Assembly: GCA_947177165.1 (NCBI GenBank)
Contig: CAMWTP010000029.1
Location: forward strand, 1 to 64,000
Length of the DNA stretch: 64,000 nt
Direction of reading: 5' to 3'
Origin: an uncultured Lachnospiraceae bacterium
GTDB lineage: Bacteria; Bacillota; Clostridia; Lachnospirales; Lachnospiraceae
Shown: piece after piece, positions 1 through 64,000 of the stretch
How the letters are laid out: each line of letters starts with the position of its first letter
How positions within the stretch are numbered: position 1 is the first letter of the stretch
Translations under genes and position numbers: made by a program
The notes under the pieces: generated by a model
Told to the model about the DNA's origin: nothing
The model's input: only the letters and a program-made list of their open reading frames with translations
Database searches by the model: none

Positions 1-17
1 AAAGGAGGGTATTTACA

Positions 18-983
18 GTGTTGGCATTTGATTTTGACAGTCCAAATATTGAAGTGGCAGAAATCTCTGAGGACAAAAGGTATGGTAGATTTATCGTGGA
101 GCCTTTGGAGAGAGGATACGGAATTACACTGGGTAATTCTCTTAGAAGAATTATGCTTGCTTCCCTACCTGGTGCAGCTGTAAGTCAGGTTAAGATTGAT
201 GGTGTTCTGCATGAGTTCAGTTCGATTCCGGGAGTGAAGGAAGATGTGACGGAAATCATCATGAATCTTAAGAGTCTGGCGATCAAAAACAGCTGCGAGA
301 CGGATGAAGTAAAAAAGGCAATTATCGATTTCGAGGGTGAAGGTGTTGTCAGGGCGTCTGACATTCAGGTTGATCAGGATATTGAGATCATGAATCCGGA
401 TCAGGTCATCGCGACATTGAATGGCGGCAAGGACAGTAAACTTTACATGGAAATAATCATTACAAAGGGTAGGGGCTATATCAGCGCAGATAAAAATAAG
501 AGCGAGGATTTGCCAATCGGTGTCATAGCTGTGGACTCTATATACACTCCTGTAGAGAGGGTAAATGTTACCGTAGAAAATACCCGTGTAGGTCAGATTA
601 CTGACTATGATAAACTTACGTTGGATGTTTATACAGATGCTACTTTAGCGCCAGATGAGGCAGTGAGTCTCGCTGCTAAGGTGTTGAGCGAACATTTAAA
701 ACTTTTCATCAATCTCTCTGAGAATGCGAAGAATGCGGAAGTCATGATCGAGAAGGAGGACGATGAGAAGGAGAAAGTGCTCGAGATGAGCATCGACGAG
801 CTTGAGTTATCAGTTCGTTCTTACAACTGTCTGAAGAGGGCAGGTATCAATACCGTCGAGGAGTTGACGAACCGTACATCGGAAGATATGATGAAGGTCC
901 GCAACCTGGGACGCAAGTCTCTGGACGAGGTATTGGCTAAGTTAAAGGAGTTGGGCTTACAGCTGAATCCGATTGAAGACTAG
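18..983 (+). CDS. rpoA: DNA-directed RNA polymerase subunit alpha
   Basis: Alpha subunit of RNA polymerase; its dimer nucleates core enzyme assembly and its C-terminal domain contacts UP elements and activators. The protein is 321 residues, close to the usual firmicute length. The N-terminal dimerisation domain (about 1-230) contains the LGNSLRR and LPGAAV segments. The C-terminal helix-hairpin-helix domain (about 255-315) has the [10 protein letters not shown] and [11 protein letters not shown] signatures. The start is GTG at 18, nine bases after an AAAGGAGG site at the very edge of the window; TTG at 21 is an alternative. It is followed by rplQ, the standard end of the alpha operon. Confidence 0.98.
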
Positions 984-1194
984 TGCGGATGAAGATGCAG
1001 GCTGAACAGATACACAGATGCGGTAATTCCAAAGCGTTCGCGTTTGTGCTCAAAGATGGAATATATTAATCAACATTTGATAAGTAAGTCCAAAGGGCGT
1101 TGTCATTTGTTCCACCAATGAGGGTAGCCTACATAATGTCAGTGTGTTGCTGCATTTTGCAGGTGATGTGTCCTCACAATGAAAGGAGCCAGTT

Positions 1195-1737
1195 ATGGCA
1201 GGTTATAGAAAACTCGGAAGAACATCGGATCAGAGAAAGGCATTATTAAGAGGCCAGGTTACATCACTGATTGCCAGCAAGGATGGCAGAATCATCACAA
1301 CAGAGGCGAGAGCGAAGGAAGTTCAGAAGATCGTGGAAGGTCTCATCGCGTTGGCTGTGAAGGAAAAAGATAACTATGAGATGGTGAAGGTCACAGCTAA
1401 GGTTGCCAGAAAAGACAAGGATGGCAAGAGAGTGAAAGAGGTGAAGGACGGTAAGAAAGTTACTGTCTATGATGAAGTAGAGAAGGAAATCAAGAAAGAT
1501 CTGCCTTCAAGACTTCATGCGAGACATCAGATGCTCAAGGTATTATATACAGTCAAGGAAGTTCCGACAAAGAATGCCGGCAAGAAGAGAAATACAAAGG
1601 AGCTCGATCTTGTGGCAAAATTATTTGATGAAATTGCACCAAAGTATGTTGGACGCAATGGTGGATATACCAGAATCATCAAGATCGGTCAGCGTAAGGG
1701 CGATGGTGCTATGCAGGTAGTACTGGAACTGGTATAA
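1195..1737 (+). CDS. rplQ: 50S ribosomal protein L17
   Basis: Large-subunit ribosomal protein L17, located near the peptide exit tunnel. The N-terminus ([16 protein letters not shown]) and C-terminus ([17 protein letters not shown]) match the family closely. The protein has 180 residues against about 120 in Bacillus. The extra length is a lysine-rich insertion at about residues 59-104, between the first helical part and the LHARHQ segment. I recall such insertions in Lachnospiraceae L17. A GAAAGGAG site precedes the ATG. It lies 211 bp after rpoA, a gap in which no gene is visible, and is followed by a clear terminator. Confidence 0.97.
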
Positions 1738-1756
1738 CAGAAAATTGTATTTTTGG

Positions 1757-1782
1757 CGCTCCCATATTTTGGGAGCGTTTTT
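1757..1782 (+). terminator. Rho-independent terminator after rplQ
   Basis: An 8-bp perfect stem (1757-1764 with 1770-1777, CGCTCCCA/TGGGAGCG) with a 5-base loop is followed by five T. It sits 20 bp after the rplQ stop and ends the alpha operon. Confidence 0.9.
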
Positions 1783-1795
1783 GGCAATTAACGAT

Positions 1796-1860
1796 AGACA
1801 ATTATTCAGAAATACAGGAATGCATGTAGATAGGATGCCTATATTTCTGAATGGTTATCT
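1796..1860. repeat. Imperfect palindromic element (23-bp arms)
   Basis: Bases 1796-1818 and 1838-1860 are inverted copies matching at 19 of 23 positions, with a 19-bp centre that itself has GCAT/ATGC ends. The element lies between the rplQ terminator and the J-domain gene and has no T run, so it is not a typical terminator. It could be a small palindromic repeat or a leader hairpin. Confidence 0.5.
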
Positions 1861-1952
1861 GGAGATATCAGCCAAAGTAGCGGTAGTTGTCCATACACAG
1901 AAACTGTTAGGAAATAGCAAATTTTTTACGGTTTTTTGGAGGAATATGTGAT

Positions 1953-2687
1953 ATGACAAGAAAAGAGGCATGTTATTATCTGGGAATACGCGAGGATGCT
2001 GCGGAGGAACAGATCAAGAGGGCTTATCGATATAAGGCAAAGCTGTATCATCCTGATGTAAATCCGAATAGGAATGCACAGGAATATTATATCAAGGTGC
2101 AGGAGGCTTATGAGTATCTGATGAGCAATCCGAACGATATTTTTCCATCCAATGCGACAGCGAATACTGCTGCAGCTCAGGGGATGAATGGTAACAATCC
2201 GTTTTCGGCAAACAATCCAGGCGCAAATGTATATAATGCGTACACTGCCAATTATTTCGGTGCGAAAACGGTCAATGCCAGACCTGCTAAGGTCTATGCC
2301 AGCACAGCGACTGCAAAAGCAAGCTATAAGAAGCAGAAGGAGAAAGAGAAAGAGCGGGAAAAAATACAAAAATGGGATGAGGAGTACAAGAGCAATAAGC
2401 GGCGTCAGCAGCAGACACAGTTCTACGGAAAAGAGTACACAGACAGGATGACAGGGACATCCAAAAGCAAGGAGGACGAAATCCTTGAGAAGATACGGGC
2501 AATATGGCTTGCGGAGACAATTAAGCGGCAGATTGAATCAGACAGAGAACATAAAGAGGTATTGCAGCGGAGAAAGCTTTATCAGGCGTTTATGCAGCAG
2601 CAGATGGATGAGGATAGTGTGAAAAGAACTTCTAAGTCTGCAAAAGATACAGACAGGATGAAACAGGTTTCGCCTAAGAAATTCTGA
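1953..2687 (+). CDS. J-domain (DnaJ-like) protein
   Basis: A co-chaperone-type protein expected to stimulate the ATPase of an Hsp70 (DnaK). The J domain fills about residues 1-60 and has the invariant HPD loop (LYHPDVNPN), preceded by the basic helix II. The remaining 180 residues show no zinc-finger or DnaJ C-terminal domain. They run through an Asn/Ala-rich linker (about 60-110) into a highly charged, probably helical Lys/Glu/Gln-rich tail. The ATG at 1953 follows GGAGGA by 9 bases. It interrupts the usual rplQ-ecfA1 adjacency and has no dnaK beside it. Substrate and partner are unknown. Confidence 0.85.
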
Positions 2688-2733
2688 GACAGCGCGCAGG
2701 GCAGTATTTTTCATAGATATATGGAGGGCAGGT

Positions 2734-3600
2734 ATGGGGATAATCAAAGTCAGGGATCTGGTTTATGAGTATATACGGCGCGACGAGGAAGGCAATGTGG
2801 AGGGTATCACCACTGCTGTGGATGACGTGAATCTTGACATCCGGCAGGGGGACTTCGTGGCGATACTGGGGCATAACGGTTCTGGTAAGTCGACACTGGC
2901 AAAGCATCTGAATGCGATTCTGTATCCTACAGAGGGAACGGTGTGGGTAGATGGAAAGGATACCAGGGACGATGCGGCAGTGTGGGATATCAGGCAGACG
3001 GCAGGGATGGTCTTTCAGAATCCCGACAACCAGATTATCGGTCAGATTGTTGAGGAGGATGTGGGATTTGGCCCTGAGAATATGGGGGTGCCGACGAAGG
3101 AGATCTGGGAGCGCGTGGAGGAAAGCCTGAAGGCAGTGGGAATGTATCAGTTTCGGAAGTTTTCTCCTAACAAATTATCCGGCGGACAGAAACAGAGAGT
3201 TTCCATAGCGGGAGTGATCGCCATGCATCCCAAATGCATTGTCCTCGACGAGCCGACTGCAATGCTCGACCCGCAAGGGCGCAAGGAGGTTATACGTGCG
3301 GTGAGGGCGCTGAACGATGTGGAGCGCATTACCGTGATACTGATTACCCACTACATGGAAGAAGTGATCTATGCGGATAAGGTTTACGTGATGGATAAGG
3401 GACAGATTACACTCCAGGGAACACCGCGTGAGGTGTTTTCTGAGGTGGAGCAGTTAAAAGAACTCAGACTCGATGTGCCGCAGGTGACATTATTGGCGCA
3501 TGAATTGCGTAAGGAAGGATTTCCCATGCCCAGGGGAGTGCTGACCAATCAGGAATTTCTGGAAGCGTTTGAGCGATGTACCGGTGAGACTGGAGCATAG
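2734..3600 (+). CDS. ecfA1: ECF transporter ATPase subunit A1
   Basis: One of the two ATPases of the energy-coupling factor module that drives uptake of vitamins and other micronutrients through exchangeable S components. Motifs are complete: Walker [10 protein letters not shown] (46-54), Q-loop FQNPDNQ (94-100), signature LSGGQ (148-152) and Walker B CIVLDEP (168-174), followed by an H-loop histidine in ITHYMEE. The length of 288 residues is normal. It is followed by ecfA2 and ecfT with short gaps, the shared-module arrangement of Firmicutes. No S component is encoded next to it, so it probably serves several S components encoded elsewhere. Confidence 0.96.
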
Positions 3601-3635
3601 AATTTTGTGAGAAATCATGGGAAGGGTGGACAGAT

Positions 3636-4508
3636 ATGCCTATCATATTGGATAAAGTAAGTCACATATATGGGGAAGATACCGCGATGGCGGTGAGGGC
3701 TCTGGACAATATCAGTCTGGTGATACCGGATGGACAGTTTATCGGACTGATCGGTCACACAGGTTCCGGAAAGTCCACACTGGTTCAGCACCTCAACGGA
3801 CTGATGAAGGCGACTTCGGGAAATATTTATTTTAACGGGGAAGATATTGACGCGGAGGATTTTGATAAGAAAAAATTGCGCAGCAAGGTCGGGCTTGTAT
3901 TTCAATATCCGGAACATCAGCTTTTTGAGACAGATGTTTTTGCAGATGTGTGCTTTGGACCGAAAAATCTGGGATTATCGAAAAAGGAAATCGATCTGCG
4001 GGCGTATGAGGCATTAAAACTGGTGGGACTTGAGGATGAGTATTTTTATCAGTCGCCTTTTGATCTCTCAGGCGGGCAGAAAAGGCGCGTTGCGATTGCG
4101 GGAGTGCTTGCCATGAAGCCGGATGTGCTGATATTGGATGAGCCGACAGCAGGCCTCGATCCGAAGGGGCGTGATGAGATTCTTGACCAGATTTCCAAAT
4201 TGAAAAAGGAGACAGGTATCACGGTTTTATTAGTATCACACAGTATGGATGATGTGGCGAAATATGTCGACAGGATTATCGTCATGAATAAGGGCTGTGT
4301 GATGTATGACGACGAGCCGGGGGAAGTGTTCAGACACTATCAGGAGCTGGAGGAGATCGGACTTGCGGCGCCGCAGGTGACATACATTATGAAAGATTTG
4401 CGGAACCATGGCTATGATGTCAGTGATGAAGTTACAACGATCGAGGAAGCAAGAGATGAGATTAAAAGTTATTTAATAAGGCTTGCGGCAGCGCGAAAGG
4501 AAAGATAG
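3636..4508 (+). CDS. ecfA2: ECF transporter ATPase subunit A2
   Basis: Second ATPase of the energy-coupling factor module; it pairs with EcfA1 and docks on EcfT in the membrane. Walker A is GHTGSGKST (40-48), the Q-loop is FQYPEHQ, the signature LSGGQ is at 144-148 and Walker B VLILDEP ends near residue 170. The length of 290 residues fits the family. The gene starts 35 bp after ecfA1 and its stop is 10 bp before the ecfT start, so the three are very likely co-transcribed. Confidence 0.96.
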   Translation: MPIILDKVSHIYGEDTAMAVRALDNISLVIPDGQFIGLIGHTGSGKSTLVQHLNGLMKATSGNIYFNGEDIDAEDFDKKKLRSKVGLVFQYPEHQLFETDVFADVCFGPKNLGLSKKEIDLRAYEALKLVGLEDEYFYQSPFDLSGGQKRRVAIAGVLAMKPDVLILDEPTAGLDPKGRDEILDQISKLKKETGITVLLVSHSMDDVAKYVDRIIVMNKGCVMYDDEPGEVFRHYQELEEIGLAAPQVTYIMKDLRNHGYDVSDEVTTIEEARDEIKSYLIRLAAARKER

Positions 4509-4518
4509 GTGGCGGATT

Positions 4519-5346
4519 ATGCTTAGAGATATCACATTAGGACAATATTATCAGGCGGACTCCGTAATACACAGACTTGATCCCCGTGTGAAGCTTGGGA
4601 CAACGATTCTCTTTATCATCTCTCTGTTTGTATTTGACGGATTCTGGGGATATCTGGTGGCTGCATTGTTTCTTGCGCTCGTGATCAAGCTGTCAAAGGT
4701 TCCGTTCAAGTTCATGGTAAAGGGAATGAAATCGATTGTTTTTTTGTTGTCACTGACAATTATATTTAACTTATTCCTGACACCGGGAGAGCCGATTGTG
4801 CATGTCTGGAAGCTTACGATCACGCAGGAAGGACTCAGACTTGCGGTATTGCTGGCAATACGGTTAGGCTTTCTGATCATCGGTTCTTCTGTGATGACGC
4901 TCACGACGACGCCAAATCAGCTGACAGACGGACTCGAGAAGATGTTGAGGCCGTTGAATAAGATCAAAGTGCCGGTGCACGAGATTGCCATGATGATGTC
5001 GATTGCGCTCAGATTTATCCCTATCTTAATGGAGGAGACCGATAAAATCATGAAGGCGCAGCTTGCCAGGTGTGCTGATTTTGACAGCGGGAATCTGATC
5101 AAAAAAGCAAAGAGTCTGGTGCCTTTGCTGGTGCCGCTTTTCATATCAGCATTCCGGCGTGCCAATGACCTTGCCATGGCGATGGAGGCGCGCTGTTACA
5201 GGGGAGGAGACCATCGCACCAGGATGAAGCCGCTTCACTATGAAAAGAGAGATTATATCGCGTATGTGATTGTAATCTGTTATCTTGCGGGCGGGATCGC
5301 GGCAGGAAAACTGATGCCGGTATTGTTGGGGAGTCTGATAGTATAA
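4519..5346 (+). CDS. ecfT: ECF transporter transmembrane subunit T
   Basis: Membrane scaffold linking the EcfA ATPases to substrate-binding S components. The 275-residue protein has several hydrophobic segments (for example TTILFIISLFVF and FLLSLTIIFNLFL). It also carries the two coupling-helix regions that normally hold Ala-Arg-Gly motifs, here AQLARCADF and AMEARCYRGG. I chose ATG 4519, which follows an AGGTGGCGG site and encodes MLRDITLGQYY. An upstream in-frame start at 4483 would overlap ecfA2 by 26 bp. It ends the ecf cluster before truA. Confidence 0.94.
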   Translation: MLRDITLGQYYQADSVIHRLDPRVKLGTTILFIISLFVFDGFWGYLVAALFLALVIKLSKVPFKFMVKGMKSIVFLLSLTIIFNLFLTPGEPIVHVWKLTITQEGLRLAVLLAIRLGFLIIGSSVMTLTTTPNQLTDGLEKMLRPLNKIKVPVHEIAMMMSIALRFIPILMEETDKIMKAQLARCADFDSGNLIKKAKSLVPLLVPLFISAFRRANDLAMAMEARCYRGGDHRTRMKPLHYEKRDYIAYVIVICYLAGGIAAGKLMPVLLGSLIV

Positions 5347-5441
5347 TACCGATGGATGTTTCATCTGTCCGGATGGTTATGCGCGTTGTGTGATTTAATA
5401 CGGATTATGATGTGAGGAACTGCAGGAGGAGACAGGATAGA

Positions 5442-6200
5442 ATGAAACGGGTAATGCTGACTGTTGCCTACGACGGCACGAATTATCATGGATGGCAGCT
5501 TCAGCCGAATGTGACGACAATCGAGTCGGTGCTCAATGAAGCGCTGAGTGCTCTCTTGAGAGAAGATATCAGGGTGATCGGAGCGTCGAGGACCGACACC
5601 GGTGTGCATGCGCTCGGAAATATAGCGGTATTTGACACACAGGCGAGAATGCCTGCAGAAAAATTTTCCTATGCATTGAATCAGAGACTCCCTGAGGATG
5701 TGCGAATCCAGGCATCAAGGGAAGTGCCAGTTGATTTTCATCCCAGACGGCAGGACAGCAGGAAAACATATGAGTACAAGATATTGAACAGTGCGTTTCC
5801 GATGCCGGTATACAGGCTCTATTCACATTTCACCTATGTGCCGCTCGACATAGTGAAGATGCGGAGGGCGGCAGATTATTTGAAAGGCGAGCATGATTTT
5901 AGGAGCTTTTGCAGCGTGTATACGACAGCGGAAACGACAGTGAGGACGATCTATGATATCAATGTAGAAAAAGCAGGAGATCTGATCGCGATACAGGTGA
6001 CAGGCTCAGGGTTTTTATACAATATGGTCCGTATTATTGCAGGAACGTTGATGGAAGTGGGAAGAGGCAATCTGTCACCGGAGAAAATGGATGAAATTAT
6101 AGCAGCCTGTGACCGCACAAAAGCAGGACCAACGGCGCCCGCATGCGGACTGACTCTGGTAAAGTATGAATTTACAGGGGAAAATGGACAATCTGTTTAG
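5442..6200 (+). CDS. truA: tRNA pseudouridine(38-40) synthase
   Basis: TruA converts uridine to pseudouridine at positions 38-40 of the tRNA anticodon arm. The catalytic aspartate lies in GASRTDTGVHA, near residue 50. The N-terminus (LTVAYDGTNYHGWQ) and the FLYNMVRIIAGTL segment are diagnostic. The length is 252 residues. ATG 5442 follows AGGAGGA by 11 bases and matches the usual TruA N-terminus; an upstream in-frame start at 5412 would add ten unlikely residues. Its place between ecfT and rplM is the common firmicute order. Confidence 0.96.
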   Translation: MKRVMLTVAYDGTNYHGWQLQPNVTTIESVLNEALSALLREDIRVIGASRTDTGVHALGNIAVFDTQARMPAEKFSYALNQRLPEDVRIQASREVPVDFHPRRQDSRKTYEYKILNSAFPMPVYRLYSHFTYVPLDIVKMRRAADYLKGEHDFRSFCSVYTTAETTVRTIYDINVEKAGDLIAIQVTGSGFLYNMVRIIAGTLMEVGRGNLSPEKMDEIIAACDRTKAGPTAPACGLTLVKYEFTGENGQSV

Positions 6201-6281
6201 CAGGCGTGTAAAGGAGTGTGTGTACAGGATAAAAAGCGGGTGGCAGAGACGAGAATTGGGATAAATTTGGCAATTTGGGTC

Positions 6282-6310
6282 TTGACACACCAGGAACCGT
6301 ATAATATAAT
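6282..6310 (+). promoter_or_regulatory. Sigma-A promoter of rplM-rpsI
   Basis: TTGACA (6282-6287), a 17-bp spacer and TATAAT (6305-6310) form a consensus housekeeping promoter. A second TATAAT overlaps at 6300-6305. The predicted start is near 6317, giving a leader of about 177 nt. Confidence 0.9.
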
Positions 6311-6316
6311 AATTCA

Positions 6317-6493
6317 ATGTGGCGACATGTGATTGCATAATATCAAAGCCCCGATATTTGCAGAGGTGTCAGCCCGGGTATCTAGGTGACTTGTGAGTCT
6401 GTGTGGTGCGGTCCGGACATTCCGTATCAGTGGATTCAGGCAGGAATAACCGTCAAAGGAGAGCCGACAGGCTAAGTATATGGAGGTAACATA
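6317..6493 (+). promoter_or_regulatory. 5' leader of rplM, possible L13 autoregulatory leader
   Basis: A leader of about 177 nt separates the promoter from rplM. It contains local inverted repeats, including AGCC-gaca-GGCT about 10 nt before the ribosome binding site GGAGG and a GAC/GTC hairpin near 6390. Firmicute rplM transcripts often carry an L13-binding leader, so the same is plausible here. I could not check the family consensus, and no intrinsic terminator is visible in it. Confidence 0.4.
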
Positions 6494-6922
6494 ATGAAAA
6501 CATTTATGGCTAGCCCAGCTACAATTGATAGAAAGTGGTATGTAGTAGACGCTACTGGCATGACATTAGGACGCTTGGCATCAGAGGTTGCGAGCGTATT
6601 GAGAGGAAAGAAGAAGCCGATTTTCACTCCTCATATTGATACAGGTGATTATGTGATCATCATCAACGCTGAGAAGGTTGCAGTGACAGGCAAGAAGCTT
6701 GATCAGAAAGTTTACTATCATCACTCAGAGTATGTTGGCGGTATGAAGTCAGCGACTTTGAGAGAGAAGTTGAACAAGAGACCGGAAGAGGTGATCGAGC
6801 ATGCAGTTAAGGGTATGCTTCCCAAAGGACCTTTGGGACGTGAAATGTACAAGAAACTCTTCGTATATGCAGGACCTGAGCACAAGCATGCAGCTCAGAA
6901 GCCTGAGACATTGACATTTTAA
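6494..6922 (+). CDS. rplM: 50S ribosomal protein L13
   Basis: Large-subunit protein L13, an early assembly protein that binds 23S rRNA. The 142-residue protein has the typical start ([19 protein letters not shown]), the motif [14 protein letters not shown] and the [15 protein letters not shown] segment near the C-terminus. ATG 6494 follows a GGAGG site by 7 bases. It is the first gene of the L13-S9 operon and is preceded by a strong promoter and a long leader. Confidence 0.98.
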
Positions 6923-6951
6923 TCAGTGTATAGATAAAGGAGGAAATGAAA

Positions 6952-7356
6952 ATGGCAAAAGCAGCAAATGCTTCTAGATATTATGGAACAGGTAGAAGAA
7001 AGAAATCGATCGCCAGAGTATATCTGACACCGGGTACAGGTAACATCACGATCAACAAGAGAGGGATTGACGACTATTTTGGGTTAGAGACACTGAAGGT
7101 TATCGTTCGTCAACCGCTGGCGGCTACAGATACTGTTGACAAGTTTGATGTTCTTGTAAACGTAAAGGGCGGCGGCTACACAGGACAGGCCGGCGCGATC
7201 AGACACGGTATCTCCAGAGCGTTATTGCAGGCGGATTCCGATTACAGACCAGTGCTCAAGAAGGAAGGTTTCCTTACACGTGATCCTCGTATGAAGGAGA
7301 GAAAGAAGTACGGTCTCAAAGCGGCCCGTCGCGCTCCGCAGTTCAGTAAGAGATAA
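6952..7356 (+). CDS. rpsI: 30S ribosomal protein S9
   Basis: Small-subunit protein S9, whose basic C-terminal tail reaches the P-site tRNA. Recognisable parts are [16 protein letters not shown] at the N-terminus, [19 protein letters not shown] in the middle and the terminal [16 protein letters not shown] tail. ATG 6952 lies 8 bases from AAAGGAGG. An in-frame ATG at 6946 is only 2 bases from it and is less likely. The second gene of the rplM operon, it starts 29 bp after rplM. Confidence 0.98.
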
Positions 7357-7413
7357 TTTGTCCGTTTTATTGGAAATGGTCATATAATACAAATTGATTG
7401 AGATGTTTTTCGT

Positions 7414-7460
7414 GAGATGTTTTGAAAGAAATGATCTGTCGGGAAACATCTCTTTCGTTT
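7414..7460 (+). terminator. Possible weak terminator after rpsI
   Basis: GAGATGTTT (7414-7422) can pair with AAACATCTC (7444-7452), followed by TTTCGTTT. A second copy of the left arm at 7400-7408 could compete for pairing. The 21-base loop and interrupted T run make this weak. Confidence 0.35.
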
Positions 7461-7493
7461 ATAAGGGATACTTGGCAAAGAATCGGAAGGGGA

Positions 7494-7522
7494 TTGACTT
7501 TTGCACTTTAAAGTGATAAAAT
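7494..7522 (+). promoter_or_regulatory. Promoter with palindromic operator for the aldolase-like gene
   Basis: TTGACT (7494-7499), a 17-bp spacer and TAAAAT (7517-7522) make a good sigma-A promoter. The spacer contains a perfect 12-bp palindrome CACTTTAAAGTG at 7504-7515, a position where a bound repressor would block RNA polymerase. The regulator is unknown. Confidence 0.7.
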
Positions 7523-7587
7523 TTTTAAAGCTGTAATGCTATATTGAAGTTGGGACTGTAAATAAAGCAATGTAGGAGAAGAGGAAA

Positions 7588-8562
7588 ATGAAAGAGATTG
7601 TTAGTTTAATGGACTATCGTTCGAGCATCAAAGTGGTGGATGCGACATTGAGAGATGGCGGACTGGTAAATGACTTTTATTTTACAGATGAGTTTGTCAA
7701 GGCATTATATAGGGCAAATATCAAGGCCGGCGTGGACTATATGGAAATGGGGTATAAGGCATCAAGGGATATGTTTGACGAGAGCAAATTCGGCAAATGG
7801 AAGTTCTGTGACGATGACGATATCCGGGAGATCGTCGGGGATAACGATACGGATCTCAAGATTGCAGTCATGGCAGATGTCGGGAGATGCAATTACAAGA
7901 AAGATATTGTCAGCCGGTCAGAAAGCCCGATTGATCTGATTCGTGTTGCGACTTACCTGAACACAATACCTGCAGCGGCCGACATGATAGAGGATGCCAA
8001 AAAAAAAGGGTACGAGGTAAGCTGTAATATTATGGCGATATCCAGCGGACAGGAGAATGATCTGCGTGTGGCACTGGATATTTTGGGAAAAACTTCTGCA
8101 GACGTATTTTATATTGTCGACAGCTATGGTTCGCTGTATCCGGAGCAGATCGCGCGTATTGCGGACACTTATATGGAGTTTGCGGGCAAGTATGGCAAAA
8201 AGCTTGGCATCCATGCACACAACAATCAGCAGCTTGCATTTGCAAATACGATCGAGGCTGTCGGCGATGGCGTTGACTGGCTTGACGCCACGTACTCAGG
8301 TATGGGCAGAGGTGCGGGAAACTGTGCGATGGAGCTGCTGCTTGGCTTCCTGCACAATCCAAGATACAATAATTACTATGTAATCCAGTTTATCGAGCAG
8401 TATATGAATAAACTCAAGGAGGATGGTGTCGTGTGGGGATTTGATCTCCAGTATATGATGACGGGACTTCTGAACCAGCATCCAAGAACAGCGATACAGT
8501 TTACGAAGGATATGCGAAAAGATTACTCTGAATTTTATAAGGAAGTTATCGCACAGGATTAA
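7588..8562 (+). CDS. DRE-TIM (HMGL-like) aldolase family protein
   Basis: A 324-residue TIM-barrel enzyme of the HMG-CoA lyase / 4-hydroxy-2-oxovalerate aldolase superfamily. The metal-binding motif DATLRDGG sits at about residues 18-25 and the second metal-ligand motif GIHAHNN near residue 211. Members make or break carbon-carbon bonds next to a carbonyl using a divalent metal. There is no C-terminal regulatory domain like that of isopropylmalate synthase, so this is not LeuA. The real substrate cannot be read from the sequence. It has its own promoter and precedes an SDR and a thioredoxin-reductase-like gene. Confidence 0.85.
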   Translation: MKEIVSLMDYRSSIKVVDATLRDGGLVNDFYFTDEFVKALYRANIKAGVDYMEMGYKASRDMFDESKFGKWKFCDDDDIREIVGDNDTDLKIAVMADVGRCNYKKDIVSRSESPIDLIRVATYLNTIPAAADMIEDAKKKGYEVSCNIMAISSGQENDLRVALDILGKTSADVFYIVDSYGSLYPEQIARIADTYMEFAGKYGKKLGIHAHNNQQLAFANTIEAVGDGVDWLDATYSGMGRGAGNCAMELLLGFLHNPRYNNYYVIQFIEQYMNKLKEDGVVWGFDLQYMMTGLLNQHPRTAIQFTKDMRKDYSEFYKEVIAQD

Positions 8563-8577
8563 TATGTTTCATGGACA

Positions 8578-8602
8578 AGCCGCGGTGATCTGCGGCTGTT
8601 TC
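8578..8602 (+). terminator. Short GC hairpin after the aldolase-like gene
   Basis: AGCCGC (8578-8583) pairs with GCGGCT (8592-8597) and is followed by GTTTCC. It may be a weak terminator or a processing hairpin between the aldolase-like gene and the SDR gene. Confidence 0.35.
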
Positions 8603-8649
8603 CTTTGGCAGTGCATTGTATGAGACAACGGAAAGGAGAAATGATAGTA

Positions 8650-9381
8650 ATGTCTGGAGCGGACAGAAAAAAAGCGCTCGTCACGGGGGCATCAAGGGGG
8701 ATCGGGAAGGCGGTCGCATCGATGCTCGCGTCATTGGGATATGATTTATATATGACGTGTCACAGGAACGTAGAGCTGCTCAACAGTCTGGCAGAGGAAC
8801 TTCAGGGGAGGTATGGAATAAAATGTAACTGTTATGCTTTTCCGATTTCCAATGAGGAGAGCGTAATTGAAATGTTTCGTGACATTTCACATCTTGACGT
8901 TTTGATAAACAATGCAGGAATTTCTTATATCGGACTTTTGGCGGATATGACTTATCAGGAGTGGCATGAGATAATCGATACCAATTTAAGTGCATGCTTT
9001 TTGACATGCAAGTATGCTGTGCCGGAGATGGTGAGACGCCGTCAGGGGAAGATTGTCAACATTTCCTCCGTGTGGGGAAATGTCGGGGCATCGATGGAGG
9101 TGGCCTATTCTGCGTCGAAAGGCGGGGTGAATGCGTTTACGCGCGCGCTCGCAAAGGAGCTGGGACCTGTCAATATACAGGTGAATGCGGTCGCTTGCGG
9201 TGTGATTGACACGGATATGAACCGGTGCTTTGACGAGGAGGAGATGAAAACACTGGTGGATGAAATACCGGCTGACCGGATTGGACGTCCGGAGGAAGTA
9301 GCGGAGCTTGTGAAACTATTGTGCACTGGCAATGAGTATTTGACAGGGCAGGTCATAACATTAGACGGAGGTTGGACATGA
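8650..9381 (+). CDS. Short-chain dehydrogenase/reductase, YmfI-like
   Basis: A classical SDR oxidoreductase of 243 residues. It has the NAD(P) motif TGASRGIG, the NNAG motif and the catalytic triad: Ser in NISSVWG, with YSASK supplying Tyr and Lys. It resembles FabG. The SSVWGNVGAS segment also recalls clostridial proteins annotated as elongation factor P 5-aminopentanone reductase (YmfI), which complete EF-P modification. I favour that group over a fatty-acid enzyme because no fab genes are nearby. ATG 8650 is 11 bases from AAGGAG; the ATG at 8641 is only 2 bases away. Its stop overlaps the next start as ATGA. Confidence 0.8.
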   Translation: MSGADRKKALVTGASRGIGKAVASMLASLGYDLYMTCHRNVELLNSLAEELQGRYGIKCNCYAFPISNEESVIEMFRDISHLDVLINNAGISYIGLLADMTYQEWHEIIDTNLSACFLTCKYAVPEMVRRRQGKIVNISSVWGNVGASMEVAYSASKGGVNAFTRALAKELGPVNIQVNAVACGVIDTDMNRCFDEEEMKTLVDEIPADRIGRPEEVAELVKLLCTGNEYLTGQVITLDGGWT

Positions 9382-10319
9382 TGGAAAATGGGATATATGA
9401 TTTATTGATAATCGGTTCGGGACCAGCAGGAATGGGAGCTGCAATCTATGCAGTGAGAGCTGGGTTAAAGGCGGCAGTGATCGACAGAAGTCCTGTCAGC
9501 GGCGGACAGGTACTGAGTACGTATGAGGTGGATAATTATCTGGGGCTTCCGGGACTGAGCGGAGGCGACTTAGCTGACCGGTTCCGGGAGCATGCGGACC
9601 GGCTTGGGGCAGCGTTTATCGCTGCTGATGTGAAGCGGATAGAGCGCGGTGCAGGACAACAAATCGTGTATACTGTTCATACGGACAAATCTGTGTTCCA
9701 GACCAGAACGGTTATTCTCGCCACGGGAGCTTCCCATTCGATGCTCGGCGTGCCGGGTGAAAAGGAGCTTTCCGGTATGGGTGTGTCGTACTGTGCGACT
9801 TGTGACGGTGCGTTTTACAGAAATAGTGCGGTGGCAGTGGTTGGAGGCGGCGATGTTGCTGTGGAGGACGCGATTTTTCTGGCGGGTATCTGCAAAAAAG
9901 TTTATCTCATACATCGGCGAGACCAGCTCAGGGCAGCAGGCAGTCTGCAGAAAAGGCTGTTATCTCTTGAGAATGTTGAAGTGCTCTGGAACAGTGAAGT
10001 GAAAGAGATTATAGGCAAAGAGATGGTGGAAGGAATCGACATTTGTGACAATAAGAGCGGCGGTCGGTATCGGCTTGATGTGGAAGGCGTGTTCATAGCC
10101 GTCGGCATCGTGCCGGACACAGACATTTTCAGGAACCTTGTGAAAGTGGATGAGAAGGGATATGTCATAGCAGATGAAACTTGTGTGACATCGGAAAAAG
10201 GTATTTTTGCGGCGGGTGATATCAGGAAAAAAGCGATGCGTCAGATTATCACGGCAGTGGCGGACGGAGCGAATGCCGTTCACTCGGCGCACGCATTTTT
10301 AACCGCAGAAAAATTGTAA
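9378..10319 (+). CDS. Thioredoxin reductase-like FAD/NAD(P) oxidoreductase
   Basis: A 313-residue flavoprotein of the low-molecular-weight thioredoxin reductase family. Features in order are the FAD motif GSGPAGMGAA, the redox disulfide CATC near residue 135 (within SYCATCDGAFY), the NADPH motif GGGDVAVEDA and the C-terminal FAD motif AAGDI. It would pass electrons from NADPH to thioredoxin or a related small protein. ATG 9378 overlaps the SDR stop by 4 bases, so the two genes are translationally coupled. No thioredoxin gene is adjacent, so the partner is unknown and trxB is not assigned with certainty. Confidence 0.88.
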   Translation: MMENGIYDLLIIGSGPAGMGAAIYAVRAGLKAAVIDRSPVSGGQVLSTYEVDNYLGLPGLSGGDLADRFREHADRLGAAFIAADVKRIERGAGQQIVYTVHTDKSVFQTRTVILATGASHSMLGVPGEKELSGMGVSYCATCDGAFYRNSAVAVVGGGDVAVEDAIFLAGICKKVYLIHRRDQLRAAGSLQKRLLSLENVEVLWNSEVKEIIGKEMVEGIDICDNKSGGRYRLDVEGVFIAVGIVPDTDIFRNLVKVDEKGYVIADETCVTSEKGIFAAGDIRKKAMRQIITAVADGANAVHSAHAFLTAEKL

Positions 10320-10489
10320 AAGTTACGAAAATATTTATAAATATATAAATAGTCGAAAATGCTAATAATATGGTCAAAAAAGATAGAAAAGTGGAAAAAT
10401 AGGGAAGAAAATAGCGAAAGTAGACAAATTACTTGTTTGAAAAACAGCACTTTTTGCGGAGTGAGTGCATCTGAGTGCAAAAAGACATC

Positions 10490-10560
10490 TTGACATTTGC
10501 GGCAAAATGTGATAATTTATTTCATGGGTGTAATAATTTCGTAATAATTATCGAAATTAT
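10490..10560 (+). promoter_or_regulatory. Promoter and leader hairpin of the NlpC/P60 gene
   Basis: TTGACA (10490-10495) and an extended TGT-GATAAT (-10 at 10511-10516) form a promoter with a short 15-bp spacer. Downstream, ATAATTTCG (10533-10541) and CGAAATTAT (10552-10560) are perfect inverted repeats around a 10-base A/T loop. They could form an mRNA hairpin or an operator 48 bp before the start codon. Confidence 0.6.
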
Positions 10561-10607
10561 GAAACAGTTGCGATACATCACATACACCACACAATGGAGG
10601 ATTAATC

Positions 10608-12374
10608 ATGAACAAGTACGGCGTGAAGGCAGCGGCGTGTGCTCTTGTCGGAACACTTTCGCTATCCGGCTACCAGATGACACTTGAAGCAAAGATTCAC
10701 AATTCATCAGATGTACCAGCAGCAGGAGTTGCTGTTGTGTTGGATGAAGGCAGCACGATACAGGATCTTCAGGTGGAGGTTGTTCAGAACATAGCTTATC
10801 TTGAAAGCGCATCAGGTTTACAGCCTAATATTATAAAAGCATCGGAGAAGGTAGCGTTAGCAGATACACCGAGTAATATTGTCCGGTCAAATACAAATGC
10901 GGCGACTGCGAAAATATCAACGGAATTCACAGAGGCATTGAGTGAATCGATCAGCGAAGTTGAGACAGAGATATTGACAGTTGAAGGCGAGGCACAGCAG
11001 GAACAGGAAACAGAGTTCTCGACAGAACTGAGAACAGAGTGGGAGCTTCCGAAACAGGAGACTTCGGGCGAAGAAGAATCGAATAGTGAAGCTTCAAATG
11101 AGGAAACTGCGGAGGAGAATACTTTGCCTCAGGAAACGACAGAAGAGGAATCTTCAACGGAGGAGTCCTCTGAGTATGAGACATCGGGTGAAGAGACAGG
11201 CGAAACGGAAACGATTGACACGGAAACGACGGAAACAGAGACAACAGACGTAGAGACGTCAACAGAGGAAACGACCGAAACAGAGGATCGTTCCGAGGAG
11301 ACGGATGATTTTCAGGTCAGCGCAGGTTTTTCTGCAACAGATACCTATGATAATATTGAGATCGAAGAGAAGACAGCATCCGCGGAGGAGACACAGGAAG
11401 ATGCGCAGGATTTCTCAGGGCTTGTTATTGCTCAGGTGACGAACTATGTAAATGTCAGAAGTACACCGAGCGAGGACGGCGAGATTGTCGGGAAACTCTA
11501 CGATAAGTCTGTCGGCGAGTTTATCGAGGAGAAAGATGGCTGGTATAAGATCGTATCAGGAAATTGTACCGGATATGTCAAGGGTGAGTTCTGTGCGGCT
11601 GGAAAACAGGCGGAAGAGCTTGCGAAAGAAGTCGGAACGACATATGCTGTCGTAAATACCACGACGCTTAAGGTTCGGCAGGATGCAACCACGGAGTCGG
11701 CAGTACTTGGACTTGTGCCGATCAACGAGGAGCTGGTGGTACTCGAGGAGCTTGATGGATGGGTTAAGATTGCCATCGAAGAGGGTGACGGGTATGTTTC
11801 AAAGGACTATATAAATCTCAGAACTGATTTTGTACATGCTGAGTCAAGAGAGGAAGAGGAAGTAAGACTTGCCAAGGAGGCCAGGGCGCGCGAGGAGGCC
11901 AGGGCTGCCGCAGCGGCGACAGAGACAGCGAGAATACAGAGACAGGCAGAAGCGCAGGCACAGAGATCTGCGGCAAATCAGGCCACAATCGAGTCTGCGA
12001 GAAGTATTGCGGCATCATCAGAAGGAAGCGAGATGGGTAAGTCTGTTATTGACTATGCGACACAGTTTGTTGGCAATCCGTATGTATGGGGAGGGTCAAG
12101 CCTTACAAACGGTACAGACTGCTCTGGTTTTGTTATGAGTGTGTACTCTAACTTTGGCGTGAGTCTGCCGCATTCCTCATCGGCTTTGAGAAGCCAGGGG
12201 TATGATGTCGGAGGACTCAGCAATGCGCAGCCAGGTGATATTGTCTGCTATTCTGGTCATGTAGGTCTTTATGTCGGCAACGGACAGATTGTTCACGCCA
12301 GCACATCAAAGACAGGTATTATTGTTTCAAGTGCAACATATCGGAATGTCTTATCAGTGAGAAGAATCTTTTAG
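10608..12374 (+). CDS. Secreted SH3-domain NlpC/P60 peptidoglycan endopeptidase
   Basis: A 588-residue cell-wall hydrolase. The N-terminus (residues 1-28) looks like a signal peptide with the hydrophobic core ACALVGTLSLSG. Residues 110-260 form an unusual Glu/Thr/Ser-rich acidic stalk. Two bacterial SH3 domains follow (about 275-335 and 345-402), then an Arg/Ala-rich coiled region. The NlpC/P60 catalytic domain (about 475-588) has Cys505 in TDCSGF, His551 in GHVGLY and His563 in IVHAS. It should cleave stem-peptide bonds in peptidoglycan during growth or cell separation. ATG 10608 follows a GGAGG site. It is monocistronic, between a promoter and a strong terminator. Confidence 0.93.
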   Translation: MNKYGVKAAACALVGTLSLSGYQMTLEAKIHNSSDVPAAGVAVVLDEGSTIQDLQVEVVQNIAYLESASGLQPNIIKASEKVALADTPSNIVRSNTNAATAKISTEFTEALSESISEVETEILTVEGEAQQEQETEFSTELRTEWELPKQETSGEEESNSEASNEETAEENTLPQETTEEESSTEESSEYETSGEETGETETIDTETTETETTDVETSTEETTETEDRSEETDDFQVSAGFSATDTYDNIEIEEKTASAEETQEDAQDFSGLVIAQVTNYVNVRSTPSEDGEIVGKLYDKSVGEFIEEKDGWYKIVSGNCTGYVKGEFCAAGKQAEELAKEVGTTYAVVNTTTLKVRQDATTESAVLGLVPINEELVVLEELDGWVKIAIEEGDGYVSKDYINLRTDFVHAESREEEEVRLAKEARAREEARAAAAATETARIQRQAEAQAQRSAANQATIESARSIAASSEGSEMGKSVIDYATQFVGNPYVWGGSSLTNGTDCSGFVMSVYSNFGVSLPHSSSALRSQGYDVGGLSNAQPGDIVCYSGHVGLYVGNGQIVHASTSKTGIIVSSATYRNVLSVRRIF

Positions 12375-12397
12375 GATACATCTATATATTTATTTTC

Positions 12398-12427
12398 AGG
12401 TGGGCGATAGTGATTGCCCACCTTTTT
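12398..12427 (+). terminator. Rho-independent terminator after the NlpC/P60 gene
   Basis: AGGTGGGC (12398-12405) pairs perfectly with GCCCACCT (12416-12423) over a 10-base loop, followed by five T. It lies 24 bp after the stop codon. Confidence 0.92.
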
Positions 12428-12610
12428 GCTGCAACAGCCCCATACAGAGGAAATATGTGGATAAGGCGGCGCATGGGGTGTGCGGCGGGCAGGTGCAAGG
12501 CCGTTCCCCTGCTTGATTTGAATTCTGCATATATGGATTGGAAAAAAGTGCACAAAAAAATATCGCTACTATTTTATGACACAACAGTCATTTTTTTATA
12601 TGTTCACAAT
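12428..12610. other. Non-coding stretch with two short GC hairpins
   Basis: Between the NlpC terminator and the DnaA boxes no gene is supported. CCCCAT (12438-12443) can pair with ATGGGG (12473-12478), and GCAGG (12489-12493) with CCTGC (12508-12512). Their role is unknown. A small 70-codon open frame across it lacks a ribosome binding site and family features. Confidence 0.4.
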
Positions 12611-12708
12611 TTATCCACATGAAAAAAAGGGAAAAGTGGCTATAAATCGACTTATACACCGAGTTATCCACATTATCCACAGACAGGAACGGGTTTTCTT
12701 GTGGAAAA
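12611..12708. promoter_or_regulatory. DnaA-box cluster
   Basis: Three perfect DnaA boxes TTATCCACA lie on the same strand at 12611-12619, 12664-12672 and 12673-12681; the last two abut. Near matches are TTATACACC (12652-12660) and, on the other strand, TGTGGAAAA (12700-12708). A/T-rich DNA follows towards hpf. The dnaA-dnaN-recF-gyrB block expected at oriC is absent, so this is more likely a DnaA-titrating or regulatory cluster, though an origin role cannot be excluded from the window alone. Confidence 0.75.
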
Positions 12709-12876
12709 CAGAAGAGTGATATGCGAAAAAATGTTTTGTTAAAAAGCACGAAAATTGAAATTTTTGGGAAAACTAATGACAAATGCATTGACATTGGTGA
12801 AGACGTGCCCATGCATAAAAAGTGTCTAAAAAAAGATGTAAAAAAGCAAAATATTTATAATTAATTACAAAAGATG

Positions 12877-12905
12877 TTGGAAAAAATATGGGAATATGGT
12901 ATAAT
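12877..12905 (+). promoter_or_regulatory. Promoter of hpf
   Basis: TTGGAA (12877-12882), a 17-bp spacer and TATAAT (12900-12905) with an upstream TGG (extended -10). An inverted repeat ACTTAATT-gcga-AATTAAGT (12928-12947) lies just downstream, between the likely start point and the ribosome binding site. Confidence 0.8.
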
Positions 12906-12966
12906 CAAAATACAATTAAGGTGACATACTTAATTGCGAAATTAAGTGCGAAGGGATGTGGACAGA

Positions 12967-13500
12967 ATGAAATTTATTATCAGCGGTAAGAACATTGATG
13001 TAACGCCTGGATTAAAGGCTGCAGTCGAGGACAAAATTGGCAAGCTGGAGAAATATTTCACGCCAGAAACGGAGGTACACGCGACATTAAGTGTTGAGAA
13101 GGAGAGGCAGAAAATTGAAGTCACCATTCCTGTGAAGGGAAATATTATTCGTTCAGAACAGGTGAGCAATGATATGTATGTATCAATTGACCTTGCGGCA
13201 GAGGTGATTGAGCGGCAGCTAAAGAAATACAGAAACAAGTTCAGGGCAGATCAGCAGGCAGGTGCGGCGAGCCTTCGAACCGACTTCATAGAGAATAGTT
13301 ATGATGAGGATGATGAGGAAGTACGGATTGTCCGCACTAAGAAGTTTGACATCAAGCCGATGTATGCTGAGGACGCATGTGTTCAGATGGAACTTCTAGG
13401 ACATGATTTCTATGTATTCTGCAACGCGGAGACGGATGAGGTGAATGTAGTTTACAAGCGCAAGGGAAATACGTATGGTTTGATAGAACCGGAAAATTAA
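12967..13500 (+). CDS. hpf: Ribosome hibernation-promoting factor, long form
   Basis: Long-form HPF, which dimerises 70S ribosomes into inactive 100S particles in slow growth. The N-terminal S30AE/YfiA domain (about 1-95) starts MKFIISGKNIDVTPGLK. A linker rich in acidic residues leads to the C-terminal dimerisation domain (about 120-175), including RTKKFDIKPM and ELLGHDFYVFCN. The length of 177 residues fits the long form. I prefer ATG 12967, 10 bases from AGGGA, over an in-frame GTG at 12946 that adds seven residues. It has its own extended -10 promoter and a strong terminator, with a DnaA-box cluster about 300 bp upstream. Confidence 0.95.
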   Translation: MKFIISGKNIDVTPGLKAAVEDKIGKLEKYFTPETEVHATLSVEKERQKIEVTIPVKGNIIRSEQVSNDMYVSIDLAAEVIERQLKKYRNKFRADQQAGAASLRTDFIENSYDEDDEEVRIVRTKKFDIKPMYAEDACVQMELLGHDFYVFCNAETDEVNVVYKRKGNTYGLIEPEN

Positions 13501-13513
13501 ATAGCATTTTGGG

Positions 13514-13549
13514 GACAGGCACCAGTAAGTGGTGCCTGTCAATTTTTTT
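13514..13549 (+). terminator. Rho-independent terminator after hpf
   Basis: An 11-bp perfect stem (13514-13524 with 13530-13540) around the loop GTAAG is followed by AA and seven T. It is the strongest terminator in the region. The 189 bp after it, up to GH115, hold a possible promoter (TTGCAG 13618, GGTAAT 13641) and an inverted repeat CTGAAA/TTTCAG (13666-13686). Confidence 0.93.
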
Positions 13550-13738
13550 CTGCACACGGGCACACAGAGGAAGTATGTCAGCTGGAGCTGACGGGTGCCC
13601 GCGCGTCAGGCTGTCTGTTGCAGATTACAAAGTCAATATAGGTAATGTTTCTGGCAATAAAGGCGCTGAAAAAAGATTTATTTCAGTGTAGGATAGTGGT
13701 AGGTGCTTGGTCATTTATTTGCGATTAGGAGGGTAAGA

Positions 13739-16700
13739 ATGGATTTTCAATTAAAAAGAGGGCAGCATTGTGTGATACGGATCGATGGGGGCGAAACGGA
13801 GGCCGTAAAGATCGCTGCTGCCAGTCTGGTTAAGGATTTGGAGCGGACACTGGGCATATCGGCACAGACAGCACAGGATGACAGCAGAATGGACAGGGAG
13901 GAAGGCACTGCAGAGATTCTGGTCGGAACGCTGGATGTGTCAGCCGTGGTCAGGGAACTTGTGGACTCTGCAGACCTGCATGATGAGGCGGGCCATCTGC
14001 GCAAGGAAGCGTATCTGCACAGGATTTGCGGGGGGAGGCTGGTTATTGCAGGCAGCGACAGGCGTGGAACGATTTATGGGATCTATGATTTGTGTGAAGC
14101 GCTGGGTGTCTCGCCATGGTATTTCTGGGCAGATGTGCCTGTGCAGAAAAAGCAGGAGTTCGTGCTGCCGGAGGATTATACCAAGGAGGATTATCCTTCG
14201 GTAGAATACCGCGGGATTTTTCTCAACGATGAGGAAGAGTTGGAATCATGGGTACAGAATTATATGAAAGAGCCGACGATCGGCACAAAGACATATGAGA
14301 GGGTGTTTGAACTGCTGCTGCGCCTGAAAGCCAACTATATCTGGCCGGCGATGCATGTGAATTCCTTCAACCTGACACCGGAAAACGGCGCGCTGGCAGA
14401 CCGGATGGGGATTGTGGTCGGAACTTCCCACTGTGATATGCTGATGCGGTCCAACAACCGGGAATGGAAGCCATGGATTCAGAAAAAGGGTTATGCTGAT
14501 GCGGTCTATGACTATTCCATTGAGGGAAGGAACAGGGATATTCTGCGGGAATACTGGAGGGAGAGTGTGGAGCAGAATCGGGATTTTGAGGTGTGTTACA
14601 CACTTGGAATGCGCGGCATTCACGATTCCGGCTTTGAGACAAAGAATCTGGAAGGAAAGACGGAGGATGAGATCAGAAATGCCAAAGTGGAGCTCCTTGA
14701 GAAGATCATCGCGGACCAGCGCGAAATCCTGAAGGACACACTTGGCCGTGAGACGATGATGACTTTTATTCCTTATAAGGAAGTGCTGGAGCTGTATGAC
14801 AACGGGTTGAAAATACCAGAAGACATGACGCTGGTGTGGGCAAATGACAATTATGGATATATCCGGCGCTATCCGTCTGCGGAGGAGAAGGGGCGCAGGG
14901 GCGGTAATGGTATTTACTACCACAATTCCTACTGGTCTCCGCCAAGCATGTCCTATGTATTTATCTGTTCCATTCCGCTCGCACACACCGGAAATGAGCT
15001 GCGGAAAGCGTGGAATGAGGGAATCCGCAAGTTGTGGGTGCTCAACAGCGGGGCAATGAAACCCTTGGAACAGGAAATCACCTTCTTCCTGCGGCTGGCA
15101 TGGGAAATCGGCAAAAAAGGGGCTCTGACAGAGGATGTAGATGCGTTTGTCGCGGACTGGATTGACAATACTTTTACAGGAAAAATCGGCAGGCAGGTAT
15201 CCAGGCTGCTCAATGATTTCTCCCAGCTGACCAATGTGCGCAAAGTAGAAAACATGGACTATGATGCCTTTTCACAGACCGCGTACGGCGATGAGGCAGC
15301 GGTGCGCATCCGCCGATACGAGGAACTGTTTTTGCAGGGAAACATGCTGTATGAGAAACTGCCTGCAGAGGAGAGGGACGCTTTTTTCCAGCTGGTGCTG
15401 ATGCGGATTCATGCTGCTTATTTTACGAATCTTGCCTATTATTATGGGGACAGGAGCACACTGATGTACGATCGCGGGAATATGCAGGCGGCGGCTTTCT
15501 ATACAGGGAAATCGAGGGAGGCGGAGGATGCGCGCAGTCGGCTGCTGCACTATTACAATCATGTGATGTGCGGTGGAAAATGGAACGGCATCCTGAATCC
15601 GGAGGGTTTTCCGCCTCCGAGAGCCGCCATGATGCCGGTCTGTACGCCGCCATTGAAAGCCTGGGGTGAACCTTCCATGCGCATCGACATCTGGAATGGG
15701 GATAGGGAGCTCTGCTTTGCGGTTCCCGGGGAAAAATGGATTGACATTGGCAATATGGGAACCGGCGAGTTTGAAGTGAGCCTGCAGGCGCCGGAATGGA
15801 TGACGCTTTCGGAAAAGAGGGCAGTGGTTCACAGGGAAAAGAGAATTCTCATTGGTGTGGCTGATGTCTCTGATGACCGCAGGGGAGAGCTGGTGGTAGA
15901 AAACAGGAACGACGGAAGCAGCCAGCACATTCCGGTCAGGACGATAAAGCAGGAATATGAAGAAGCTGACTGTGTGCCGGAGGAGGACGGGCTGATTGTG
16001 CTGGACAGCAAAAACCAGCAGTCCGGGGATTTTAAACTGATCCGCAGACTTGGGCGTATGCAGGGAAGCCTGACGGAAGCGTGTGTCCAGAGAGAACCGG
16101 GGGAGCTGGCGGAAGCAGAGCCGCTTCACTACACTTTTGCGGTGCGCAGCGGGGGAGATTTCCTGCTGGAGATACACCGTTTTCCTTCGCTTAATTCCGC
16201 TGGCAGGATTCGGATAGGGATATCCGTGGACGGGGGACCAATACAGGTTGCGGAGTCTCTTTCCAACGATGAGTGGCGCGGGAACTGGAAGAAGAATGTG
16301 CTCAACAACGTGGACCGCCTATATCTGAACCTTTCCGTTCCCGATGCAGGAAAGCATCAGCTCTGCGTGTGGGCATTAGACCGGTATTTTGCTTTTTCGC
16401 GCATTGTGATTTACACAAAGCCCAGAATGGAAAATAACCTGGCCGGTGTCAGGGGGGCGCAGCCTCTGCCAGCGGAATGGGAAATGAATACATGGTGTGA
16501 CTCATTTTATGGGAAGTGTGAGCTGCTGCCCCGGCCAATATTTTATGCCGCACCTGTGAATGACAGTGACACGCTTACTGTAACCTGCCAGGTGATGCAG
16601 GCGGAATGCTTTGGAAACAGTGTGACAGCAGACTGGTATCTGACGCGGGGGAGGCATATTTTTGAGGAAGCAGACGGTGCGATACAGATTGATGCAGCAG

Positions 16701-17194
16701 CAGCACTGGCAGAGAGTGACTGTGCATGGGCGGATTCCGCCAGAGAGGATGGGCTGTGGAGACACTGCAGCAGTGAATCCTTTGGACGAAGCGGAATTGC
16801 CATGTACATCAGGACGCCGGAATTAAGCTGGGAACCGGAAAACGCACCCAGCCTGAACTATCGCATTGGATGTGCGGGCGGAACATATACTCTATGGATG
16901 TTGTCCAAATTCAATGTGCGTGAGGAAGGCTTTTTCGGTATCGGAACAGATGGGAGCATTCTGCCGCGTGAAAGGCTGTACGGAAATGGCAGCCTGTGGC
17001 GATATGAGGCAGAACAGGTTTACTGCTGGATACCGGCAGCGGAGATGGAGCTGGAGGAAGGAGAACATATACTGCATGTATATGCCCTTTCTTCCGGTAT
17101 GCGGTACGACAGGTTTTATCTGACGCGCGGAACGGAGCGGCCGCCGATGGATACAGAGTGGATGAAAACGGACTGTCAGCAGGGGCGCTTTTAA
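13739..17194 (+). CDS. Glycoside hydrolase family 115, xylan alpha-1,2-glucuronidase-like
   Basis: A large (1151-residue) enzyme of GH115, the family that removes (4-O-methyl)glucuronic acid side chains from xylan. Diagnostic stretches are GSDRRGTIYGIYDLCEALGVS, YRGIFLNDEE, LRLKANYIWPAMH, MGIVVGTSHCDMLMR and WANDNYGY. After the catalytic core there is a C-terminal beta-rich region of about 450 residues. No signal peptide is visible, so the enzyme probably acts inside the cell on imported oligosaccharides. ATG 13739 follows AGGAGGG by 5 bases. Its stop overlaps the convergent AraC gene by 4 bases, and araA lies beyond, suggesting a hemicellulose-sugar locus. Confidence 0.92.
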   Translation: MDFQLKRGQHCVIRIDGGETEAVKIAAASLVKDLERTLGISAQTAQDDSRMDREEGTAEILVGTLDVSAVVRELVDSADLHDEAGHLRKEAYLHRICGGRLVIAGSDRRGTIYGIYDLCEALGVSPWYFWADVPVQKKQEFVLPEDYTKEDYPSVEYRGIFLNDEEELESWVQNYMKEPTIGTKTYERVFELLLRLKANYIWPAMHVNSFNLTPENGALADRMGIVVGTSHCDMLMRSNNREWKPWIQKKGYADAVYDYSIEGRNRDILREYWRESVEQNRDFEVCYTLGMRGIHDSGFETKNLEGKTEDEIRNAKVELLEKIIADQREILKDTLGRETMMTFIPYKEVLELYDNGLKIPEDMTLVWANDNYGYIRRYPSAEEKGRRGGNGIYYHNSYWSPPSMSYVFICSIPLAHTGNELRKAWNEGIRKLWVLNSGAMKPLEQEITFFLRLAWEIGKKGALTEDVDAFVADWIDNTFTGKIGRQVSRLLNDFSQLTNVRKVENMDYDAFSQTAYGDEAAVRIRRYEELFLQGNMLYEKLPAEERDAFFQLVLMRIHAAYFTNLAYYYGDRSTLMYDRGNMQAAAFYTGKSREAEDARSRLLHYYNHVMCGGKWNGILNPEGFPPPRAAMMPVCTPPLKAWGEPSMRIDIWNGDRELCFAVPGEKWIDIGNMGTGEFEVSLQAPEWMTLSEKRAVVHREKRILIGVADVSDDRRGELVVENRNDGSSQHIPVRTIKQEYEEADCVPEEDGLIVLDSKNQQSGDFKLIRRLGRMQGSLTEACVQREPGELAEAEPLHYTFAVRSGGDFLLEIHRFPSLNSAGRIRIGISVDGGPIQVAESLSNDEWRGNWKKNVLNNVDRLYLNLSVPDAGKHQLCVWALDRYFAFSRIVIYTKPRMENNLAGVRGAQPLPAEWEMNTWCDSFYGKCELLPRPIFYAAPVNDSDTLTVTCQVMQAECFGNSVTADWYLTRGRHIFEEADGAIQIDAAAALAESDCAWADSAREDGLWRHCSSESFGRSGIAMYIRTPELSWEPENAPSLNYRIGCAGGTYTLWMLSKFNVREEGFFGIGTDGSILPRERLYGNGSLWRYEAEQVYCWIPAAEMELEEGEHILHVYALSSGMRYDRFYLTRGTERPPMDTEWMKTDCQQGRF

Positions 17195-18117
17195 ATCTGA
17201 GTAAAGGGCGGCGGCATCTCTCTCCTGAGAGACTGGCGGTATTCTGTCGGTGTGCAGCCCATGAATTTTTTGAACACTTTATTAAAATAACTTATGTTAT
17301 TAAAACCAACAGCGCCAGCTATCTCAGAGATGGATTCATGTGTCTTGCGGTGCATGTACTTGGTGGATTCGGCGATGCGGTATTTCATAAGATACTCGAT
17401 CGGGGAGAGTCCGGCAGCCCGCTTGAAGCAGCGGCAGCACTCACTTTTGCTGACAAGGATAGCGTCGGCAATGTCATCTAATGTGACAGATTCCATAAAA
17501 TGTTCCTGAATGTAGATCATGGCCTGCTTGGTCCGCTGTGCATCCTGATTGGCAGTGCGTGCAGAGATCTTAGAGCTGGCGGCTGTCCTGGAAGGGAGCT
17601 GGCTGTACAGGAGATTCCACAATTGCAGAATACATGCTTTTGACAGCAGCTCGTAACCGGACGGACAGTCCTGATTGAGTGTGATCAGTTGTTTCAGGTG
17701 TGGCAGAAATTGCTGGTACAGGCTGTCATCACCTGTGATGTGCAGATGATTGAAGGACTGGTTGGCGATAATGGGGGTGATATATTTGTTTTCCAGTTCT
17801 ATCTGACCAAATCCAAGGATAAAGGATGGATTCACGATGACAGAACTGAAAATGACACCATCAGCTCCGGCTGGTGTGATAAAATGCCTGACAGCCTGAT
17901 TGATGAAGACGATATCGCCCTCGGAGACCGTGATATTGTCTTCATCACAGGTTATGTATGCCTGTCCTTTTTGAATATATTGAAATTCTATCTCGTCATG
18001 CCAGTGCCAGTATACAATGGGGGCGTTGGGCGTGGTGCAGTCGACTGTTGTGAGTTCCACGGGATAGCCGCGGAGCAGGAGCCGTTGTGTGCGTTTCATG
18101 TAATAATCGGGTTCCAT
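17191..18117 (-). CDS. AraC-family transcriptional regulator with cupin sensor domain
   Basis: A 308-residue regulator. The N-terminal cupin-like domain (about 15-150) has the WHWHDEIEFQYIQKG pattern typical of sugar-sensing AraC proteins. The C-terminal double helix-turn-helix domain (about 205-300) includes YIQEHFMESVTLDDIA, the VGFNNISYFNKVFKK recognition region and GCTPTEYR. It lies between GH115 (convergent, ends overlapping by 4 bp) and araA (divergent), so it is the best candidate regulator of both and may sense arabinose, xylose or glucuronate-type sugars. The effector is not readable from sequence. Confidence 0.92.
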   Translation of the reverse strand: MEPDYYMKRTQRLLLRGYPVELTTVDCTTPNAPIVYWHWHDEIEFQYIQKGQAYITCDEDNITVSEGDIVFINQAVRHFITPAGADGVIFSSVIVNPSFILGFGQIELENKYITPIIANQSFNHLHITGDDSLYQQFLPHLKQLITLNQDCPSGYELLSKACILQLWNLLYSQLPSRTAASSKISARTANQDAQRTKQAMIYIQEHFMESVTLDDIADAILVSKSECCRCFKRAAGLSPIEYLMKYRIAESTKYMHRKTHESISEIAGAVGFNNISYFNKVFKKFMGCTPTEYRQSLRREMPPPFTQI

Positions 18118-18438
18118 AACAGTGTCATCTCTTTTCCTGATTTATTTGATACAATTCTCATTTATATGCCGAGTGATACATAAAGCTTAGACAGAGTATA
18201 ACATATTTGATATTTTTTTCATAGAAGTTCATTCATTTTTGCAGGGCAGTATGTTACTTTTCATGAAGTTTATGGCGGACGGAGAAATTGTTTGATGGCA
18301 GGGACGCTGCTGGCGGGTGTCCGCGTTTTTTGTATTTAATGCATAATAAAATATTTTATTTTTAGATAAAATAAATGTTGTTTCTTTTCTTATTTTATGG
18401 TAAAAATATATTATAAAATATGTAATCGGAGGGTTAAG
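18118..18438. promoter_or_regulatory. Divergent regulatory region between araC-type gene and araA
   Basis: This 321-bp spacer contains no gene. On the plus strand TTGTTT (18378-18383), a 17-bp spacer and TGG-TAAAAA (18401-18406) may be the araA promoter. Just upstream is a perfect 16-bp A/T palindrome AATAAAATATTTTATT (18345-18360), a candidate operator. A GC-rich patch with a run of six T near 18325-18331 could form a weak terminator-like hairpin. The AraC-type protein next door is the likely ligand. Confidence 0.5.
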
Positions 18439-19935
18439 ATGAAAACAGGAAAAAATTACAAGTTTTGGTTTGCGACAGGTTCACAGGATTTATATGGCGA
18501 TGAGTGCCTTCGGAACGTGGCAGAGCACTCAAAGATTATTGTGGAGGGGCTGAACAAGTCTGGTCTGCTGCCCTACGAGGTGGTGTGGAAGCCGACCTTG
18601 ATCACAAATGCGGTGATCAGAAAGACGTTTAATGAGGCGAACGCTGACGAGGAGTGCGCGGGCGTCATCACATGGATGCACACCTTCTCACCGGCAAAGT
18701 CCTGGATTCTCGGTCTGCAGGAGTACAGAAAGCCGCTGATGCACTTTCACACACAGTTCAATGAGGAGATTCCTTACGACACGATCGATATGGATTTCAT
18801 GAACGAGAACCAGTCAGCGCATGGCGACCGCGAGTACGGCCATATCGTGAGCCGCATGGGCATCGAGAGAAAGATTGTGGTCGGCCACTGGCAGAATCCG
18901 GATGTGATCAGGAAGATTGCACAGTGGATGGTGACTGCAGTAGGATTGATGGAGTCCTCCCACATCAGGGTGTGTCGTTTTGGCGACAACATGAACAATG
19001 TGGCTGTTACCGAGGGTGACAAGGTTGAGGCACAGATCAAGTTTGGCTGGGAGATTGACCATTACAATGTCAATGACCTGGCAGAGTATGTCGATGCGGT
19101 TTCCGCTGCGGATATCAGGAACCTGACGGACGAGTATTACAGCAGGTATAAGATTCTGACAGAGGGCAGGGATGACGCAGAGTTCAGAAGACATGTCGAA
19201 GTGCAGGCTGGCATCGAGATTGGAATGGAGAAGTTCCTCGAGGAGAGGGATTATCACGCGATCGTTACACATTTCGGCATGCTTGGCGGATTGAAGCAGC
19301 TCCCGGGGCTTGCGATCCAGCGTCTGATGGAAAAAGGCTATGGATTCGGCGGCGAGGGCGACTGGAAGACGGCTGCGATGGTTCGTCTGATGAAGATTAT
19401 GGCTTCCAATGTCAAGGATGCGAAGGGTACTTCCTTTATGGAGGATTACACATACAATTTCGTGCCGGGCAAAGAAGGCATTTTGCAGGCGCATATGCTG
19501 GAGGTATGTCCGAGCATCGCGGACGGCGATATCTCGATCAAGGTATGTCCGCTGTCCATGGGTAACAGGGAAGATCCTGCAAGACTTGTATTTACATCAA
19601 AGACGGGTCCTGCTGTGGCAGCTTCACTGATCGACCTCGGCAATCGTTTCCGCCTGATCATCAATGCGGTTGACTGCAAGAAAGTGGAGAAGCCGATGCC
19701 GAAGCTTCCGGTTGCAACTGCATTCTGGACGCCGCAGCCGAATCTCACGGTAGGTGCGGAGGCGTGGATTCTGGCAGGCGGCGCACATCACACAGCATTC
19801 TCTTATGACCTGACTGTTGAGCAGATGGTAGACTGGGCGGATGCGATGGGTATCGAGGCTGTCGTGATTGACAAGAATACAGATATCAGGACATTCAAGA
19901 ATGAACTGAGATGGAATTCGGTTGTGTACCGTTAA
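18439..19935 (+). CDS. araA: L-arabinose isomerase
   Basis: Converts L-arabinose to L-ribulose, the first step of arabinose catabolism, using Mn2+. The 498-residue length is typical. The N-terminus (YKFWFATGSQDLYGDECL) and the segments WMHTFSPAKSW, FGDNMNNVAVTEGDKVEAQ, GYGFGGEGDWKTAAMVR and AGGAHHTAFS are characteristic; the metal ligands are the glutamates and histidines in these blocks. ATG 18439 follows GGAGGG by 5 bases. No araB or araD is adjacent, so the kinase and epimerase must be elsewhere. It converges on the prodomain gene with no spacer or visible terminator. Confidence 0.97.
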   Translation: MKTGKNYKFWFATGSQDLYGDECLRNVAEHSKIIVEGLNKSGLLPYEVVWKPTLITNAVIRKTFNEANADEECAGVITWMHTFSPAKSWILGLQEYRKPLMHFHTQFNEEIPYDTIDMDFMNENQSAHGDREYGHIVSRMGIERKIVVGHWQNPDVIRKIAQWMVTAVGLMESSHIRVCRFGDNMNNVAVTEGDKVEAQIKFGWEIDHYNVNDLAEYVDAVSAADIRNLTDEYYSRYKILTEGRDDAEFRRHVEVQAGIEIGMEKFLEERDYHAIVTHFGMLGGLKQLPGLAIQRLMEKGYGFGGEGDWKTAAMVRLMKIMASNVKDAKGTSFMEDYTYNFVPGKEGILQAHMLEVCPSIADGDISIKVCPLSMGNREDPARLVFTSKTGPAVAASLIDLGNRFRLIINAVDCKKVEKPMPKLPVATAFWTPQPNLTVGAEAWILAGGAHHTAFSYDLTVEQMVDWADAMGIEAVVIDKNTDIRTFKNELRWNSVVYR

Positions 19936-20226
19936 TCACTCGAAATACAGGCGTTTGGGCTTTTCGACAAACTCGACTTCGTCGAGGTCTGCGAAGGCGT
20001 CCACAAAGTCCTCCCGCACTGTAGCGATAGCGTAGCCGTTGATCAGGGGTTCGATGTGGATCACTTCTGATTCGAGACGCTCGAGTGGTCCGTGATATTT
20101 GACGATTAATTCCCAGGTTCTGGTGGCGGGGGTGTACCCTGTGCCGAGAACCTGGGATTTTTGCATCTCGGCTTCAGTCGAAGAGAGGGCGAGATTGAGG
20201 AGATTTTCAAGCTTTGCGTTTGGCAT
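19936..20226 (-). CDS. Stand-alone subtilase (S8) prodomain-like protein
   Basis: A 96-residue protein that, as I recall, matches the N-terminal prodomain of clostridial Csp-like S8 peptidases. These usually begin KLENLLNLAL, contain WELIVKYHG and a GYAIATV segment, and end EKPKRLYF just before the mature protease. Here the frame stops right after EKPKRLYFE, so only the prodomain is encoded. Such prodomains fold and inhibit their protease. An S8 protease lacking exactly this part is encoded at 29810-31306. ATG 20226 has AAAGGAA 7 bases upstream; a longer in-frame start at 20307 is less likely. It could instead be a remnant of a deleted protease gene. Confidence 0.75.
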   Translation of the reverse strand: MPNAKLENLLNLALSSTEAEMQKSQVLGTGYTPATRTWELIVKYHGPLERLESEVIHIEPLINGYAIATVREDFVDAFADLDEVEFVEKPKRLYFE

Positions 20227-20539
20227 GGTGTGATTCCTTTTGACAGGGATTGTGGATTCTATATAGTATATTCCGGAAAGTGCAGAGTGTGTTTGAGAAC
20301 AGAGCATTTGGCATGAGATTATGTGTTTTGTGCAGTAAAAAACTGTATTGAGTGTTTCGCTTTTTCAGTGTTAATTTGGTTCGTTATCACTATGGTCATT
20401 TTAGTATTCTGGCAGAGGGATATAAAGAAAAATTATCGGTTTGGAGGATGTATTGCAGTGGTTAGATATGATATGCTATACTGATAATGATAAGGCGATG
20501 AAGCGGATAAATAGATGATTATTAACAGAGGAGTGTGCC
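20227..20539. promoter_or_regulatory. Intergenic region with promoter of the AAA/PD-(D/E)XK gene
   Basis: This 313-bp A/T-rich spacer separates divergent genes. For the plus-strand gene, TTGCAG (20453-20458), an 18-bp spacer and TGC-TATACT (20477-20482) form a plausible extended -10 promoter. A GAGGAG site precedes the ATG at 20540. For the minus-strand prodomain gene the only candidate is a TATACT/TATAGA stretch near 20260; no clear -35 is seen. Confidence 0.5.
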
Positions 20540-22324
20540 ATGGCGATCAGGACAAAGCTTCCGATTGGAATTGAAAATTTTAAGGAAATACGTACACAGG
20601 GGTACTATTATATTGATAAGACAGGGATGATTAAGGATCTATTAGAAAATTTAGGAAAGGTACATTTGTTCACACGTCCAAGACGGTTTGGAAAGACCCT
20701 GAATATGAGTATGCTGAAATATTTTTTTGAGACTGGCAGTGACAGCGCGCTTTTTGATGGACTTGATATTTCTAATGAAAAACAGCTCTGTGAAGAGTAT
20801 ATGGGGAAATTTCCGGTAATTTCCATCACTTTAAAGGGTGCTGTAGGAGGGAATTTCGCAGAAGCGAAAGGAATGCTTCGGAGAATTATAGGGAAAGAAG
20901 CGATGCGGTTCCAATTTCTGATGCAAAGCGACAGACTGTCAGAAACCGAACGCAATCAGTATGAGGCACTCGTTAATACAAATAAAACAGGTGCATTTAC
21001 AATGTCAGATGAACTATTGAAGGACAGTTTGCAGATATTGTCACAATTTTTGCAGAAACATTACGGGCAAAATGTGGTTATTCTGATGGATGAATATGAT
21101 GTTCCTCTTGATAAAGCATACCAGTCAAATTATTATGATGCTATGGTGGAGCTGATTAGGAGTCTGTTTGGAAATGCATTTAAAACGAACGACAGCCTGA
21201 ATTTTGCAGTGTTAACGGGATGTCTTAGAATATCTAAGGAAAGTAATGTCTCGGCTATTGCCGAGACATCGGAAAAACGCTTAAAGCGTTTTTCTCAGAC
21301 ATCTCCCTTAGGAGATGTCTTGTTTACTGGTTTGAATAATTTTTGTGTATACACAGTAAAAGATGTTCAATATAATGAATATTTTGGATTTACAGATAAA
21401 GAAGTCAGGGAAATGCTGGAATATTATGGATTTATGGAGAAATATGACACTGTCAGGGAGTGGTACGATGGATACCATTTTGGGGAACTTGATATCTACT
21501 GTCCATGGGACGTGGTGAGTTACTGCCATGCCCTGAAAATGAATGCATCTGTGGAACCGCAGAATTACTGGGTGAATACGAGTGGTAATGATATCATCAG
21601 AAGCTTTTTGGGCAGAGCAGGCGCGACGACCAGGAATGAGATCGAACAGTTGATCAATGGGGGCAGTGTCAGGAAAATGATACATCAGGAGCTGACCTAC
21701 AGGGATTTGGATTCCAAGCCGGATAATCTGTGGAGTATTTTATTCACAACAGGTTATCTGACGCAGAGCGGCGCAGAGACTGGGGAACTGACAGGACTGG
21801 TTATTCCAAACAAGGAGATACAGTGGATCTTTGTCCAGCAGATTCGTGAGTGGTTTAGGGAGCAAACGACACGGAATACAGATAAACTGGAACGTTTTTG
21901 CAGGGCGTTTCAGGAAAATGATGCCACGGCTGTCGAAAAAGGATTCAATGATTACCTTGGGGAAATGATCAGTATTCGTGATACAGGCGTCAGGAAAGGG
22001 ATGAAAGAGAATTTTTATCACGGTCTTTTGCTTGGTATTCTGGGACATATGGATGAATGGATCGTCCAGTCAAACGCCGAAGCAGGAGATGGTTACAGTG
22101 ATATCAGCATCGAGATCAGACGGAGAGAGATCGGTATCGTAATTGAGCTAAAATATGCTGAGAATGGTGCGTTTGAGGATGGATGTAAGGAAGCGATGCG
22201 GCAGATTAAGGACAGAAGATATGAAGAGGCATTGATCAAGGAGGGCATGCACACCATATATCGGTTTGGAATTGCGTGCTATAGGAAACAGTGCAGAGTT
22301 GTGTCTGAAAAGCGGGAAGCGTAA
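20540..22324 (+). CDS. AAA-ATPase-like / PD-(D/E)XK nuclease-domain protein
   Basis: A 594-residue member of a large, mobile family common in gut Firmicutes and Bacteroidetes. The N-terminal AAA-like domain has IGIENFKEIR, YYYIDKTGMI and the atypical P-loop RPRRFGKT (about 46-53). VVILMDEYDVPL is the Walker B region. The C-terminal PD-(D/E)XK-like domain has DGYSDISIEI and GIVIELKYA. The function is unproven; a nuclease or defence role has been suggested for the family. Residues about 236-260 are a foreign in-frame insertion (see the repeat entry) that splits the conserved KESIFTGLNN motif. The gene is otherwise intact. Confidence 0.88.
   Translation: MAIRTKLPIGIENFKEIRTQGYYYIDKTGMIKDLLENLGKVHLFTRPRRFGKTLNMSMLKYFFETGSDSALFDGLDISNEKQLCEEYMGKFPVISITLKGAVGGNFAEAKGMLRRIIGKEAMRFQFLMQSDRLSETERNQYEALVNTNKTGAFTMSDELLKDSLQILSQFLQKHYGQNVVILMDEYDVPLDKAYQSNYYDAMVELIRSLFGNAFKTNDSLNFAVLTGCLRISKESNVSAIAETSEKRLKRFSQTSPLGDVLFTGLNNFCVYTVKDVQYNEYFGFTDKEVREMLEYYGFMEKYDTVREWYDGYHFGELDIYCPWDVVSYCHALKMNASVEPQNYWVNTSGNDIIRSFLGRAGATTRNEIEQLINGGSVRKMIHQELTYRDLDSKPDNLWSILFTTGYLTQSGAETGELTGLVIPNKEIQWIFVQQIREWFREQTTRNTDKLERFCRAFQENDATAVEKGFNDYLGEMISIRDTGVRKGMKENFYHGLLLGILGHMDEWIVQSNAEAGDGYSDISIEIRRREIGIVIELKYAENGAFEDGCKEAMRQIKDRRYEEALIKEGMHTIYRFGIACYRKQCRVVSEKREA
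21246..21320 (+). repeat. 75-bp triple-hairpin palindromic element inserted in frame
   Basis: Three perfect stem-loops lie end to end inside the AAA-ATPase gene. They are 21246-21255/21260-21269 (10 bp, loop TATT), 21272-21282/21284-21294 (11 bp, one-base centre) and 21297-21306/21311-21320 (10 bp, loop CTTA). ATGTCT occurs at both ends. The length is exactly 25 codons and it contains no stop in the used frame. Removing it joins codons that read KES-M-FTGLNN, the expected family motif. It resembles in principle the protein-coding palindromic elements of Rickettsia, with no evident sequence relation. Confidence 0.85.
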
Positions 22325-22405
22325 AATATTGCTGCATCAGCCGCATTAACCGAATCGATTATAGGCGAACTGCTCTAAAAAGATAATTTCATAGAATTAG
22401 AAAAG

Positions 22406-22442
22406 TGCACGGAAGGCATTGTCTGCAATCCGTGCATTTTTT
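22406..22442 (+). terminator. Rho-independent terminator after the AAA gene
   Basis: TGCACGG (22406-22412) pairs with CCGTGCA (22430-22436). The inner ATTG/CAAT extends the hairpin, and six T follow. It lies about 80 bp after the stop codon. Confidence 0.85.
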
Positions 22443-22515
22443 GTGACGATATGCGTCTCAAAGGAACAAAATTGTATCAAAATCATGCAGGATGCAAACG
22501 CGAAAAAAGCACAAA

Positions 22516-22575
22516 ATAGTTGACGCATGTAACACATAATGTTATAGTAAAAATATAGTTGACACATGTAGCACA
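22516..22575 (+). promoter_or_regulatory. Promoter and repeated operator of the BlaI/BlaR1-like genes
   Basis: TTGACG (22520-22525), a 17-bp spacer and TATAGT (22543-22548) form the promoter. Two near-identical 21-bp repeats, differing at two bases, lie at 22516-22536 and 22555-22575. Both contain the core CATGTA followed by R-CACA. The first covers the -35 box and the second lies just past the -10 box. This is the expected layout for autorepression by the BlaI-type repressor encoded next. Confidence 0.75.
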
Positions 22576-22598
22576 AAATAGAACAGGAGTTGATAGCG

Positions 22599-22985
22599 AT
22601 GGGAAATACGATTTTAGGACAGAGCGAGTGGATTATTATGGAGAAGCTATGGGAGCAGCAGCCGAGGACGATCATGCAGCTGTTTCACTCGCTCGAAGTC
22701 GAGCCCGGTTGGAGCAAGAGCACGGTCAATACGCTGCTTGGCAGAATGGTGGACAAAGGCATCATTTACTATGAGGACGGCGGGAAAGCAAGACAGTATT
22801 ATCCCAGGCTGAGGCGCGAGGATGCTGCGGTGGCGGAGACAGAGAATCTGCTGTCGCGCGTTTACAAGGGTTCTGTGAGTATGATGATGAGCACCCTGGT
22901 AAAAAAGAGGGATTTCACCAGGGAGGAGATTCAGGAATTATATGACATTTTAGAAGGATTGGAGGGAGGGCATGACGGTAAATAA
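22599..22985 (+). CDS. BlaI/MecI/CopY family transcriptional repressor
   Basis: A 128-residue winged-helix repressor. The N-terminus ILGQSEWIIMEKLWEQ and the recognition region GWSKSTVNTLLGRMVDKG are typical of BlaI/MecI, followed by the wing (ARQYYPRL) and a helical dimerisation region. Family members leave DNA when cleaved by a partner BlaR1 protease. ATG 22599 follows CAGGAG by 9 bases; an upstream in-frame TTG at 22590 overlaps that site. The stop overlaps the BlaR1-like gene by 14 bp. No beta-lactamase gene is adjacent, so the regulated target is unknown. Confidence 0.93.
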   Translation: MGNTILGQSEWIIMEKLWEQQPRTIMQLFHSLEVEPGWSKSTVNTLLGRMVDKGIIYYEDGGKARQYYPRLRREDAAVAETENLLSRVYKGSVSMMMSTLVKKRDFTREEIQELYDILEGLEGGHDGK

Positions 22986-24888
22986 ATCGTTTGGGCAGCT
23001 TGTTTCGACAACGATTTTTCTGGTGCTGGTATTGCTGCTCCGCGCCATATTTTACAACAGAATATCCAAGCGTGTATGCTATGCAATGTGGCTGGTCGTG
23101 GGCATTTACCTGCTGGCGTCCTTTGGGGAGTTTTCCAATTCGTTTCAGATATTAAATGTCTTTCATGTGGTTTACAGGGCAGCAGAGACAGAAAACGGGA
23201 GCGGAGCAGGAGGACGGGACAATCTGCAGCCGGGCGGCGATTATGGTATGCAGGACGTAGCAGAGTCCGATGTGAATGCAGATGAAGTGTGGAGACAGGC
23301 GCAAAACAATCGTCAGGATAATCCTGCCAACCATACAGCCGCGCCTGAACAGGAAAATCAGGCACTCAATGGGCAGGAGCAGAGTCAAATGGATAATACA
23401 GGCCAGAATACAGCAGCTCCAGCAGTGGTATCAGGGGCAGGACAGGAGAAGGAAGGTCAGACGCGGGAACAGTTGACGGGAGAACAGCGGGCGAAAGAAC
23501 TGTGGTTAAAAGGCGTCTGGCTCAAAGGAATCTGGATTGCCGGCGGTTTGATCTGCGCAGCGGTGTTTGCAGGTAGCAATCTTCAGTTTGCAAAAAGACT
23601 GCGAAAGAGCAGGCGACTGCTGGAAACGGACGGGAAGTTCCAGAAGCTTGCAGGGCGCGGAACCATTTCAGTATATCAGACAGAGGAAATCAGCACACCG
23701 TGCCTTTTCGGTGTTGTGCGTCCGGCAATTTATCTGCCCAAAGCACAGATGGAACCGGATCAGTGCAGTTACGTGCTGGCACACGAGTACACACACTACA
23801 GACACGGAGATCACATATGGGCGGTGCTGCGCTGTATGTGCATCAGTCTGTACTGGTATCACCCGCTTGTCTGGCTGGCGGCGCTGCTGTCGGGACGTGA
23901 CAGCGAGTTTGCCTGTGATGAGAGTGTGACCAGAACATATGATACAAAGGAGCGCAGGGCTTACGGAGAGACATTGATTCTGCTTGGAGCAGGAAGGAGG
24001 GACAATATGAGGCTGTTTACAGGTGCTTCTGGAATGAACGGAGGAAAGCAGGAACTAAAGAAACGCATCACACTGATCGCAGCGCGGAGAAAGCAGCACG
24101 CAGGTACAGCAGTGCTGGCATGCATTTTGCTGCTGGGAGTGACAGGGTGTACGGTTGGGAGTCCGGCTGTTGGAAATGAGGGGAGCGAGCCGGGCCAGGA
24201 AAGCAGGAATGATGAGAATGGAGAGCATATAGAAGAAGCGACACAGGCTGTAGGGACGGAGCTTGCAGACGAGGCAGACGGAGATCTCGTGCCGGAACCC
24301 TACGACTTTGCGCGTATTCTGAAAAAGACGCAGGAGAACGGAATCGAGTATTACAATGTCCTTACGGAAAAGTACATGCCGCTTCCGCTGAACGAGTGGG
24401 CGAAGATTAATATTTTCACGGAACAGGGCAGCGCAATGGATGCTTACGTCCGTTTCACGCAGGTCATCAGGGATGCGGATGAGATTAAGGAGCACATCAA
24501 CCATTATGTTGAAGTCAGGGAAATCAAGGAACCGTTTGGCATGTTGGAGACTGACGGGGGGCAATGCGTGTTACTGCAGTATGAGATTCTGATAGCTGGT
24601 GATGCCAAATTGGAAGATAACGACAGAATACCGTCAATGGCGCTCGACTATCCGCTCCGGCTGTATTCCACCATGGAGAGCGGCAGGTTTGAAAATTATC
24701 AGGGAATCGAGCGTAGCGTCTGCGATTTATCGATTTTGGAGCAGGACAGAATCGAGCCGGGCGACACAATCAGAAAGGAAGTGATCTGCTTTATTCCCAG
24801 GGAGTACACAGCGTACGGAATGGAGCTTGCCTACATGACAGCGCAGAGGACGACCAATATGGTGTACTTCAAGCCAGAGTATGAGTAG
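22972..24888 (+). CDS. BlaR1/M56-family membrane metallopeptidase, sensor-transducer
   Basis: A 638-residue membrane protease predicted to cleave the neighbouring BlaI-type repressor. Early transmembrane segments (about 8-24 and 30-48) are followed by a Gln/Asn-rich hydrophilic stretch of about 110 residues. After a third segment (about 184-200) comes the M56 domain with zinc motif HEYTH (His271, Glu272, His275) and FACDE. A further hydrophobic segment near residue 380 ends in GVTGC. The C-terminal 250 residues are presumably extracellular and do not show a penicillin-binding SxxK/SxN arrangement, so the signal may not be a beta-lactam. It overlaps blaI-like by 14 bp. Confidence 0.88.
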   Translation: MTVNKSFGQLVSTTIFLVLVLLLRAIFYNRISKRVCYAMWLVVGIYLLASFGEFSNSFQILNVFHVVYRAAETENGSGAGGRDNLQPGGDYGMQDVAESDVNADEVWRQAQNNRQDNPANHTAAPEQENQALNGQEQSQMDNTGQNTAAPAVVSGAGQEKEGQTREQLTGEQRAKELWLKGVWLKGIWIAGGLICAAVFAGSNLQFAKRLRKSRRLLETDGKFQKLAGRGTISVYQTEEISTPCLFGVVRPAIYLPKAQMEPDQCSYVLAHEYTHYRHGDHIWAVLRCMCISLYWYHPLVWLAALLSGRDSEFACDESVTRTYDTKERRAYGETLILLGAGRRDNMRLFTGASGMNGGKQELKKRITLIAARRKQHAGTAVLACILLLGVTGCTVGSPAVGNEGSEPGQESRNDENGEHIEEATQAVGTELADEADGDLVPEPYDFARILKKTQENGIEYYNVLTEKYMPLPLNEWAKINIFTEQGSAMDAYVRFTQVIRDADEIKEHINHYVEVREIKEPFGMLETDGGQCVLLQYEILIAGDAKLEDNDRIPSMALDYPLRLYSTMESGRFENYQGIERSVCDLSILEQDRIEPGDTIRKEVICFIPREYTAYGMELAYMTAQRTTNMVYFKPEYE

Positions 24889-24974
24889 AAAGTGTTCGCA
24901 ACCCACATCAAGATTCTGCGGCATGCCTTGTGATATTCTTTTGAGGTAACCATAGAGAGAGGGAGGAGACAGCC

Positions 24975-25877
24975 TTGTATGAGTGGAATGAAGCGATACA
25001 GACAATGATCTGCTGGATTGAGGAGCATTTGACGGAAAATCCGTCCCTGCAGGAAATGTCAGAACAGATTGGCTATTCGCCGTATTACTGTTCGGTAAAG
25101 TTTCATGAGGTGGCAGGAATGACAATCCGCAACTATATCGCGGGGAGACGGCTTGCGCAGGCAACGCTGGAAATCCGCGACACCGATGAACGGATACTGG
25201 ATATTGCGGTAAAATACGGATATTCCTCACAGGAGGCTTTGACGAGGGCTTTTGTCAACGCATACGGGTGTACACCCGCTTCATACCGGAAAAATCCAGT
25301 GCCAGTCGTGCTTTCCAACCGGCAGGTTGTTTTCCTCCCGGAGCATTATGTGAATAGAGGAGGAACTACAATGAACAAAACACTCTTGACAGATGCCCAC
25401 GTCAGGGTCGAGCACATTCCGGAGCACAAGTATATCGGTATCTGGGATAAGGCGGCAGGCGATTATGGGAGCTTTTTCGGGCGGCACGACTGCGATAAGG
25501 TGTGCGGAACGATCGACAGTATGAGTCATGTGTCCCACCCGATTGTGACCTGCCATACAGCGGGATGGTTTTATGATAATGGCACAAAGGGGTACTTTTA
25601 TGGATTTGGCGTGCCGGCAGACTATGACGGTGTGATACCGGAAGGGTTCGATATCCGCACAGTTCCGGCAAGCGATTATCTGGTATTTTTTCATCCGCCC
25701 TTTGACTATCTGAAGGATTGTGGGGAGGTCATGAACAGGGTGGAGACGCTGGCATGGAATTTTGATCCGTCAGCAAATGGTTATGAGTGGAATGAGGAGG
25801 TCTGTCAGGATTATCAGCGTCACTATCCGGAGGTAATCGGATATGAGGTGCTCCGGCCAGTCAAAAAGAAGAAATAG
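24975..25877 (+). CDS. AraC-family regulator with GyrI-like effector domain
   Basis: A 300-residue regulator of the Rob/SoxS type. Residues 1-105 hold the double helix-turn-helix (WIEEHLTENPSLQEMSEQIGYSPYYCSVKFHE and YGYSSQEALTRAF, ending CTPASYRK). Residues about 130-300 form a GyrI-like (SHV) ligand-binding fold, including VRVEHIPEHKYIGIWD. Such proteins often sense small hydrophobic or cationic molecules. The start is TTG 24975, 6 bases after GGAGGAG, because the nearby ATG at 24979 is out of frame. The gene stands alone before a strong terminator. Confidence 0.9.
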   Translation: MYEWNEAIQTMICWIEEHLTENPSLQEMSEQIGYSPYYCSVKFHEVAGMTIRNYIAGRRLAQATLEIRDTDERILDIAVKYGYSSQEALTRAFVNAYGCTPASYRKNPVPVVLSNRQVVFLPEHYVNRGGTTMNKTLLTDAHVRVEHIPEHKYIGIWDKAAGDYGSFFGRHDCDKVCGTIDSMSHVSHPIVTCHTAGWFYDNGTKGYFYGFGVPADYDGVIPEGFDIRTVPASDYLVFFHPPFDYLKDCGEVMNRVETLAWNFDPSANGYEWNEEVCQDYQRHYPEVIGYEVLRPVKKKK

Positions 25878-25900
25878 TCTGCATGAAATCAAGACGGGAA

Positions 25901-25958
25901 AATCAGGAAATCTTTCTGAATGGAAATATTTTTAATCAGAAAGATTTTCTGATTTTTT
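25901..25958 (+). terminator. Rho-independent terminator after the AraC-GyrI gene
   Basis: A 19-bp stem (25901-25919 with 25936-25954, one G-T pair) with a 16-base loop is followed by a run of six T. It directly abuts the -35 box of the next promoter. Confidence 0.9.
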
Positions 25959-25959
25959 C

Positions 25960-26030
25960 TTGACAAATATATCGGCAGGTGATATATTAAATGCATGATA
26001 TATCAGATAGTGATATATCGTGAGACGATG
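25960..26030 (+). promoter_or_regulatory. Promoter with repeated TGATATATC operators
   Basis: TTGACA (25960-25965), a 17-bp spacer and TATATT (25983-25988) form the promoter of the DUF6440/PadR unit. Four copies of a TGATATAT-type half site lie within and after it, in both orientations. They include the perfect palindrome TGATATATCA near 25997 and TGATATATCG near 26011. These are good candidates for autoregulation by the PadR-like protein encoded downstream. Confidence 0.7.
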
Positions 26031-26047
26031 AATAGGGAGGAACAGAT

Positions 26048-26209
26048 ATGGAACGTTTTGAGAAAGTTTACAGTCAGGGAATGATTGATGTAGTTGAAAT
26101 CTGGGTTGACACAGAAACAGGTGTCAATTATGTGTTTCACAGGAATGGAAACGCAGCAGGTTTTACACCCTTGCTTGACAAGGATGGAAAGCCGGTCGTT
26201 ACACCATAA
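26048..26209 (+). CDS. DUF6440-type small protein
   Basis: A 53-residue protein starting MERFEKVYSQGM, with the segments WVDTETGVNYVF and AGFTPLLDKDGKPVV. These match my memory of the small DUF6440 family found in many Firmicutes. The function is unknown; the short beta-rich pattern suggests a compact binding fold. ATG 26048 follows AGGGAGGA by 6 bases, an excellent site. It is the first gene after the operator-rich promoter and lies 51 bp before a PadR regulator, so it is likely under the control of that protein. Confidence 0.8.
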   Translation: MERFEKVYSQGMIDVVEIWVDTETGVNYVFHRNGNAAGFTPLLDKDGKPVVTP

Positions 26210-26260
26210 TTTCCCCGGATATGCATTAAAAAGGACAAAAATCTGAAACGAGGTGAGCTT

Positions 26261-26578
26261 ATGGGAGAAAAAGAGAATCCGCTGACAGAAGCTGTCTATT
26301 ATATTCTCCTGGCGGTGAGGAAACCGAATCACGGCTACGGAATCATTCAGGAGGTAGAACAGCTGACGAACGGGCGCGTCGTGCTGGGTGCAGGGACGCT
26401 GTACGGTGCGATACAGACTCTTCAGAAAAAGAAGTGGATTGACATCTACAGTGTCGACACAGAGTCCAGAAAGAAAAAGGAATATATGATTACGGACTTG
26501 GGCAAAGAGGTTTTTGAGGCGGAGAGAATACGGCTGGAAGAATTATTGAGAAACGCAGAATTGATGGAGCGTGAATGA
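26261..26578 (+). CDS. PadR-family transcriptional regulator
   Basis: A 105-residue winged-helix regulator. Typical PadR features are AVYYILLAVRKPNHGYGIIQEVE, the GAGTLYGAIQTLQKKKWI recognition region and the wing RKKKEYMITDLG. The C-terminal dimerisation helix is short, as in the PadR-s2 subgroup. GAGGTGAG precedes ATG 26261. It is followed 18 bp later by a DUF2812 membrane protein, a pairing often seen in Firmicutes in which the regulator controls its partner. Confidence 0.93.
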   Translation: MGEKENPLTEAVYYILLAVRKPNHGYGIIQEVEQLTNGRVVLGAGTLYGAIQTLQKKKWIDIYSVDTESRKKKEYMITDLGKEVFEAERIRLEELLRNAELMERE

Positions 26579-26596
26579 GAGGGGAGCTGTTAGGAA

Positions 26597-27292
26597 ATGA
26601 TAAAATTTCGTTTATACTTTGACAAGGACGCAGAGACAGAGTGGCTGAACCAGATGGCGGCGGACGGATGGGCGATGATAAGATTTTTTGCCGGATTTTA
26701 CAGTTTTGAAGCGTGCGAAAAAGGCGAGTATGTCTATCAGATTGATTTCGGTGACAGGCTGTTTGCCGTCAGCAGTGATTACAGGGAACTGATGCAGGAC
26801 GCAGGAATCGAGATTGTCCAGACATGGGCATATTGGGTGATTTTGCGCAAAAAAGCGTCCGGGGGCAAGTTTGAATTGTATACAGATGTGGCTTCCTGCA
26901 TGGAACACTACCAAAAAATCCGCAGACTGTTCAAGGTGGCGATCATCATAGAAATGCTCTGTGCTATTTTTGAACTTTGCATGGGCGCCATCGGGGGCGT
27001 GACGCTGGGATATGTCTTTGCACTTCTGTTTGGAGCCTTATTAATAGGATTGTTGAATACAGTAATCAAATTGAATGATACGATTGCGGAATTGAATGCC
27101 AGGATGACTGGAATTGAGAGAAGTGGCAGACACCGCAGTATCCCAGCCTTCATGGCGGTCGGAATGCTGATGAACGCCTGCTCCATCATGTTGACAGACA
27201 CTGTTTCTCTGGGAATCAGACATACCATACAGATTTTGGCAATCATATTGCTGGCGGCCGGACTGTTTCAAATGTGTTCTGGCAGGAAATAG
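26597..27292 (+). CDS. DUF2812 domain membrane protein
   Basis: A 231-residue protein. The N-terminal DUF2812 domain (about 1-105) shows KFRLYFDKDAETEWLNQMAADGW and YVYQIDFGD, usual for this family. The C-terminal part has transmembrane segments at about 112-130, 133-152, 195-210 and 213-227. DUF2812 proteins are regularly encoded beside PadR regulators and are of unknown function, perhaps envelope stress or transport related. It lies in the same transcription unit as PadR. Confidence 0.85.
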   Translation: MIKFRLYFDKDAETEWLNQMAADGWAMIRFFAGFYSFEACEKGEYVYQIDFGDRLFAVSSDYRELMQDAGIEIVQTWAYWVILRKKASGGKFELYTDVASCMEHYQKIRRLFKVAIIIEMLCAIFELCMGAIGGVTLGYVFALLFGALLIGLLNTVIKLNDTIAELNARMTGIERSGRHRSIPAFMAVGMLMNACSIMLTDTVSLGIRHTIQILAIILLAAGLFQMCSGRK

Positions 27293-27373
27293 AAAGTGGT
27301 ATCAGCGGATAAATATCACAGAGACGGGAATACTGATTTTACAAGATATAATAAAATCAGGAGGCACGAAGCA

Positions 27374-27808
27374 ATGATTGAACAGGATACAATCCGACTC
27401 TTGCGGGAGTGTGATGCGGGGATTAAGATGGGCGTCTCATCGATTGATGAGGTCATGGCGTATGTCAGTCATGACAAGCTGCGCAAATGTCTGGAGGACT
27501 GCAGGGAAAAACACGAAAAATTACAGGGCGAGATCGAGACCATGCTCACAGAATACCACGATGACGGGAAGGAGCCGAATGTCATGGCAAAGAGTATGTC
27601 GTGGATGAAGACGAATATGAAGCTTGTCATGAATGAGTCGGACCACACGATCGCAGACCTGATGACAGACGGTTGCAACATGGGGGTTAAGACACTGCAC
27701 AAGTATCTGAATCAGTACAAGGCAGCGGACGAGAAATCCAAGGATATCGCGAAGCGGCTGATCAATATTGAGGAGAAACTGACACTAGATATCAGGGAAT
27801 TTTTATAA
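27374..27808 (+). CDS. Conserved hypothetical helical protein, possibly ferritin-like
   Basis: A 144-residue, all-helical-looking soluble protein with many Asp, Glu, Lys and Met residues. It contains KMGVSSIDEVMAYVSHDKL and a C-terminal TLHKYLNQYKAADEKSKDIAKRLI helix. The pattern of four long amphipathic helices recalls small ferritin-like (DUF2383-type) bundles, but I do not see a convincing diiron motif, so no function is given. ATG 27374 follows AGGAGG at 27358-27363; a longer in-frame start at 27296 has no such site. It lies 81 bp after the DUF2812 gene, possibly in the same transcript. Confidence 0.7.
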   Translation: MIEQDTIRLLRECDAGIKMGVSSIDEVMAYVSHDKLRKCLEDCREKHEKLQGEIETMLTEYHDDGKEPNVMAKSMSWMKTNMKLVMNESDHTIADLMTDGCNMGVKTLHKYLNQYKAADEKSKDIAKRLINIEEKLTLDIREFL

Positions 27809-27844
27809 AATCTTTATTTAATTTTTGCTTTTGGGCAATATTTG

Positions 27845-27873
27845 TTGACCGTATCCCATTTATCAAGTATAAT
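27845..27873 (+). promoter_or_regulatory. Promoter of the chemoreceptor gene
   Basis: TTGACC (27845-27850), a 17-bp spacer and a perfect TATAAT (27868-27873). The predicted leader is about 137 nt long. Confidence 0.8.
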
Positions 27874-27901
27874 TATAGTAAATATTTGCTAAGAATATCA
27901 T

Positions 27902-27942
27902 AAAAAAAGTTATGTGATTTAGATAGTCTGCAAACTTTTTTT
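27902..27942 (+). terminator. Terminator-like hairpin in the chemoreceptor leader
   Basis: Seven A plus GTT (27902-27911) can pair with AAC plus seven T (27933-27942) across a 21-base loop. The right arm serves as the T run. Placed between promoter and gene, it could act as an attenuator or be a chance A/T hairpin. Confidence 0.35.
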
Positions 27943-28017
27943 GCTTGTAACTATAGAGACAACGCATTGGTTATGGTATTTTTCACAAATAGGAACTGCG
28001 TAGTAAGTTGAAAGGGT

Positions 28018-29736
28018 ATGGTTGCAAGTATGGAAAAAAGGAAAGAAGCTACTACAAATGAGGTATTAGGGAAGAATAGTCAGGTTGCACGCTTGAGAAA
28101 GATTGTAAAACAGACGAATTTTTCATTAGTGCTCGGCATTGTCCTGCTTGTGTTGCTGTTTTTTGCATGCATCAGTTATGCGGTTGTCTCGAATGAGCAG
28201 CTGGAGAGTACGATGTACCTGAATCAGTATCGTCTGGGCTCCAAGGCGCTGACTACGGCAGTGCAGTCTTATGCAGTTTCTGGTGATACGATGTATTATG
28301 ATGATTATATGAACGAGTTAAATGTTGACAAGAACAGGGATATCGCGTGGGAAGGTCTGGAGACGAACAACATTAAGGACCATGAGTGGGCGCAGCTCAA
28401 TGAGATTGCTGCTCTTTCCAACAATCTGGTGCCTCTTGAGGAGGAGGCGATGGCAGCAGTGGCGGCGGGAGATACAGCTTCTGCAATCGAATTTGTGTTT
28501 GGAGAAGAGTACTCCGAAACGATTCAGAAGATCAATACCATGACAGATGCGGTCATTACCGATATCCAGGAGCGTCTGGATTCCTCCAAAAAGTTGTTTA
28601 TGGTGATACAGATTATCTGTGCTGTTGCTTTTCTTGCAGGTTTTATCAGGCTGTCACAGCAGTGCCTGAGGACGATTCATTTTTCGCAGACAGAGCTGCT
28701 TGCGCCGATTATCAAGGTTTCGGATCAGATGGCACAGCTCGCAGACGGGAATCTGCATACGGATTTTGATCTGAAGGAAGATGACAGTGAGGTTGGAAAT
28801 ATGGTTGCTGCCATCCGGTTTATGAAAGATAACATGGCGGCGATTATTGATGAGATTTCCTATATTCTGGACCAGATGGGACAGGGAAATTATATATTGG
28901 CAGTGAAACAGAACTATGTGGGCGAATATGTGAAGATCAAGGATTCCTTTAACAAAATTATGGCGGATATGCGCAGCACAGTAAGTACGATACAGGAAGT
29001 GGCGCAGGAGATTGACAGCGGTTCGGCGCAGCTTGCATATGCGGCGGACGATCTGGCAACGGCATGTACCGGGCAGGCAACGGAGGTTTCCGATCTGATG
29101 ATGCTGTTGACGGAGCTTGGCAACAGTATTGCTTACAATGAGCGGGAGGCTGAGGAAGCTGTGAAGATATCCAATCTGGCAAGCTCCACACTGGTAGTAG
29201 GCGGTCAGAAAATGGATGAGCTCAGGGAGGCAATGCAGGAGATCAACCAGTGTTCCGAGCAGATTATTTCAGTAATTTCGGCAATATCGGACATCGGTGA
29301 CGAGATTGATCTGCTCTCCCTGAATGCCTCCATCGAGTCTGCGAGGGCAGGCGAGGCCGGAAGAGGATTCGCAGTAGTGGCAGAGCAGGTCAAGAAGCTT
29401 GCAGAAGCATCCCAGAATGCGGTAGGACAGACGTCCGAGCTGATCGAGCGGACTGTTCAGTCTGTTGAAGTCGGAACCAGGATATCCCGCGAGGCGGCTG
29501 CCAACATGGAGGAAGTGCAGATGGGAGCCGAGGAGACGACGGGCCGCATCAACGCTATCGTGGAGAAACTGAAAATGGAAGTCGAGAGTATTGCCCATAT
29601 CAACGAGAGCATCGGTGTTGTTGCGGGGATTGTGGACAACAACTCGGCGACGTCGGAGGAGACGGCGGCGGTCAGCGAACAGCAGAAGGCTCAGGTGGAG
29701 TCCATGGTAGATCTGATAAGTAAGTTCAAAGTATAA
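28018..29736 (+). CDS. Methyl-accepting chemotaxis protein
   Basis: A 572-residue transmembrane chemoreceptor. A first transmembrane segment lies at about 36-58, then a helical extracellular sensor of about 140 residues. A second segment lies at about 195-213, followed by HAMP-type helices (two consecutive units, about 220-325). The cytoplasmic coiled-coil signalling domain carries the hairpin tip DLLSLNASIESARAGEAGRGFAVVAEQVKKLAE. The tip reads LLSLNASIESARAGE instead of the common LLALNAAIEAARAGE, a mild variation. No che or flagellar genes are in the window. ATG 28018 lies close to its AAAGGG site, so ATG 28030 is also possible. Confidence 0.95.
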   Translation: MVASMEKRKEATTNEVLGKNSQVARLRKIVKQTNFSLVLGIVLLVLLFFACISYAVVSNEQLESTMYLNQYRLGSKALTTAVQSYAVSGDTMYYDDYMNELNVDKNRDIAWEGLETNNIKDHEWAQLNEIAALSNNLVPLEEEAMAAVAAGDTASAIEFVFGEEYSETIQKINTMTDAVITDIQERLDSSKKLFMVIQIICAVAFLAGFIRLSQQCLRTIHFSQTELLAPIIKVSDQMAQLADGNLHTDFDLKEDDSEVGNMVAAIRFMKDNMAAIIDEISYILDQMGQGNYILAVKQNYVGEYVKIKDSFNKIMADMRSTVSTIQEVAQEIDSGSAQLAYAADDLATACTGQATEVSDLMMLLTELGNSIAYNEREAEEAVKISNLASSTLVVGGQKMDELREAMQEINQCSEQIISVISAISDIGDEIDLLSLNASIESARAGEAGRGFAVVAEQVKKLAEASQNAVGQTSELIERTVQSVEVGTRISREAAANMEEVQMGAEETTGRINAIVEKLKMEVESIAHINESIGVVAGIVDNNSATSEETAAVSEQQKAQVESMVDLISKFKV

Positions 29737-29809
29737 TGAGGTACATAACCCCTTTGCGCGCATATGATATTAGTGAGATCAGTAGAAATGATGGCGCGTG
29801 GAGATTCTT

Positions 29810-31306
29810 ATGAATGATTTGGAGAAGGCGCAGTCCTGCATTACACAGGTGACACAGCAGGAGCCATATCTTACGGGTGAAAATGTGATTGTCGCTGTGC
29901 TCGACAGCGGGATCGATTATTTCCTGCCGGAATTTCGCGGCGCAGACGGGCAGACGCGCATTCTGGCGATATGGGATCAGACTGGGCAGCCCGGTGAGGA
30001 ACAGGGAAAAATGCCGCCTCCGGGATACCAGGAGGGTGTACTTTACACAAGAGAGATGATCAATGAGGCACTGGCTTTGGGGCGCGGGAGCGGTCAAAAG
30101 CTGGTGCCTGTTTTTGACGTATCGGGGCATGGGACAGCGGTGGCAGGTGTGGCGGCCGGGACAGGGATGGGGGTGGCACCCAGGGCAGATCTGCTGATCA
30201 TCAAACTTGGCAATCCGCAGGCGGACTCTTTTCCGAGAACAACACAGCTGATGCGCGGAATCAACTACGCGGTCAGTCTGGGTGTGGAGCTGGGAAGACC
30301 GGTAGCGGTCAATCTCAGCTTTGGAAATACATATGGAGACCATCAGGGAAATTCGCTTCTGGAGCGCTTTGTTGACAACGCCTCTGAGATTGGGAGAAGT
30401 GCCATTATCATAGGGAGCGGAAATGAGGGGGCGTCAGGAGGACATACGGCGGGTGTGGTGCGGAATGGCAGCCGTGTGGTGGAGCTCGCGGTGGCTGATT
30501 ATGAGACTGGACTTAATATTCAGCTGTGGAAGTTTTACCAGGATGTATATAACCTGGTCATCACCTCGCCCGGCGGGGAGCGGATGGCGCTGGAACTCTC
30601 CAATATCAGGGAAGCGCAGGCGGTGCGGCGGACACTGGAGCAGACGCAGCTGCTGTGCTACCTGGGAAAACCGCTTCCCTACAATGTGCAGCAGGAAGTT
30701 TTTATCGATATGATACCAGCGGGAAGCTATCTAAACAGTGGTGTGTGGCGCATGGAACTTCAGCCGGTATCGCTGGTGACTGGGGAATACAGGCTGTATC
30801 TTCCAAGTTATGCGGCGAGAAGCGCCGCAACTGGATTTTTCCTGCCGACACCGGAGATGACGATCACGATACCCTCGACAGCAAGGCGTGCTGTCACGGT
30901 TGGCGCTTACGATGTATCGCGCAGAAGTTATGCGGATTTTTCAGGAAGAGGATATGTGTACCACTACAGTGACGGCAGGACGGATATGGCGGGCGGACAG
31001 CAGATTATCGCTGATGTGAAGCCGGACTTGTCAGCGCCGGGGGTGAATATCACAGTGCCTGTGCCGAACGGGGGCTATGAGCAGGTGTCAGGGACATCCT
31101 TTGCGACACCGTTTGTGACGGGGGCGGCTGCACTGTTGATGGAATGGGGAATCGTCCGCGGAAATGACCGGTTTCTCTACGGAGAGCGGCTGAAAGCAGG
31201 CCTTATCCGGGGAGCACAGTCATTGGCCGGAGTCCCCGCGCGCCCGGACAGCAGGATTGGGTGGGGAACTCTGTGCGCGGAGCGGGCACTGGAGAGTATG
31301 CAATGA
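29810..31306 (+). CDS. Subtilisin-like serine protease (S8, Csp-like) without prodomain
   Basis: A 498-residue S8 peptidase of the type found in clostridial germination (Csp) and related proteins. The catalytic triad is complete: Asp32 in AVLDSGID, His107 in SGHGTAVAG and Ser430 in GTSFATP. A jellyroll-like insertion of about 130 residues lies between the His and Ser blocks, as in CspB. No signal peptide is present. Relatives start with a prodomain of about 95 residues ending KPKRLYF; this protein begins just after that point. ATG 29810 follows GGAG by 6 bases. A matching stand-alone prodomain is encoded at 19936-20226. A GH18/LysM gene follows. Confidence 0.92.
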   Translation: MNDLEKAQSCITQVTQQEPYLTGENVIVAVLDSGIDYFLPEFRGADGQTRILAIWDQTGQPGEEQGKMPPPGYQEGVLYTREMINEALALGRGSGQKLVPVFDVSGHGTAVAGVAAGTGMGVAPRADLLIIKLGNPQADSFPRTTQLMRGINYAVSLGVELGRPVAVNLSFGNTYGDHQGNSLLERFVDNASEIGRSAIIIGSGNEGASGGHTAGVVRNGSRVVELAVADYETGLNIQLWKFYQDVYNLVITSPGGERMALELSNIREAQAVRRTLEQTQLLCYLGKPLPYNVQQEVFIDMIPAGSYLNSGVWRMELQPVSLVTGEYRLYLPSYAARSAATGFFLPTPEMTITIPSTARRAVTVGAYDVSRRSYADFSGRGYVYHYSDGRTDMAGGQQIIADVKPDLSAPGVNITVPVPNGGYEQVSGTSFATPFVTGAAALLMEWGIVRGNDRFLYGERLKAGLIRGAQSLAGVPARPDSRIGWGTLCAERALESMQ

Positions 31307-31396
31307 AATGAATAAAAGGGATTACTGCGTAATAGGACAATCTGACAGTTGAATATGTATAGAAAAAATACAAAAGTCAGAAAGGAATGTGATAGG

Positions 31397-32533
31397 ATGC
31401 AGATATATGTAGTCCGGGAAGGAGACAGCATAGACAGTATTGCGGCGGCATTTGCAGCCAGCGCGGAGGAAATTGCCTATGACAATCAGATTTCCAAACC
31501 TTATCCTCTTGCTGTTGGGCAGGCATTGCTGATTCCAGACGCAGACAATACAGAGCAGAAAAGAGCAGTTCGTGTCAATGGTTACGCATATCCGTACATA
31601 CAGGATCAGGTGCTCTCTGAGACACTGCCATATCTGACAACTCTCTCCGTGTTTTCCTATGGTTTTACCACCAGCGGAAATCTGGTGCCGCCTCAGGCGG
31701 ATGACAGTCATATGATCCATGAGGCATGGCAGTATGGGACGGTTCCTGTTCTGGTTTTGACGCCGTTTGACCAGACGGGGATGTTCAACAATTATCTGAT
31801 CAGTGAAATTACCCACAATCCCGCGGCGCAGCAGAATCTGATTGATCAGATGTTTTTGACGATGGAGGAGAAAGGGTTTGCCGGAATCGATCTTGATTTT
31901 GAGTATATATTACCGCAGGACAGGGTGGCGTATGCGGAGTTTGTCGCAAATGTCAGGGCGCAGGCGGCACCAAGAGGTTATCCGGTCTCAGTGGCGCTGG
32001 CGCCGAAAACGTCGGCAGACCAGAGAGGTCTCTTGTATGAGGGAAAGGATTACAAGCTGCTCGGCGCAGCGGCGGACAGTGTGCTGTTGATGACCTATGA
32101 GTGGGGATATACCTACGGTCCGCCTATGGCGGTCGCGCCAATCAATAAAGTGCGGGAGGTTGTGGAGTACGCAGTGACGGAGATTCCGTCAGAGAAAATA
32201 GACCTCGGGATTCCAAATTATGGATATGACTGGACACTGCCCTTTATTCAGGGAACCTCCGCGGCACGGACAATTGGAAATGTGGAAGCCGTCCGGATTG
32301 CGATTGAGAATCACGCGGAGATACAGTTTGACCAGACGGCCATGTCTCCGTTTTTCCGCTATGAAAAAAACGGGGTGCAGCATGAGGTATGGTTTGAGGA
32401 TGTGCGGAGTATGAGAGAGAAATTCCATCTGATTCCGGAATATGGTCTGCGGGGAATGGGTTACTGGCAGATTATGAGGCTGTTTCGTGCAAACTGGCTG
32501 CTGCTCGCTGATATTTTTGACATAGTAAAATAG
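31397..32533 (+). CDS. LysM / glycoside hydrolase 18 protein, YaaH (SleL)-like
   Basis: A 378-residue protein with one N-terminal LysM domain (residues 1-47, YVVREGDSIDSIAAAF) that binds peptidoglycan. The GH18 barrel carries the catalytic motif GIDLDFEY, with Glu169 as acid/base. Similar proteins (YaaH/SleL) are N-acetylglucosaminidases acting on spore cortex. No signal peptide is visible, which suits a spore-coat protein assembled from the mother cell. ATG 31397 follows AAAGGA by 10 bases. It lies 90 bp after the subtilase gene, and both may serve spore germination or spore coat processing. Confidence 0.9.
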   Translation: MQIYVVREGDSIDSIAAAFAASAEEIAYDNQISKPYPLAVGQALLIPDADNTEQKRAVRVNGYAYPYIQDQVLSETLPYLTTLSVFSYGFTTSGNLVPPQADDSHMIHEAWQYGTVPVLVLTPFDQTGMFNNYLISEITHNPAAQQNLIDQMFLTMEEKGFAGIDLDFEYILPQDRVAYAEFVANVRAQAAPRGYPVSVALAPKTSADQRGLLYEGKDYKLLGAAADSVLLMTYEWGYTYGPPMAVAPINKVREVVEYAVTEIPSEKIDLGIPNYGYDWTLPFIQGTSAARTIGNVEAVRIAIENHAEIQFDQTAMSPFFRYEKNGVQHEVWFEDVRSMREKFHLIPEYGLRGMGYWQIMRLFRANWLLLADIFDIVK

Positions 32534-32696
32534 GAGTTACAGTTTCTGGCTGTGTGTATCCCTTCTGATTCTGGCACAAGCTGATGTCAGAACAGTGACA
32601 ACTGTGATAGGCAGGATAAAATTCCGTGGCTTTCTGTGTAGACTTTTGGCGATATTTAGTGTAAACTAAAAAGAAGTATGGAATAGATACAAAGGA

Positions 32697-33806
32697 GTGA
32701 GTACACTGGTTAAGAGAAGATATGTGAGGTCGCGCTCATTAAAAGATGAAATGGTGATCGACCAGGCGATTGTGGACAGGGCGGGAAGAATACTGATATC
32801 AAGGAACACAATGCTTGACGCTTACCATATAGCGTCTCTTATCAGGATGGGGGTTCCCGGGGTGTATATACGCGAAGGGGAGGAAGAGGAGCAGACTGAC
32901 GGAGGAGAGATAGTGATAGCTCCCTCAGTGCAGAGAGAGATAGAGAAACAGACAGTGAAGGACAGGGCAAAGGTCAACCTGTCCGAGAGTGTGAAAGCGA
33001 GAGTGGCGGAGGGAATACAGTATCTCTACAATGACACGGTTTCAGAAAGCTTTACGTCGACAACCCGCAGCATTACAGATGACCTGATGAGGGCAATCTC
33101 TGACAATGATGCGATTGCTGTGGATATCAGTGCACTCAAGATCAGTGACGAATACACCTTCAAGCACAGTGTCGATGTGGCTACAATGGCGATGATTGTC
33201 GGGAAAAAGCACGGACTGAGCGGGCAGGAAGTCTATGAGCTTGGCATTTCTGGGCTGCTTCATGATGTCGGCAAATCCAGGATACCCAATGAGATTCTGA
33301 ACAAGGCTGGGAAGCTCACTGATGATGAATTTATGATGATGAAGCAGCACTCCCTTTTTGGATACCAGATTTTAAAAGAAAAGGAGGATCTCTCCAACCC
33401 GATCAAGCTCGGTGTGCTCCAGCACCATGAAAAGATGAATGCGAAGGGGTATCCGATGGGAGTTGCCTTCGGGAAGATTAACCTGTTTGCACGCATCATA
33501 TCGATTGCAGATATATATGATGCGCTCGTGACAGAGCGGCCGTACAAGAAGCCGTTTTCGCCGAGAGATGCAGTGGAAATGATTATGTCCCTGACAGAGG
33601 AGCTTGACATCGATGTGATGAGAAGCTTTCTGGAGAGTGTGATCCTATATCCGGTCGGGACAGATGTGGAGCTCAGTACCGGGGAGCGTGCGCGTGTGAT
33701 CGGGAACAATTCCCAATATGTGTTGAGACCGAAGGTGATTGGTTTAAAATCAGGAAAGACCTATGACCTTTCGGAGATTGAGAATGCGAGTATTATAATA
33801 TTGTAG
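32697..33806 (+). CDS. HD-GYP domain protein, probable c-di-GMP phosphodiesterase
   Basis: A protein of up to 369 residues. The N-terminal part (about 1-95) is a DUF3391-like region (EMVIDQAIVDRAGRILI). The HD-GYP domain (about 145-320) keeps LLHDVGK and HHEKMNAKGYP, so it should hydrolyse cyclic di-GMP. The short C-terminal beta domain (about 325-369) follows it. The start is unclear: GTG 32697 overlaps the perfect AAAGGAG site (32691-32697), whereas the in-frame CTG 32706 has ideal spacing. The SGNH hydrolase gene follows after 15 bp. Confidence 0.92.
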   Translation: MSTLVKRRYVRSRSLKDEMVIDQAIVDRAGRILISRNTMLDAYHIASLIRMGVPGVYIREGEEEEQTDGGEIVIAPSVQREIEKQTVKDRAKVNLSESVKARVAEGIQYLYNDTVSESFTSTTRSITDDLMRAISDNDAIAVDISALKISDEYTFKHSVDVATMAMIVGKKHGLSGQEVYELGISGLLHDVGKSRIPNEILNKAGKLTDDEFMMMKQHSLFGYQILKEKEDLSNPIKLGVLQHHEKMNAKGYPMGVAFGKINLFARIISIADIYDALVTERPYKKPFSPRDAVEMIMSLTEELDIDVMRSFLESVILYPVGTDVELSTGERARVIGNNSQYVLRPKVIGLKSGKTYDLSEIENASIIIL

Positions 33807-33821
33807 GGAGGCTGTTTTTCG

Positions 33822-35039
33822 TTGTTTGTATACAATGTGAATCATAAGATACGGAACAGGATAAGTTTGATGCTTGCGGGCATTATGCTGGTATTGTGTT
33901 TTGCTACAGGGCATGTCAGGGCAGCAGATGCGTCGTTTCTTCCGATGTACCGGCGTGCAGTGGATTTTCCGCAGGGGGATTTGTCAAGACTGGCGCAGGT
34001 GCTCAGGAAAGCGCAGGACGGCGGGGAGATTACCATAGGATTTCTTGGCGGTTCGATCACGGAGGGGCGCGGCGCTGCCAACATACAGGATTGTTATGTT
34101 TCACAGGTATATAAATGGTGGTATGACACATTTCCCCAGGCGACGATCAATGTGATCAATGCGGGGCTTGGCGGTACGTCGTCCTATCTGGGGGTACATC
34201 GTGTCGATGAGGAGCTTTTGGCACACAGTCCGGACCTGGTATTTGTAGAGTTTGCAGTGAATGATACTGCCGATGAACTGCACACGAACAGTTACGAGAA
34301 TCTGATCCGGAGGATTCTCACGGCGGATAGCAATCCGGCGCTAGTGCTGTTATTTGCCACCAATGAGGTGGGCGATAGCCGCGAGGAGACAGAGGCTGAT
34401 TTGGGGAGATATTATGATCTGCCGATGCTCAGCTATGGCAGGGCAGTACTGCCGGAGGTGGAAGCCGGAAGCTTTGCATGGCATGAGATTGCGCAGGATA
34501 TCGTACATCCCAATAACAGAGGTCATTCTATCTTTGCAGGATTGATTACGACTTATCTGGAAGAGATTTGTTCAAGACTTGACGAGATAGAGATCGATGA
34601 AGAGCGCCTGCAAAGGTACGAGCTTCCGGAGCCGATCACGCCGCAGATATATCAAAGTGCCCATATTGAAAATGCGGCGACGATTACACCGTGTGCTGAA
34701 CTGGGATATGGCGTTTATGATTTTAACTATCATTTTATGGATAACTGGTATGCTTTGGAGGACCGATCTTATCTGTCTTTCGAGGTGGAGGCGTGCAGCA
34801 TAGGGATTCTATATCAGAGGACAGAGGAAGGCACTTTCGGGCAGTATGATATCTATATTGATGGTGTATGTGTCAGAACATTGGATGGAAACTTTGTCAA
34901 ATATGATGGCACGGAGACAGAGGCGGAGGAGCTGTACAGGGCACCGGACGGAGAAAGCAAAAAGCATGTGATCACGATTGTAAAAAATCCGGAATCTGTC
35001 AATATAGATTTTGTTATTATAGGTCTGTTAATCAGTTAA
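33822..35039 (+). CDS. Secreted SGNH/GDSL-type hydrolase
   Basis: A 405-residue exported esterase-like protein. A basic N-terminus and a hydrophobic core (LMLAGIMLVLCFATG) form a signal peptide, with likely cleavage after HVRA. The SGNH blocks are GGSITEG (nucleophile Ser), the oxyanion Gly/Asn regions and DIVHPNNRGH with the catalytic Asp and His. A C-terminal beta domain of about 140 residues may bind carbohydrate. Likely substrates are acetylated polysaccharides or peptidoglycan. The start is TTG 33822, 10 bases after AGGGAGG. It is in one operon with the HD-GYP gene and ends inside a bidirectional terminator. Confidence 0.88.
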   Translation: MFVYNVNHKIRNRISLMLAGIMLVLCFATGHVRAADASFLPMYRRAVDFPQGDLSRLAQVLRKAQDGGEITIGFLGGSITEGRGAANIQDCYVSQVYKWWYDTFPQATINVINAGLGGTSSYLGVHRVDEELLAHSPDLVFVEFAVNDTADELHTNSYENLIRRILTADSNPALVLLFATNEVGDSREETEADLGRYYDLPMLSYGRAVLPEVEAGSFAWHEIAQDIVHPNNRGHSIFAGLITTYLEEICSRLDEIEIDEERLQRYELPEPITPQIYQSAHIENAATITPCAELGYGVYDFNYHFMDNWYALEDRSYLSFEVEACSIGILYQRTEEGTFGQYDIYIDGVCVRTLDGNFVKYDGTETEAEELYRAPDGESKKHVITIVKNPESVNIDFVIIGLLIS

Positions 35040-35081
35040 CTAAAAAAGAATACCTCTTTTGAGGTATCCTTTTTTAGTTAA
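35036..35081. terminator. Bidirectional terminator containing two stop codons
   Basis: A 21-bp stem with one mismatch (35036-35056 with 35061-35081) and loop TTTT serves two convergent genes. The outer arms are A-rich and T-rich, so both directions end in a T run. The stop codons of the SGNH hydrolase (35037-35039) and of the hybrid kinase (35074-35076) both lie inside the arms. Confidence 0.92.
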
Positions 35082-37764
35082 TGATCTTTTTCCAGTTTGT
35101 GATAACTTCTTCGCAGGCATCAGGATCCATGTCTGCGACAGCTTCACAGAGATTAATGTACAGTTCATGATTTTCGTCGTTGAAACTGTAACCGTCAAGC
35201 GTATGGATGGCGTCATCCATTTTATCCATGTCGAGATCGTCAATGGCCTGTTTCATCTCGGCAAAGACTTCTGTCAGTATGTCTGCCGTGATTGGCGGTT
35301 TTCCTTCTGTCTCCTGCTTTTCGGGGAAGAAGGGGCTCAGGATATTGTGATAGCTCTCGTACATGGCAAGCACATCATCTGTATTCTGGAGAATGATATC
35401 GATATCGTTGGCATTTCCGGCAGCTTCCAGCGCGGCAGCGCGGTCAGAGAGTTCGTCTGCACCGATCTGTCTGGAAGCGCTCTTGAGAGCATGGACTTCC
35501 ACCGTATAGTTGTGCCATTCCTCCTTCTCCTTGTAGGTCCGTATCAGCTTGAGTTTTTTCGGAATCGCATGATAGTAGTCCGCAAGGATAGTCATAAAGA
35601 GATCCTCGCTGCCCAACAGTTTCAGGGCACCTTGGATATTCAGCTCGGGAATATCAGGCAGCACGACCGTTTTCTTGGCTGGAGTGGTTCTGGAACCAGA
35701 GTGTTTTCTGATCTTCTCTTTTGGCAGCCATTTGCGTATTGTGTTGACGAGCATGCGAACCTCAATTGGCTTGGCGACAAAATCATTCATGCCTTCCTTG
35801 ATAAACATCGTTTTGACATCCCCGATGACATTGGCTGTGAGCGCTATGATCGGTACAGCGTCATATTCAGAGTGAAACCGCCTGATGATTCGGGTTGTCT
35901 CGATACCATCCAGTCCAGGCATCATATGATCCATCAGTATCATGTCATATATCGTATCAGATATTTTACTGATTGCGGAATTTCCGCTGAGAGCAGTGTC
36001 AATCTGCATATTCAACGGTTCAAGGAGCCCCTGGGCCACTGTCAGGTTGATAGAGTTATCATCAACAATGAGAATTTTTGCATCCTCAGCAGTAAAATCA
36101 TAATATTCATCGGAGGATACATTCTCAGTCAGGTTGAACACTTCGTGGTTGTAGATGCCGGCCAGTGCCATGACAGACAATGGCTTGTGTACAACCATCA
36201 CGTTGGACGGACTGAAATCTGCAGAGGTATCATACGGAACAGTCACAACCGTATTGAGCTCAGGATGCGAACTTACAAAATCCTGAAGAGTCTGGTCAAA
36301 GTTCCTGGAAGGAACAAACAGATAGATATCTTTCAGGGTATCAGCATGTTCAGTCAGGTATGATATGATATCAGTATCCTTTAGGTCGGTGTAGTCAATA
36401 TCCAGTTTGTGCATATCTCTTTTGAGCTGGATCTGGGCATATGTATTGTCGAGGAAACCAACTGCGTGGCAGGGCGGAGTCTCGGACAGTGTGATGGACG
36501 AATCTGCGTCAATCACTTTCTGGGGAATCGAGAAGGAAAAGGTAGAACCTTCTCCATACACGCTTTCCACTGAGATATCACCGTTCATGAGCGTGACGAG
36601 CTGTTTACTGATAGCGAGTCCCAATCCAGTACCCTCGATATTGCGGTTTCGCTTGCTGTCAACCTGCTGGAAAGACTTGAAGAGCTTCCCAATGTCCTCG
36701 GGTTTGATTCCGATTCCGGTGTCTGATACAGAAAACTGCAGATTGATCGTGTCTGCCGAGACCTGCTCAAAATCATATTTTAAGCAGATCTGTCCCACTC
36801 TGGTAAACTTGGTAGCATTGTTGGCAAGATTGGTAATAATCTGCTTAATGCGAATGCTGTCTCCATAGAGCACCTTGGGGATATCGGGATTGATGTCGAG
36901 CACAAGCTCCACATCGTCCTTGTCAATGCGCGTGCTGATAATGGTTGCGATATCATTGATCATGGATGCAGGTTCGTAATTGGCGGTGACAATATCCATT
37001 TTGCCTGATTCAATTTTTGAGAAGTCAAGGATGTCGTTGATAATAGTGAGCAGTGATTTCCCGGCAGCCTTGATCTGGTTGATATAATTTTTGGCAGTTG
37101 GCGTCATCTCCTCACGCAGAGCCATCTCTGTCATGCCGATGATGGCGTTCATGGGAGTGCGCAGCTCATGGCTTGTGTTTGCAAGGAAATCGGACTTGAG
37201 ATTCGCGGCCTTTTCGATTTCAATGTTTGCCTCTTTCATGATGTACTTGTGGTAAGCAATGCTTGAGAGGGCGCTTGTGAGTGTGTAAAGGAAAAGGGCG
37301 GCATTTTCAAGCTTGTCTTTTTCGACAATCGGCACACTCATCACAGACTGCAGATAGTTAATCAGGTCAATGCCGATCTCTGCTGCAACCTGCATGATCC
37401 GTGTGATGTCGGGCGGGGAGGTGAGAACCTGACCGCCGACAAAGCAGCCGACCATCTTCTCACCAGCCATAATCGGTGCGGCAAAATCCATAAGCCCAGC
37501 ATGGCAGTAATACGTCACGGAAGAACCGACCTTCAAGGCAAGTTCGGCGCCGTGTTTGTCGCATTGCTGGCAGCGCAGACAGCCAATCGGTGAAGTTCGT
37601 GTGTATTTGTTGCAAAAATCAGTAAAATTTGTTCCCTTGGTGACTGGAACGCCCTCGGCATCGGTGATGATAGCTGCAAATCCCGTCATTTTAGAAAAGG
37701 AGTCCTGCAGGCGCTGGAGCATTTCCACTTCAAAGAGATCAGTGATGGTTATCTCATTATTCAT
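35074..37764 (-). CDS. PocR-domain hybrid sensor histidine kinase with receiver and HPt
   Basis: An 896-residue phosphorelay protein with no clear transmembrane segment. The N-terminal PocR sensory domain (about 5-170) has the Cys pattern C51, C62, C65, C68 and C87 of this ligand- or metal-sensing fold. The HisKA domain has His199 in SHELRTPMN. An HATPase domain with DTGIGI and GTGLGLAI follows, then a degenerate receiver-like stretch. A true receiver (ILIVDDN, phospho-Asp in LMDHMMPGLDG) precedes an HPt domain with His758 in VHALKSAS. ATG 37764 is 8 bases from GGAGG. The gene upstream on this strand encodes a receiver protein, its likely partner. Confidence 0.92.
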   Translation of the reverse strand: MNNEITITDLFEVEMLQRLQDSFSKMTGFAAIITDAEGVPVTKGTNFTDFCNKYTRTSPIGCLRCQQCDKHGAELALKVGSSVTYYCHAGLMDFAAPIMAGEKMVGCFVGGQVLTSPPDITRIMQVAAEIGIDLINYLQSVMSVPIVEKDKLENAALFLYTLTSALSSIAYHKYIMKEANIEIEKAANLKSDFLANTSHELRTPMNAIIGMTEMALREEMTPTAKNYINQIKAAGKSLLTIINDILDFSKIESGKMDIVTANYEPASMINDIATIISTRIDKDDVELVLDINPDIPKVLYGDSIRIKQIITNLANNATKFTRVGQICLKYDFEQVSADTINLQFSVSDTGIGIKPEDIGKLFKSFQQVDSKRNRNIEGTGLGLAISKQLVTLMNGDISVESVYGEGSTFSFSIPQKVIDADSSITLSETPPCHAVGFLDNTYAQIQLKRDMHKLDIDYTDLKDTDIISYLTEHADTLKDIYLFVPSRNFDQTLQDFVSSHPELNTVVTVPYDTSADFSPSNVMVVHKPLSVMALAGIYNHEVFNLTENVSSDEYYDFTAEDAKILIVDDNSINLTVAQGLLEPLNMQIDTALSGNSAISKISDTIYDMILMDHMMPGLDGIETTRIIRRFHSEYDAVPIIALTANVIGDVKTMFIKEGMNDFVAKPIEVRMLVNTIRKWLPKEKIRKHSGSRTTPAKKTVVLPDIPELNIQGALKLLGSEDLFMTILADYYHAIPKKLKLIRTYKEKEEWHNYTVEVHALKSASRQIGADELSDRAAALEAAGNANDIDIILQNTDDVLAMYESYHNILSPFFPEKQETEGKPPITADILTEVFAEMKQAIDDLDMDKMDDAIHTLDGYSFNDENHELYINLCEAVADMDPDACEEVITNWKKIIN

Positions 37765-37789
37765 ATGATATGCCTCCAATCCAATACGG

Positions 37790-38683
37790 TTAATCTACCA
37801 GTTCCTTGATTTTGGCAAGTAGTGATTCCTTGTCAACAGGCTTCAACAGATATCCCTGCGGCTTTAGTGCAAGCGCGCTCTTGATTTTTTCCACGTCGTT
37901 GATTCCAGTGAGAAATACAACGGGAATCGTCGAGAGGTAGGGATCCTTCCGAAGTTCTTCCAGGACAGCCGGTCCATTCATCTCCGGCATTTCATAGTCG
38001 AGAAGAATCAGGCTGACTTCTTTTGTGCTCAGGAAACGCAGTGCTATCTTTCCGCTGATCGCAGTGGCAACCTCATATCGGGTATCCAGATATCCTTTGA
38101 TGGTTTTGTGAATGATGGTGGCATCGTCGATGACAAGGATGCGGTGACGGTCTGGAGCTTCCGGCTGTCTTCCGCCGATCTCTTTGGAATCGGGTTCCTT
38201 CTCTACCGTATCGAACGCTGTGTCAAGCTTTGCAAGCGTGTCAAACGCAGCGGCTGCGTTGGCATCCAATGCTTTTGCGAGCGATATGTTTGCCGGTGAG
38301 GACAGAGAGGACTTATGCCTTTTGATAAATCTTGTGATCGTATCCTCCATGTCAGTAGTGGACATTGGAAGCTTAATGCTCAGTTCGGGAACGCAGTTCG
38401 GAATCTTGGATGCAAAATCCAGACTGGCGGCATCCCCGATTGCGGCAAAGGGGATATCGCCTTTTCCCAGCACATCGTGAAAGCTTGCAATGGTGACGAG
38501 GTCGTCTCTTGTCTCCGCGCGCATACAGTAGATGAAAATGTCAGGGTTGAAGTATTGGACATGATTTTTCAGATCATCGAACTGAATAGATGACGTCATG
38601 CACTCAAATGCAAAATCCATTTGCAGAAAAAAATTGCTGATGAGTTTTTTGCTGTTTCCAGCCAGCAGTACCTTATATTTCAT
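37790..38683 (-). CDS. Two-domain response regulator without DNA-binding output
   Basis: A 297-residue protein. Residues 1-120 look like a degenerate receiver fold (YKVLLAGNSKKLI, PDIFIYCMR) lacking the acidic pocket. After an Ala/Asp-rich linker, residues 170-297 form a canonical receiver (ILVIDDATIIHK, phospho-Asp in LLDYEMPEMNG, conserved Thr in FLTG, Lys in LLKP). There is no output domain, so it probably passes phosphate or acts by protein contact with the hybrid kinase encoded 25 bp downstream. ATG 38683 follows AGGAGG; a longer in-frame extension to 38866 has no such site. Confidence 0.9.
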   Translation of the reverse strand: MKYKVLLAGNSKKLISNFFLQMDFAFECMTSSIQFDDLKNHVQYFNPDIFIYCMRAETRDDLVTIASFHDVLGKGDIPFAAIGDAASLDFASKIPNCVPELSIKLPMSTTDMEDTITRFIKRHKSSLSSPANISLAKALDANAAAAFDTLAKLDTAFDTVEKEPDSKEIGGRQPEAPDRHRILVIDDATIIHKTIKGYLDTRYEVATAISGKIALRFLSTKEVSLILLDYEMPEMNGPAVLEELRKDPYLSTIPVVFLTGINDVEKIKSALALKPQGYLLKPVDKESLLAKIKELVD

Positions 38684-38719
38684 TGAATTGTCCTCCTGGT
38701 ATGTACTATTGTTGGCAAA

Positions 38720-38759
38720 ATTATTGTCATAAGATATCAAATAGGAATTTGACAATAAT
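38720..38759 (-). promoter_or_regulatory. Inverted repeat upstream of the response regulator gene
   Basis: Perfect 10-bp inverted repeats ATTATTGTCA (38720-38729) and TGACAATAAT (38750-38759) are separated by 20 bp, or two helical turns. They sit 37 bp before the response regulator start and overlap a possible -35 (TTGTCA on the minus strand). This is a candidate operator. Confidence 0.5.
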
Positions 38760-38895
38760 ATTAGGTTTATTTTATCATAAAAAACGAAAAGAATAAATAA
38801 AAAAATAGATTTTACCAAAGGATTTGAAAAAAGAGGGGCGATGTCCCGGAGGACAGGAACCCACAAGCGCGCTGTGTATGGCAGATTTGGAACAG

Positions 38896-38933
38896 AACAG
38901 CCCTCAACTGCATGGCGGCAGTTGAGGGCTGTT
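38896..38933 (-). terminator. Hairpin terminator after carB
   Basis: A perfect 16-bp stem (38896-38911 with 38918-38933) with a 6-base loop lies 20 bp beyond the carB stop. The T run in the carB direction is poor (TTCTGTTCC); the opposite direction ends in TTTT. Confidence 0.7.
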
Positions 38934-38952
38934 TTCCAAGTGCGATCGATTT

Positions 38953-41900
38953 TTAAAGCTTGTCTTTGATCTCGCTGTGAAGCTGCTGCAGCGATTTGAC
39001 ATCGGCATTGCCGTTTTTCTGGACATATAAGATGCCCTTTGCGGTGGCTCTTGCCCCAGCGATGGTGGTCATGTAGGGAACTCTGCCCTTGATCGCAGCT
39101 TTTCTGAGATAGCTGTCATCGTGGACACTGTCCTTGCCGACGGGAGAGTTTATGATCAGGTCAATGCTGCCGTTTGTGATGAGGTCGAGGATATTCGGGC
39201 GACCCTCATGGAGCTTCTTGACAGGTTCCGCGTCAATTCCGGCTTCAGTGATGATGTTGTATGTCCCCTGGGTTGCGAGAATCTCAAATCCGGCATCGTG
39301 GAACAGCTGCGCGATCTCGACAACTTCCGGCTTGTCCTTGCCGTTGACAGAGATCAGTACCGTCCCGCCAAGCGGCAGCTGTGTCTGGGTTGCCTCCTGC
39401 GCCTTGTAGAAAGCCTCGCCATAATAGGGCGACAGTCCGAGCACCTCGCCTGTCGAGCGCATTTCTGGTCCGAGTACCGGGTCTACTTCCGGGAACATGT
39501 TGAACGGGAAGACCGCTTCCTTCACGCCATAGTACGGAATGTCCTTCTCCTTCAGATCTGGCACGGGAGACGGGCGTGAGGTGATCTCCGATGTAATGAT
39601 GTCGGTTGCAAGCGGCACCATGCGGATATTGCACACTTTGGAGACAAGCGGCACCGTACGCGATGCGCGCGGGTTGGCCTCGAGCACATAGACTTTTCCT
39701 TTTTCGATTGCGTACTGCATGTTCATCAAGCCTTTGACGTGCATTTCCTCTGCGATTTTCTTCGTGTATTCCTTGATGGTCGCCACATTTTCTGCGGTGA
39801 TATGCACGCTTGGGATAATGCAGGCGGAGTCGCCGGAGTGGACGCCCGCAAGCTCGATGTGCTCCATGACTGCAGGAACGAAAGCGTGTGTGCCGTCGCT
39901 GATCGCGTCCGCCTCGCACTCGAGCGCGTGATTCAGGAAGCGGTCAATTAAGATCGGTCTGTCGGGAGTCACGCCGACGGCTGCATTCATGTATCCAGCC
40001 ATGCTCTCATCGTCATACACGACTTCCATACCGCGTCCTCCTAACACATAGGATGGGCGAACCATAACCGGGTAGCCGATTTTCTGGGCGATTTCCAGCG
40101 CCTCCTCAACGGTCGTGGCCATACCGGCTTCCGGCATTGGAATGCCGAGCTTGTCCATCATGGAGCGGAACAGGTCGCGGTCCTCTGCAAGGTCGATCAC
40201 AGAAGGGGGCGTTCCAAGGATTTTCACGCCGTTTTTCTCGAGTTCCGACGCCAAATTGAGCGGTGTCTGACCGCCGAACTGCGCGATGACGCCGAGCGGT
40301 TTTTCTTTGTGGTAGATGCTGAGCACATCTTCCAGTGTGAGCGGTTCAAAGTAAAGCTTGTCGGACGTATCGTAATCGGTTGAGACAGTTTCCGGGTTAC
40401 AGTTTACAATGATGGTCTCAAAGCCAAGCTCCTTCAATGCCAGTGAGGCGTGAACACAGCAGTAGTCAAACTCGATGCCCTGACCGATTCTGTTTGGTCC
40501 GCCGCCGAGGATCATGATCTTTGGCCTGTCTGTATGGACGGGGTTTTTGTCCTGGACAGTCCCTCCGGCCATGGCATTGTAGGTGGAGTAGTAGTATGCG
40601 CTGTCGGGAGTGCCGCTCACATGAACGCCTTCCCATGCCTCCTCCACACCGAGTTCAATTCGCTTGTCTCTGATAGTATCCTCCGGAATTTCCAGAATCT
40701 GGCTCAGGTATTTGTCAGAAAAGCCGTTTTTCTTGGCAGAAATCAAAGCTTCGTCAGACGGAAGTGAGCCTTTGGATCTGACAAGCGCTTCCTCCTCCTC
40801 GACGAGCTCCTGCATCTGCCTGACGAAATAGTGTTTTACTTTGGTGATGTCATAGATTTCGTCAACGGTCGCACCTTTTCGCAGCGCCTCGTACATGATA
40901 AAATGGCGGTCGCTGGAGGGATGCGCGAGCATGAGCAGCAGCTCTTCTTTTGTCCTGGTGTCGTAGTCCCTGGCGTGACCGAGTCCGTATCTGCCGGTCT
41001 CGAGGCTGCGGATTGCTTTCTGGAATGCTTCTTTGTAGGTCTTGCCAATGCTCATGACCTCGCCGACAGCGCGCATCTGTGTGCCGAGCTTGTCCTCTAC
41101 ACCTTTGAATTTCTCGAAAGCCCAGCGTGCGAACTTGATCACGACATAGTCGCCGTCGGGAACATACTTGTCCAAAGTGCCGTACTTGCCGCACTCAATA
41201 TCCTTCAGCGTCAGTCCGGCTGCAAGCATGGCGGAGACGAGCGCGATCGGGAAGCCGGTTGCCTTGGATGCAAGCGCGGAGGAACGGGAAGTTCTGGGGT
41301 TGATCTCGATCACGACGATGCGGTCCGTGACGGGGTCGTGGGCAAACTGCACGTTGGTGCCGCCGATCACCTGAACGGAATCTACGATGCGGTACGCCTG
41401 TTCCTGGAGCCGTTTCTGGAGCTCCACGGAGATTGTGAGCATCGGAGCGGAGCAGAAGGAATCGCCGGTGTGGGTTCCCAGAGGGTCAATATTCTCGATA
41501 AAGCAGACCGTGATCATGTTGCCCTCGGCGTCACGCACGATTTCAAGCTCCAACTCCTCCCAGCCAAGGATGGACTCCTCGACGAGAACCTGTCCGACAA
41601 GGCTTGCCTGCAGGCCGCGCGCACAGACCGTTTTTAACTCTTCCTTATTATAGACGAGTCCGCCGCCCGCACCGCCCATGGTGTATGCCGGGCGCAGAAC
41701 GACGGGATAACCGAGCTTGTCGGCGATGGCGAGTGCCTCCTCGACACTGTAGGAGACTTCACTCCTTGCCATCTCAATGCCGATGGCGTCCATGGATTTC
41801 TTGAACTCGATGCGGTCCTCGCCGCGCTCGATGGCGTCAACCTGCACACCGATTACCTGCACATGATATTTGTCAAGAACGCCTTCTTTGGCAAGCTCTG

Positions 41901-42198
41901 CACAGAGGTTTAATCCGGACTGGCCTCCGAGGTTTGGAAGGAGTGCGTCCGGGCGCTCCTTGGCAATAATCTGCTCTAAGCGGCGGACATTTAATGGTTC
42001 GATGTAAGTTACATCTGCAATCTCCGGGTCGGTCATGATGGTTGCGGGGTTTGAGTTGACTAACACAATTTCATAACCAAGCTTCCTGAGGGCTTTGCAG
42101 GCTTGTGTTCCGGAATAGTCGAACTCACACGCCTGTCCGATAATAATCGGACCGGAACCGATGATCAGGACTTTGTTGATATCATTTCTTTTCGGCAT
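38953..42198 (-). CDS. carB: Carbamoyl-phosphate synthase large subunit
   Basis: Makes carbamoyl phosphate from bicarbonate, ATP and glutamine-derived ammonia for pyrimidine and arginine synthesis. The 1081-residue length is standard. It has the two homologous ATP-grasp halves (first from KVLIIGSGPIIIGQACEFDYSG, second from KIMILGGGPNRIGQGIEFDYC). The C-terminal MGS-like regulatory domain (about 935-1081) contains VKKLHEGRPNI and LIINSPVG. ATG 42198 is 7 bases from GGAGG; the longer frame to 42267 is unlikely. No carA lies beside it, which is unusual; the small subunit must be elsewhere. It follows iorA-iorB on the same strand. Confidence 0.97.
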   Translation of the reverse strand: MPKRNDINKVLIIGSGPIIIGQACEFDYSGTQACKALRKLGYEIVLVNSNPATIMTDPEIADVTYIEPLNVRRLEQIIAKERPDALLPNLGGQSGLNLCAELAKEGVLDKYHVQVIGVQVDAIERGEDRIEFKKSMDAIGIEMARSEVSYSVEEALAIADKLGYPVVLRPAYTMGGAGGGLVYNKEELKTVCARGLQASLVGQVLVEESILGWEELELEIVRDAEGNMITVCFIENIDPLGTHTGDSFCSAPMLTISVELQKRLQEQAYRIVDSVQVIGGTNVQFAHDPVTDRIVVIEINPRTSRSSALASKATGFPIALVSAMLAAGLTLKDIECGKYGTLDKYVPDGDYVVIKFARWAFEKFKGVEDKLGTQMRAVGEVMSIGKTYKEAFQKAIRSLETGRYGLGHARDYDTRTKEELLLMLAHPSSDRHFIMYEALRKGATVDEIYDITKVKHYFVRQMQELVEEEEALVRSKGSLPSDEALISAKKNGFSDKYLSQILEIPEDTIRDKRIELGVEEAWEGVHVSGTPDSAYYYSTYNAMAGGTVQDKNPVHTDRPKIMILGGGPNRIGQGIEFDYCCVHASLALKELGFETIIVNCNPETVSTDYDTSDKLYFEPLTLEDVLSIYHKEKPLGVIAQFGGQTPLNLASELEKNGVKILGTPPSVIDLAEDRDLFRSMMDKLGIPMPEAGMATTVEEALEIAQKIGYPVMVRPSYVLGGRGMEVVYDDESMAGYMNAAVGVTPDRPILIDRFLNHALECEADAISDGTHAFVPAVMEHIELAGVHSGDSACIIPSVHITAENVATIKEYTKKIAEEMHVKGLMNMQYAIEKGKVYVLEANPRASRTVPLVSKVCNIRMVPLATDIITSEITSRPSPVPDLKEKDIPYYGVKEAVFPFNMFPEVDPVLGPEMRSTGEVLGLSPYYGEAFYKAQEATQTQLPLGGTVLISVNGKDKPEVVEIAQLFHDAGFEILATQGTYNIITEAGIDAEPVKKLHEGRPNILDLITNGSIDLIINSPVGKDSVHDDSYLRKAAIKGRVPYMTTIAGARATAKGILYVQKNGNADVKSLQQLHSEIKDKL

Positions 42199-42245
42199 AA
42201 TAAACCTCCATTTACAATAATATATATCAGCGTAAATCATTGAAA

Positions 42246-42291
42246 CAAAAAGCGAAGCTTTTTGCAAGACGAGCGCGTATGCGCTCGTCTT
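42246..42291 (-). repeat. Double-hairpin element between iorB and carB
   Basis: Two perfect stem-loops separated by one base: CAAAAAGC-gaa-GCTTTTTG (42246-42264) and AAGACGAGCGC-gtat-GCGCTCGTCTT (42266-42291). The last base belongs to the iorB stop codon. Read on the plus strand, order, spacing and arm ends (A-run plus GC; then AGAC...GTCT with a 4-base loop) copy hairpins 2 and 3 of the element at 21272-21320. It may also act as a terminator for iorB. Confidence 0.6.
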
Positions 42292-42860
42292 TACATTGCA
42301 TAACCAGCCTCAAATGCCGCCTTGTTGATCTCGACGGTCTTTGGCGGAACGGTGGACTCAATGACTTCGAGCCACTGTTCTTTGTCAAAATCCATGCGTT
42401 TTGCGGCGACACCGACGACGATTGTATTGAATACCTTGGCATTTCCGAGCTTTTTTGCTTCCTCCATGGCGTCGACATCGACCACGTTGTAGTCTTTTTT
42501 CAGATTTTCGATAATATTCTCAGGATACTGCGCGGCGCCTGTCACAACGGTGATCGGGTCAATCCGCTGGTCATTCACGATAATAACGCCGTCTTTTTTC
42601 AGGAAATGGGCGTATCGCAGAGCTTCGAGCCGCTCAAAGGCAATCAGCACGTCTGCCTGTCCTTCCTCCACGATGGGTTCTGCGACAGAGTCGCCGTAGC
42701 GCACGAAAGTGACAACGCTTCCACCGCGCTGTGCCATGCCATGTACCTCGGAGAGCTTTACATCATAGCCTGCCTTCGTGATGATGCCGCCAAGGATACG
42801 GCTTGTGAGCAGTGTACCCTGACCGCCCACGCCTACGATCATTATATTTTTAGTAGTCAT
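42291..42860 (-). CDS. iorB: Indolepyruvate ferredoxin oxidoreductase beta subunit
   Basis: Smaller subunit of the enzyme that oxidatively decarboxylates arylpyruvates (from aromatic amino acids) to aryl-acetyl-CoA with reduced ferredoxin. The 189 residues contain MIVGVGGQGTLLTSRILG and VHGMAQRGGSVVTFVRYG, typical of the 2-oxoacid oxidoreductase gamma/beta domain. The start codon is preceded by GGAGG at a long 13-base spacing. It follows iorA by 67 bp on the same strand. The stop codon touches a double hairpin. Confidence 0.95.
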   Translation of the reverse strand: MTTKNIMIVGVGGQGTLLTSRILGGIITKAGYDVKLSEVHGMAQRGGSVVTFVRYGDSVAEPIVEEGQADVLIAFERLEALRYAHFLKKDGVIIVNDQRIDPITVVTGAAQYPENIIENLKKDYNVVDVDAMEEAKKLGNAKVFNTIVVGVAAKRMDFDKEQWLEVIESTVPPKTVEINKAAFEAGYAM

Positions 42861-42927
42861 TATATTATTTTAACCTCCGTATTTGATGCACCTGCGAAAA
42901 CGGCGCAATGATAGTTGTCTGTAAGTT

Positions 42928-44664
42928 TTATTCGACACGTTCAATCGCGTCAAATTTGCAGCGCTTCATACACAGGCCACAGCCATTACACATGGTATCG
43001 TCTATTTTGACAGTTCCGTCCTCGTTTTTGGTGAGGGCAGGGCAGCCGGGAACGAGACACATACCGCATTTTTTACACTTTTCAGGTATGGCAATGCATT
43101 TTGCTTTGGTAGCCTGCGATTTTAAGAGTGCGCAGGGAGCACAGACAATAATGACGGAGACCTCATCGCGGGCAACTTCGCGCTTTACGACAGTCTCCAG
43201 CTCATCAATGTCAAAAGCATCGACTTCGTACACATGCTCGACACCGATTGCCTTACACAGGTGGTAGAGGCTGATTGCCTTTGTCTCCTTGCCGTTGAGC
43301 ATCTTTCCGGTAGCGGCATGGTCCTGGTGGCCTGTCATACCCGTGGTGGAGTTGTCAAGAATCAGCACCGTGCCGGTGGACTGGTTATACACCATGTTCA
43401 TCAGGGAGTTGACGCCTGTGTGGAGGAATGTGGAGTCTCCGATCAGTGCCACCCAGTTCTTGATGTAGTCTTTGCCCTTTGCCTTCTCCATGCCGTGTAA
43501 GGTGGAGATGGAAGCGCCCATGCACACAGTCGTGTCGATGACATTTAACGGTGCGACTGCGCCGAGGGTGTAGCAGCCGATATCGCCGGCACCGTGGATG
43601 CCAAGCTTTTTCAGGACGGAGAACGTGCTTCTGTGCGGGCAGCCGGGGCACAGAATAGGAGGGCGCGCCGGTACCTGTGCAGGTGCGGCAGTCTCAGTCT
43701 TCATGCCAAGGACGCGCTCGCGGATCATGTTGGCGCTGTACTCACCCTGCAGCGTGAAGAGTTCCTTGCCGATACAGTCGATGCCCCAGGATTTGACCTG
43801 CTCCTCAATCAATGGCTCAAGTTCTTCGAAAATATAGAGTTTGTCAACTTTGGAGGCAAATTCTTCAATCAATTTCCGCGGAAGAGGGTGCACAAGACCA
43901 AGCTTCAGCACGCTGGCATTTGGCATTGCCTCCACCACATATGTATAGGGAATGCCGCTCGTGATAAATCCGACGGAGGTGTCTTTATAAACGGCCTTGT
44001 TGATCGCGAAATCGCAGGCATCCTCTGCCATCTGTTTCAGGCGGTTTTCCACATGGACATGGCGTCCTTTGGCGTTGCCGGGCATCATGACATGTTTTGC
44101 CGCGTTCCGCTCGTAAGGCTTGTCCGGAATCTCCTGCCGCTCCTCGAGGGTGACAGGACCCTGGGAATGTGCCAGTCTGGTGGTGGTTCTTATCATAACA
44201 GGTGTGTCGTACCGCTCACTGTACTCGAAGGCAAGCTTGGTGAAGTCCTTTGCCTCCTGGGAGTCGGACGGCTCCAGGACGGGAACCTGCGCCACGCGTG
44301 CCACACAGCGGGAGTCCTGCTCATTTTGTGAAGAGTAGAGCCCGGGATCGTCCGCCGCTGCAAGGACAAGACCGCCGTTTGCTCCGATGTAGGATACTGT
44401 GTAGAGCGGGTCGCTCGCCACATTGACACCGACCATTTTCATGGATGCCAGGGCGCGCACGCCGCTGATGGATGCGCCGATGGCAACTTCCATGGCGACT
44501 TTCTCATTCGGAGCCCACTCTGCGTAGATTTCCGGGTATTTTACGATATTTTCACTGATTTCGGTGCTGGGAGTTCCGGGGTAAGCGCTGGACACTTTGA
44601 CGCCGGCCTCATAGGCACCGCGGGCAATCGCTTCATTGCCTAACATGATTTTCGTTTCGCTCAT
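42928..44664 (-). CDS. iorA: Indolepyruvate ferredoxin oxidoreductase alpha subunit
   Basis: Large subunit of indolepyruvate:ferredoxin oxidoreductase, 578 residues. The pyrimidine-binding domain comes first (ARGAYEAGVKVSSAYPGTPSTEI). The thiamine pyrophosphate-binding domain includes GDIGCYTLG, then GDSTFLHTGVNSLMN and DNSTTGMTGHQDH. The C-terminus carries a two-cluster ferredoxin domain with CKKCGMCLVPGCP and CNGCGLCMKRC, close to CxxCxxC-type [4Fe-4S] motifs. It supports fermentation of aromatic amino acids or, in reverse, their synthesis from aryl acids. AAAGGAA precedes the start. Co-transcribed with iorB and perhaps carB. Confidence 0.96.
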   Translation of the reverse strand: MSETKIMLGNEAIARGAYEAGVKVSSAYPGTPSTEISENIVKYPEIYAEWAPNEKVAMEVAIGASISGVRALASMKMVGVNVASDPLYTVSYIGANGGLVLAAADDPGLYSSQNEQDSRCVARVAQVPVLEPSDSQEAKDFTKLAFEYSERYDTPVMIRTTTRLAHSQGPVTLEERQEIPDKPYERNAAKHVMMPGNAKGRHVHVENRLKQMAEDACDFAINKAVYKDTSVGFITSGIPYTYVVEAMPNASVLKLGLVHPLPRKLIEEFASKVDKLYIFEELEPLIEEQVKSWGIDCIGKELFTLQGEYSANMIRERVLGMKTETAAPAQVPARPPILCPGCPHRSTFSVLKKLGIHGAGDIGCYTLGAVAPLNVIDTTVCMGASISTLHGMEKAKGKDYIKNWVALIGDSTFLHTGVNSLMNMVYNQSTGTVLILDNSTTGMTGHQDHAATGKMLNGKETKAISLYHLCKAIGVEHVYEVDAFDIDELETVVKREVARDEVSVIIVCAPCALLKSQATKAKCIAIPEKCKKCGMCLVPGCPALTKNEDGTVKIDDTMCNGCGLCMKRCKFDAIERVE

Positions 44665-44710
44665 TTGTTAATTCCTTTCTGTTGTCGATTTGCGTTTTTC
44701 CTGATTTTCC

Positions 44711-44752
44711 GAAAAGCGGCGGCTGTGCGGTTTGCTTTCGACTGCCGCCGCT
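44711..44752 (-). terminator. Rho-independent terminator after the GNAT gene
   Basis: On the minus strand a perfect 9-bp GC-rich stem (44752-44744 with 44723-44715, AGCGGCGGC type) is followed by TTTT. It separates the GNAT gene from iorA. Confidence 0.8.
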
Positions 44753-44794
44753 GACACTATTACTATGATAGTGAAAAAATGGAGTTACGTCAAT

Positions 44795-45334
44795 TTATTT
44801 TGCATAATTTACAAAATCTTCTGGAATTAATTCATAGTCGACGGCGGACTGCAGTTTACCGAGCTGATCTCTCCATGAATCTTTCCGTACCTGCAGCTTT
44901 CTGAATCCGAGTGTCTCATAGACATGCTGGGCCCGCTTGTTGTTCAGATTTGTGTCGAGAATGATTTTCTGGTATCCGAAATCCTTGAAAAGAGATGAGA
45001 TCATCATGCTCAGCACGATTTTTCCATATCCTTTTTCCTGCTCGGAAAAATCGCAGATTTTGATTCCGATTTCAGCTGTCTTTCTGCCTTCCTGGTCGGG
45101 GATCCGGATATAATTCATCTCACCAATCGGCCGGTGCGAAAGCTCGATGATCAGCCGCCTGTGCTCATCGGTGTCCGCCCTGATCCGCTCTGCGATCCCG
45201 GCTGGCGTTTCGCCTGTTCCGTTTGGGAAACCTGCATGCGCCATGACAGCGCCGTCATTCCACCAGGATGCCAGCAGCCTGGCGTCATCGGCTGCTGCGT
45301 TTCTGATTGTTAGGTCTTTGTAATTTAATAACAT
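44795..45334 (-). CDS. GNAT family N-acetyltransferase
   Basis: A 179-residue acetyltransferase of the RimJ/RimL-like GNAT type. It begins LLNYKDLTIRNAAADDARLLASWWND. The acetyl-CoA binding region is EQEKGYGKIVLSMMI, followed by YQKIILDTNLNNKRAQHVYETLGF, the typical motif A and B pair. The acceptor may be a small molecule or a protein terminus and cannot be read from sequence. It is transcribed alone, divergently from the nucleoside kinase-like gene, with palindromes in the shared spacer. Confidence 0.9.
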   Translation of the reverse strand: MLLNYKDLTIRNAAADDARLLASWWNDGAVMAHAGFPNGTGETPAGIAERIRADTDEHRRLIIELSHRPIGEMNYIRIPDQEGRKTAEIGIKICDFSEQEKGYGKIVLSMMISSLFKDFGYQKIILDTNLNNKRAQHVYETLGFRKLQVRKDSWRDQLGKLQSAVDYELIPEDFVNYAK

Positions 45335-45372
45335 ATGTAATCTTCCTCCGCTTAATTTGAAATATTTTATTG

Positions 45373-45401
45373 AAACAACATTGTTTTGGGAACTGTTCCC
45401 A
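45373..45401. promoter_or_regulatory. Two abutting palindromes upstream of the GNAT gene
   Basis: AAACAA-ca-TTGTTT (45373-45386) and TGGGAAC-t-GTTCCCA (45387-45401) directly follow each other, 39 bp before the GNAT start. They are candidate operators for a dimeric repressor; which protein binds is unknown. Confidence 0.5.
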
Positions 45402-45466
45402 TTTGGGCGAATGAGTGAATGGTAATCTTATTTTATCATAGAGGCGGGAATAAAATCAAATAGACA

Positions 45467-45495
45467 TTGTTATTGTGGAATAAATGCAATATAAT
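45467..45495 (+). promoter_or_regulatory. Promoter of the nucleoside kinase-like gene
   Basis: TTGTTA (45467-45472), a 17-bp spacer and TATAAT (45490-45495), with a second TATAAT at 45495-45500. The leader is about 90 nt. Confidence 0.75.
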
Positions 45496-45594
45496 ATAAT
45501 CAGTTTTTCACACGCACGTTAAAATAGTGGATTTGTTATTGCTTAGGCGTTTGCCGATAGGGTGAAGCCATTCATGCAGGAAAGGAAACATACA

Positions 45595-46155
45595 ATGAAA
45601 AAAACATATGTAATTGGTATTGCGGGCGCAAGTGCGAGCGGGAAATCCACAGTGTCAGAGCGATTGGGGAATCTTTTTGCGGATTATGATGTCCGTGTGA
45701 TTCATATGGATGAATACTATCGGGAAGCGGCGTGCCGCCCGAAAATCATTGGAATAACAGATGGTGTGGAATATATAGACGACAACCACCCGGCAGCGTT
45801 AGATCTTGACCGATGCTGTCTGGATGCGCAGGAGGCAGTGGGCAGATACGACATTCTTATTATAGAAGGAATATTTGCATTTTGGGATGAAAGGATTTTC
45901 GCGCTGTTGGATTTGAAGGTCTTTGTCGACTGTGACCCGGACGAGCGGTTTGCAAGACGTGTGTCAAGGAATTTAACGTTTGGACAGAGTCTGGAGGAGA
46001 TCACGGGCAGGTATGTCCAGGCTGTCCAGCCGCAGCAGAGAGCGTATGTGGAACCCGTAAAGTGGAAGGCAGATATCATATTAAATGGCTTTCTGCCGTC
46101 GTCTGCAGGGGGTGAGATCGTCGCGGAGTGGGTGAGAGGGCAGCTGCGCGATTAA
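45595..46155 (+). CDS. Uridine kinase-like P-loop nucleoside kinase
   Basis: A 186-residue kinase of the uridine kinase/phosphoribulokinase family. The Walker A motif GASASGKST lies at about 10-18. HMDEYYR, LIIEGIFAFWDERI and the LID-type FARRVSRNLTFGQ follow in the usual order. It probably phosphorylates a nucleoside or related small alcohol with ATP. It is shorter than typical Udk (about 205-210), so the exact substrate is not assigned. ATG 45595 has AAAGGAAA upstream; the in-frame start at 45562 is weaker. Confidence 0.85.
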   Translation: MKKTYVIGIAGASASGKSTVSERLGNLFADYDVRVIHMDEYYREAACRPKIIGITDGVEYIDDNHPAALDLDRCCLDAQEAVGRYDILIIEGIFAFWDERIFALLDLKVFVDCDPDERFARRVSRNLTFGQSLEEITGRYVQAVQPQQRAYVEPVKWKADIILNGFLPSSAGGEIVAEWVRGQLRD

Positions 46156-46170
46156 AAAATAAAAAACAAG

Positions 46171-46199
46171 TTTACTTTGATGCTTTAAAGTGGCATAAT
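46171..46199 (+). promoter_or_regulatory. Promoter of the acyl-CoA ligase gene
   Basis: TTTACT (46171-46176), a 17-bp spacer and TGG-CATAAT (46194-46199, extended -10). An interrupted inverted repeat ACTTT...AAAGT (46174-46191) spans the spacer. It recalls the CTTTAAAG-centred palindrome in the promoter at 7494-7522. Confidence 0.65.
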
Positions 46200-46310
46200 G
46201 TATATAAATGCGCCATGCAGAAACAATGCCTGACCGATTCTGATCGTTTCTGCGATGTGAACTGCAGGGCTGGTAAAAAGAACGATAAAACGGATAAAGG
46301 AGTAACAAAA

Positions 46311-47945
46311 ATGCCAATCACAGACATTTTAGAGAGAAACTGCAAACTGTATGGAAATGATATCTGCCTGGTGGAAATCAATCCTGAAATCAAGGAGACA
46401 AGACGCGTCACATGGAAGGAATACGAGCTGATGGAGCCAAACCCGGTGACACACTACCGCCGGGAAATTACATGGAGTGTGTTTAATGAGAAGGCAAACC
46501 GTTTTGCCAACATGCTGATTCAGAGAGGCATCAAGAAGGGGGACAAGGTGGCCATCCTGCTGATGAACTGTCTGGAGTGGCTTCCGATTTATTTTGGCGT
46601 TTTAAAGACAGGTGCGCTGGCAGTGCCGCTCAACTTCCGCTATGCGCCGGATGAGATCGAATACTGCCTGAATCTGGCGGAAGTGGACGTCCTTGTATTT
46701 GGACCGGAATTTATCGGGCGCGTGGAGGAGATCGCGGAGAGTATCAGCAAAAACCGGCTGTTATTTTATGTGGGGGATAACTGTCCGAGCTTTGCGGAGG
46801 ATTATATCAGTCTCACAGCGAACTGTTCGAGTCAGACACCGATGATCGCGCTGACAGATGCGGATGATGCCGCGATCTATTTCTCATCGGGGACGACGGG
46901 ATTTCCGAAGGCGATCCTACATAACCATGAAAGCCTGATGCACTCGTGCAAGGTGGAGCAGAACCATCATGGCCAGACAAAGCAGGATGTATTTCTGTGC
47001 ATTCCGCCGCTTTACCACACTGGCGCGAAGATGCACTGGTTTGGAAGCTTTCTGGAGGGCAGCAAAGCAGTTTTGCTGAAAGGGACAAAGCCGGAGTTTA
47101 TTCTGGATGCCGTGTCAAAGGAAAAGTGCACAATCGTGTGGCTGCTGGTGCCGTGGGCGCAGGATATTCTCGACGCGATTGACAGGGGCGATGTCAGGCT
47201 CGAGGATTATGAGCTCTCCCAGTGGAGACTGATGCACATTGGTGCACAGCCGGTTCCGCAGAGTCTGATACAGCGCTGGAAGAAAGTATTCCCGAATCAC
47301 CAGTATGACACGAACTATGGTCTCAGCGAGTCGATCGGACCAGGCTGTGTGCATCTCGGTGTCGAGAATATCCATAAGGTGGGAGCCATCGGGAAGGCAG
47401 GCTATGGCTGGCAGGTAAAAATTGTCGATGAGAACGGTACACAGGTGACACGCGGCGAAGTTGGCGAACTGGCCGTAAAGGGACCGGGTGTTATGACCTG
47501 TTACTACAATGATGAGCAGGCTACGAATGAGGTGCTTCGCGGCGGGTGGCTGTTTACAGGAGATATGGCGCAGGAGGACGAGGACGGCTTCATCTTCCTT
47601 GTGGACCGCAAGAAGGATGTCGTCATCAGCGGCGGTGAGAATATCTATCCCGTTCAGATCGAGGACTTCCTGCGCACCAACAATAAAGTGAAGGATGTGG
47701 CTGTAATCGGTATCCCGGACAAGCGTCTAGGAGAAATAACAGCTGCTATCATAGAGGTGAAAGAGGGTATGAACTGCACGGAGGAAGAGATTAACGGATA
47801 CTGCATGAAGCTTCCGAAGTACAAGCGCCCGCGCCAGGTGATATTCGCGGATATCCCGAGAAATCCGACAGGCAAGATTGAGAAGCCGAAGCTCCGGAAG
47901 ATGTACGGCGGCGAAAGCCTTGTAGCGGTGCAGAACAAGTCATAA
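46311..47945 (+). CDS. AMP-dependent acyl-CoA synthetase/ligase
   Basis: A 544-residue class I adenylate-forming enzyme that activates a carboxylic acid as acyl-AMP and then as a CoA thioester. Core motifs are complete: P-loop YFSSGTTGFPK, NYGLSES, GWLFTGDMAQEDEDGFIFLVDRKKDVV, SGGENIYP and the catalytic Lys in NPTGKIEK. Its closest feel is medium/long-chain fatty acyl-CoA ligases, but the substrate cannot be read from sequence. ATG 46311 follows AAAGGAG by 8 bases; the frame upstream to 46128 overlaps the kinase gene and is unlikely. Its own promoter lies in the 155-bp spacer. Confidence 0.93.
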   Translation: MPITDILERNCKLYGNDICLVEINPEIKETRRVTWKEYELMEPNPVTHYRREITWSVFNEKANRFANMLIQRGIKKGDKVAILLMNCLEWLPIYFGVLKTGALAVPLNFRYAPDEIEYCLNLAEVDVLVFGPEFIGRVEEIAESISKNRLLFYVGDNCPSFAEDYISLTANCSSQTPMIALTDADDAAIYFSSGTTGFPKAILHNHESLMHSCKVEQNHHGQTKQDVFLCIPPLYHTGAKMHWFGSFLEGSKAVLLKGTKPEFILDAVSKEKCTIVWLLVPWAQDILDAIDRGDVRLEDYELSQWRLMHIGAQPVPQSLIQRWKKVFPNHQYDTNYGLSESIGPGCVHLGVENIHKVGAIGKAGYGWQVKIVDENGTQVTRGEVGELAVKGPGVMTCYYNDEQATNEVLRGGWLFTGDMAQEDEDGFIFLVDRKKDVVISGGENIYPVQIEDFLRTNNKVKDVAVIGIPDKRLGEITAAIIEVKEGMNCTEEEINGYCMKLPKYKRPRQVIFADIPRNPTGKIEKPKLRKMYGGESLVAVQNKS

Positions 47946-47953
47946 AAAAACAA

Positions 47954-48028
47954 AGCAAGTCTAAGGCGCCAAAAGACACCGCCTAAGACTTGCTAAGTTT
48001 TTAAAAGAACGCAAGAGCAGCGTTCTTT
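47954..48028 (+). terminator. Terminator and adjacent second hairpin after the acyl-CoA ligase gene
   Basis: A 15-bp stem with one mismatch (47954-47968 with 47980-47994) is followed by AAG and five T. Nine bases later a second perfect hairpin AAAGAACGC/GCGTTCTTT (48004-48012 with 48020-48028) occurs just before rarA. The pairing of an A-run/GC hairpin with a longer one loosely recalls the elements at 21246 and 42246. Confidence 0.75.
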
Positions 48029-48064
48029 GGATAGAATTTGATAGTCAATTATTGGAGATTGCAG

Positions 48065-49432
48065 ATGGATTTATTTGAATACATGAGAAGTACAACACAG
48101 GAAAAAGAGTCGCCGCTTGCCGCCAGACTCAGGCCAGCGACACTTGAGGAAGTGGTGGGGCAGTCGCACATCATCGGCAGGGACAAGCTGCTGTACAGGG
48201 CAATCAAAGCGGATAAAATAAGTTCTGTTATTTTTTATGGGCCGCCCGGGACAGGCAAGACGACACTCGCAAAGGTGATTGCCAATACGACTAGTGCAGA
48301 GTTTACGCAGATCAATGCGACGGTTGCCGGGAAAAAGGATATGGAGGAGGTCATCAACAAGGCAAAAGACACGCTTGCCATGTACGCAAAGCGCACAATT
48401 CTGTTTATTGATGAGATTCACCGCTTTAACAAAAGTCAGCAGGATTATCTGCTCCCTTTTGTGGAGGACGGGACGATTATCCTGATCGGTGCAACGACAG
48501 AAAATCCTTACTTTGAGGTAAACGGGGCGCTGATTTCACGCTCTGTGATTTTTGAGCTCAAACCTTTGGAGAAGTGTGACATCAAGGAGCTGCTGAAAAG
48601 AGCTGTGTATGACACAGAGAAGGGGATGGGCAGCTATGACGCGGAGATTGACGAGGACGCGCTGGAATTTCTGGCAGAATTGTCAGGCGGTGACGCGCGC
48701 CATGCCCTGAATGCCATAGAGTTAGGCATTATGACGACAGACCGGAGTGAGGATGGGAAGATTCACATTACGATAGAAGTCGCGCAGGAGTGTATTCAGA
48801 AACGGCGCGTGCTGTACGACAAGACCGGAGACAATCACTACGACACGATATCGGCATTTATCAAGAGTATGCGCGGTTCCGACCCGGACGCGGCGGTCTA
48901 CTATCTGGCGAAGATGCTCTATGCAGGAGAGCAGGTGGCGTTTATTGCGAGGCGTATCATGATCTGTGCTGCGGAGGATGTCGGAAATGCAGATCCCATG
49001 GCGCTGAATGTCGCTGTGAGCGCATCGCTTGCGGTGGAGCGGATCGGCATGCCGGAGGCGCAGATTATTCTCGCACAGGCGGCTTCCTACGTGGCGTGCG
49101 CGCCGAAGAGCAACGCAGCGTGCAACGCGATATTTGCGGCAAATAAGGAAATCAGCAGAAGTGGGAATCTGCCCATACCGACACACTTACAGGATGCACA
49201 TTACAAGGGGGCGGCAAAGCTGGGACACGGAACGGGTTACAAATATGCACATGACTATAAAAACCACTATGTAGCGCAGCAGTATCTGCCGTATGAGCTT
49301 ACCGGAAAGCAGTTTTATGAGCCGTCGTGGAACGGGTACGAGGCAAAGATCAGGGAGCATATGCAGCGGATTAAGGCAGAGGCACAACAGGAGGGGGAAA
49401 CAAGGAATGGAGACGCCAGGGAACTGTCTTGA
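48065..49432 (+). CDS. rarA: Replication-associated recombination protein A (AAA+ ATPase)
   Basis: RarA/MgsA acts at stalled replication forks and is related to clamp-loader ATPases. The 455-residue protein starts MDLFEYMRSTTQEKESPLAARLRP. It has Walker A GPPGTGKTT, Walker B FIDEIHRFNKSQQD, sensor 1 GATTENP and the C-terminal tetramerisation domain (DPDAAVYYLAKM, HLQDAHYKGAAKLGHG). ATG 48065 follows GGAG by 6 bases. The last codons lie inside a bidirectional terminator shared with the convergent DUF4364 gene. Confidence 0.96.
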   Translation: MDLFEYMRSTTQEKESPLAARLRPATLEEVVGQSHIIGRDKLLYRAIKADKISSVIFYGPPGTGKTTLAKVIANTTSAEFTQINATVAGKKDMEEVINKAKDTLAMYAKRTILFIDEIHRFNKSQQDYLLPFVEDGTIILIGATTENPYFEVNGALISRSVIFELKPLEKCDIKELLKRAVYDTEKGMGSYDAEIDEDALEFLAELSGGDARHALNAIELGIMTTDRSEDGKIHITIEVAQECIQKRRVLYDKTGDNHYDTISAFIKSMRGSDPDAAVYYLAKMLYAGEQVAFIARRIMICAAEDVGNADPMALNVAVSASLAVERIGMPEAQIILAQAASYVACAPKSNAACNAIFAANKEISRSGNLPIPTHLQDAHYKGAAKLGHGTGYKYAHDYKNHYVAQQYLPYELTGKQFYEPSWNGYEAKIREHMQRIKAEAQQEGETRNGDARELS

Positions 49433-49459
49433 GACAGTTCCTTAGAAAAGCGTCTCCAT
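49407..49459. terminator. Nested bidirectional terminator of rarA and the DUF4364 gene
   Basis: An outer 10-bp stem ATGGAGACGC/GCGTCTCCAT (49407-49416 with 49450-49459) encloses an inner perfect stem GGAACTGTC/GACAGTTCC (49420-49428 with 49433-49441). The stop codons of both convergent genes (49430-49432 and 49442-49444) lie inside. Confidence 0.75.
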
Positions 49460-49957
49460 TAAATATTTGTAGATTTGTTCATTTTTGCTGTACCAGCTCT
49501 CGCAGATCGTTTCCGCCATATCCTCTGCGGGGACAGAGATTTTGATATTGACCAGCTCGACATTTTTCTCGCTTGCGCTCAATTCTGCCTCATATTCTCC
49601 GGATGTTGTCTTATAATATTTGGCTGTGATGGCCGCCTCGTTTTTCAACTCAAGATGCTTCTCGACGAGAAATGCATCGATGTCTGCGATGATGGCATCG
49701 CCGATGCGGTTTCCAAAATAGGACAGCGTATTGCGTCCCTCCTCAGTGATGGAGAAGAGGGTGCGGTTCAGGGAGCTGTCCGTTCTGATCAGCTCTGTAT
49801 CCTGCAAGTCGGCGATCACCTGCTGCAGCGTCATGAAATTGGTGTACTCCTTTTCCAGGATAAAGCTGCTGAGCTGTGAGTAGGATAGTTTAAAGTTCAC
49901 TTTATCCAACATATACAGAACAATCAATTTGTATAATGTTAAGGGATCCTGCGTCAT
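49442..49957 (-). CDS. DUF4364 family protein
   Basis: A 171-residue protein matching the clostridial DUF4364 family, with the N-terminus MTQDPLTLYKLIVLYMLDKVNF. Residues 1-80 look like a winged helix (SYSQLSSFILEKEYTNFMTLQQVIADLQDTELI and ITEEGRNTL), so a DNA-binding role is plausible. Residues 110-171 form an alternating beta region of unknown function. It is the third gene of a minus-strand set with malic enzyme and a radical SAM protein, 38 bp after the latter. Confidence 0.88.
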   Translation of the reverse strand: MTQDPLTLYKLIVLYMLDKVNFKLSYSQLSSFILEKEYTNFMTLQQVIADLQDTELIRTDSSLNRTLFSITEEGRNTLSYFGNRIGDAIIADIDAFLVEKHLELKNEAAITAKYYKTTSGEYEAELSASEKNVELVNIKISVPAEDMAETICESWYSKNEQIYKYLMETLF

Positions 49958-49995
49958 AGGTTAATGCTCCTTTGGATTTGTGATTGCCACTTGTG

Positions 49996-50979
49996 TCAGC
50001 GGTGTGCCGCGTCGTCTTTTTCAGCTCTGCCCTGACACAAATGATAGGTCTTGGACTGCCATGTATTGCGCCGGCGTATTTCCTGGTGGAGTGTATTGAG
50101 GACGCGTCTCTTGTCAAGACTCCACAGAGGGGCGAGCAGCAGATCTCTCGGCCCGTCGCCCGTCACGCGATGTATCACCATATCAGGAGGGAGAACCTCA
50201 AGACAGGAGATTATGATATCAATATACTCCATCATGTCAAGAATATCAAATGTTTTCTTTTTGTATAATTCGACCAAATCTGTGTTTTTTAAGACATGTA
50301 ACAACTGTAATTTAATCCCGCTGACACCTTTTCTGGCAAGAAAATGGCAGGTTTCGAGCATCATGGGTTTGTCCTCTCCGGGAAGTCCGATAATAACATG
50401 AGCTATTGATGGAATGGAGATTTCGCGGAGACGAATTACAGCCTGTTCAAATACAGGGAGTGGATACCCGCGCCGTATGAGTACAGCGGTGTCCTCATGA
50501 ATAGTCTGCAGGCCAAGCTCAACCCAGATGAATTTGTCACAGTATTCCTGATTTAACCTGTCAAGCAGCGAGAGCACATCGTCTCCAAGACAGTCTGGTC
50601 TGGTAGCGATGGATATTCCGACGACGGAAGGCTCATCCAGTGCCTCGCGGTAGAGTGCTTCCAGTTGTGGGACCGGGGCATAGGTGTTTGTGTACGCCTG
50701 AAAGTAGGCAATAAAATGACAGCCGATATTTTTGTTGTGAAAATGCTGTTTTCCCTGCTCAAGCTGGGCTGCGACAGATCCATCCCCGGACTCTCTCTTA
50801 ACGGCAAAATCGCCGCTTCCTCCCGCACTGCAGAAGATGCAGCCGCGGACACCGCATGTCCCGTCGCGGTTTGGACAGGTCATGCCAGCGTTGAGGGCAA
50901 TTTTGTATATTTTTTCGCCATATCTGTTTTTGAGCTCATAGTCAAGTGAGTGATAGGGCTTATCGTTCCAGAGCATCAT
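49996..50979 (-). CDS. TIGR01212-type radical SAM protein (YhcC-like)
   Basis: A 327-residue radical S-adenosylmethionine enzyme of the YhcC group, of uncertain function. The N-terminus YHSLDYELKNRYGEKIYKIALNAGMTCPNRDGTC matches this family. The cluster cysteines are in the widely spaced pattern around CPNRDGTCGVRGCIFCSAGG, with CxxC at GCIFC. Later motifs are EALDEPSVVGISIATRPDCL and WVELGLQTIHEDTA. It lies 13 bp after the malic enzyme gene on the same strand, suggesting co-transcription. Confidence 0.92.
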   Translation of the reverse strand: MMLWNDKPYHSLDYELKNRYGEKIYKIALNAGMTCPNRDGTCGVRGCIFCSAGGSGDFAVKRESGDGSVAAQLEQGKQHFHNKNIGCHFIAYFQAYTNTYAPVPQLEALYREALDEPSVVGISIATRPDCLGDDVLSLLDRLNQEYCDKFIWVELGLQTIHEDTAVLIRRGYPLPVFEQAVIRLREISIPSIAHVIIGLPGEDKPMMLETCHFLARKGVSGIKLQLLHVLKNTDLVELYKKKTFDILDMMEYIDIIISCLEVLPPDMVIHRVTGDGPRDLLLAPLWSLDKRRVLNTLHQEIRRRNTWQSKTYHLCQGRAEKDDAAHR

Positions 50980-50992
50980 CGTCCTGTTTTTC

Positions 50993-52159
50993 CTATTTTA
51001 TGATGTGTGATTTCACTGCTTCGGCAACGAGATCGGCAACCTTTGGATTAAAAGCTTCCGGCATAATGTTATCCTCACTTAGCTCATCGTCGGGCACCAA
51101 TCCTGCAATCGCGTTGGCTGCAGCGAGTTTCATCTCCTCTGTGATCTGTGTGGCGCGTCCTTCGAGGGCGCCTTTGAAGATGCCCGGAAATGCGACAACA
51201 TTGTTGACCTGGTTCGGGAAATCGCTCCGGCCAGTGCCGACAACACGCGCACCTGCTGCCTTTGCCACATCGGGCATGATCTCCGGTGTGGGATTTGCCA
51301 TGGCAAAGAGAATGGAATCGGATGCCATGGACTGAACCATTTCAGGCGTCACAATATTCGGGGCAGACACGCCGACAAAGATGTCCGCTCCTCTTAGGGC
51401 ATCAGCAAGTGTGCCGGTCTCATTGTTGGGATTTGTGATCTTTGCCATTTTTTCCTGCATCCAGTTTAAGCCTTTTGTGGAGGTCGACACAATACCGACT
51501 TTGTCGCACATGACCACATTGGTAAAGCCGTAGGTTAACAGAAGTTTTGTGATGGCGACACCGGCGCTTCCCGCACCGTTTACAACGACTTTGCAGTTTT
51601 CTTTCTGTTTTCCGACGACCTTGAGTGCGTTGATAATACCGGCGAGCACAACGATCGCTGTGCCGTGCTGGTCATCATGAAATACCGGAATATCGAGGAT
51701 TTCCTTCAGGCGCTCCTCAATCTCAAAGCAGCGCGGTGCGCTGATATCCTCGAGATTGATGCCGCCGTAAGCTGGAGCGAGCCATGTGACAGCCTTGATG
51801 ATCTCCTCCGTGTCCTGCGTGTCGAGACAGATGGGAACAGCGTTCACGCCGCCAAATTCCTTGAAGAGAACCGCTTTGCCTTCCATGACAGGCATCGCGG
51901 CATAGGGACCAATGTTGCCAAGGCCAAGGACAGCGCTGCCGTCAGATACGACAGCGACAGTGTTTGCCTTCATGGTATACTGATAGGCGGCGTCTTTGTC
52001 CTGCGCGATCACTTTGCAGGGTTCTGCCACGCCGGGCGTGTATGCGAGCGAAAGTGCCTCCCGTGATTTGACAGGGGTTTTGGACACTGTCTCGAGTTTT
52101 CCGTTCCATTCCTTGTGAAGCGCCAACGCCTGTTCCTGAATTGTTGTTTGAGTTGCCAT
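50993..52159 (-). CDS. NAD(P)-dependent malic enzyme
   Basis: Oxidatively decarboxylates malate to pyruvate. The 388-residue short bacterial form has the malate-binding part (SLAYTPGVAEPC, with the catalytic Tyr), the metal-binding GGINLEDISAPRCFEIE and HDDQHGTAIV, and the Rossmann motif VVNGAGSAGVAI. There is no phosphotransacetylase fusion. Cofactor preference is not determined here. Its ribosome binding site is AAAGGAGA. First gene of a three-gene minus-strand set; the long upstream spacer also carries a candidate RNA on the other strand. Confidence 0.95.
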   Translation of the reverse strand: MATQTTIQEQALALHKEWNGKLETVSKTPVKSREALSLAYTPGVAEPCKVIAQDKDAAYQYTMKANTVAVVSDGSAVLGLGNIGPYAAMPVMEGKAVLFKEFGGVNAVPICLDTQDTEEIIKAVTWLAPAYGGINLEDISAPRCFEIEERLKEILDIPVFHDDQHGTAIVVLAGIINALKVVGKQKENCKVVVNGAGSAGVAITKLLLTYGFTNVVMCDKVGIVSTSTKGLNWMQEKMAKITNPNNETGTLADALRGADIFVGVSAPNIVTPEMVQSMASDSILFAMANPTPEIMPDVAKAAGARVVGTGRSDFPNQVNNVVAFPGIFKGALEGRATQITEEMKLAAANAIAGLVPDDELSEDNIMPEAFNPKVADLVAEAVKSHIIK

Positions 52160-52278
52160 ATGTAAAATCTCCTTTATTAAATCATTGAAAACCTTGATAA
52201 ATAAGCATCTTATTATAATGTATAATAAATCTTTGCAATTCGCAATAAATTCTTCTTCCTATTTTGAGAAAAGTGCGG

Positions 52279-52460
52279 TATAATATAAAAAATCAGTGTG
52301 GAACTGTGCGTAAGTTACTGATGGACATTACGGATCAGCAGAAAAATAACAGAAACATCCTAACAGTTCTTTAATGAGTGTGACGCTGTCATCCGCAGTA
52401 TGGTATCGTAGACAGCGTAGTACACTGGACAGATAAAGTCTGTGATTGCATCTGATTATT
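52279..52460 (+). ncRNA. Candidate multibranched structured RNA upstream of rho
   Basis: A perfect TATAAT (52279-52284), without a good -35, predicts a start near 52291. From there the sequence can fold into a closed multibranched structure. The outer stem is AATCAG+TG with CA+CTGATT (52291-52298 / 52449-52457). Stem two is GAACTGT/ACAGTTC (52301-52307 / 52363-52369). Stem three is AGTGT + ACGCTGTC with GACAGCGT + ACACT (52377-52426). Stem four is ACAGA/TCTGT (52429-52443). I do not recognise it as tmRNA, RNase P, SRP RNA or a known riboswitch; 6S-like RNA or a rho leader are possibilities. Confidence 0.5.
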
Positions 52461-52919
52461 TTAATAACATTTCAAATGTTTTCCAATTAATAATAAGAAA
52501 AATTCATATATTTGGTCTGGTACAGTGCTGTATCTCTCAATAGTGGGATAGAGCATGGTCTGGCTGAGCGGGTGGAGACTGACAATCGTGTCAAAAATAC
52601 ATCCATCGGAACGGAACATGCGGCAGGATAATAATTCTGTCTGTCGGTGTGTTACAGTGCTCAGACGGCTGTTTTCAAGGACCTTTGCGAGGGTGTTGAT
52701 GAGAATGGCTGTTTTGTGCGGTCCGGTAATGACTGGTCTGGGAAGATCACAGTTTCAAAGTTTGCGACAAAAAAGAAAACGGCAGATTATTATTGGACAG
52801 AAATCTATCCATATACTTTATGATGATACAGCTATGTATGCTGTATGCGGCGAAAGATGGCGAATCTAAAAATATACTAGATATTTTAAATTTTAGAAAG
52901 GTGGAAACAGGTACATTTT
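52461..52919 (+). other. Gene-free leader of rho
   Basis: No supported gene lies between the RNA candidate and rho. A hairpin TGCT+TATC with GATA+AGCA occurs at 52526-52555. Two short open frames (52555-52869 and 52647-52823) lack ribosome binding sites and family features. The end of the smaller one (GKITVSKFATKKKTADYYW) looks somewhat protein-like and may be a decayed remnant. The rho ribosome binding site AGAAAGGTGG follows at about 52896. Confidence 0.4.
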
Positions 52920-54509
52920 ATGAAGGAAAAATACGAATCACTGGCACTTGCCGAACTGAGAGAAATTGCAAAGGCACGTGGAATGAAACGCATAAGCGGA
53001 CTGAAAAAGGCAGAGTTGATTGAACTGATGCTGACGGAGGATGAGAAGGACAAGGAGGCTGGGAAGGATGTTGAGCCCAAGCCGGTGCTCCGCGGCATGA
53101 AAGAGCCATCCTTTGTGACATCATCAAACAATTCTGGCGACAAGACGAACCGGTACGAGCGCAGGGAGAGGACACCGAGAGCGCAGAGCGGAGATAGCGC
53201 AGAGCGCCCGTCGAGAGATCAGCGCACAGGTGACAATAACAACAGCAACGCAGAGCGTCCGCCAAGAGAGCAGAGGGGATATGCAGACAACAGTAGTACA
53301 GAACGTCCGGTGAGGGAACAGCGGACAGCGCCGGAAGGGGTGGAGAACAGACAGTCTGACGAGAAGTTTCCGTCAGAGCTTGACAGCGGTATGACAGCAA
53401 GGGGAATCCTTGAGGTGATGCCGGATGGATTTGGCTTTATCAGAAGTGAGAACTTCCTGCCAGGCGATAATGATGTGTATGTGGCGCCGAGCCAGATCCG
53501 CCGTTTCGGACTGCGAACAGGTGATATCATAGAAGGAAACACGCGTATCAAGACAATGAACGAGAAGTTCAGCGCACTGTTATATCTGAAGAAAGTGAAC
53601 GGTTTTCCGCCAGAGCTTGCCACAAGGAGACGCAGTTTTGAGGATATGACGCCTGTCTTTCCGGATAAGCGCATCAAGTTGGAGACGCCTGGGGCCAGCG
53701 TGGCGATGCGGATTATGGACTTGATGAGTCCTGTCGGCAAGGGGCAGCGCGGTATGATTGTATCACCGCCAAAGGCTGGTAAGACGACGCTGCTGAAGGA
53801 AGTGGCAAAGTCAATTCTGAAGACGGCGCCAGATATGCATATGATCATTTTGCTGATCGATGAGCGCCCGGAGGAAGTCACTGATATTAAGGAGGCGATT
53901 CAGGGGCCGAATGTCGAGGTCATCTACTCGACTTTTGACGAGCTGCCAGAGCATCACAAGAGAGTTGCGGAGATGGTGATTGAGCGCGCAAAGCGTCTTG
54001 TTGAACACAGAAAAGATGTCTGCATCCTGCTTGACAGCATCACCCGGCTGACGCGCGCCTACAATCTCACTGTTCCGCCAAGCGGCCGCACTTTGTCAGG
54101 CGGACTTGACCCGGCGGCGCTGCACATGCCAAAGCGGTTTTTCGGTGCGGCGAGAAATATGCGCGAGGGCGGAAGCCTTACAATTCTTGCGACGGCGCTT
54201 GTCGAGACAGGTTCCAAGATGGATGATGTGGTGTACGAGGAGTTCAAGGGAACCGGTAATATGGAGATGGTGCTTGACAGAAAGCTTTCTGAGAAGCGGG
54301 TATTTCCGGCAATCGACATCCCGAAATCCGGTACGAGGCGCGAGGATCTGCTGTTGACGCCGGACGAGCTGGAGGCGATCAACGTGATGCGCAAGGCGCT
54401 CAACGGACTAAAGTCGGACGAGGCTGTCGACAAGATACTGGATATGTTCTATCGCACGAAGAACAATACAGAATTTGTGGAGATGGTGAAAAAGATGAAA
54501 TTTATATAA
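52920..54509 (+). CDS. rho: Transcription termination factor Rho with extended disordered N-terminus
   Basis: Hexameric RNA-dependent ATPase that ends transcription. The 529 residues exceed the E. coli length of 419. The N-terminal SAP-like helical part (1-42, [12 protein letters not shown]) is followed by a low-complexity, charged, Asn-rich insertion (about 45-155). This insertion carries three copies of a motif of the form ERPxREQR at 95-102, 112-119 and 128-135. The RNA-binding cold-shock domain ([14 protein letters not shown]) and the ATPase core (Walker [42 protein letters not shown]) are intact. An ATG with AAAGGTGG upstream starts the gene. Confidence 0.96.
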
Positions 54510-54536
54510 TCATCAGAATTTTCATAGAAAAAGTGC

Positions 54537-54565
54537 TTGCATAGAATGAAAAGCTATGCTATACT
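54537..54565 (+). promoter_or_regulatory. Promoter of rpmE
   Basis: TTGCAT (54537-54542), a 17-bp spacer and TATACT (54560-54565), 75 bp before the rpmE start. Confidence 0.8.
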
Positions 54566-54639
54566 AAAAAAGCTGTTTATACAGACAAGTATCTGAAAAA
54601 GAAAATCATATTCATTATAACTATAGAGAGGTGAAAGCA

Positions 54640-54846
54640 ATGAGAGAAGGAATCCATCCAAATTACTATCAGGCAACTGTTACCTGCAACTGTGGCAACA
54701 CTTTCGTGACAGGTTCTACAAAGCCTGAGATCCACGTGGAAGTTTGTTCAAAATGCCATTCATTCTACACAGGACAGCAGAAGGCTGCATCGGCTCGTGG
54801 ACGTATTGATAAGTTCAACAGGAAGTACGGCGTAGAAAGCAAATAA
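54640..54846 (+). CDS. rpmE: 50S ribosomal protein L31, zinc-binding form
   Basis: Ribosomal protein L31, part of the bridge between subunits. The 68 residues begin [10 protein letters not shown]. The four-cysteine zinc site is formed by CNC (residues 16 and 18 region) and CSKC about 20 residues later, so this is the C+ (zinc-containing) form, which can serve as a zinc store. ATG 54640 follows AGAGAGGTGA; an earlier in-frame GTG at 54631 lies inside that site. Own promoter upstream and terminator downstream. Confidence 0.97.
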
Positions 54847-54857
54847 GTAGCGGAAAC

Positions 54858-54896
54858 AAGGTTGAGGTAAAGAATATCTCAACCTTTCGTTTTATA
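54858..54896 (+). terminator. Rho-independent terminator after rpmE
   Basis: AAGGTTGAG (54858-54866) pairs with CTCAACCTT (54878-54886) over an 11-base loop, followed by TCGTTTTA. Confidence 0.75.
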
Positions 54897-54921
54897 CATT
54901 ATATATAAAGAGGTAAGATAA

Positions 54922-55887
54922 ATGGCAAAGAAGAGACAGGCACAGTATTCCGGAATAGGCGGACAGGCTGTTTTAGAGGGCGTGATGATGAAGAACAAGA
55001 CGAAATACGCCGTGGCAGTGCGCAAGCCCGACGGGGATATTGATGTGCAGGTAGAGGAATATCAGGGAGTCTGTGGTGATAAGAAGTTCGCAAAGCTGCC
55101 CTTGATCAGGGGTGTTTTTGCCTTTATAGATTCCCTCGTGCTGGGCATGAGGGTGACGATGCACTCGGCATCTTTTTATGAAGAGGAGGAGGCGTCACCG
55201 GAGGAAAAGGCAAAGGAGGAAGCCAAAAAGTCATCGGGAGGCAGAGCTGATGATATCATGATGGGAGTTACAGTGGCGGTTTCTGTGGTCATAGCTGTGG
55301 CGCTCTTTATGCTGCTGCCATTCCTGATATCGGATCTGCTGGGGAAATATATCCGCAATACGAGTCTGGTGGCGATATTGGAAGGTCTTCTGCGCATTCT
55401 GATTTTTGTGGGGTATATCGCGGCAATATCACTGATGAAGGATATCAGGCGGTTGTATATGTATCATGGGGCGGAGCACAAATGTATCAACTGTATCGAG
55501 AGAGGGCGGCCGCTCACCGTTAAGAATGTTATGCGGAGTTCCAGACAGCACAAGCGCTGCGGAACCAGCTTTTTGCTGTTTGTCGTGCTCGTGAGCGTGA
55601 TTGTGTTCTTTTTTATCCGGGTTGACAATCTGGCGTTAAAGCTTGTTCTGAGGCTGCTTTTTGTACCGGTGATTGCGGGGATATCTTACGAGATTATCAG
55701 GCTTGCCGGGAGGTGCAACAATATCCTGATCCGCATCATATCAGCGCCGGGAATGTGGATGCAGCGCCTGACGACGAAGGAGCCGGACGAGGATATGGTG
55801 GCGGTAGCCATCGCTTCGGTCGAGGCGGTGTTTGACTGGAGGGCATATCTGACAGAGACATTTGGTTATGAGGCTGATGACCTATGA
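54922..55887 (+). CDS. DUF1385 family membrane protein (YqhQ-like)
   Basis: A 321-residue integral membrane protein of the DUF1385 family. The N-terminal SGIGGQAVLEGVMMKN motif and the YHGAEHKCINCIERG motif are characteristic. Hydrophobic segments lie at about 118-138, 150-172, 208-227 and 232-248. Its biochemical role is not known to me. It commonly sits beside rpmE, prmC and prfA in Firmicutes, as here. Its stop overlaps the prmC start (ATGA), so the two are translationally coupled. Confidence 0.92.
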   Translation: MAKKRQAQYSGIGGQAVLEGVMMKNKTKYAVAVRKPDGDIDVQVEEYQGVCGDKKFAKLPLIRGVFAFIDSLVLGMRVTMHSASFYEEEEASPEEKAKEEAKKSSGGRADDIMMGVTVAVSVVIAVALFMLLPFLISDLLGKYIRNTSLVAILEGLLRILIFVGYIAAISLMKDIRRLYMYHGAEHKCINCIERGRPLTVKNVMRSSRQHKRCGTSFLLFVVLVSVIVFFFIRVDNLALKLVLRLLFVPVIAGISYEIIRLAGRCNNILIRIISAPGMWMQRLTTKEPDEDMVAVAIASVEAVFDWRAYLTETFGYEADDL

Positions 55888-56741
55888 CGTACAGGGAATT
55901 GTATGAGTATGGAAGGCTTGCGCTCGAGGCGGCAGGAGTCGCGGAGTCGGCGCTGGACGCGAGGCTGTTGCTTGAGTATATCTGCCGCGCGGACAGAAAT
56001 GAACTGCTCGTTCACGGCGACTGCGAGCGAAGCAGTATGGAAGAACAGTTTTATAGAACCGTCATAGAGAAAAGGGCAGCCCGGGTTCCGCTGCAGCACA
56101 TTGTCGGCGAGCAGGAGTTTATGGGACTGCGCTTCAAAGTGAATGAACATACACTGATACCGAGACAGGATACGGAAATTCTTGTTGAGGAGGCGATGCA
56201 TCACCTCAGTGACGGGATGCGCATTTTAGATCTGTGCACAGGCTCCGGCTGCATTCTGCTAAGTCTGCTGCAGTACAGCAATGAGTGTGAAGGTGTCGGC
56301 ATTGATATTTCTGATAAGGCACTGATGATTGCGAGGGAAAATGCAAAGCGGCTTGGGCTTGAAGCAGCTTTTCTCGAGGGGGATCTGTTTGCACCGCTTG
56401 CGGATTTTGTGTCGGATAAGACTACGGACAGACTGTTTGACATGATTGTGTCCAACCCGCCTTATATCGAGACGGCCGTGATCGGTACCCTGATGCCTGA
56501 GGTGCGCGAGCATGAGCCGGTTCTGGCGCTTGACGGCGGAGAGGACGGGTTATATTTCTATAGGAAGATTGTTGCGGAGGCGCCAAATCATATGAGAAAG
56601 GGTGCGCACCTGTTTTTTGAGATCGGTTGTGAGCAGGGGGACGCTGTGATGTCCCTCATGCGGGAGGCCGGATTGATGCAGGTTGAGATATCGAAGGATT
56701 ACGCTGGACTGGACAGGGTAGTCAGCGGAGTGAAAGGATAA
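55884..56741 (+). CDS. prmC: Peptide chain release factor N5-glutamine methyltransferase
   Basis: Methylates the glutamine of the GGQ motif in release factors RF1 and RF2. The 285-residue protein has the N-terminal helical substrate domain (TYRELYEYGRLALEAAG), RQDTEILVEEA and the SAM-binding LDLCTGSGCILLSLL. The NPPY motif sits in VSNPPYIE and binds the target glutamine. It overlaps the DUF1385 gene by 4 bases and precedes its substrate gene prfA by 18 bp. Confidence 0.96.
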   Translation: MTYRELYEYGRLALEAAGVAESALDARLLLEYICRADRNELLVHGDCERSSMEEQFYRTVIEKRAARVPLQHIVGEQEFMGLRFKVNEHTLIPRQDTEILVEEAMHHLSDGMRILDLCTGSGCILLSLLQYSNECEGVGIDISDKALMIARENAKRLGLEAAFLEGDLFAPLADFVSDKTTDRLFDMIVSNPPYIETAVIGTLMPEVREHEPVLALDGGEDGLYFYRKIVAEAPNHMRKGAHLFFEIGCEQGDAVMSLMREAGLMQVEISKDYAGLDRVVSGVKG

Positions 56742-56759
56742 CTAACAGGGGGTTTTGAG

Positions 56760-57836
56760 ATGTTTGATAAGTTAGAGGATTTGCTTCATCGTTTTGAGGA
56801 AATCTTAAATGAGCTCAATGAGCCGACGGTCACAGAGGATCAGAAGCGTTTTCGGGCGCTGATGAAGGAGCAGAGTGACCTGACGCCGCTCGTTGAGGCG
56901 TACAAGGAATATAAGAAATGTAATGAGACAGTGGAGGACTCGCTGGCGCTGCTGGATTCCGAGAGTGACGAGGAAATGCGGGAGATGCTGAAAGAGGAGC
57001 TGAGTGATGCCAAAAAGCGCATCGAGGAGCTCGAGACGGAAATGAAGATCCTGCTTCTTCCGAAGGATCCGAACGATGACAAGAATGTCATCGTGGAAAT
57101 CCGCGCAGGAGCGGGCGGCGACGAGGCAGCACTGTTTGCGGCAGAGATTTACAGAATGTACGTTCACTACGCAGAGGGCAGACGTTGGAAGGTGGAGCTT
57201 GCGGAGTGCGAGGAGATCGGTATTGGAGGCATGAAGAGTGTCACCTTTATGATATCGGGACAGGGCGCTTACTCTGTCATGAAGTATGAGTCCGGTGTGC
57301 ACCGTGTACAGCGTGTGCCGGAGACGGAGTCCGGCGGGCGTATCCATACCTCCACGATCAGCGTGGCAGTGATGCCGGAGGTGGATGACGACATTGACAT
57401 TGTGATCGAGGACAAAGATATCCGCATCGATGTCATGAGGGCATCAGGAAACGGCGGGCAGTGTGTCAACACGACAGACTCCGCAGTCCGCCTGACGCAC
57501 TATCCGACGGGCATCGTCGTGTACAGCCAGACAGAGAAGTCACAGCTGCAGAACAAGGCGAAGGCGTTTGCACTGTTGAAGGCAAAGCTGTATGACATGG
57601 AGCAGCAGCAGCGCCACGACGCGGAGGCGGAGATGCGCAGGAGCCAGATCGGCACAGGTGACCGCTCGGAGAAGATCCGGACTTACAATTTCCCGCAGGG
57701 GCGCGTGACAGATCATCGGATTAACCTCACCATATATAAGCTTGACAAGGTGATGAACGGCGATATCCAGGAGATTATTGACGCATGTATCGCCGCCGAC
57801 CAGGCTGCGAAGCTGGCGAAGATGAATCAGAATTGA
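56760..57836 (+). CDS. prfA: Peptide chain release factor 1
   Basis: RF1 ends translation at UAA and UAG. The 358-residue protein has the GGQ motif in [18 protein letters not shown], which triggers peptide release and is methylated by PrmC. The codon-recognition tripeptide of the PxT type is PET in [16 protein letters not shown], which separates RF1 from RF2 (SPF). The N-terminal coiled-coil domain and the C-terminal domain are complete. ATG 56760 follows GGGGG. Last gene of the DUF1385-prmC-prfA set. Confidence 0.97.
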
Positions 57837-57852
57837 TAGGAACAGAGGAAAT

Positions 57853-57881
57853 TTGCAAATATAGTATTTTGATGATACAAT
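57853..57881 (+). promoter_or_regulatory. Promoter of the EAL-domain gene
   Basis: TTGCAA (57853-57858), a 17-bp spacer and TGA-TACAAT (57876-57881, extended -10), 41 bp before the start codon. Confidence 0.75.
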
Positions 57882-57921
57882 AGAAGCAACAAAAATTGCA
57901 ACGATGAAAGGGACTAATGAT

Positions 57922-59820
57922 ATGAATGTTCAAATGCAGGTCTGTGGATTAATTATTTTGTTGCTGATATTGTACTTTTATAAGAGGCAGGATACGGTCG
58001 GGCTGTATACGGAAGCCTTGTTCCGGCGGGCGTTGTATACGTGTATGGCGTGTCTTGTCCTCGATATCCTGTCTGTGATTCTCATTGTGAATCAGGATCG
58101 TCTTCCGGGGCTGCTTGTGAGGGCAGAGTGCAAAATGTACCTGGTCTCCCTGGTTGGGACAGGCTATGTGGCGTTGGCGTATGCCTGTGCAGATGCTTTC
58201 AGTCTGACAAAGGTGAGCAAGTTTGTCAAAATGATAGGTGCTGCGTCAGCGGTGGCTGGTATTGTCATATTTCTGCTGCCAGTCAATATCTTTTGTGAGG
58301 GAAGGGATGTCTATACATACGGTCCGGCCTGCATTGCGACGTATATAGGGGCAGTAGTGTTGTTGCTGGCAACGCTGTTTTATACGGCGAGGAGTGGGAA
58401 CGGGATGAATCCCAGACGGCGCAGGGCGATCCGCATATGGATGATTATCTGGCTGGCGGCCGCGGTAATCCAGCTTATGAACAGCGAGATTCTGCTGGTT
58501 GGATTTGCGAGTGCGTTGGGAATTGTTGTCCTGTTTTTTGAGCTTGAGAATCCTGAGGCGAATATCGACAGAAAGACAGGTTTTTTCAATGCGAGGGCGT
58601 TTATAGACTATGTAAAGCATAAATACAACAGCAGTGAGGAAGTTGCCGGTATGCTGGTCTCGCTTGACAATGCGCATTCGAACGATATACGGATCGAACA
58701 CATGGCTGATATCATGGCAGAGGTGACGGAGCTGATCAGAAGGATTCCGGAGACAAAGCGGTTTAAGACGGACGACAGGGAATTTACACTGGTGTTTGAC
58801 AACAGCGAGCAGATGGAGCGCGCATATAATATGATAAACCAGAGGTTTCAGAGGGAATGGCTGGAGGATGCGGATGACAAAACCCCGGTAAGCCTGCAGC
58901 CGTATTATGTGCTGGTTCCGACAGGGAGCGTTGCGGACGATGCAGATGAGATGCTGGGATTTCTCCGGTATTTCAAGGCGCACTGCATGGACAATCCTGA
59001 GAATCATGTAAACATTATTGATGAGAACAGTGTGGCGAAGAAAAAAGAGCGGGATGCGATGCTCGCAACGATTGTCAAAGCGATGGAGGAGGACAGGGTG
59101 GAAGTTTTCTTCCAGCCGATTTATGCGACACACACGAAGAAGTTTGTGTCGGCCGAAGCGCTTGTGCGCATTCGACGGGAAGACGGGAGCATTATTCCTC
59201 CCGGTCTGTTTATACCGATTGCCGAGGAGACCGGACTGATTGTAAAGCTTGGCGAGCGGGTCTTTGAAAAGGTGTGCCGGTTTATCACGAAGCATACGCC
59301 CGAGCAGTACGGCGTGGAGTATATCGAAATCAACCTGTCCGTGGTACAGTGCGAGGCGAAGTCGCTGGCAAAATGCTACAGTGACATTATGGACAAATAT
59401 AAAATCAATCCCGCATTCATCAATCTGGAAATCACGGAATCAGCGTCGATTGTCATGAGAAAGACGCTGCTGGATAACATGAAGACACTGATCAATTACG
59501 GTGTGAGTTTTTCCCTGGATGATTTCGGAAATGGCCAGTCCAACCTGAACTATATCGTGGACATGCCAGTGCACATTGTCAAGTTTGACAGGGATATGAC
59601 ACAGGCGTATTTTGAGAGTGAAAAGGCGAGGTATGTACTGCAGGCAGCGACGGATATGATACAGGGGCTGGGACTGAAAGTGGTTGCGGAAGGTGTGGAG
59701 ACGGCAGAACAGCTCAGGGAGCTTGAACGGCTGGGAATCGATTACATACAGGGCTACTATTTCTCCAAACCCATTGAGGCTGACCGATATCTTGAATTTC
59801 TGAAAGTGAAGAATGTATAA
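57922..59820 (+). CDS. Membrane EAL-domain cyclic di-GMP phosphodiesterase
   Basis: A 632-residue protein. The N-terminal 210 residues contain about seven hydrophobic segments, a membrane sensor module. Residues 215-360 look like a GGDEF-type domain (DRKTGFFNARAFIDYV) that lacks the GGDEF signature, so it should not make c-di-GMP. The EAL domain (about 375-625) is intact: SAEALVRIRR, the metal/catalytic segments INLS, LEITES, DDFGNG, KFDR, and EGVETAEQ. It should hydrolyse cyclic di-GMP. ATG 57922 is 10 bases from AAAGGG; an in-frame ATG at 57904 precedes that site. Confidence 0.92.
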   Translation: MNVQMQVCGLIILLLILYFYKRQDTVGLYTEALFRRALYTCMACLVLDILSVILIVNQDRLPGLLVRAECKMYLVSLVGTGYVALAYACADAFSLTKVSKFVKMIGAASAVAGIVIFLLPVNIFCEGRDVYTYGPACIATYIGAVVLLLATLFYTARSGNGMNPRRRRAIRIWMIIWLAAAVIQLMNSEILLVGFASALGIVVLFFELENPEANIDRKTGFFNARAFIDYVKHKYNSSEEVAGMLVSLDNAHSNDIRIEHMADIMAEVTELIRRIPETKRFKTDDREFTLVFDNSEQMERAYNMINQRFQREWLEDADDKTPVSLQPYYVLVPTGSVADDADEMLGFLRYFKAHCMDNPENHVNIIDENSVAKKKERDAMLATIVKAMEEDRVEVFFQPIYATHTKKFVSAEALVRIRREDGSIIPPGLFIPIAEETGLIVKLGERVFEKVCRFITKHTPEQYGVEYIEINLSVVQCEAKSLAKCYSDIMDKYKINPAFINLEITESASIVMRKTLLDNMKTLINYGVSFSLDDFGNGQSNLNYIVDMPVHIVKFDRDMTQAYFESEKARYVLQAATDMIQGLGLKVVAEGVETAEQLRELERLGIDYIQGYYFSKPIEADRYLEFLKVKNV

Positions 59821-59830
59821 AATAATGACC

Positions 59831-59870
59831 AATAAAAGACACTTTAGCCTACTAAAGTGTCTTTTATTTT
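59831..59870 (+). terminator. Rho-independent terminator after the EAL gene
   Basis: A perfect 17-bp stem (59831-59847 with 59852-59868), loop CCTA, ends in TTTT. It lies 10 bp after the stop codon. Confidence 0.93.
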
Positions 59871-60126
59871 AAACTCTACACAACACTATAACATAACAGA
59901 AAATATAAGTCTAGTATTTTTGGAATTTGAAGGTATAATTTTATTTGTAGCAATCACAACATGCAACCCTGGCGGGGATGTGCGGGAATGGACGATGCTG
60001 GCGCTCCGGTTTCTGGTTGGGCGCAATACTGGCGGTTCTGGCACGCTCTTGTGGGAAGTACATGTATAAACCTGCACAGACGCAGGTAAGGGACAATGGA
60101 AGTTCCTGGAAAGGTATGGGTAAAAT
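59871..60126 (+). other. Spacer before the HelD-like gene
   Basis: No gene is supported here. TATAAT occurs at 59934-59939 but has no -35 at the proper distance. The rest of the spacer shows no strong hairpin. A GGAAAGG site at 60108-60114 serves the following ATG at a rather long 12-base spacing. Confidence 0.4.
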
Positions 60127-62193
60127 ATGTCAGAGAACAAAACATCACAAAACAAGGAATGGCGGAAAGAGGAGGCGCATTTAAAGGAATGCAGGGCACT
60201 GATTGCATCCAATGTTGAGGAGTACAGGCAGCAGTATGAGTCGCGGCACAGGGAGACGAAGGAGCTGTTTGACGCGGTGCAGAGCGGCAACGTCGAGCTG
60301 TACGACCAGATGATGACTTCCCGGAGTCTGGAAGAGCACAGCCTGAATCAGCTGAACAAAAATCAGGCGGCATACGACAAGCCGTTTTTTGGCAGAATTG
60401 ATTACCGAAATATGGACGAGCGGCTGTTTGAGTCAATCTACATTGGAAAGCACGGTGTCCTGAGAGACAAGACAAATGTGGAGATTGTGGACTGGCGAGC
60501 ACCGATTTCCAGTGTCTATTATGAAAATGAAATCGGACTGGGCACATACAGCATTCCTGACAGCCACAGTGATGGGAAAGGGCGCGAGTACCGCATAGAC
60601 CTGAATCTGAAACGCACTTATGACATTGAGGAGGGGCGTCTGCAGGGCTTTTACGACAGTGATGTGGCGGCAAATGATGAACTGCTGGTGAAGTATCTGA
60701 GCAAAAACAGGGATGCCGTGCTCGGTGATATCATTGCCACGATACAGAAAGAACAGAATGAGATCATACGGGAGAGCCCGTTTCACAATATTCTCGTGCA
60801 GGGAGTTGCGGGGAGCGGGAAGACGACAGTGGCGATGCACCGGATTTCCTATATTATGTACAACTATAAAGAGCGCTTTATGTCCAATGAGTTCTGTATC
60901 GTGGGAGGGAGCGATATTCTGATTGATTATATTACAGGCGGCCTTCCGGAACTGGATGTGTATGATGTAAAGCATATGCGCATGGATGAGCTGTTGACCC
61001 ATTTGCTGAAAAAAGAGTGGAAGAAAAAATACAAAATCATACCGCCGTCGCCTAATCTGGCGTGGAAGAGCAAGATGCTTTTTGCATCGGAGCTGGAACA
61101 GCATCTGCAGCGGCTGCGCAGTCATATCCTTGGAAACTGTGTGGTGTGCGATGAGGAGATCGGAATGCTTCTGTCCCAGAAAAATAATGACGATTTCATC
61201 AACGGAAATCCCGCTTACTCCATTAACCGGCTACTGGTGACACTTGACGAGCGGCTGCGAAACCGCATCAAACTGCAGTGTCAGGACCGCGAGGAGGTCG
61301 GTATTTTCAAGAGGAAGCTTGTACAGTACAGGAACTATTTCTCAAAATACTGTTACAAGGGCAGTGTGGTGAATCTGTACCTGCAGTTTCTGGAGGTGTA
61401 TGGAAAGGCGTATTATATTGATATGGCACCGGTGGTTGAGCAGGTGGCGCGCGGTGTGTTTGATGTGTATGACATTGCGGCGATGCTGATTATTTATTAC
61501 AGGACACTGCAGAGAAAGCCGGATGAGGAGTTCGGACAGATTTTTATCGACGAGGCACAGGATTTTGGCCCGATTGTGTACTATGCGCTGCGGACAGTAC
61601 TGCCAGAGTGTTTCTTTACCATCATGGGTGATGTGTCCCAGAATGTTAATTATGAGTGCGGCATGAACGAGTGGCATGACATGCGGCAGAAGATTTTCGC
61701 CGGCGGAACGGACAGTTTCCGCGTGCTGGCAAAAAGCTACCGGAATACGATTGAGATATCGGACTTTGCCGGGAAGATACTGAGCAGCGCTTCTAAGGGA
61801 GCTTATAAGATAGAGCCGGTCATCAGACATGGCGAACCGGTGCATTTTGTCGAGAGCATTTCGATGGAGGAGGCTGCCGGCATGTCAGTCGATATCCTGT
61901 CAGACATGCGGCAGAAGGGGTATGAGACGATGGCGGTCATCTGCTTTTCTGGTGAGGAGAAGGAGGATGTCATCAGGCGCCTCAGCCGTCAGATACAGCT
62001 CACGGACTCGGACAAGAGCGGATTCAGTAAGGGCGTGATGGTGCTCAGTGTGCCGGAGACGAAGGGACTTGAGTTTGACTGTGTTCTTTTGTGGAAACCG
62101 GACCTGCGCGGGTATAAGGATAATCCGAAGCTTGCAAAGCTCCTGTATGTAGCCGCAACGAGGGCACTGCATGAACTGTTTGTAATTCAGTAG
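60127..62193 (+). CDS. HelD-like UvrD/PcrA-family helicase (RNA polymerase recycling)
   Basis: A 688-residue superfamily 1 ATPase. The N-terminal 200 residues form a long coiled-coil arm followed by FFGRIDYRN, IYIGKHGV and VDWRAPISSVYYE. These blocks are typical of HelD proteins that strip stalled RNA polymerase from nucleic acid in Gram-positive bacteria. Helicase motifs include Walker A QGVAGSGKTTVAMHR, motif II FIDEAQDF, GDVSQNV and the C-terminal ETKGLEFD and YVAATRAL. The name HelD is likely but unproven, since UvrD-like DNA repair helicases share the core. Confidence 0.88.
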   Translation: MSENKTSQNKEWRKEEAHLKECRALIASNVEEYRQQYESRHRETKELFDAVQSGNVELYDQMMTSRSLEEHSLNQLNKNQAAYDKPFFGRIDYRNMDERLFESIYIGKHGVLRDKTNVEIVDWRAPISSVYYENEIGLGTYSIPDSHSDGKGREYRIDLNLKRTYDIEEGRLQGFYDSDVAANDELLVKYLSKNRDAVLGDIIATIQKEQNEIIRESPFHNILVQGVAGSGKTTVAMHRISYIMYNYKERFMSNEFCIVGGSDILIDYITGGLPELDVYDVKHMRMDELLTHLLKKEWKKKYKIIPPSPNLAWKSKMLFASELEQHLQRLRSHILGNCVVCDEEIGMLLSQKNNDDFINGNPAYSINRLLVTLDERLRNRIKLQCQDREEVGIFKRKLVQYRNYFSKYCYKGSVVNLYLQFLEVYGKAYYIDMAPVVEQVARGVFDVYDIAAMLIIYYRTLQRKPDEEFGQIFIDEAQDFGPIVYYALRTVLPECFFTIMGDVSQNVNYECGMNEWHDMRQKIFAGGTDSFRVLAKSYRNTIEISDFAGKILSSASKGAYKIEPVIRHGEPVHFVESISMEEAAGMSVDILSDMRQKGYETMAVICFSGEEKEDVIRRLSRQIQLTDSDKSGFSKGVMVLSVPETKGLEFDCVLLWKPDLRGYKDNPKLAKLLYVAATRALHELFVIQ

Positions 62194-62302
62194 GGTATTG
62201 CTGTGGCAGTGCGGTAAATTAGTTCCGGTTTTGATTTCAACAAAAGCGGACAAAATAGGAATCTGACATAAGTATTGCGTGTATGGTCAATAGAAGTAAT
62301 AA

Positions 62303-62340
62303 GGGCAGCGGTGCAGAAACAGGGCGTGTTGCCGCTGCCC
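62303..62340 (+). promoter_or_regulatory. Leader hairpin abutting the aroA ribosome binding site
   Basis: GGGCAGCGG (62303-62311) pairs perfectly with CCGCTGCCC (62332-62340). The stem ends three bases before the GAAAGGA ribosome binding site (62344-62350). It may stabilise the mRNA or control translation. Confidence 0.5.
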
Positions 62341-62361
62341 AGCGAAAGGAACAGTGATGAG

Positions 62362-63663
62362 ATGGGGGAAAATTATAAAGTACACAGGCTTACAGCGCCG
62401 ACAGACTGGGTGGTTGAGGTGCCAGGCTCTAAGAGTATGACGAACAGGGCGCTGCTGATGGCAGCGCTGGCGGATGGCACGACGACACTGAGAGGAGTGC
62501 TGTTCAGCGATGATTCAAGAAATTTTCTGGGTTCGCTGCAGTCACTCGGATTTCGGGTGGAGATCGACGAGGCGGCAAAAGCCGTTACGGTGGAGGGACT
62601 GAATGGAAGAATCCCGGTCACAGAGGGCGAAATTTATGTCGGGAGTGCGGGAACAGCTGCAAGATTTCTGACAGCGATGCTTGCGATGGCAGAGGGAACC
62701 TTTGTGGTAAATGCCTCGGAACAGATGAAGAGACGTCCCATGAAGCCGCTTTTTGCGGTGCTGGAAAGTATGGGGGCAAAAATCACCTGTCTGGAGAAAG
62801 AAGGCTTCCTGCCTGTCCGCATCAGAGGAATCGGTGGCAGGCTGCCTGTGCATGAGATGTGCCAGGTAGAGCTGGATATCAGCGAGAGCACACAGTTTCT
62901 GAGTGCCCTGATGCTGATATCCCCGATGGTGAAGCAGGGGCTCCGCATTACAATCACAAGTGAGCGCAAGGACGGAGCCTATATACGGATTACGCGCAAA
63001 ATGATGGAACGGCTTGGCGCAGCAGTTGATTTCGACGGGATCAGTTATACTATGCCAAGCGGTATTGCGTATCGTCCTGGATGCTGTCAGATAGAGCCGG
63101 ACGTGTCGGCGGCGTGCTACTTCTATGCGGCGGCAGCGCTCACCGGCGGAAGGGCTGTGGTCAGGCATGTCACAAGAGCGTGCATGCAGGGCGATTTGAA
63201 ATTTCTGGAGCTGTTGGCGCAGATGGGATGTTCTGTCAGTGACACGCCTGACGGCATCGAGGTGCGCGGAGCCGCCGGCGGCAGACTCAAGGGAGTCACA
63301 GTGGATATGAAGGACTTTTCCGATCAGACGATGACGCTCGCGGCGCTTGCACCCTTTGCGGACGGTGATGTCCGTATCGAAAATATCGGACATATCAGAC
63401 TGCAGGAGTCAGACCGCATCCATGCGATTGTGACAGAGCTCATGCGGCTTGGCATCTCCTGTGAGGAGGAGTCAGACGCCATAACAATACATCCTGGCAT
63501 GCCCAGACCTGCGGTTGTGCAGACTTACGATGACCACCGCATGGCGATGGCATTTGCGCTGATTGGGCTGAGGGTAGAAGGAATAGAGATAGCAGATCCG
63601 ATGTGCTGCAGAAAAACATTTGAGGATTATTTTGAGGTACTCGACAGGCTGACAGCCAAATAG
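62362..63663 (+). CDS. aroA: 3-phosphoshikimate 1-carboxyvinyltransferase (EPSP synthase)
   Basis: Transfers enolpyruvate from PEP to shikimate 3-phosphate, the sixth step of the shikimate pathway. The 433-residue protein has PGSKSMTNRALLMAAL near the N-terminus, GSAGTAARFLTA, MKRRPMKPL, STQFLSALM, the catalytic DMKDFSDQTMTLA, RLQESDRI and DDHRMAMAFAL. The 96-block reads GSAGTAARFLT, with Ala after Gly-Thr as in some class II (glyphosate-tolerant) forms; the class is not firmly assigned. ATG 62362 is 11 bases from GAAAGGA. It stands alone, without other aro genes. Confidence 0.96.
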   Translation: MGENYKVHRLTAPTDWVVEVPGSKSMTNRALLMAALADGTTTLRGVLFSDDSRNFLGSLQSLGFRVEIDEAAKAVTVEGLNGRIPVTEGEIYVGSAGTAARFLTAMLAMAEGTFVVNASEQMKRRPMKPLFAVLESMGAKITCLEKEGFLPVRIRGIGGRLPVHEMCQVELDISESTQFLSALMLISPMVKQGLRITITSERKDGAYIRITRKMMERLGAAVDFDGISYTMPSGIAYRPGCCQIEPDVSAACYFYAAAALTGGRAVVRHVTRACMQGDLKFLELLAQMGCSVSDTPDGIEVRGAAGGRLKGVTVDMKDFSDQTMTLAALAPFADGDVRIENIGHIRLQESDRIHAIVTELMRLGISCEEESDAITIHPGMPRPAVVQTYDDHRMAMAFALIGLRVEGIEIADPMCCRKTFEDYFEVLDRLTAK

Positions 63664-63679
63664 GGGGACAGGCACATAG

Positions 63680-63715
63680 AAACAGAGTGGTGTTAATACC
63701 CACTCTGTTTTAGTT
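63680..63715. terminator. Bidirectional terminator after aroA
   Basis: An 11-bp perfect stem (63680-63690 with 63700-63710) with a 9-base loop is followed by TAGTTTT. The arms begin AAA and end TTT, so it can work in both directions. The stop codon of the convergent lipase-like gene (63693-63695) lies in the loop. Confidence 0.75.
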
Positions 63716-64000
63716 TTGCCACGAGCTGTACATAGAATTCCCTGACATCAAATTCCGGAATATTCTCACGGTTTAAGTCGATCATATCGGCGTGTGAGAT
63801 ACCGCGGCTGCCGCTTACAGTGAGCATTTGAAACGAGTCTCCCCACGGAAATGATTTCTCACTGACAAGGCCATCGTTTGCCCCGTCAAAGTATTTGGCA
63901 AGGTGATAGGTGAAGTTCAGGGGAAAACGCCCGCTGCCTGCCTTGTTGAGTGTGGAACCGACACTCTGATACAGAATACCAGGCACATCAGGATATGTTT
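63693..64000 (-). CDS. Lipase/alpha-beta hydrolase-like protein, C-terminal part (truncated by window end)
   Basis: The frame stays open to the window edge, so this is the last 102 residues or so of a longer gene. The segment FDGANDGLVSEKSFPWG followed by GISHADMIDLNRENIPEFDVREFYVQLV recalls the C-terminal end of clostridial triacylglycerol lipase-like hydrolases. There the catalytic Asp (NDGLV) and His (SHADM) would lie. The nucleophile serine is outside the window. GTG at 63986 is an internal codon, not a convincing start. Confidence 0.7.
   Translation of the reverse strand, partial: TYPDVPGILYQSVGSTLNKAGSGRFPLNFTYHLAKYFDGANDGLVSEKSFPWGDSFQMLTVSGSRGISHADMIDLNRENIPEFDVREFYVQLVAKLKQSGY

Follow-up and report, generated by a model that had tools for sequence, protein, structure and literature searches.

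A palindromic triple-hairpin unit at one conserved codon of DUF1703-family genes in Lachnospiraceae, apparently gained several times

Introduction

To our knowledge, most known palindromic inserts within protein-coding genes come from Rickettsia and Wolbachia, and their way of moving is not known. Small hairpins with no gene of their own also make up the extragenic REP and BIME repeats, which are mobilised by Y1 (RAYT) transposases. Homing introns and inteins insert again and again at a single conserved position in a gene, which is found in occupied and in empty copies. Rickettsia palindromic elements (RPEs), as the reports on them describe, are about 100–150 bp long and lie in many unrelated genes as well as outside genes (PMC10969869, PMC3767692). 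PARCELs are described as coding units of 25 residues whose DNA has dyad symmetry and for which shuffling between genes has been suggested (PMC2996958).

Here, we analyse a 75-bp triple-hairpin element in a stretch of 64,000 nt (the window) from an uncultured bacterium of the Lachnospiraceae. The earlier note on this DNA likened the element to RPEs. In behaviour the likeness to the described RPEs stands, the element being short palindromic DNA that lies in frame in a protein gene with insert-free orthologues; it fails in that the unit is 75 bp long and occupies a single codon position in one gene family, no copy having been found in spacers or unrelated genes among the 38 genomes of the genus. 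Restriction to one codon of one family points to site-restricted or homology-guided spread and not to free transposition. With the PARCELs of the report cited above, the unit shares a coding length of about 25 residues and palindromic DNA, but those are arranged in tandem and many of them lie in membrane-targeted proteins, whereas the Lachnospiraceae unit is single and lies in a predicted AAA-ATPase/nuclease. Small hairpins without a gene recall REP and BIME repeats, and the genus has a repeat with the stem of hairpin 2. Unlike REP/RAYT systems or a MITE derived from IS200/IS605, however, the unit occurs with no Y1 transposase detected in two of three carrier genomes, and the hairpin-2 stem, not the whole unit, is what is dispersed. 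Finally, apparent repeated gain at one conserved site is homing-like, but the unit encodes no endonuclease or other driver, gives no sign that splicing is needed, and has no clear co-converted flanks. The unit is not described in the literature that we searched, a search outside which most subscription journals fell.

Results

A triple-hairpin insert in frame within the host gene

The host gene, the element and its target flanks are as follows (carriers have the insert, and empty relatives lack it).

20540..22324, plus strand: DUF1703-family host gene, 594 aa, an open reading frame with AAA-ATPase_like (PF09820) and PDDEXK_9 (PF08011) by Pfam
21236..21245, plus strand: left target flank AAGGAAAGTA, codons K-E-S and one base, from the empty-site comparison
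21245..21322, plus strand: 78 nt or 26 codons, N236–L261, replacing one Ile codon of empty relatives, from the empty-site comparison
21246..21320, no strand assigned: triple-hairpin element, 75 bp, from stems, folding and further copies (G000 C6, G000 C19, G014 C191, G017 C417)
21246..21269, no strand assigned: hairpin 1, 10-bp stem 21246–21255/21260–21269, 4-nt loop
21272..21294, no strand assigned: hairpin 2, GAAAAACGC/GCGTTTTTC stem, 21272–21282/21284–21294
21297..21320, no strand assigned: hairpin 3, 10-bp stem 21297–21306/21311–21320, 4-nt loop
21323..21340, plus strand: right target flank TTTACTGGTTTGAATAAT, F-T-G-L-N-N with Leu codon TTG, from the empty-site comparison

The two Pfam domains of the host protein (E values 6.4e-46 for PF09820 and 1.3e-15 for PF08011) form the architecture that is described as DUF1703 (PMC6387759). 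PADLOC and NCBIfam models gave no match. AlphaFold models of three sequences had a mean pLDDT of 40 and were of no use for placing the insert, and the only match to a solved structure had an E value of 0.13.

The stems of the three hairpins are all perfect and lie end to end, and hairpin 2 can be read in two ways, with a stem of 11 bp around a 1-nt loop or one of 10 bp around a 3-nt loop. As RNA, the 95 nt spanning the element fold at −47.1 kcal/mol (z −9.27; 0 of 200 shuffles as good), and the DNA fold of the element region has a z of −11.7 against shuffled sequence. Stems of at least 9 bp number 12 in the window, compared with 0–2 per simulated sequence, and the element alone in the window is a triple of such stems spaced by at most 12 nt; ten 64-kb first-order Markov sequences contained no stem triple. 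The coordinates and the folding agree with the earlier description of three perfect stem-loops of 10, 11 and 10 bp that fill 21246–21320 in frame. At the gathering threshold, Rfam has no match within the window.

When stems of at least 8 bp are admitted, the window has one further triple, at 25934–26019. The first of its three inverted repeats resembles a terminator of the upstream gene, and the other two, of the GATATATC type around TTGACA, are operator-like and lie just upstream of the ATG at 26048.

Many empty relatives align to residues 1–235 and 261–end of the window protein at adjacent coordinates of their own, which gives the length of 75 bp or 25 codons that had been proposed from the sequence of this gene. 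The element begins at the second base of a codon, and its length is a multiple of three. Judging by the open frame, the insert is presumably read through as 26 residues. Across the five copies described below, a structure of 30 pairs has 97.3% of its cells paired, with changes on both sides at two pairs. The covariation signal is weak, being reached by 39 of 500 shuffles, and loop changes among the copies alter amino acids.

Five copies in three genomes of the genus

The unit is present in five copies in three of the 38 genomes of the genus, with three copies in the window's own genome, G000 (5.95 Mb in 247 contigs, 95.5% complete, 7% contamination), and the others in G014 and G017. In G000, a DNA search returned contigs C29 (the window), C6 (93% identical over 95 nt) and C19 (79%), while the copies in G014 and G017 came from a DNA search of 60 relatives including G000 and then from a covariance model run on the 38 genus genomes. 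All five are from draft assemblies, in which copies may be missing, and G014 and G017 are labelled MAG. Every copy lies in a DUF1703 gene, at the same codon and without an in-frame stop, and each gene has one unit. The C19 copy (L003) is a remnant with a frame of 222 codons, whose apparent gene start continues straight into the region of KES; the insert of this copy is free of stop codons, and some of its stem pairs are broken. The palindromic insertion that the earlier note proposed is borne out by the empty sites in relatives and by the further copies in G000, G014 and G017, and the last two contradict the possibility that related genomes hold no other copy.

The DUF1703 family is large in G000, with 40 PF09820 matches, 36 of them over the cut-off (one only with its neighbours) and some of them fragments. 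Seven of the 38 genus genomes have at least 30 matches to the window protein, many genes matching twice.

Outside DUF1703 genes, DNA and covariance searches of the 38 genus genomes gave no full unit above the zone of weak hits. The seven weak covariance-model hits outside the carriers (E 0.08–0.92) are other hairpins or other sequence; specifically, those in G021 and G033 belong to a different repeat with one hairpin in common, and those in G011, G012 and G002 are other sequence. Under strict filters, the covariance model found no other convincing copy in a set of 392 genomes from the order. This search left five more hits (E 0.005–0.02), of which L038, L039, L041 and L042 are single or unrelated hairpins at loci from which FTGLNN is absent. 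The fifth, L040 (positions 1473–1553, G241 C6), is a different triple from another family of the order, with perfect hairpins of 11, 9 and 12 bp end to end.

A 40-residue probe matched G000 alone in the order sample of 392 genomes, and plasmids and phages contained no copy of the unit. The hairpin-2 pattern picked out 17 stretches in GTDB r220, two of them known carriers and the other 15 with a single hairpin only; among these 15, L063 and L049 are weak hits to the whole model (E 0.01 and 0.037). In viral contigs the same pattern returned three stretches with single hairpins, and these contigs held no close DUF1703 relatives. Neither in the order genomes nor in the GTDB r220 scan did the residues of the insert occur in an unrelated lineage with codons varying in the ordinary way.

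The insert takes the place of one isoleucine codon

All five copies lie between KES and FTGLNN. The motif had been given in the earlier note as KES(I/M)FTGLNN, and its Ile is indeed what relatives have, but KESM as the ancestral form finds no support: of 67 distinct empty sites, a collection rather than a census, 66 have Ile (ATT 37, ATC 21, ATA 8) and one has Val (GTC), and ATG occurs at none. Deleting 21246–21320 yields AGT ATG TTT (KES-M-FTG), and since ATG is absent from the 67 empty sites, an insertion into ATG had no target there. The carriers all read A, 75 nt and TG where empties have the Ile codon, and the final TG or G is either part of what is transferred or a product of the junction. 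Across 45 loci (44 distinct genes), the site has only the Ile form or the 75-bp insert.

The Leu codon of FTGLNN (window 21332–21334) is TTG in four of the five carriers (window, L002, L003 and L006), compared with 2 of 44 empty FTGL sites; this enrichment (Fisher p 3e-4, before correction) concerns one of nine codons looked at. The third positions of L006 near the TTG agree with those of its empty relative L114.

The RNA folds of L001, L003 and L006 contain a weak fourth hairpin formed by the right junction and the target (window 21321–21338), and those of L002 and L005 do not.

Carriers are scattered among empty relatives

The whole-gene tree comprises 43 proteins, with the insert columns removed, and includes the four intact carriers, L001, L002, L005 and L006. 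Parsimony counts four changes on this tree, and its well-supported branches force all four. A single clade of carriers is rejected, with a log-likelihood lower by 129 and a p-AU of 0.0045. Specifically, L002 is the sister of empty L130 (99/99) and L006 that of empty L114 (99/96), while L001 groups with the empties L097 and L099 (98/99) and L005 stands beside L112/L103/L107 with weaker support (69/99).

Because the genes are mosaic, separate trees were built for the N-terminal and C-terminal halves, with 37 rows each after six distant or partial rows were dropped. Four changes are counted on each, the well-supported branches force two and three, and a single carrier clade is rejected on both. 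The two trees disagree with one another. On the C-half tree, one group holds L002, L005 and L006 together with two empties, L120 and L130, and L114 no longer stands next to L006; with three carriers and two empties grouped in this way, fewer than four gains are possible. The remnant L003 belongs to another subfamily, and its nearest gene, L152 (G007), is empty and 82% identical to it over 79 residues. Taken from these trees, the unit apparently entered one conserved site in several independent gains, whose exact number the mosaic genes do not fix.

The insert is far less diverged than the genes that carry it

Among the four intact carriers (six pairs, L003 being left out), the insert differs at 2–9 of 78 positions (2.6–11.5%), whereas 65–84 of 124–151 fourfold sites (52–60%) differ in the same pairs of carrier genes. 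The high identity between carriers ends at the edges of the unit. Furthermore, L005 and the empty L098 differ at 4 of 60 positions on the left and 6 of 60 on the right, with the insert cleanly between, and L005 looks like an L098-type gene carrying a clean insert.

A run test for shared segments covered 37 genes in all 666 pairs. The best shared segment spans the site in none of the six carrier pairs and in 14 of the 666 pairs overall, among them three pairs of L005 with an empty gene (for example L098, −64 to +92) and one of L006 with an empty gene (L101). Significant segments shared by carrier pairs lie away from the site, at −393 to −211 for L001/L006 and at +477 to +604 for L005/L006.

The flank windows compare the four intact carriers with 18 empties of the subfamily. 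Carrier–carrier identity is higher than carrier–empty identity by 0.3–6.6 points in eight of eight windows within 180 nt. L001 and L002, both from G000, are identical at 28 of 30 bases from −60 to −30 and over the first 21 bases of the right flank, and L005 and L006 have 93% identity over the first 60 bases of the right flank. The sharing within these two pairs could reflect longer tracts than the copying route proposed below predicts, or plain kinship.

A long gene-conversion tract was considered and set aside, the flank windows and the run test having no clear transferred tract.

A genus-wide repeat shares the stem of hairpin 2

The stem of hairpin 2, GAAAAACG/CGTTTTTC, occurs in 24 of the 38 genus genomes, at 0–27 places per genome; G000 has 12, three of which are the in-gene units. 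The reversed control of this pattern hit three genomes, once per strand. Among the copies of this hairpin outside the unit that were read, most have a longer and different loop. At 44 places with the stem, read by eye and without gene annotation, it mostly comes after a long hairpin, and many of the places continue with a third hairpin and then a Shine-Dalgarno-like sequence before an ATG; a few, L177, L182 and L194 among them, deviate from this plan.

The genus-wide repeat, composed of the long hairpin and the GAAAAACGC..GCGTTTTTC hairpin, is found at L195, L202, L167, L192, L203 and L193 (G000, G032 and G021), and L193 is a tandem array of it. For 11 hairpin-repeat loci, Rfam returned seven matches with E values of 0.0027–0.8, all under the gathering scores.

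The patterns of the other two hairpins are much rarer. That of the hairpin-1 stem occurs in carriers only, at four places in three of the 38 genus genomes (reversed control, one genome), the C19 copy having drifted out of it. The inner stem of hairpin 3 occurs in seven of the 38, at one place each, three of them carriers and four other places (reversed control, one genome). The stems of hairpins 1 and 3 are thus outside the genus-wide repeat and nearly unique to the unit. The common stem suggests that the unit may have arisen from the genus-wide GAAAAACG repeat, and convergence of hairpins built of A/T runs may also account for the likeness.

Discussion

The insert is a real and unusual feature. 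Palindromic inserts as a kind are already known, and the unit itself differs by its restriction to one site. Scattered carriers, low divergence of the insert, clean flanks and empty sites in close relatives together support transfer as a discrete unit, which has probably happened repeatedly. As an explanation of the whole, we propose that an enzyme-less palindromic unit of about 75–78 nt passes from one DUF1703 paralogue to another, enters the same codon every time and is read through in frame, a proposal to which we give close to an even chance.

For the route, we tentatively favour homology-guided copying in which the hairpins escape mismatch repair, and here we stop somewhat short of even confidence. 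By this route, an occupied and an empty paralogue would undergo homology-guided strand exchange, the unpaired insert would fold into hairpins and be left alone by mismatch repair, and the flanking mismatches would be repaired back to the sequence of the recipient. The palindrome alone would then be passed on, and only into a homologous site; confinement to that site is what homology-guided copying between paralogues leads one to expect. Intragenic recombination between DUF1703 paralogues has been reported (PMC6387759). The common GAAAAACG hairpin repeat may have contributed to the first insertion, although it offers no source for hairpins 1 and 3. In RecA-type exchange, conversion tracts under about 20 nt are unusual, and this counts against the route, as do the slight excess of flank identity among carriers and the segments that two carrier pairs have in common elsewhere in the gene. 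The absence of a clear transferred flank is likewise a difficulty, which would be met if the loops escape repair; hairpin loops do so in yeast.

The site-specificity could instead come from a trans-acting enzyme, a recombinase, nuclease or transposase to which the hairpins and the conserved KES/FTGLNN DNA would serve as recognition sequences, the target being a long one, and which would integrate the unit in the manner of a homing element or site-specific MITE. Five of five copies at the same nucleotide position, in at least two subfamilies, with clean junctions and an identical replacement of one Ile codon each time, are what such an enzyme would leave, and we regard this reading as unlikely but worth keeping in view. 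The element itself, however, has no gene and encodes only about 25 residues, and the ORF lists around the five copies have no shared neighbour by eye. Pfam, run on six neighbours only, identified an IS4/5-type transposase on the contig of L005 and left three ORFs beside L006 without a match. The Y1 transposase (PF01797), present in 20 of the 38 genus genomes, numbers 0 in G000 and G014 and 3 in G017, counts that go with completeness of 96%, 86% and 97%, respectively; it was rejected as the driver, being undetected in two of the three carrier genomes. There is also a small chance that the activity comes from the DUF1703 proteins, which would then work on conserved DNA in the very genes that encode them, perhaps cutting or unwinding the empty KES/FTGLNN site.

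Another reading takes the insertion to be single and old, inherited vertically, reshuffled by ordinary recombination among paralogues and then precisely lost in most lineages. The mosaic family and the C-half grouping of three carriers with L120 and L130 would suit it, but each loss would need to have been exact and to have brought back an Ile codon, the divergence of the insert is set against several times as much at fourfold sites, and L001 and L003 are placed elsewhere on the trees, which together make it improbable. Free transposition of a Rickettsia-type palindrome or a REP/BIME unit, the in-gene copies being survivors, appears very improbable. The unit is palindromic and in frame, and its hairpin-2 stem is common to the genus-wide repeat. 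That repeat lacks hairpins 1 and 3, however, and the full unit is confined to DUF1703, above the zone of weak hits, in the 38 genus genomes. Free transposition was rejected after searches of the genus, the order, plasmids, phages, GTDB r220 and viral contigs gave no dispersed copies of the full unit. The slightest chance goes to retention for a function, be it of the hairpins in RNA (regulation, ribosome bypass) or of the 26 residues in the protein. The high proportion of paired cells, the two double-changed pairs and the lack of in-frame stops speak for it, whereas the covariation is weak, most members of the family are without the unit, and the loop changes alter amino acids. Translational bypass in particular was set aside, the frame being open in all copies and the length divisible by three.

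What we describe is a tiny unit without a gene that returns to one codon of one family, in Lachnospiraceae. Donor, target and site are all known, and the route of its spread is thus open to testing with a laboratory reporter. If the DUF1703 proteins did act on their own genes, the palindrome would be an enzyme-less homing element, a parasite driven by the product of its host gene. If being overlooked by repair is all that lets palindromes spread between paralogues, this would be a general and cheap route by which selfish DNA may survive in multigene families.
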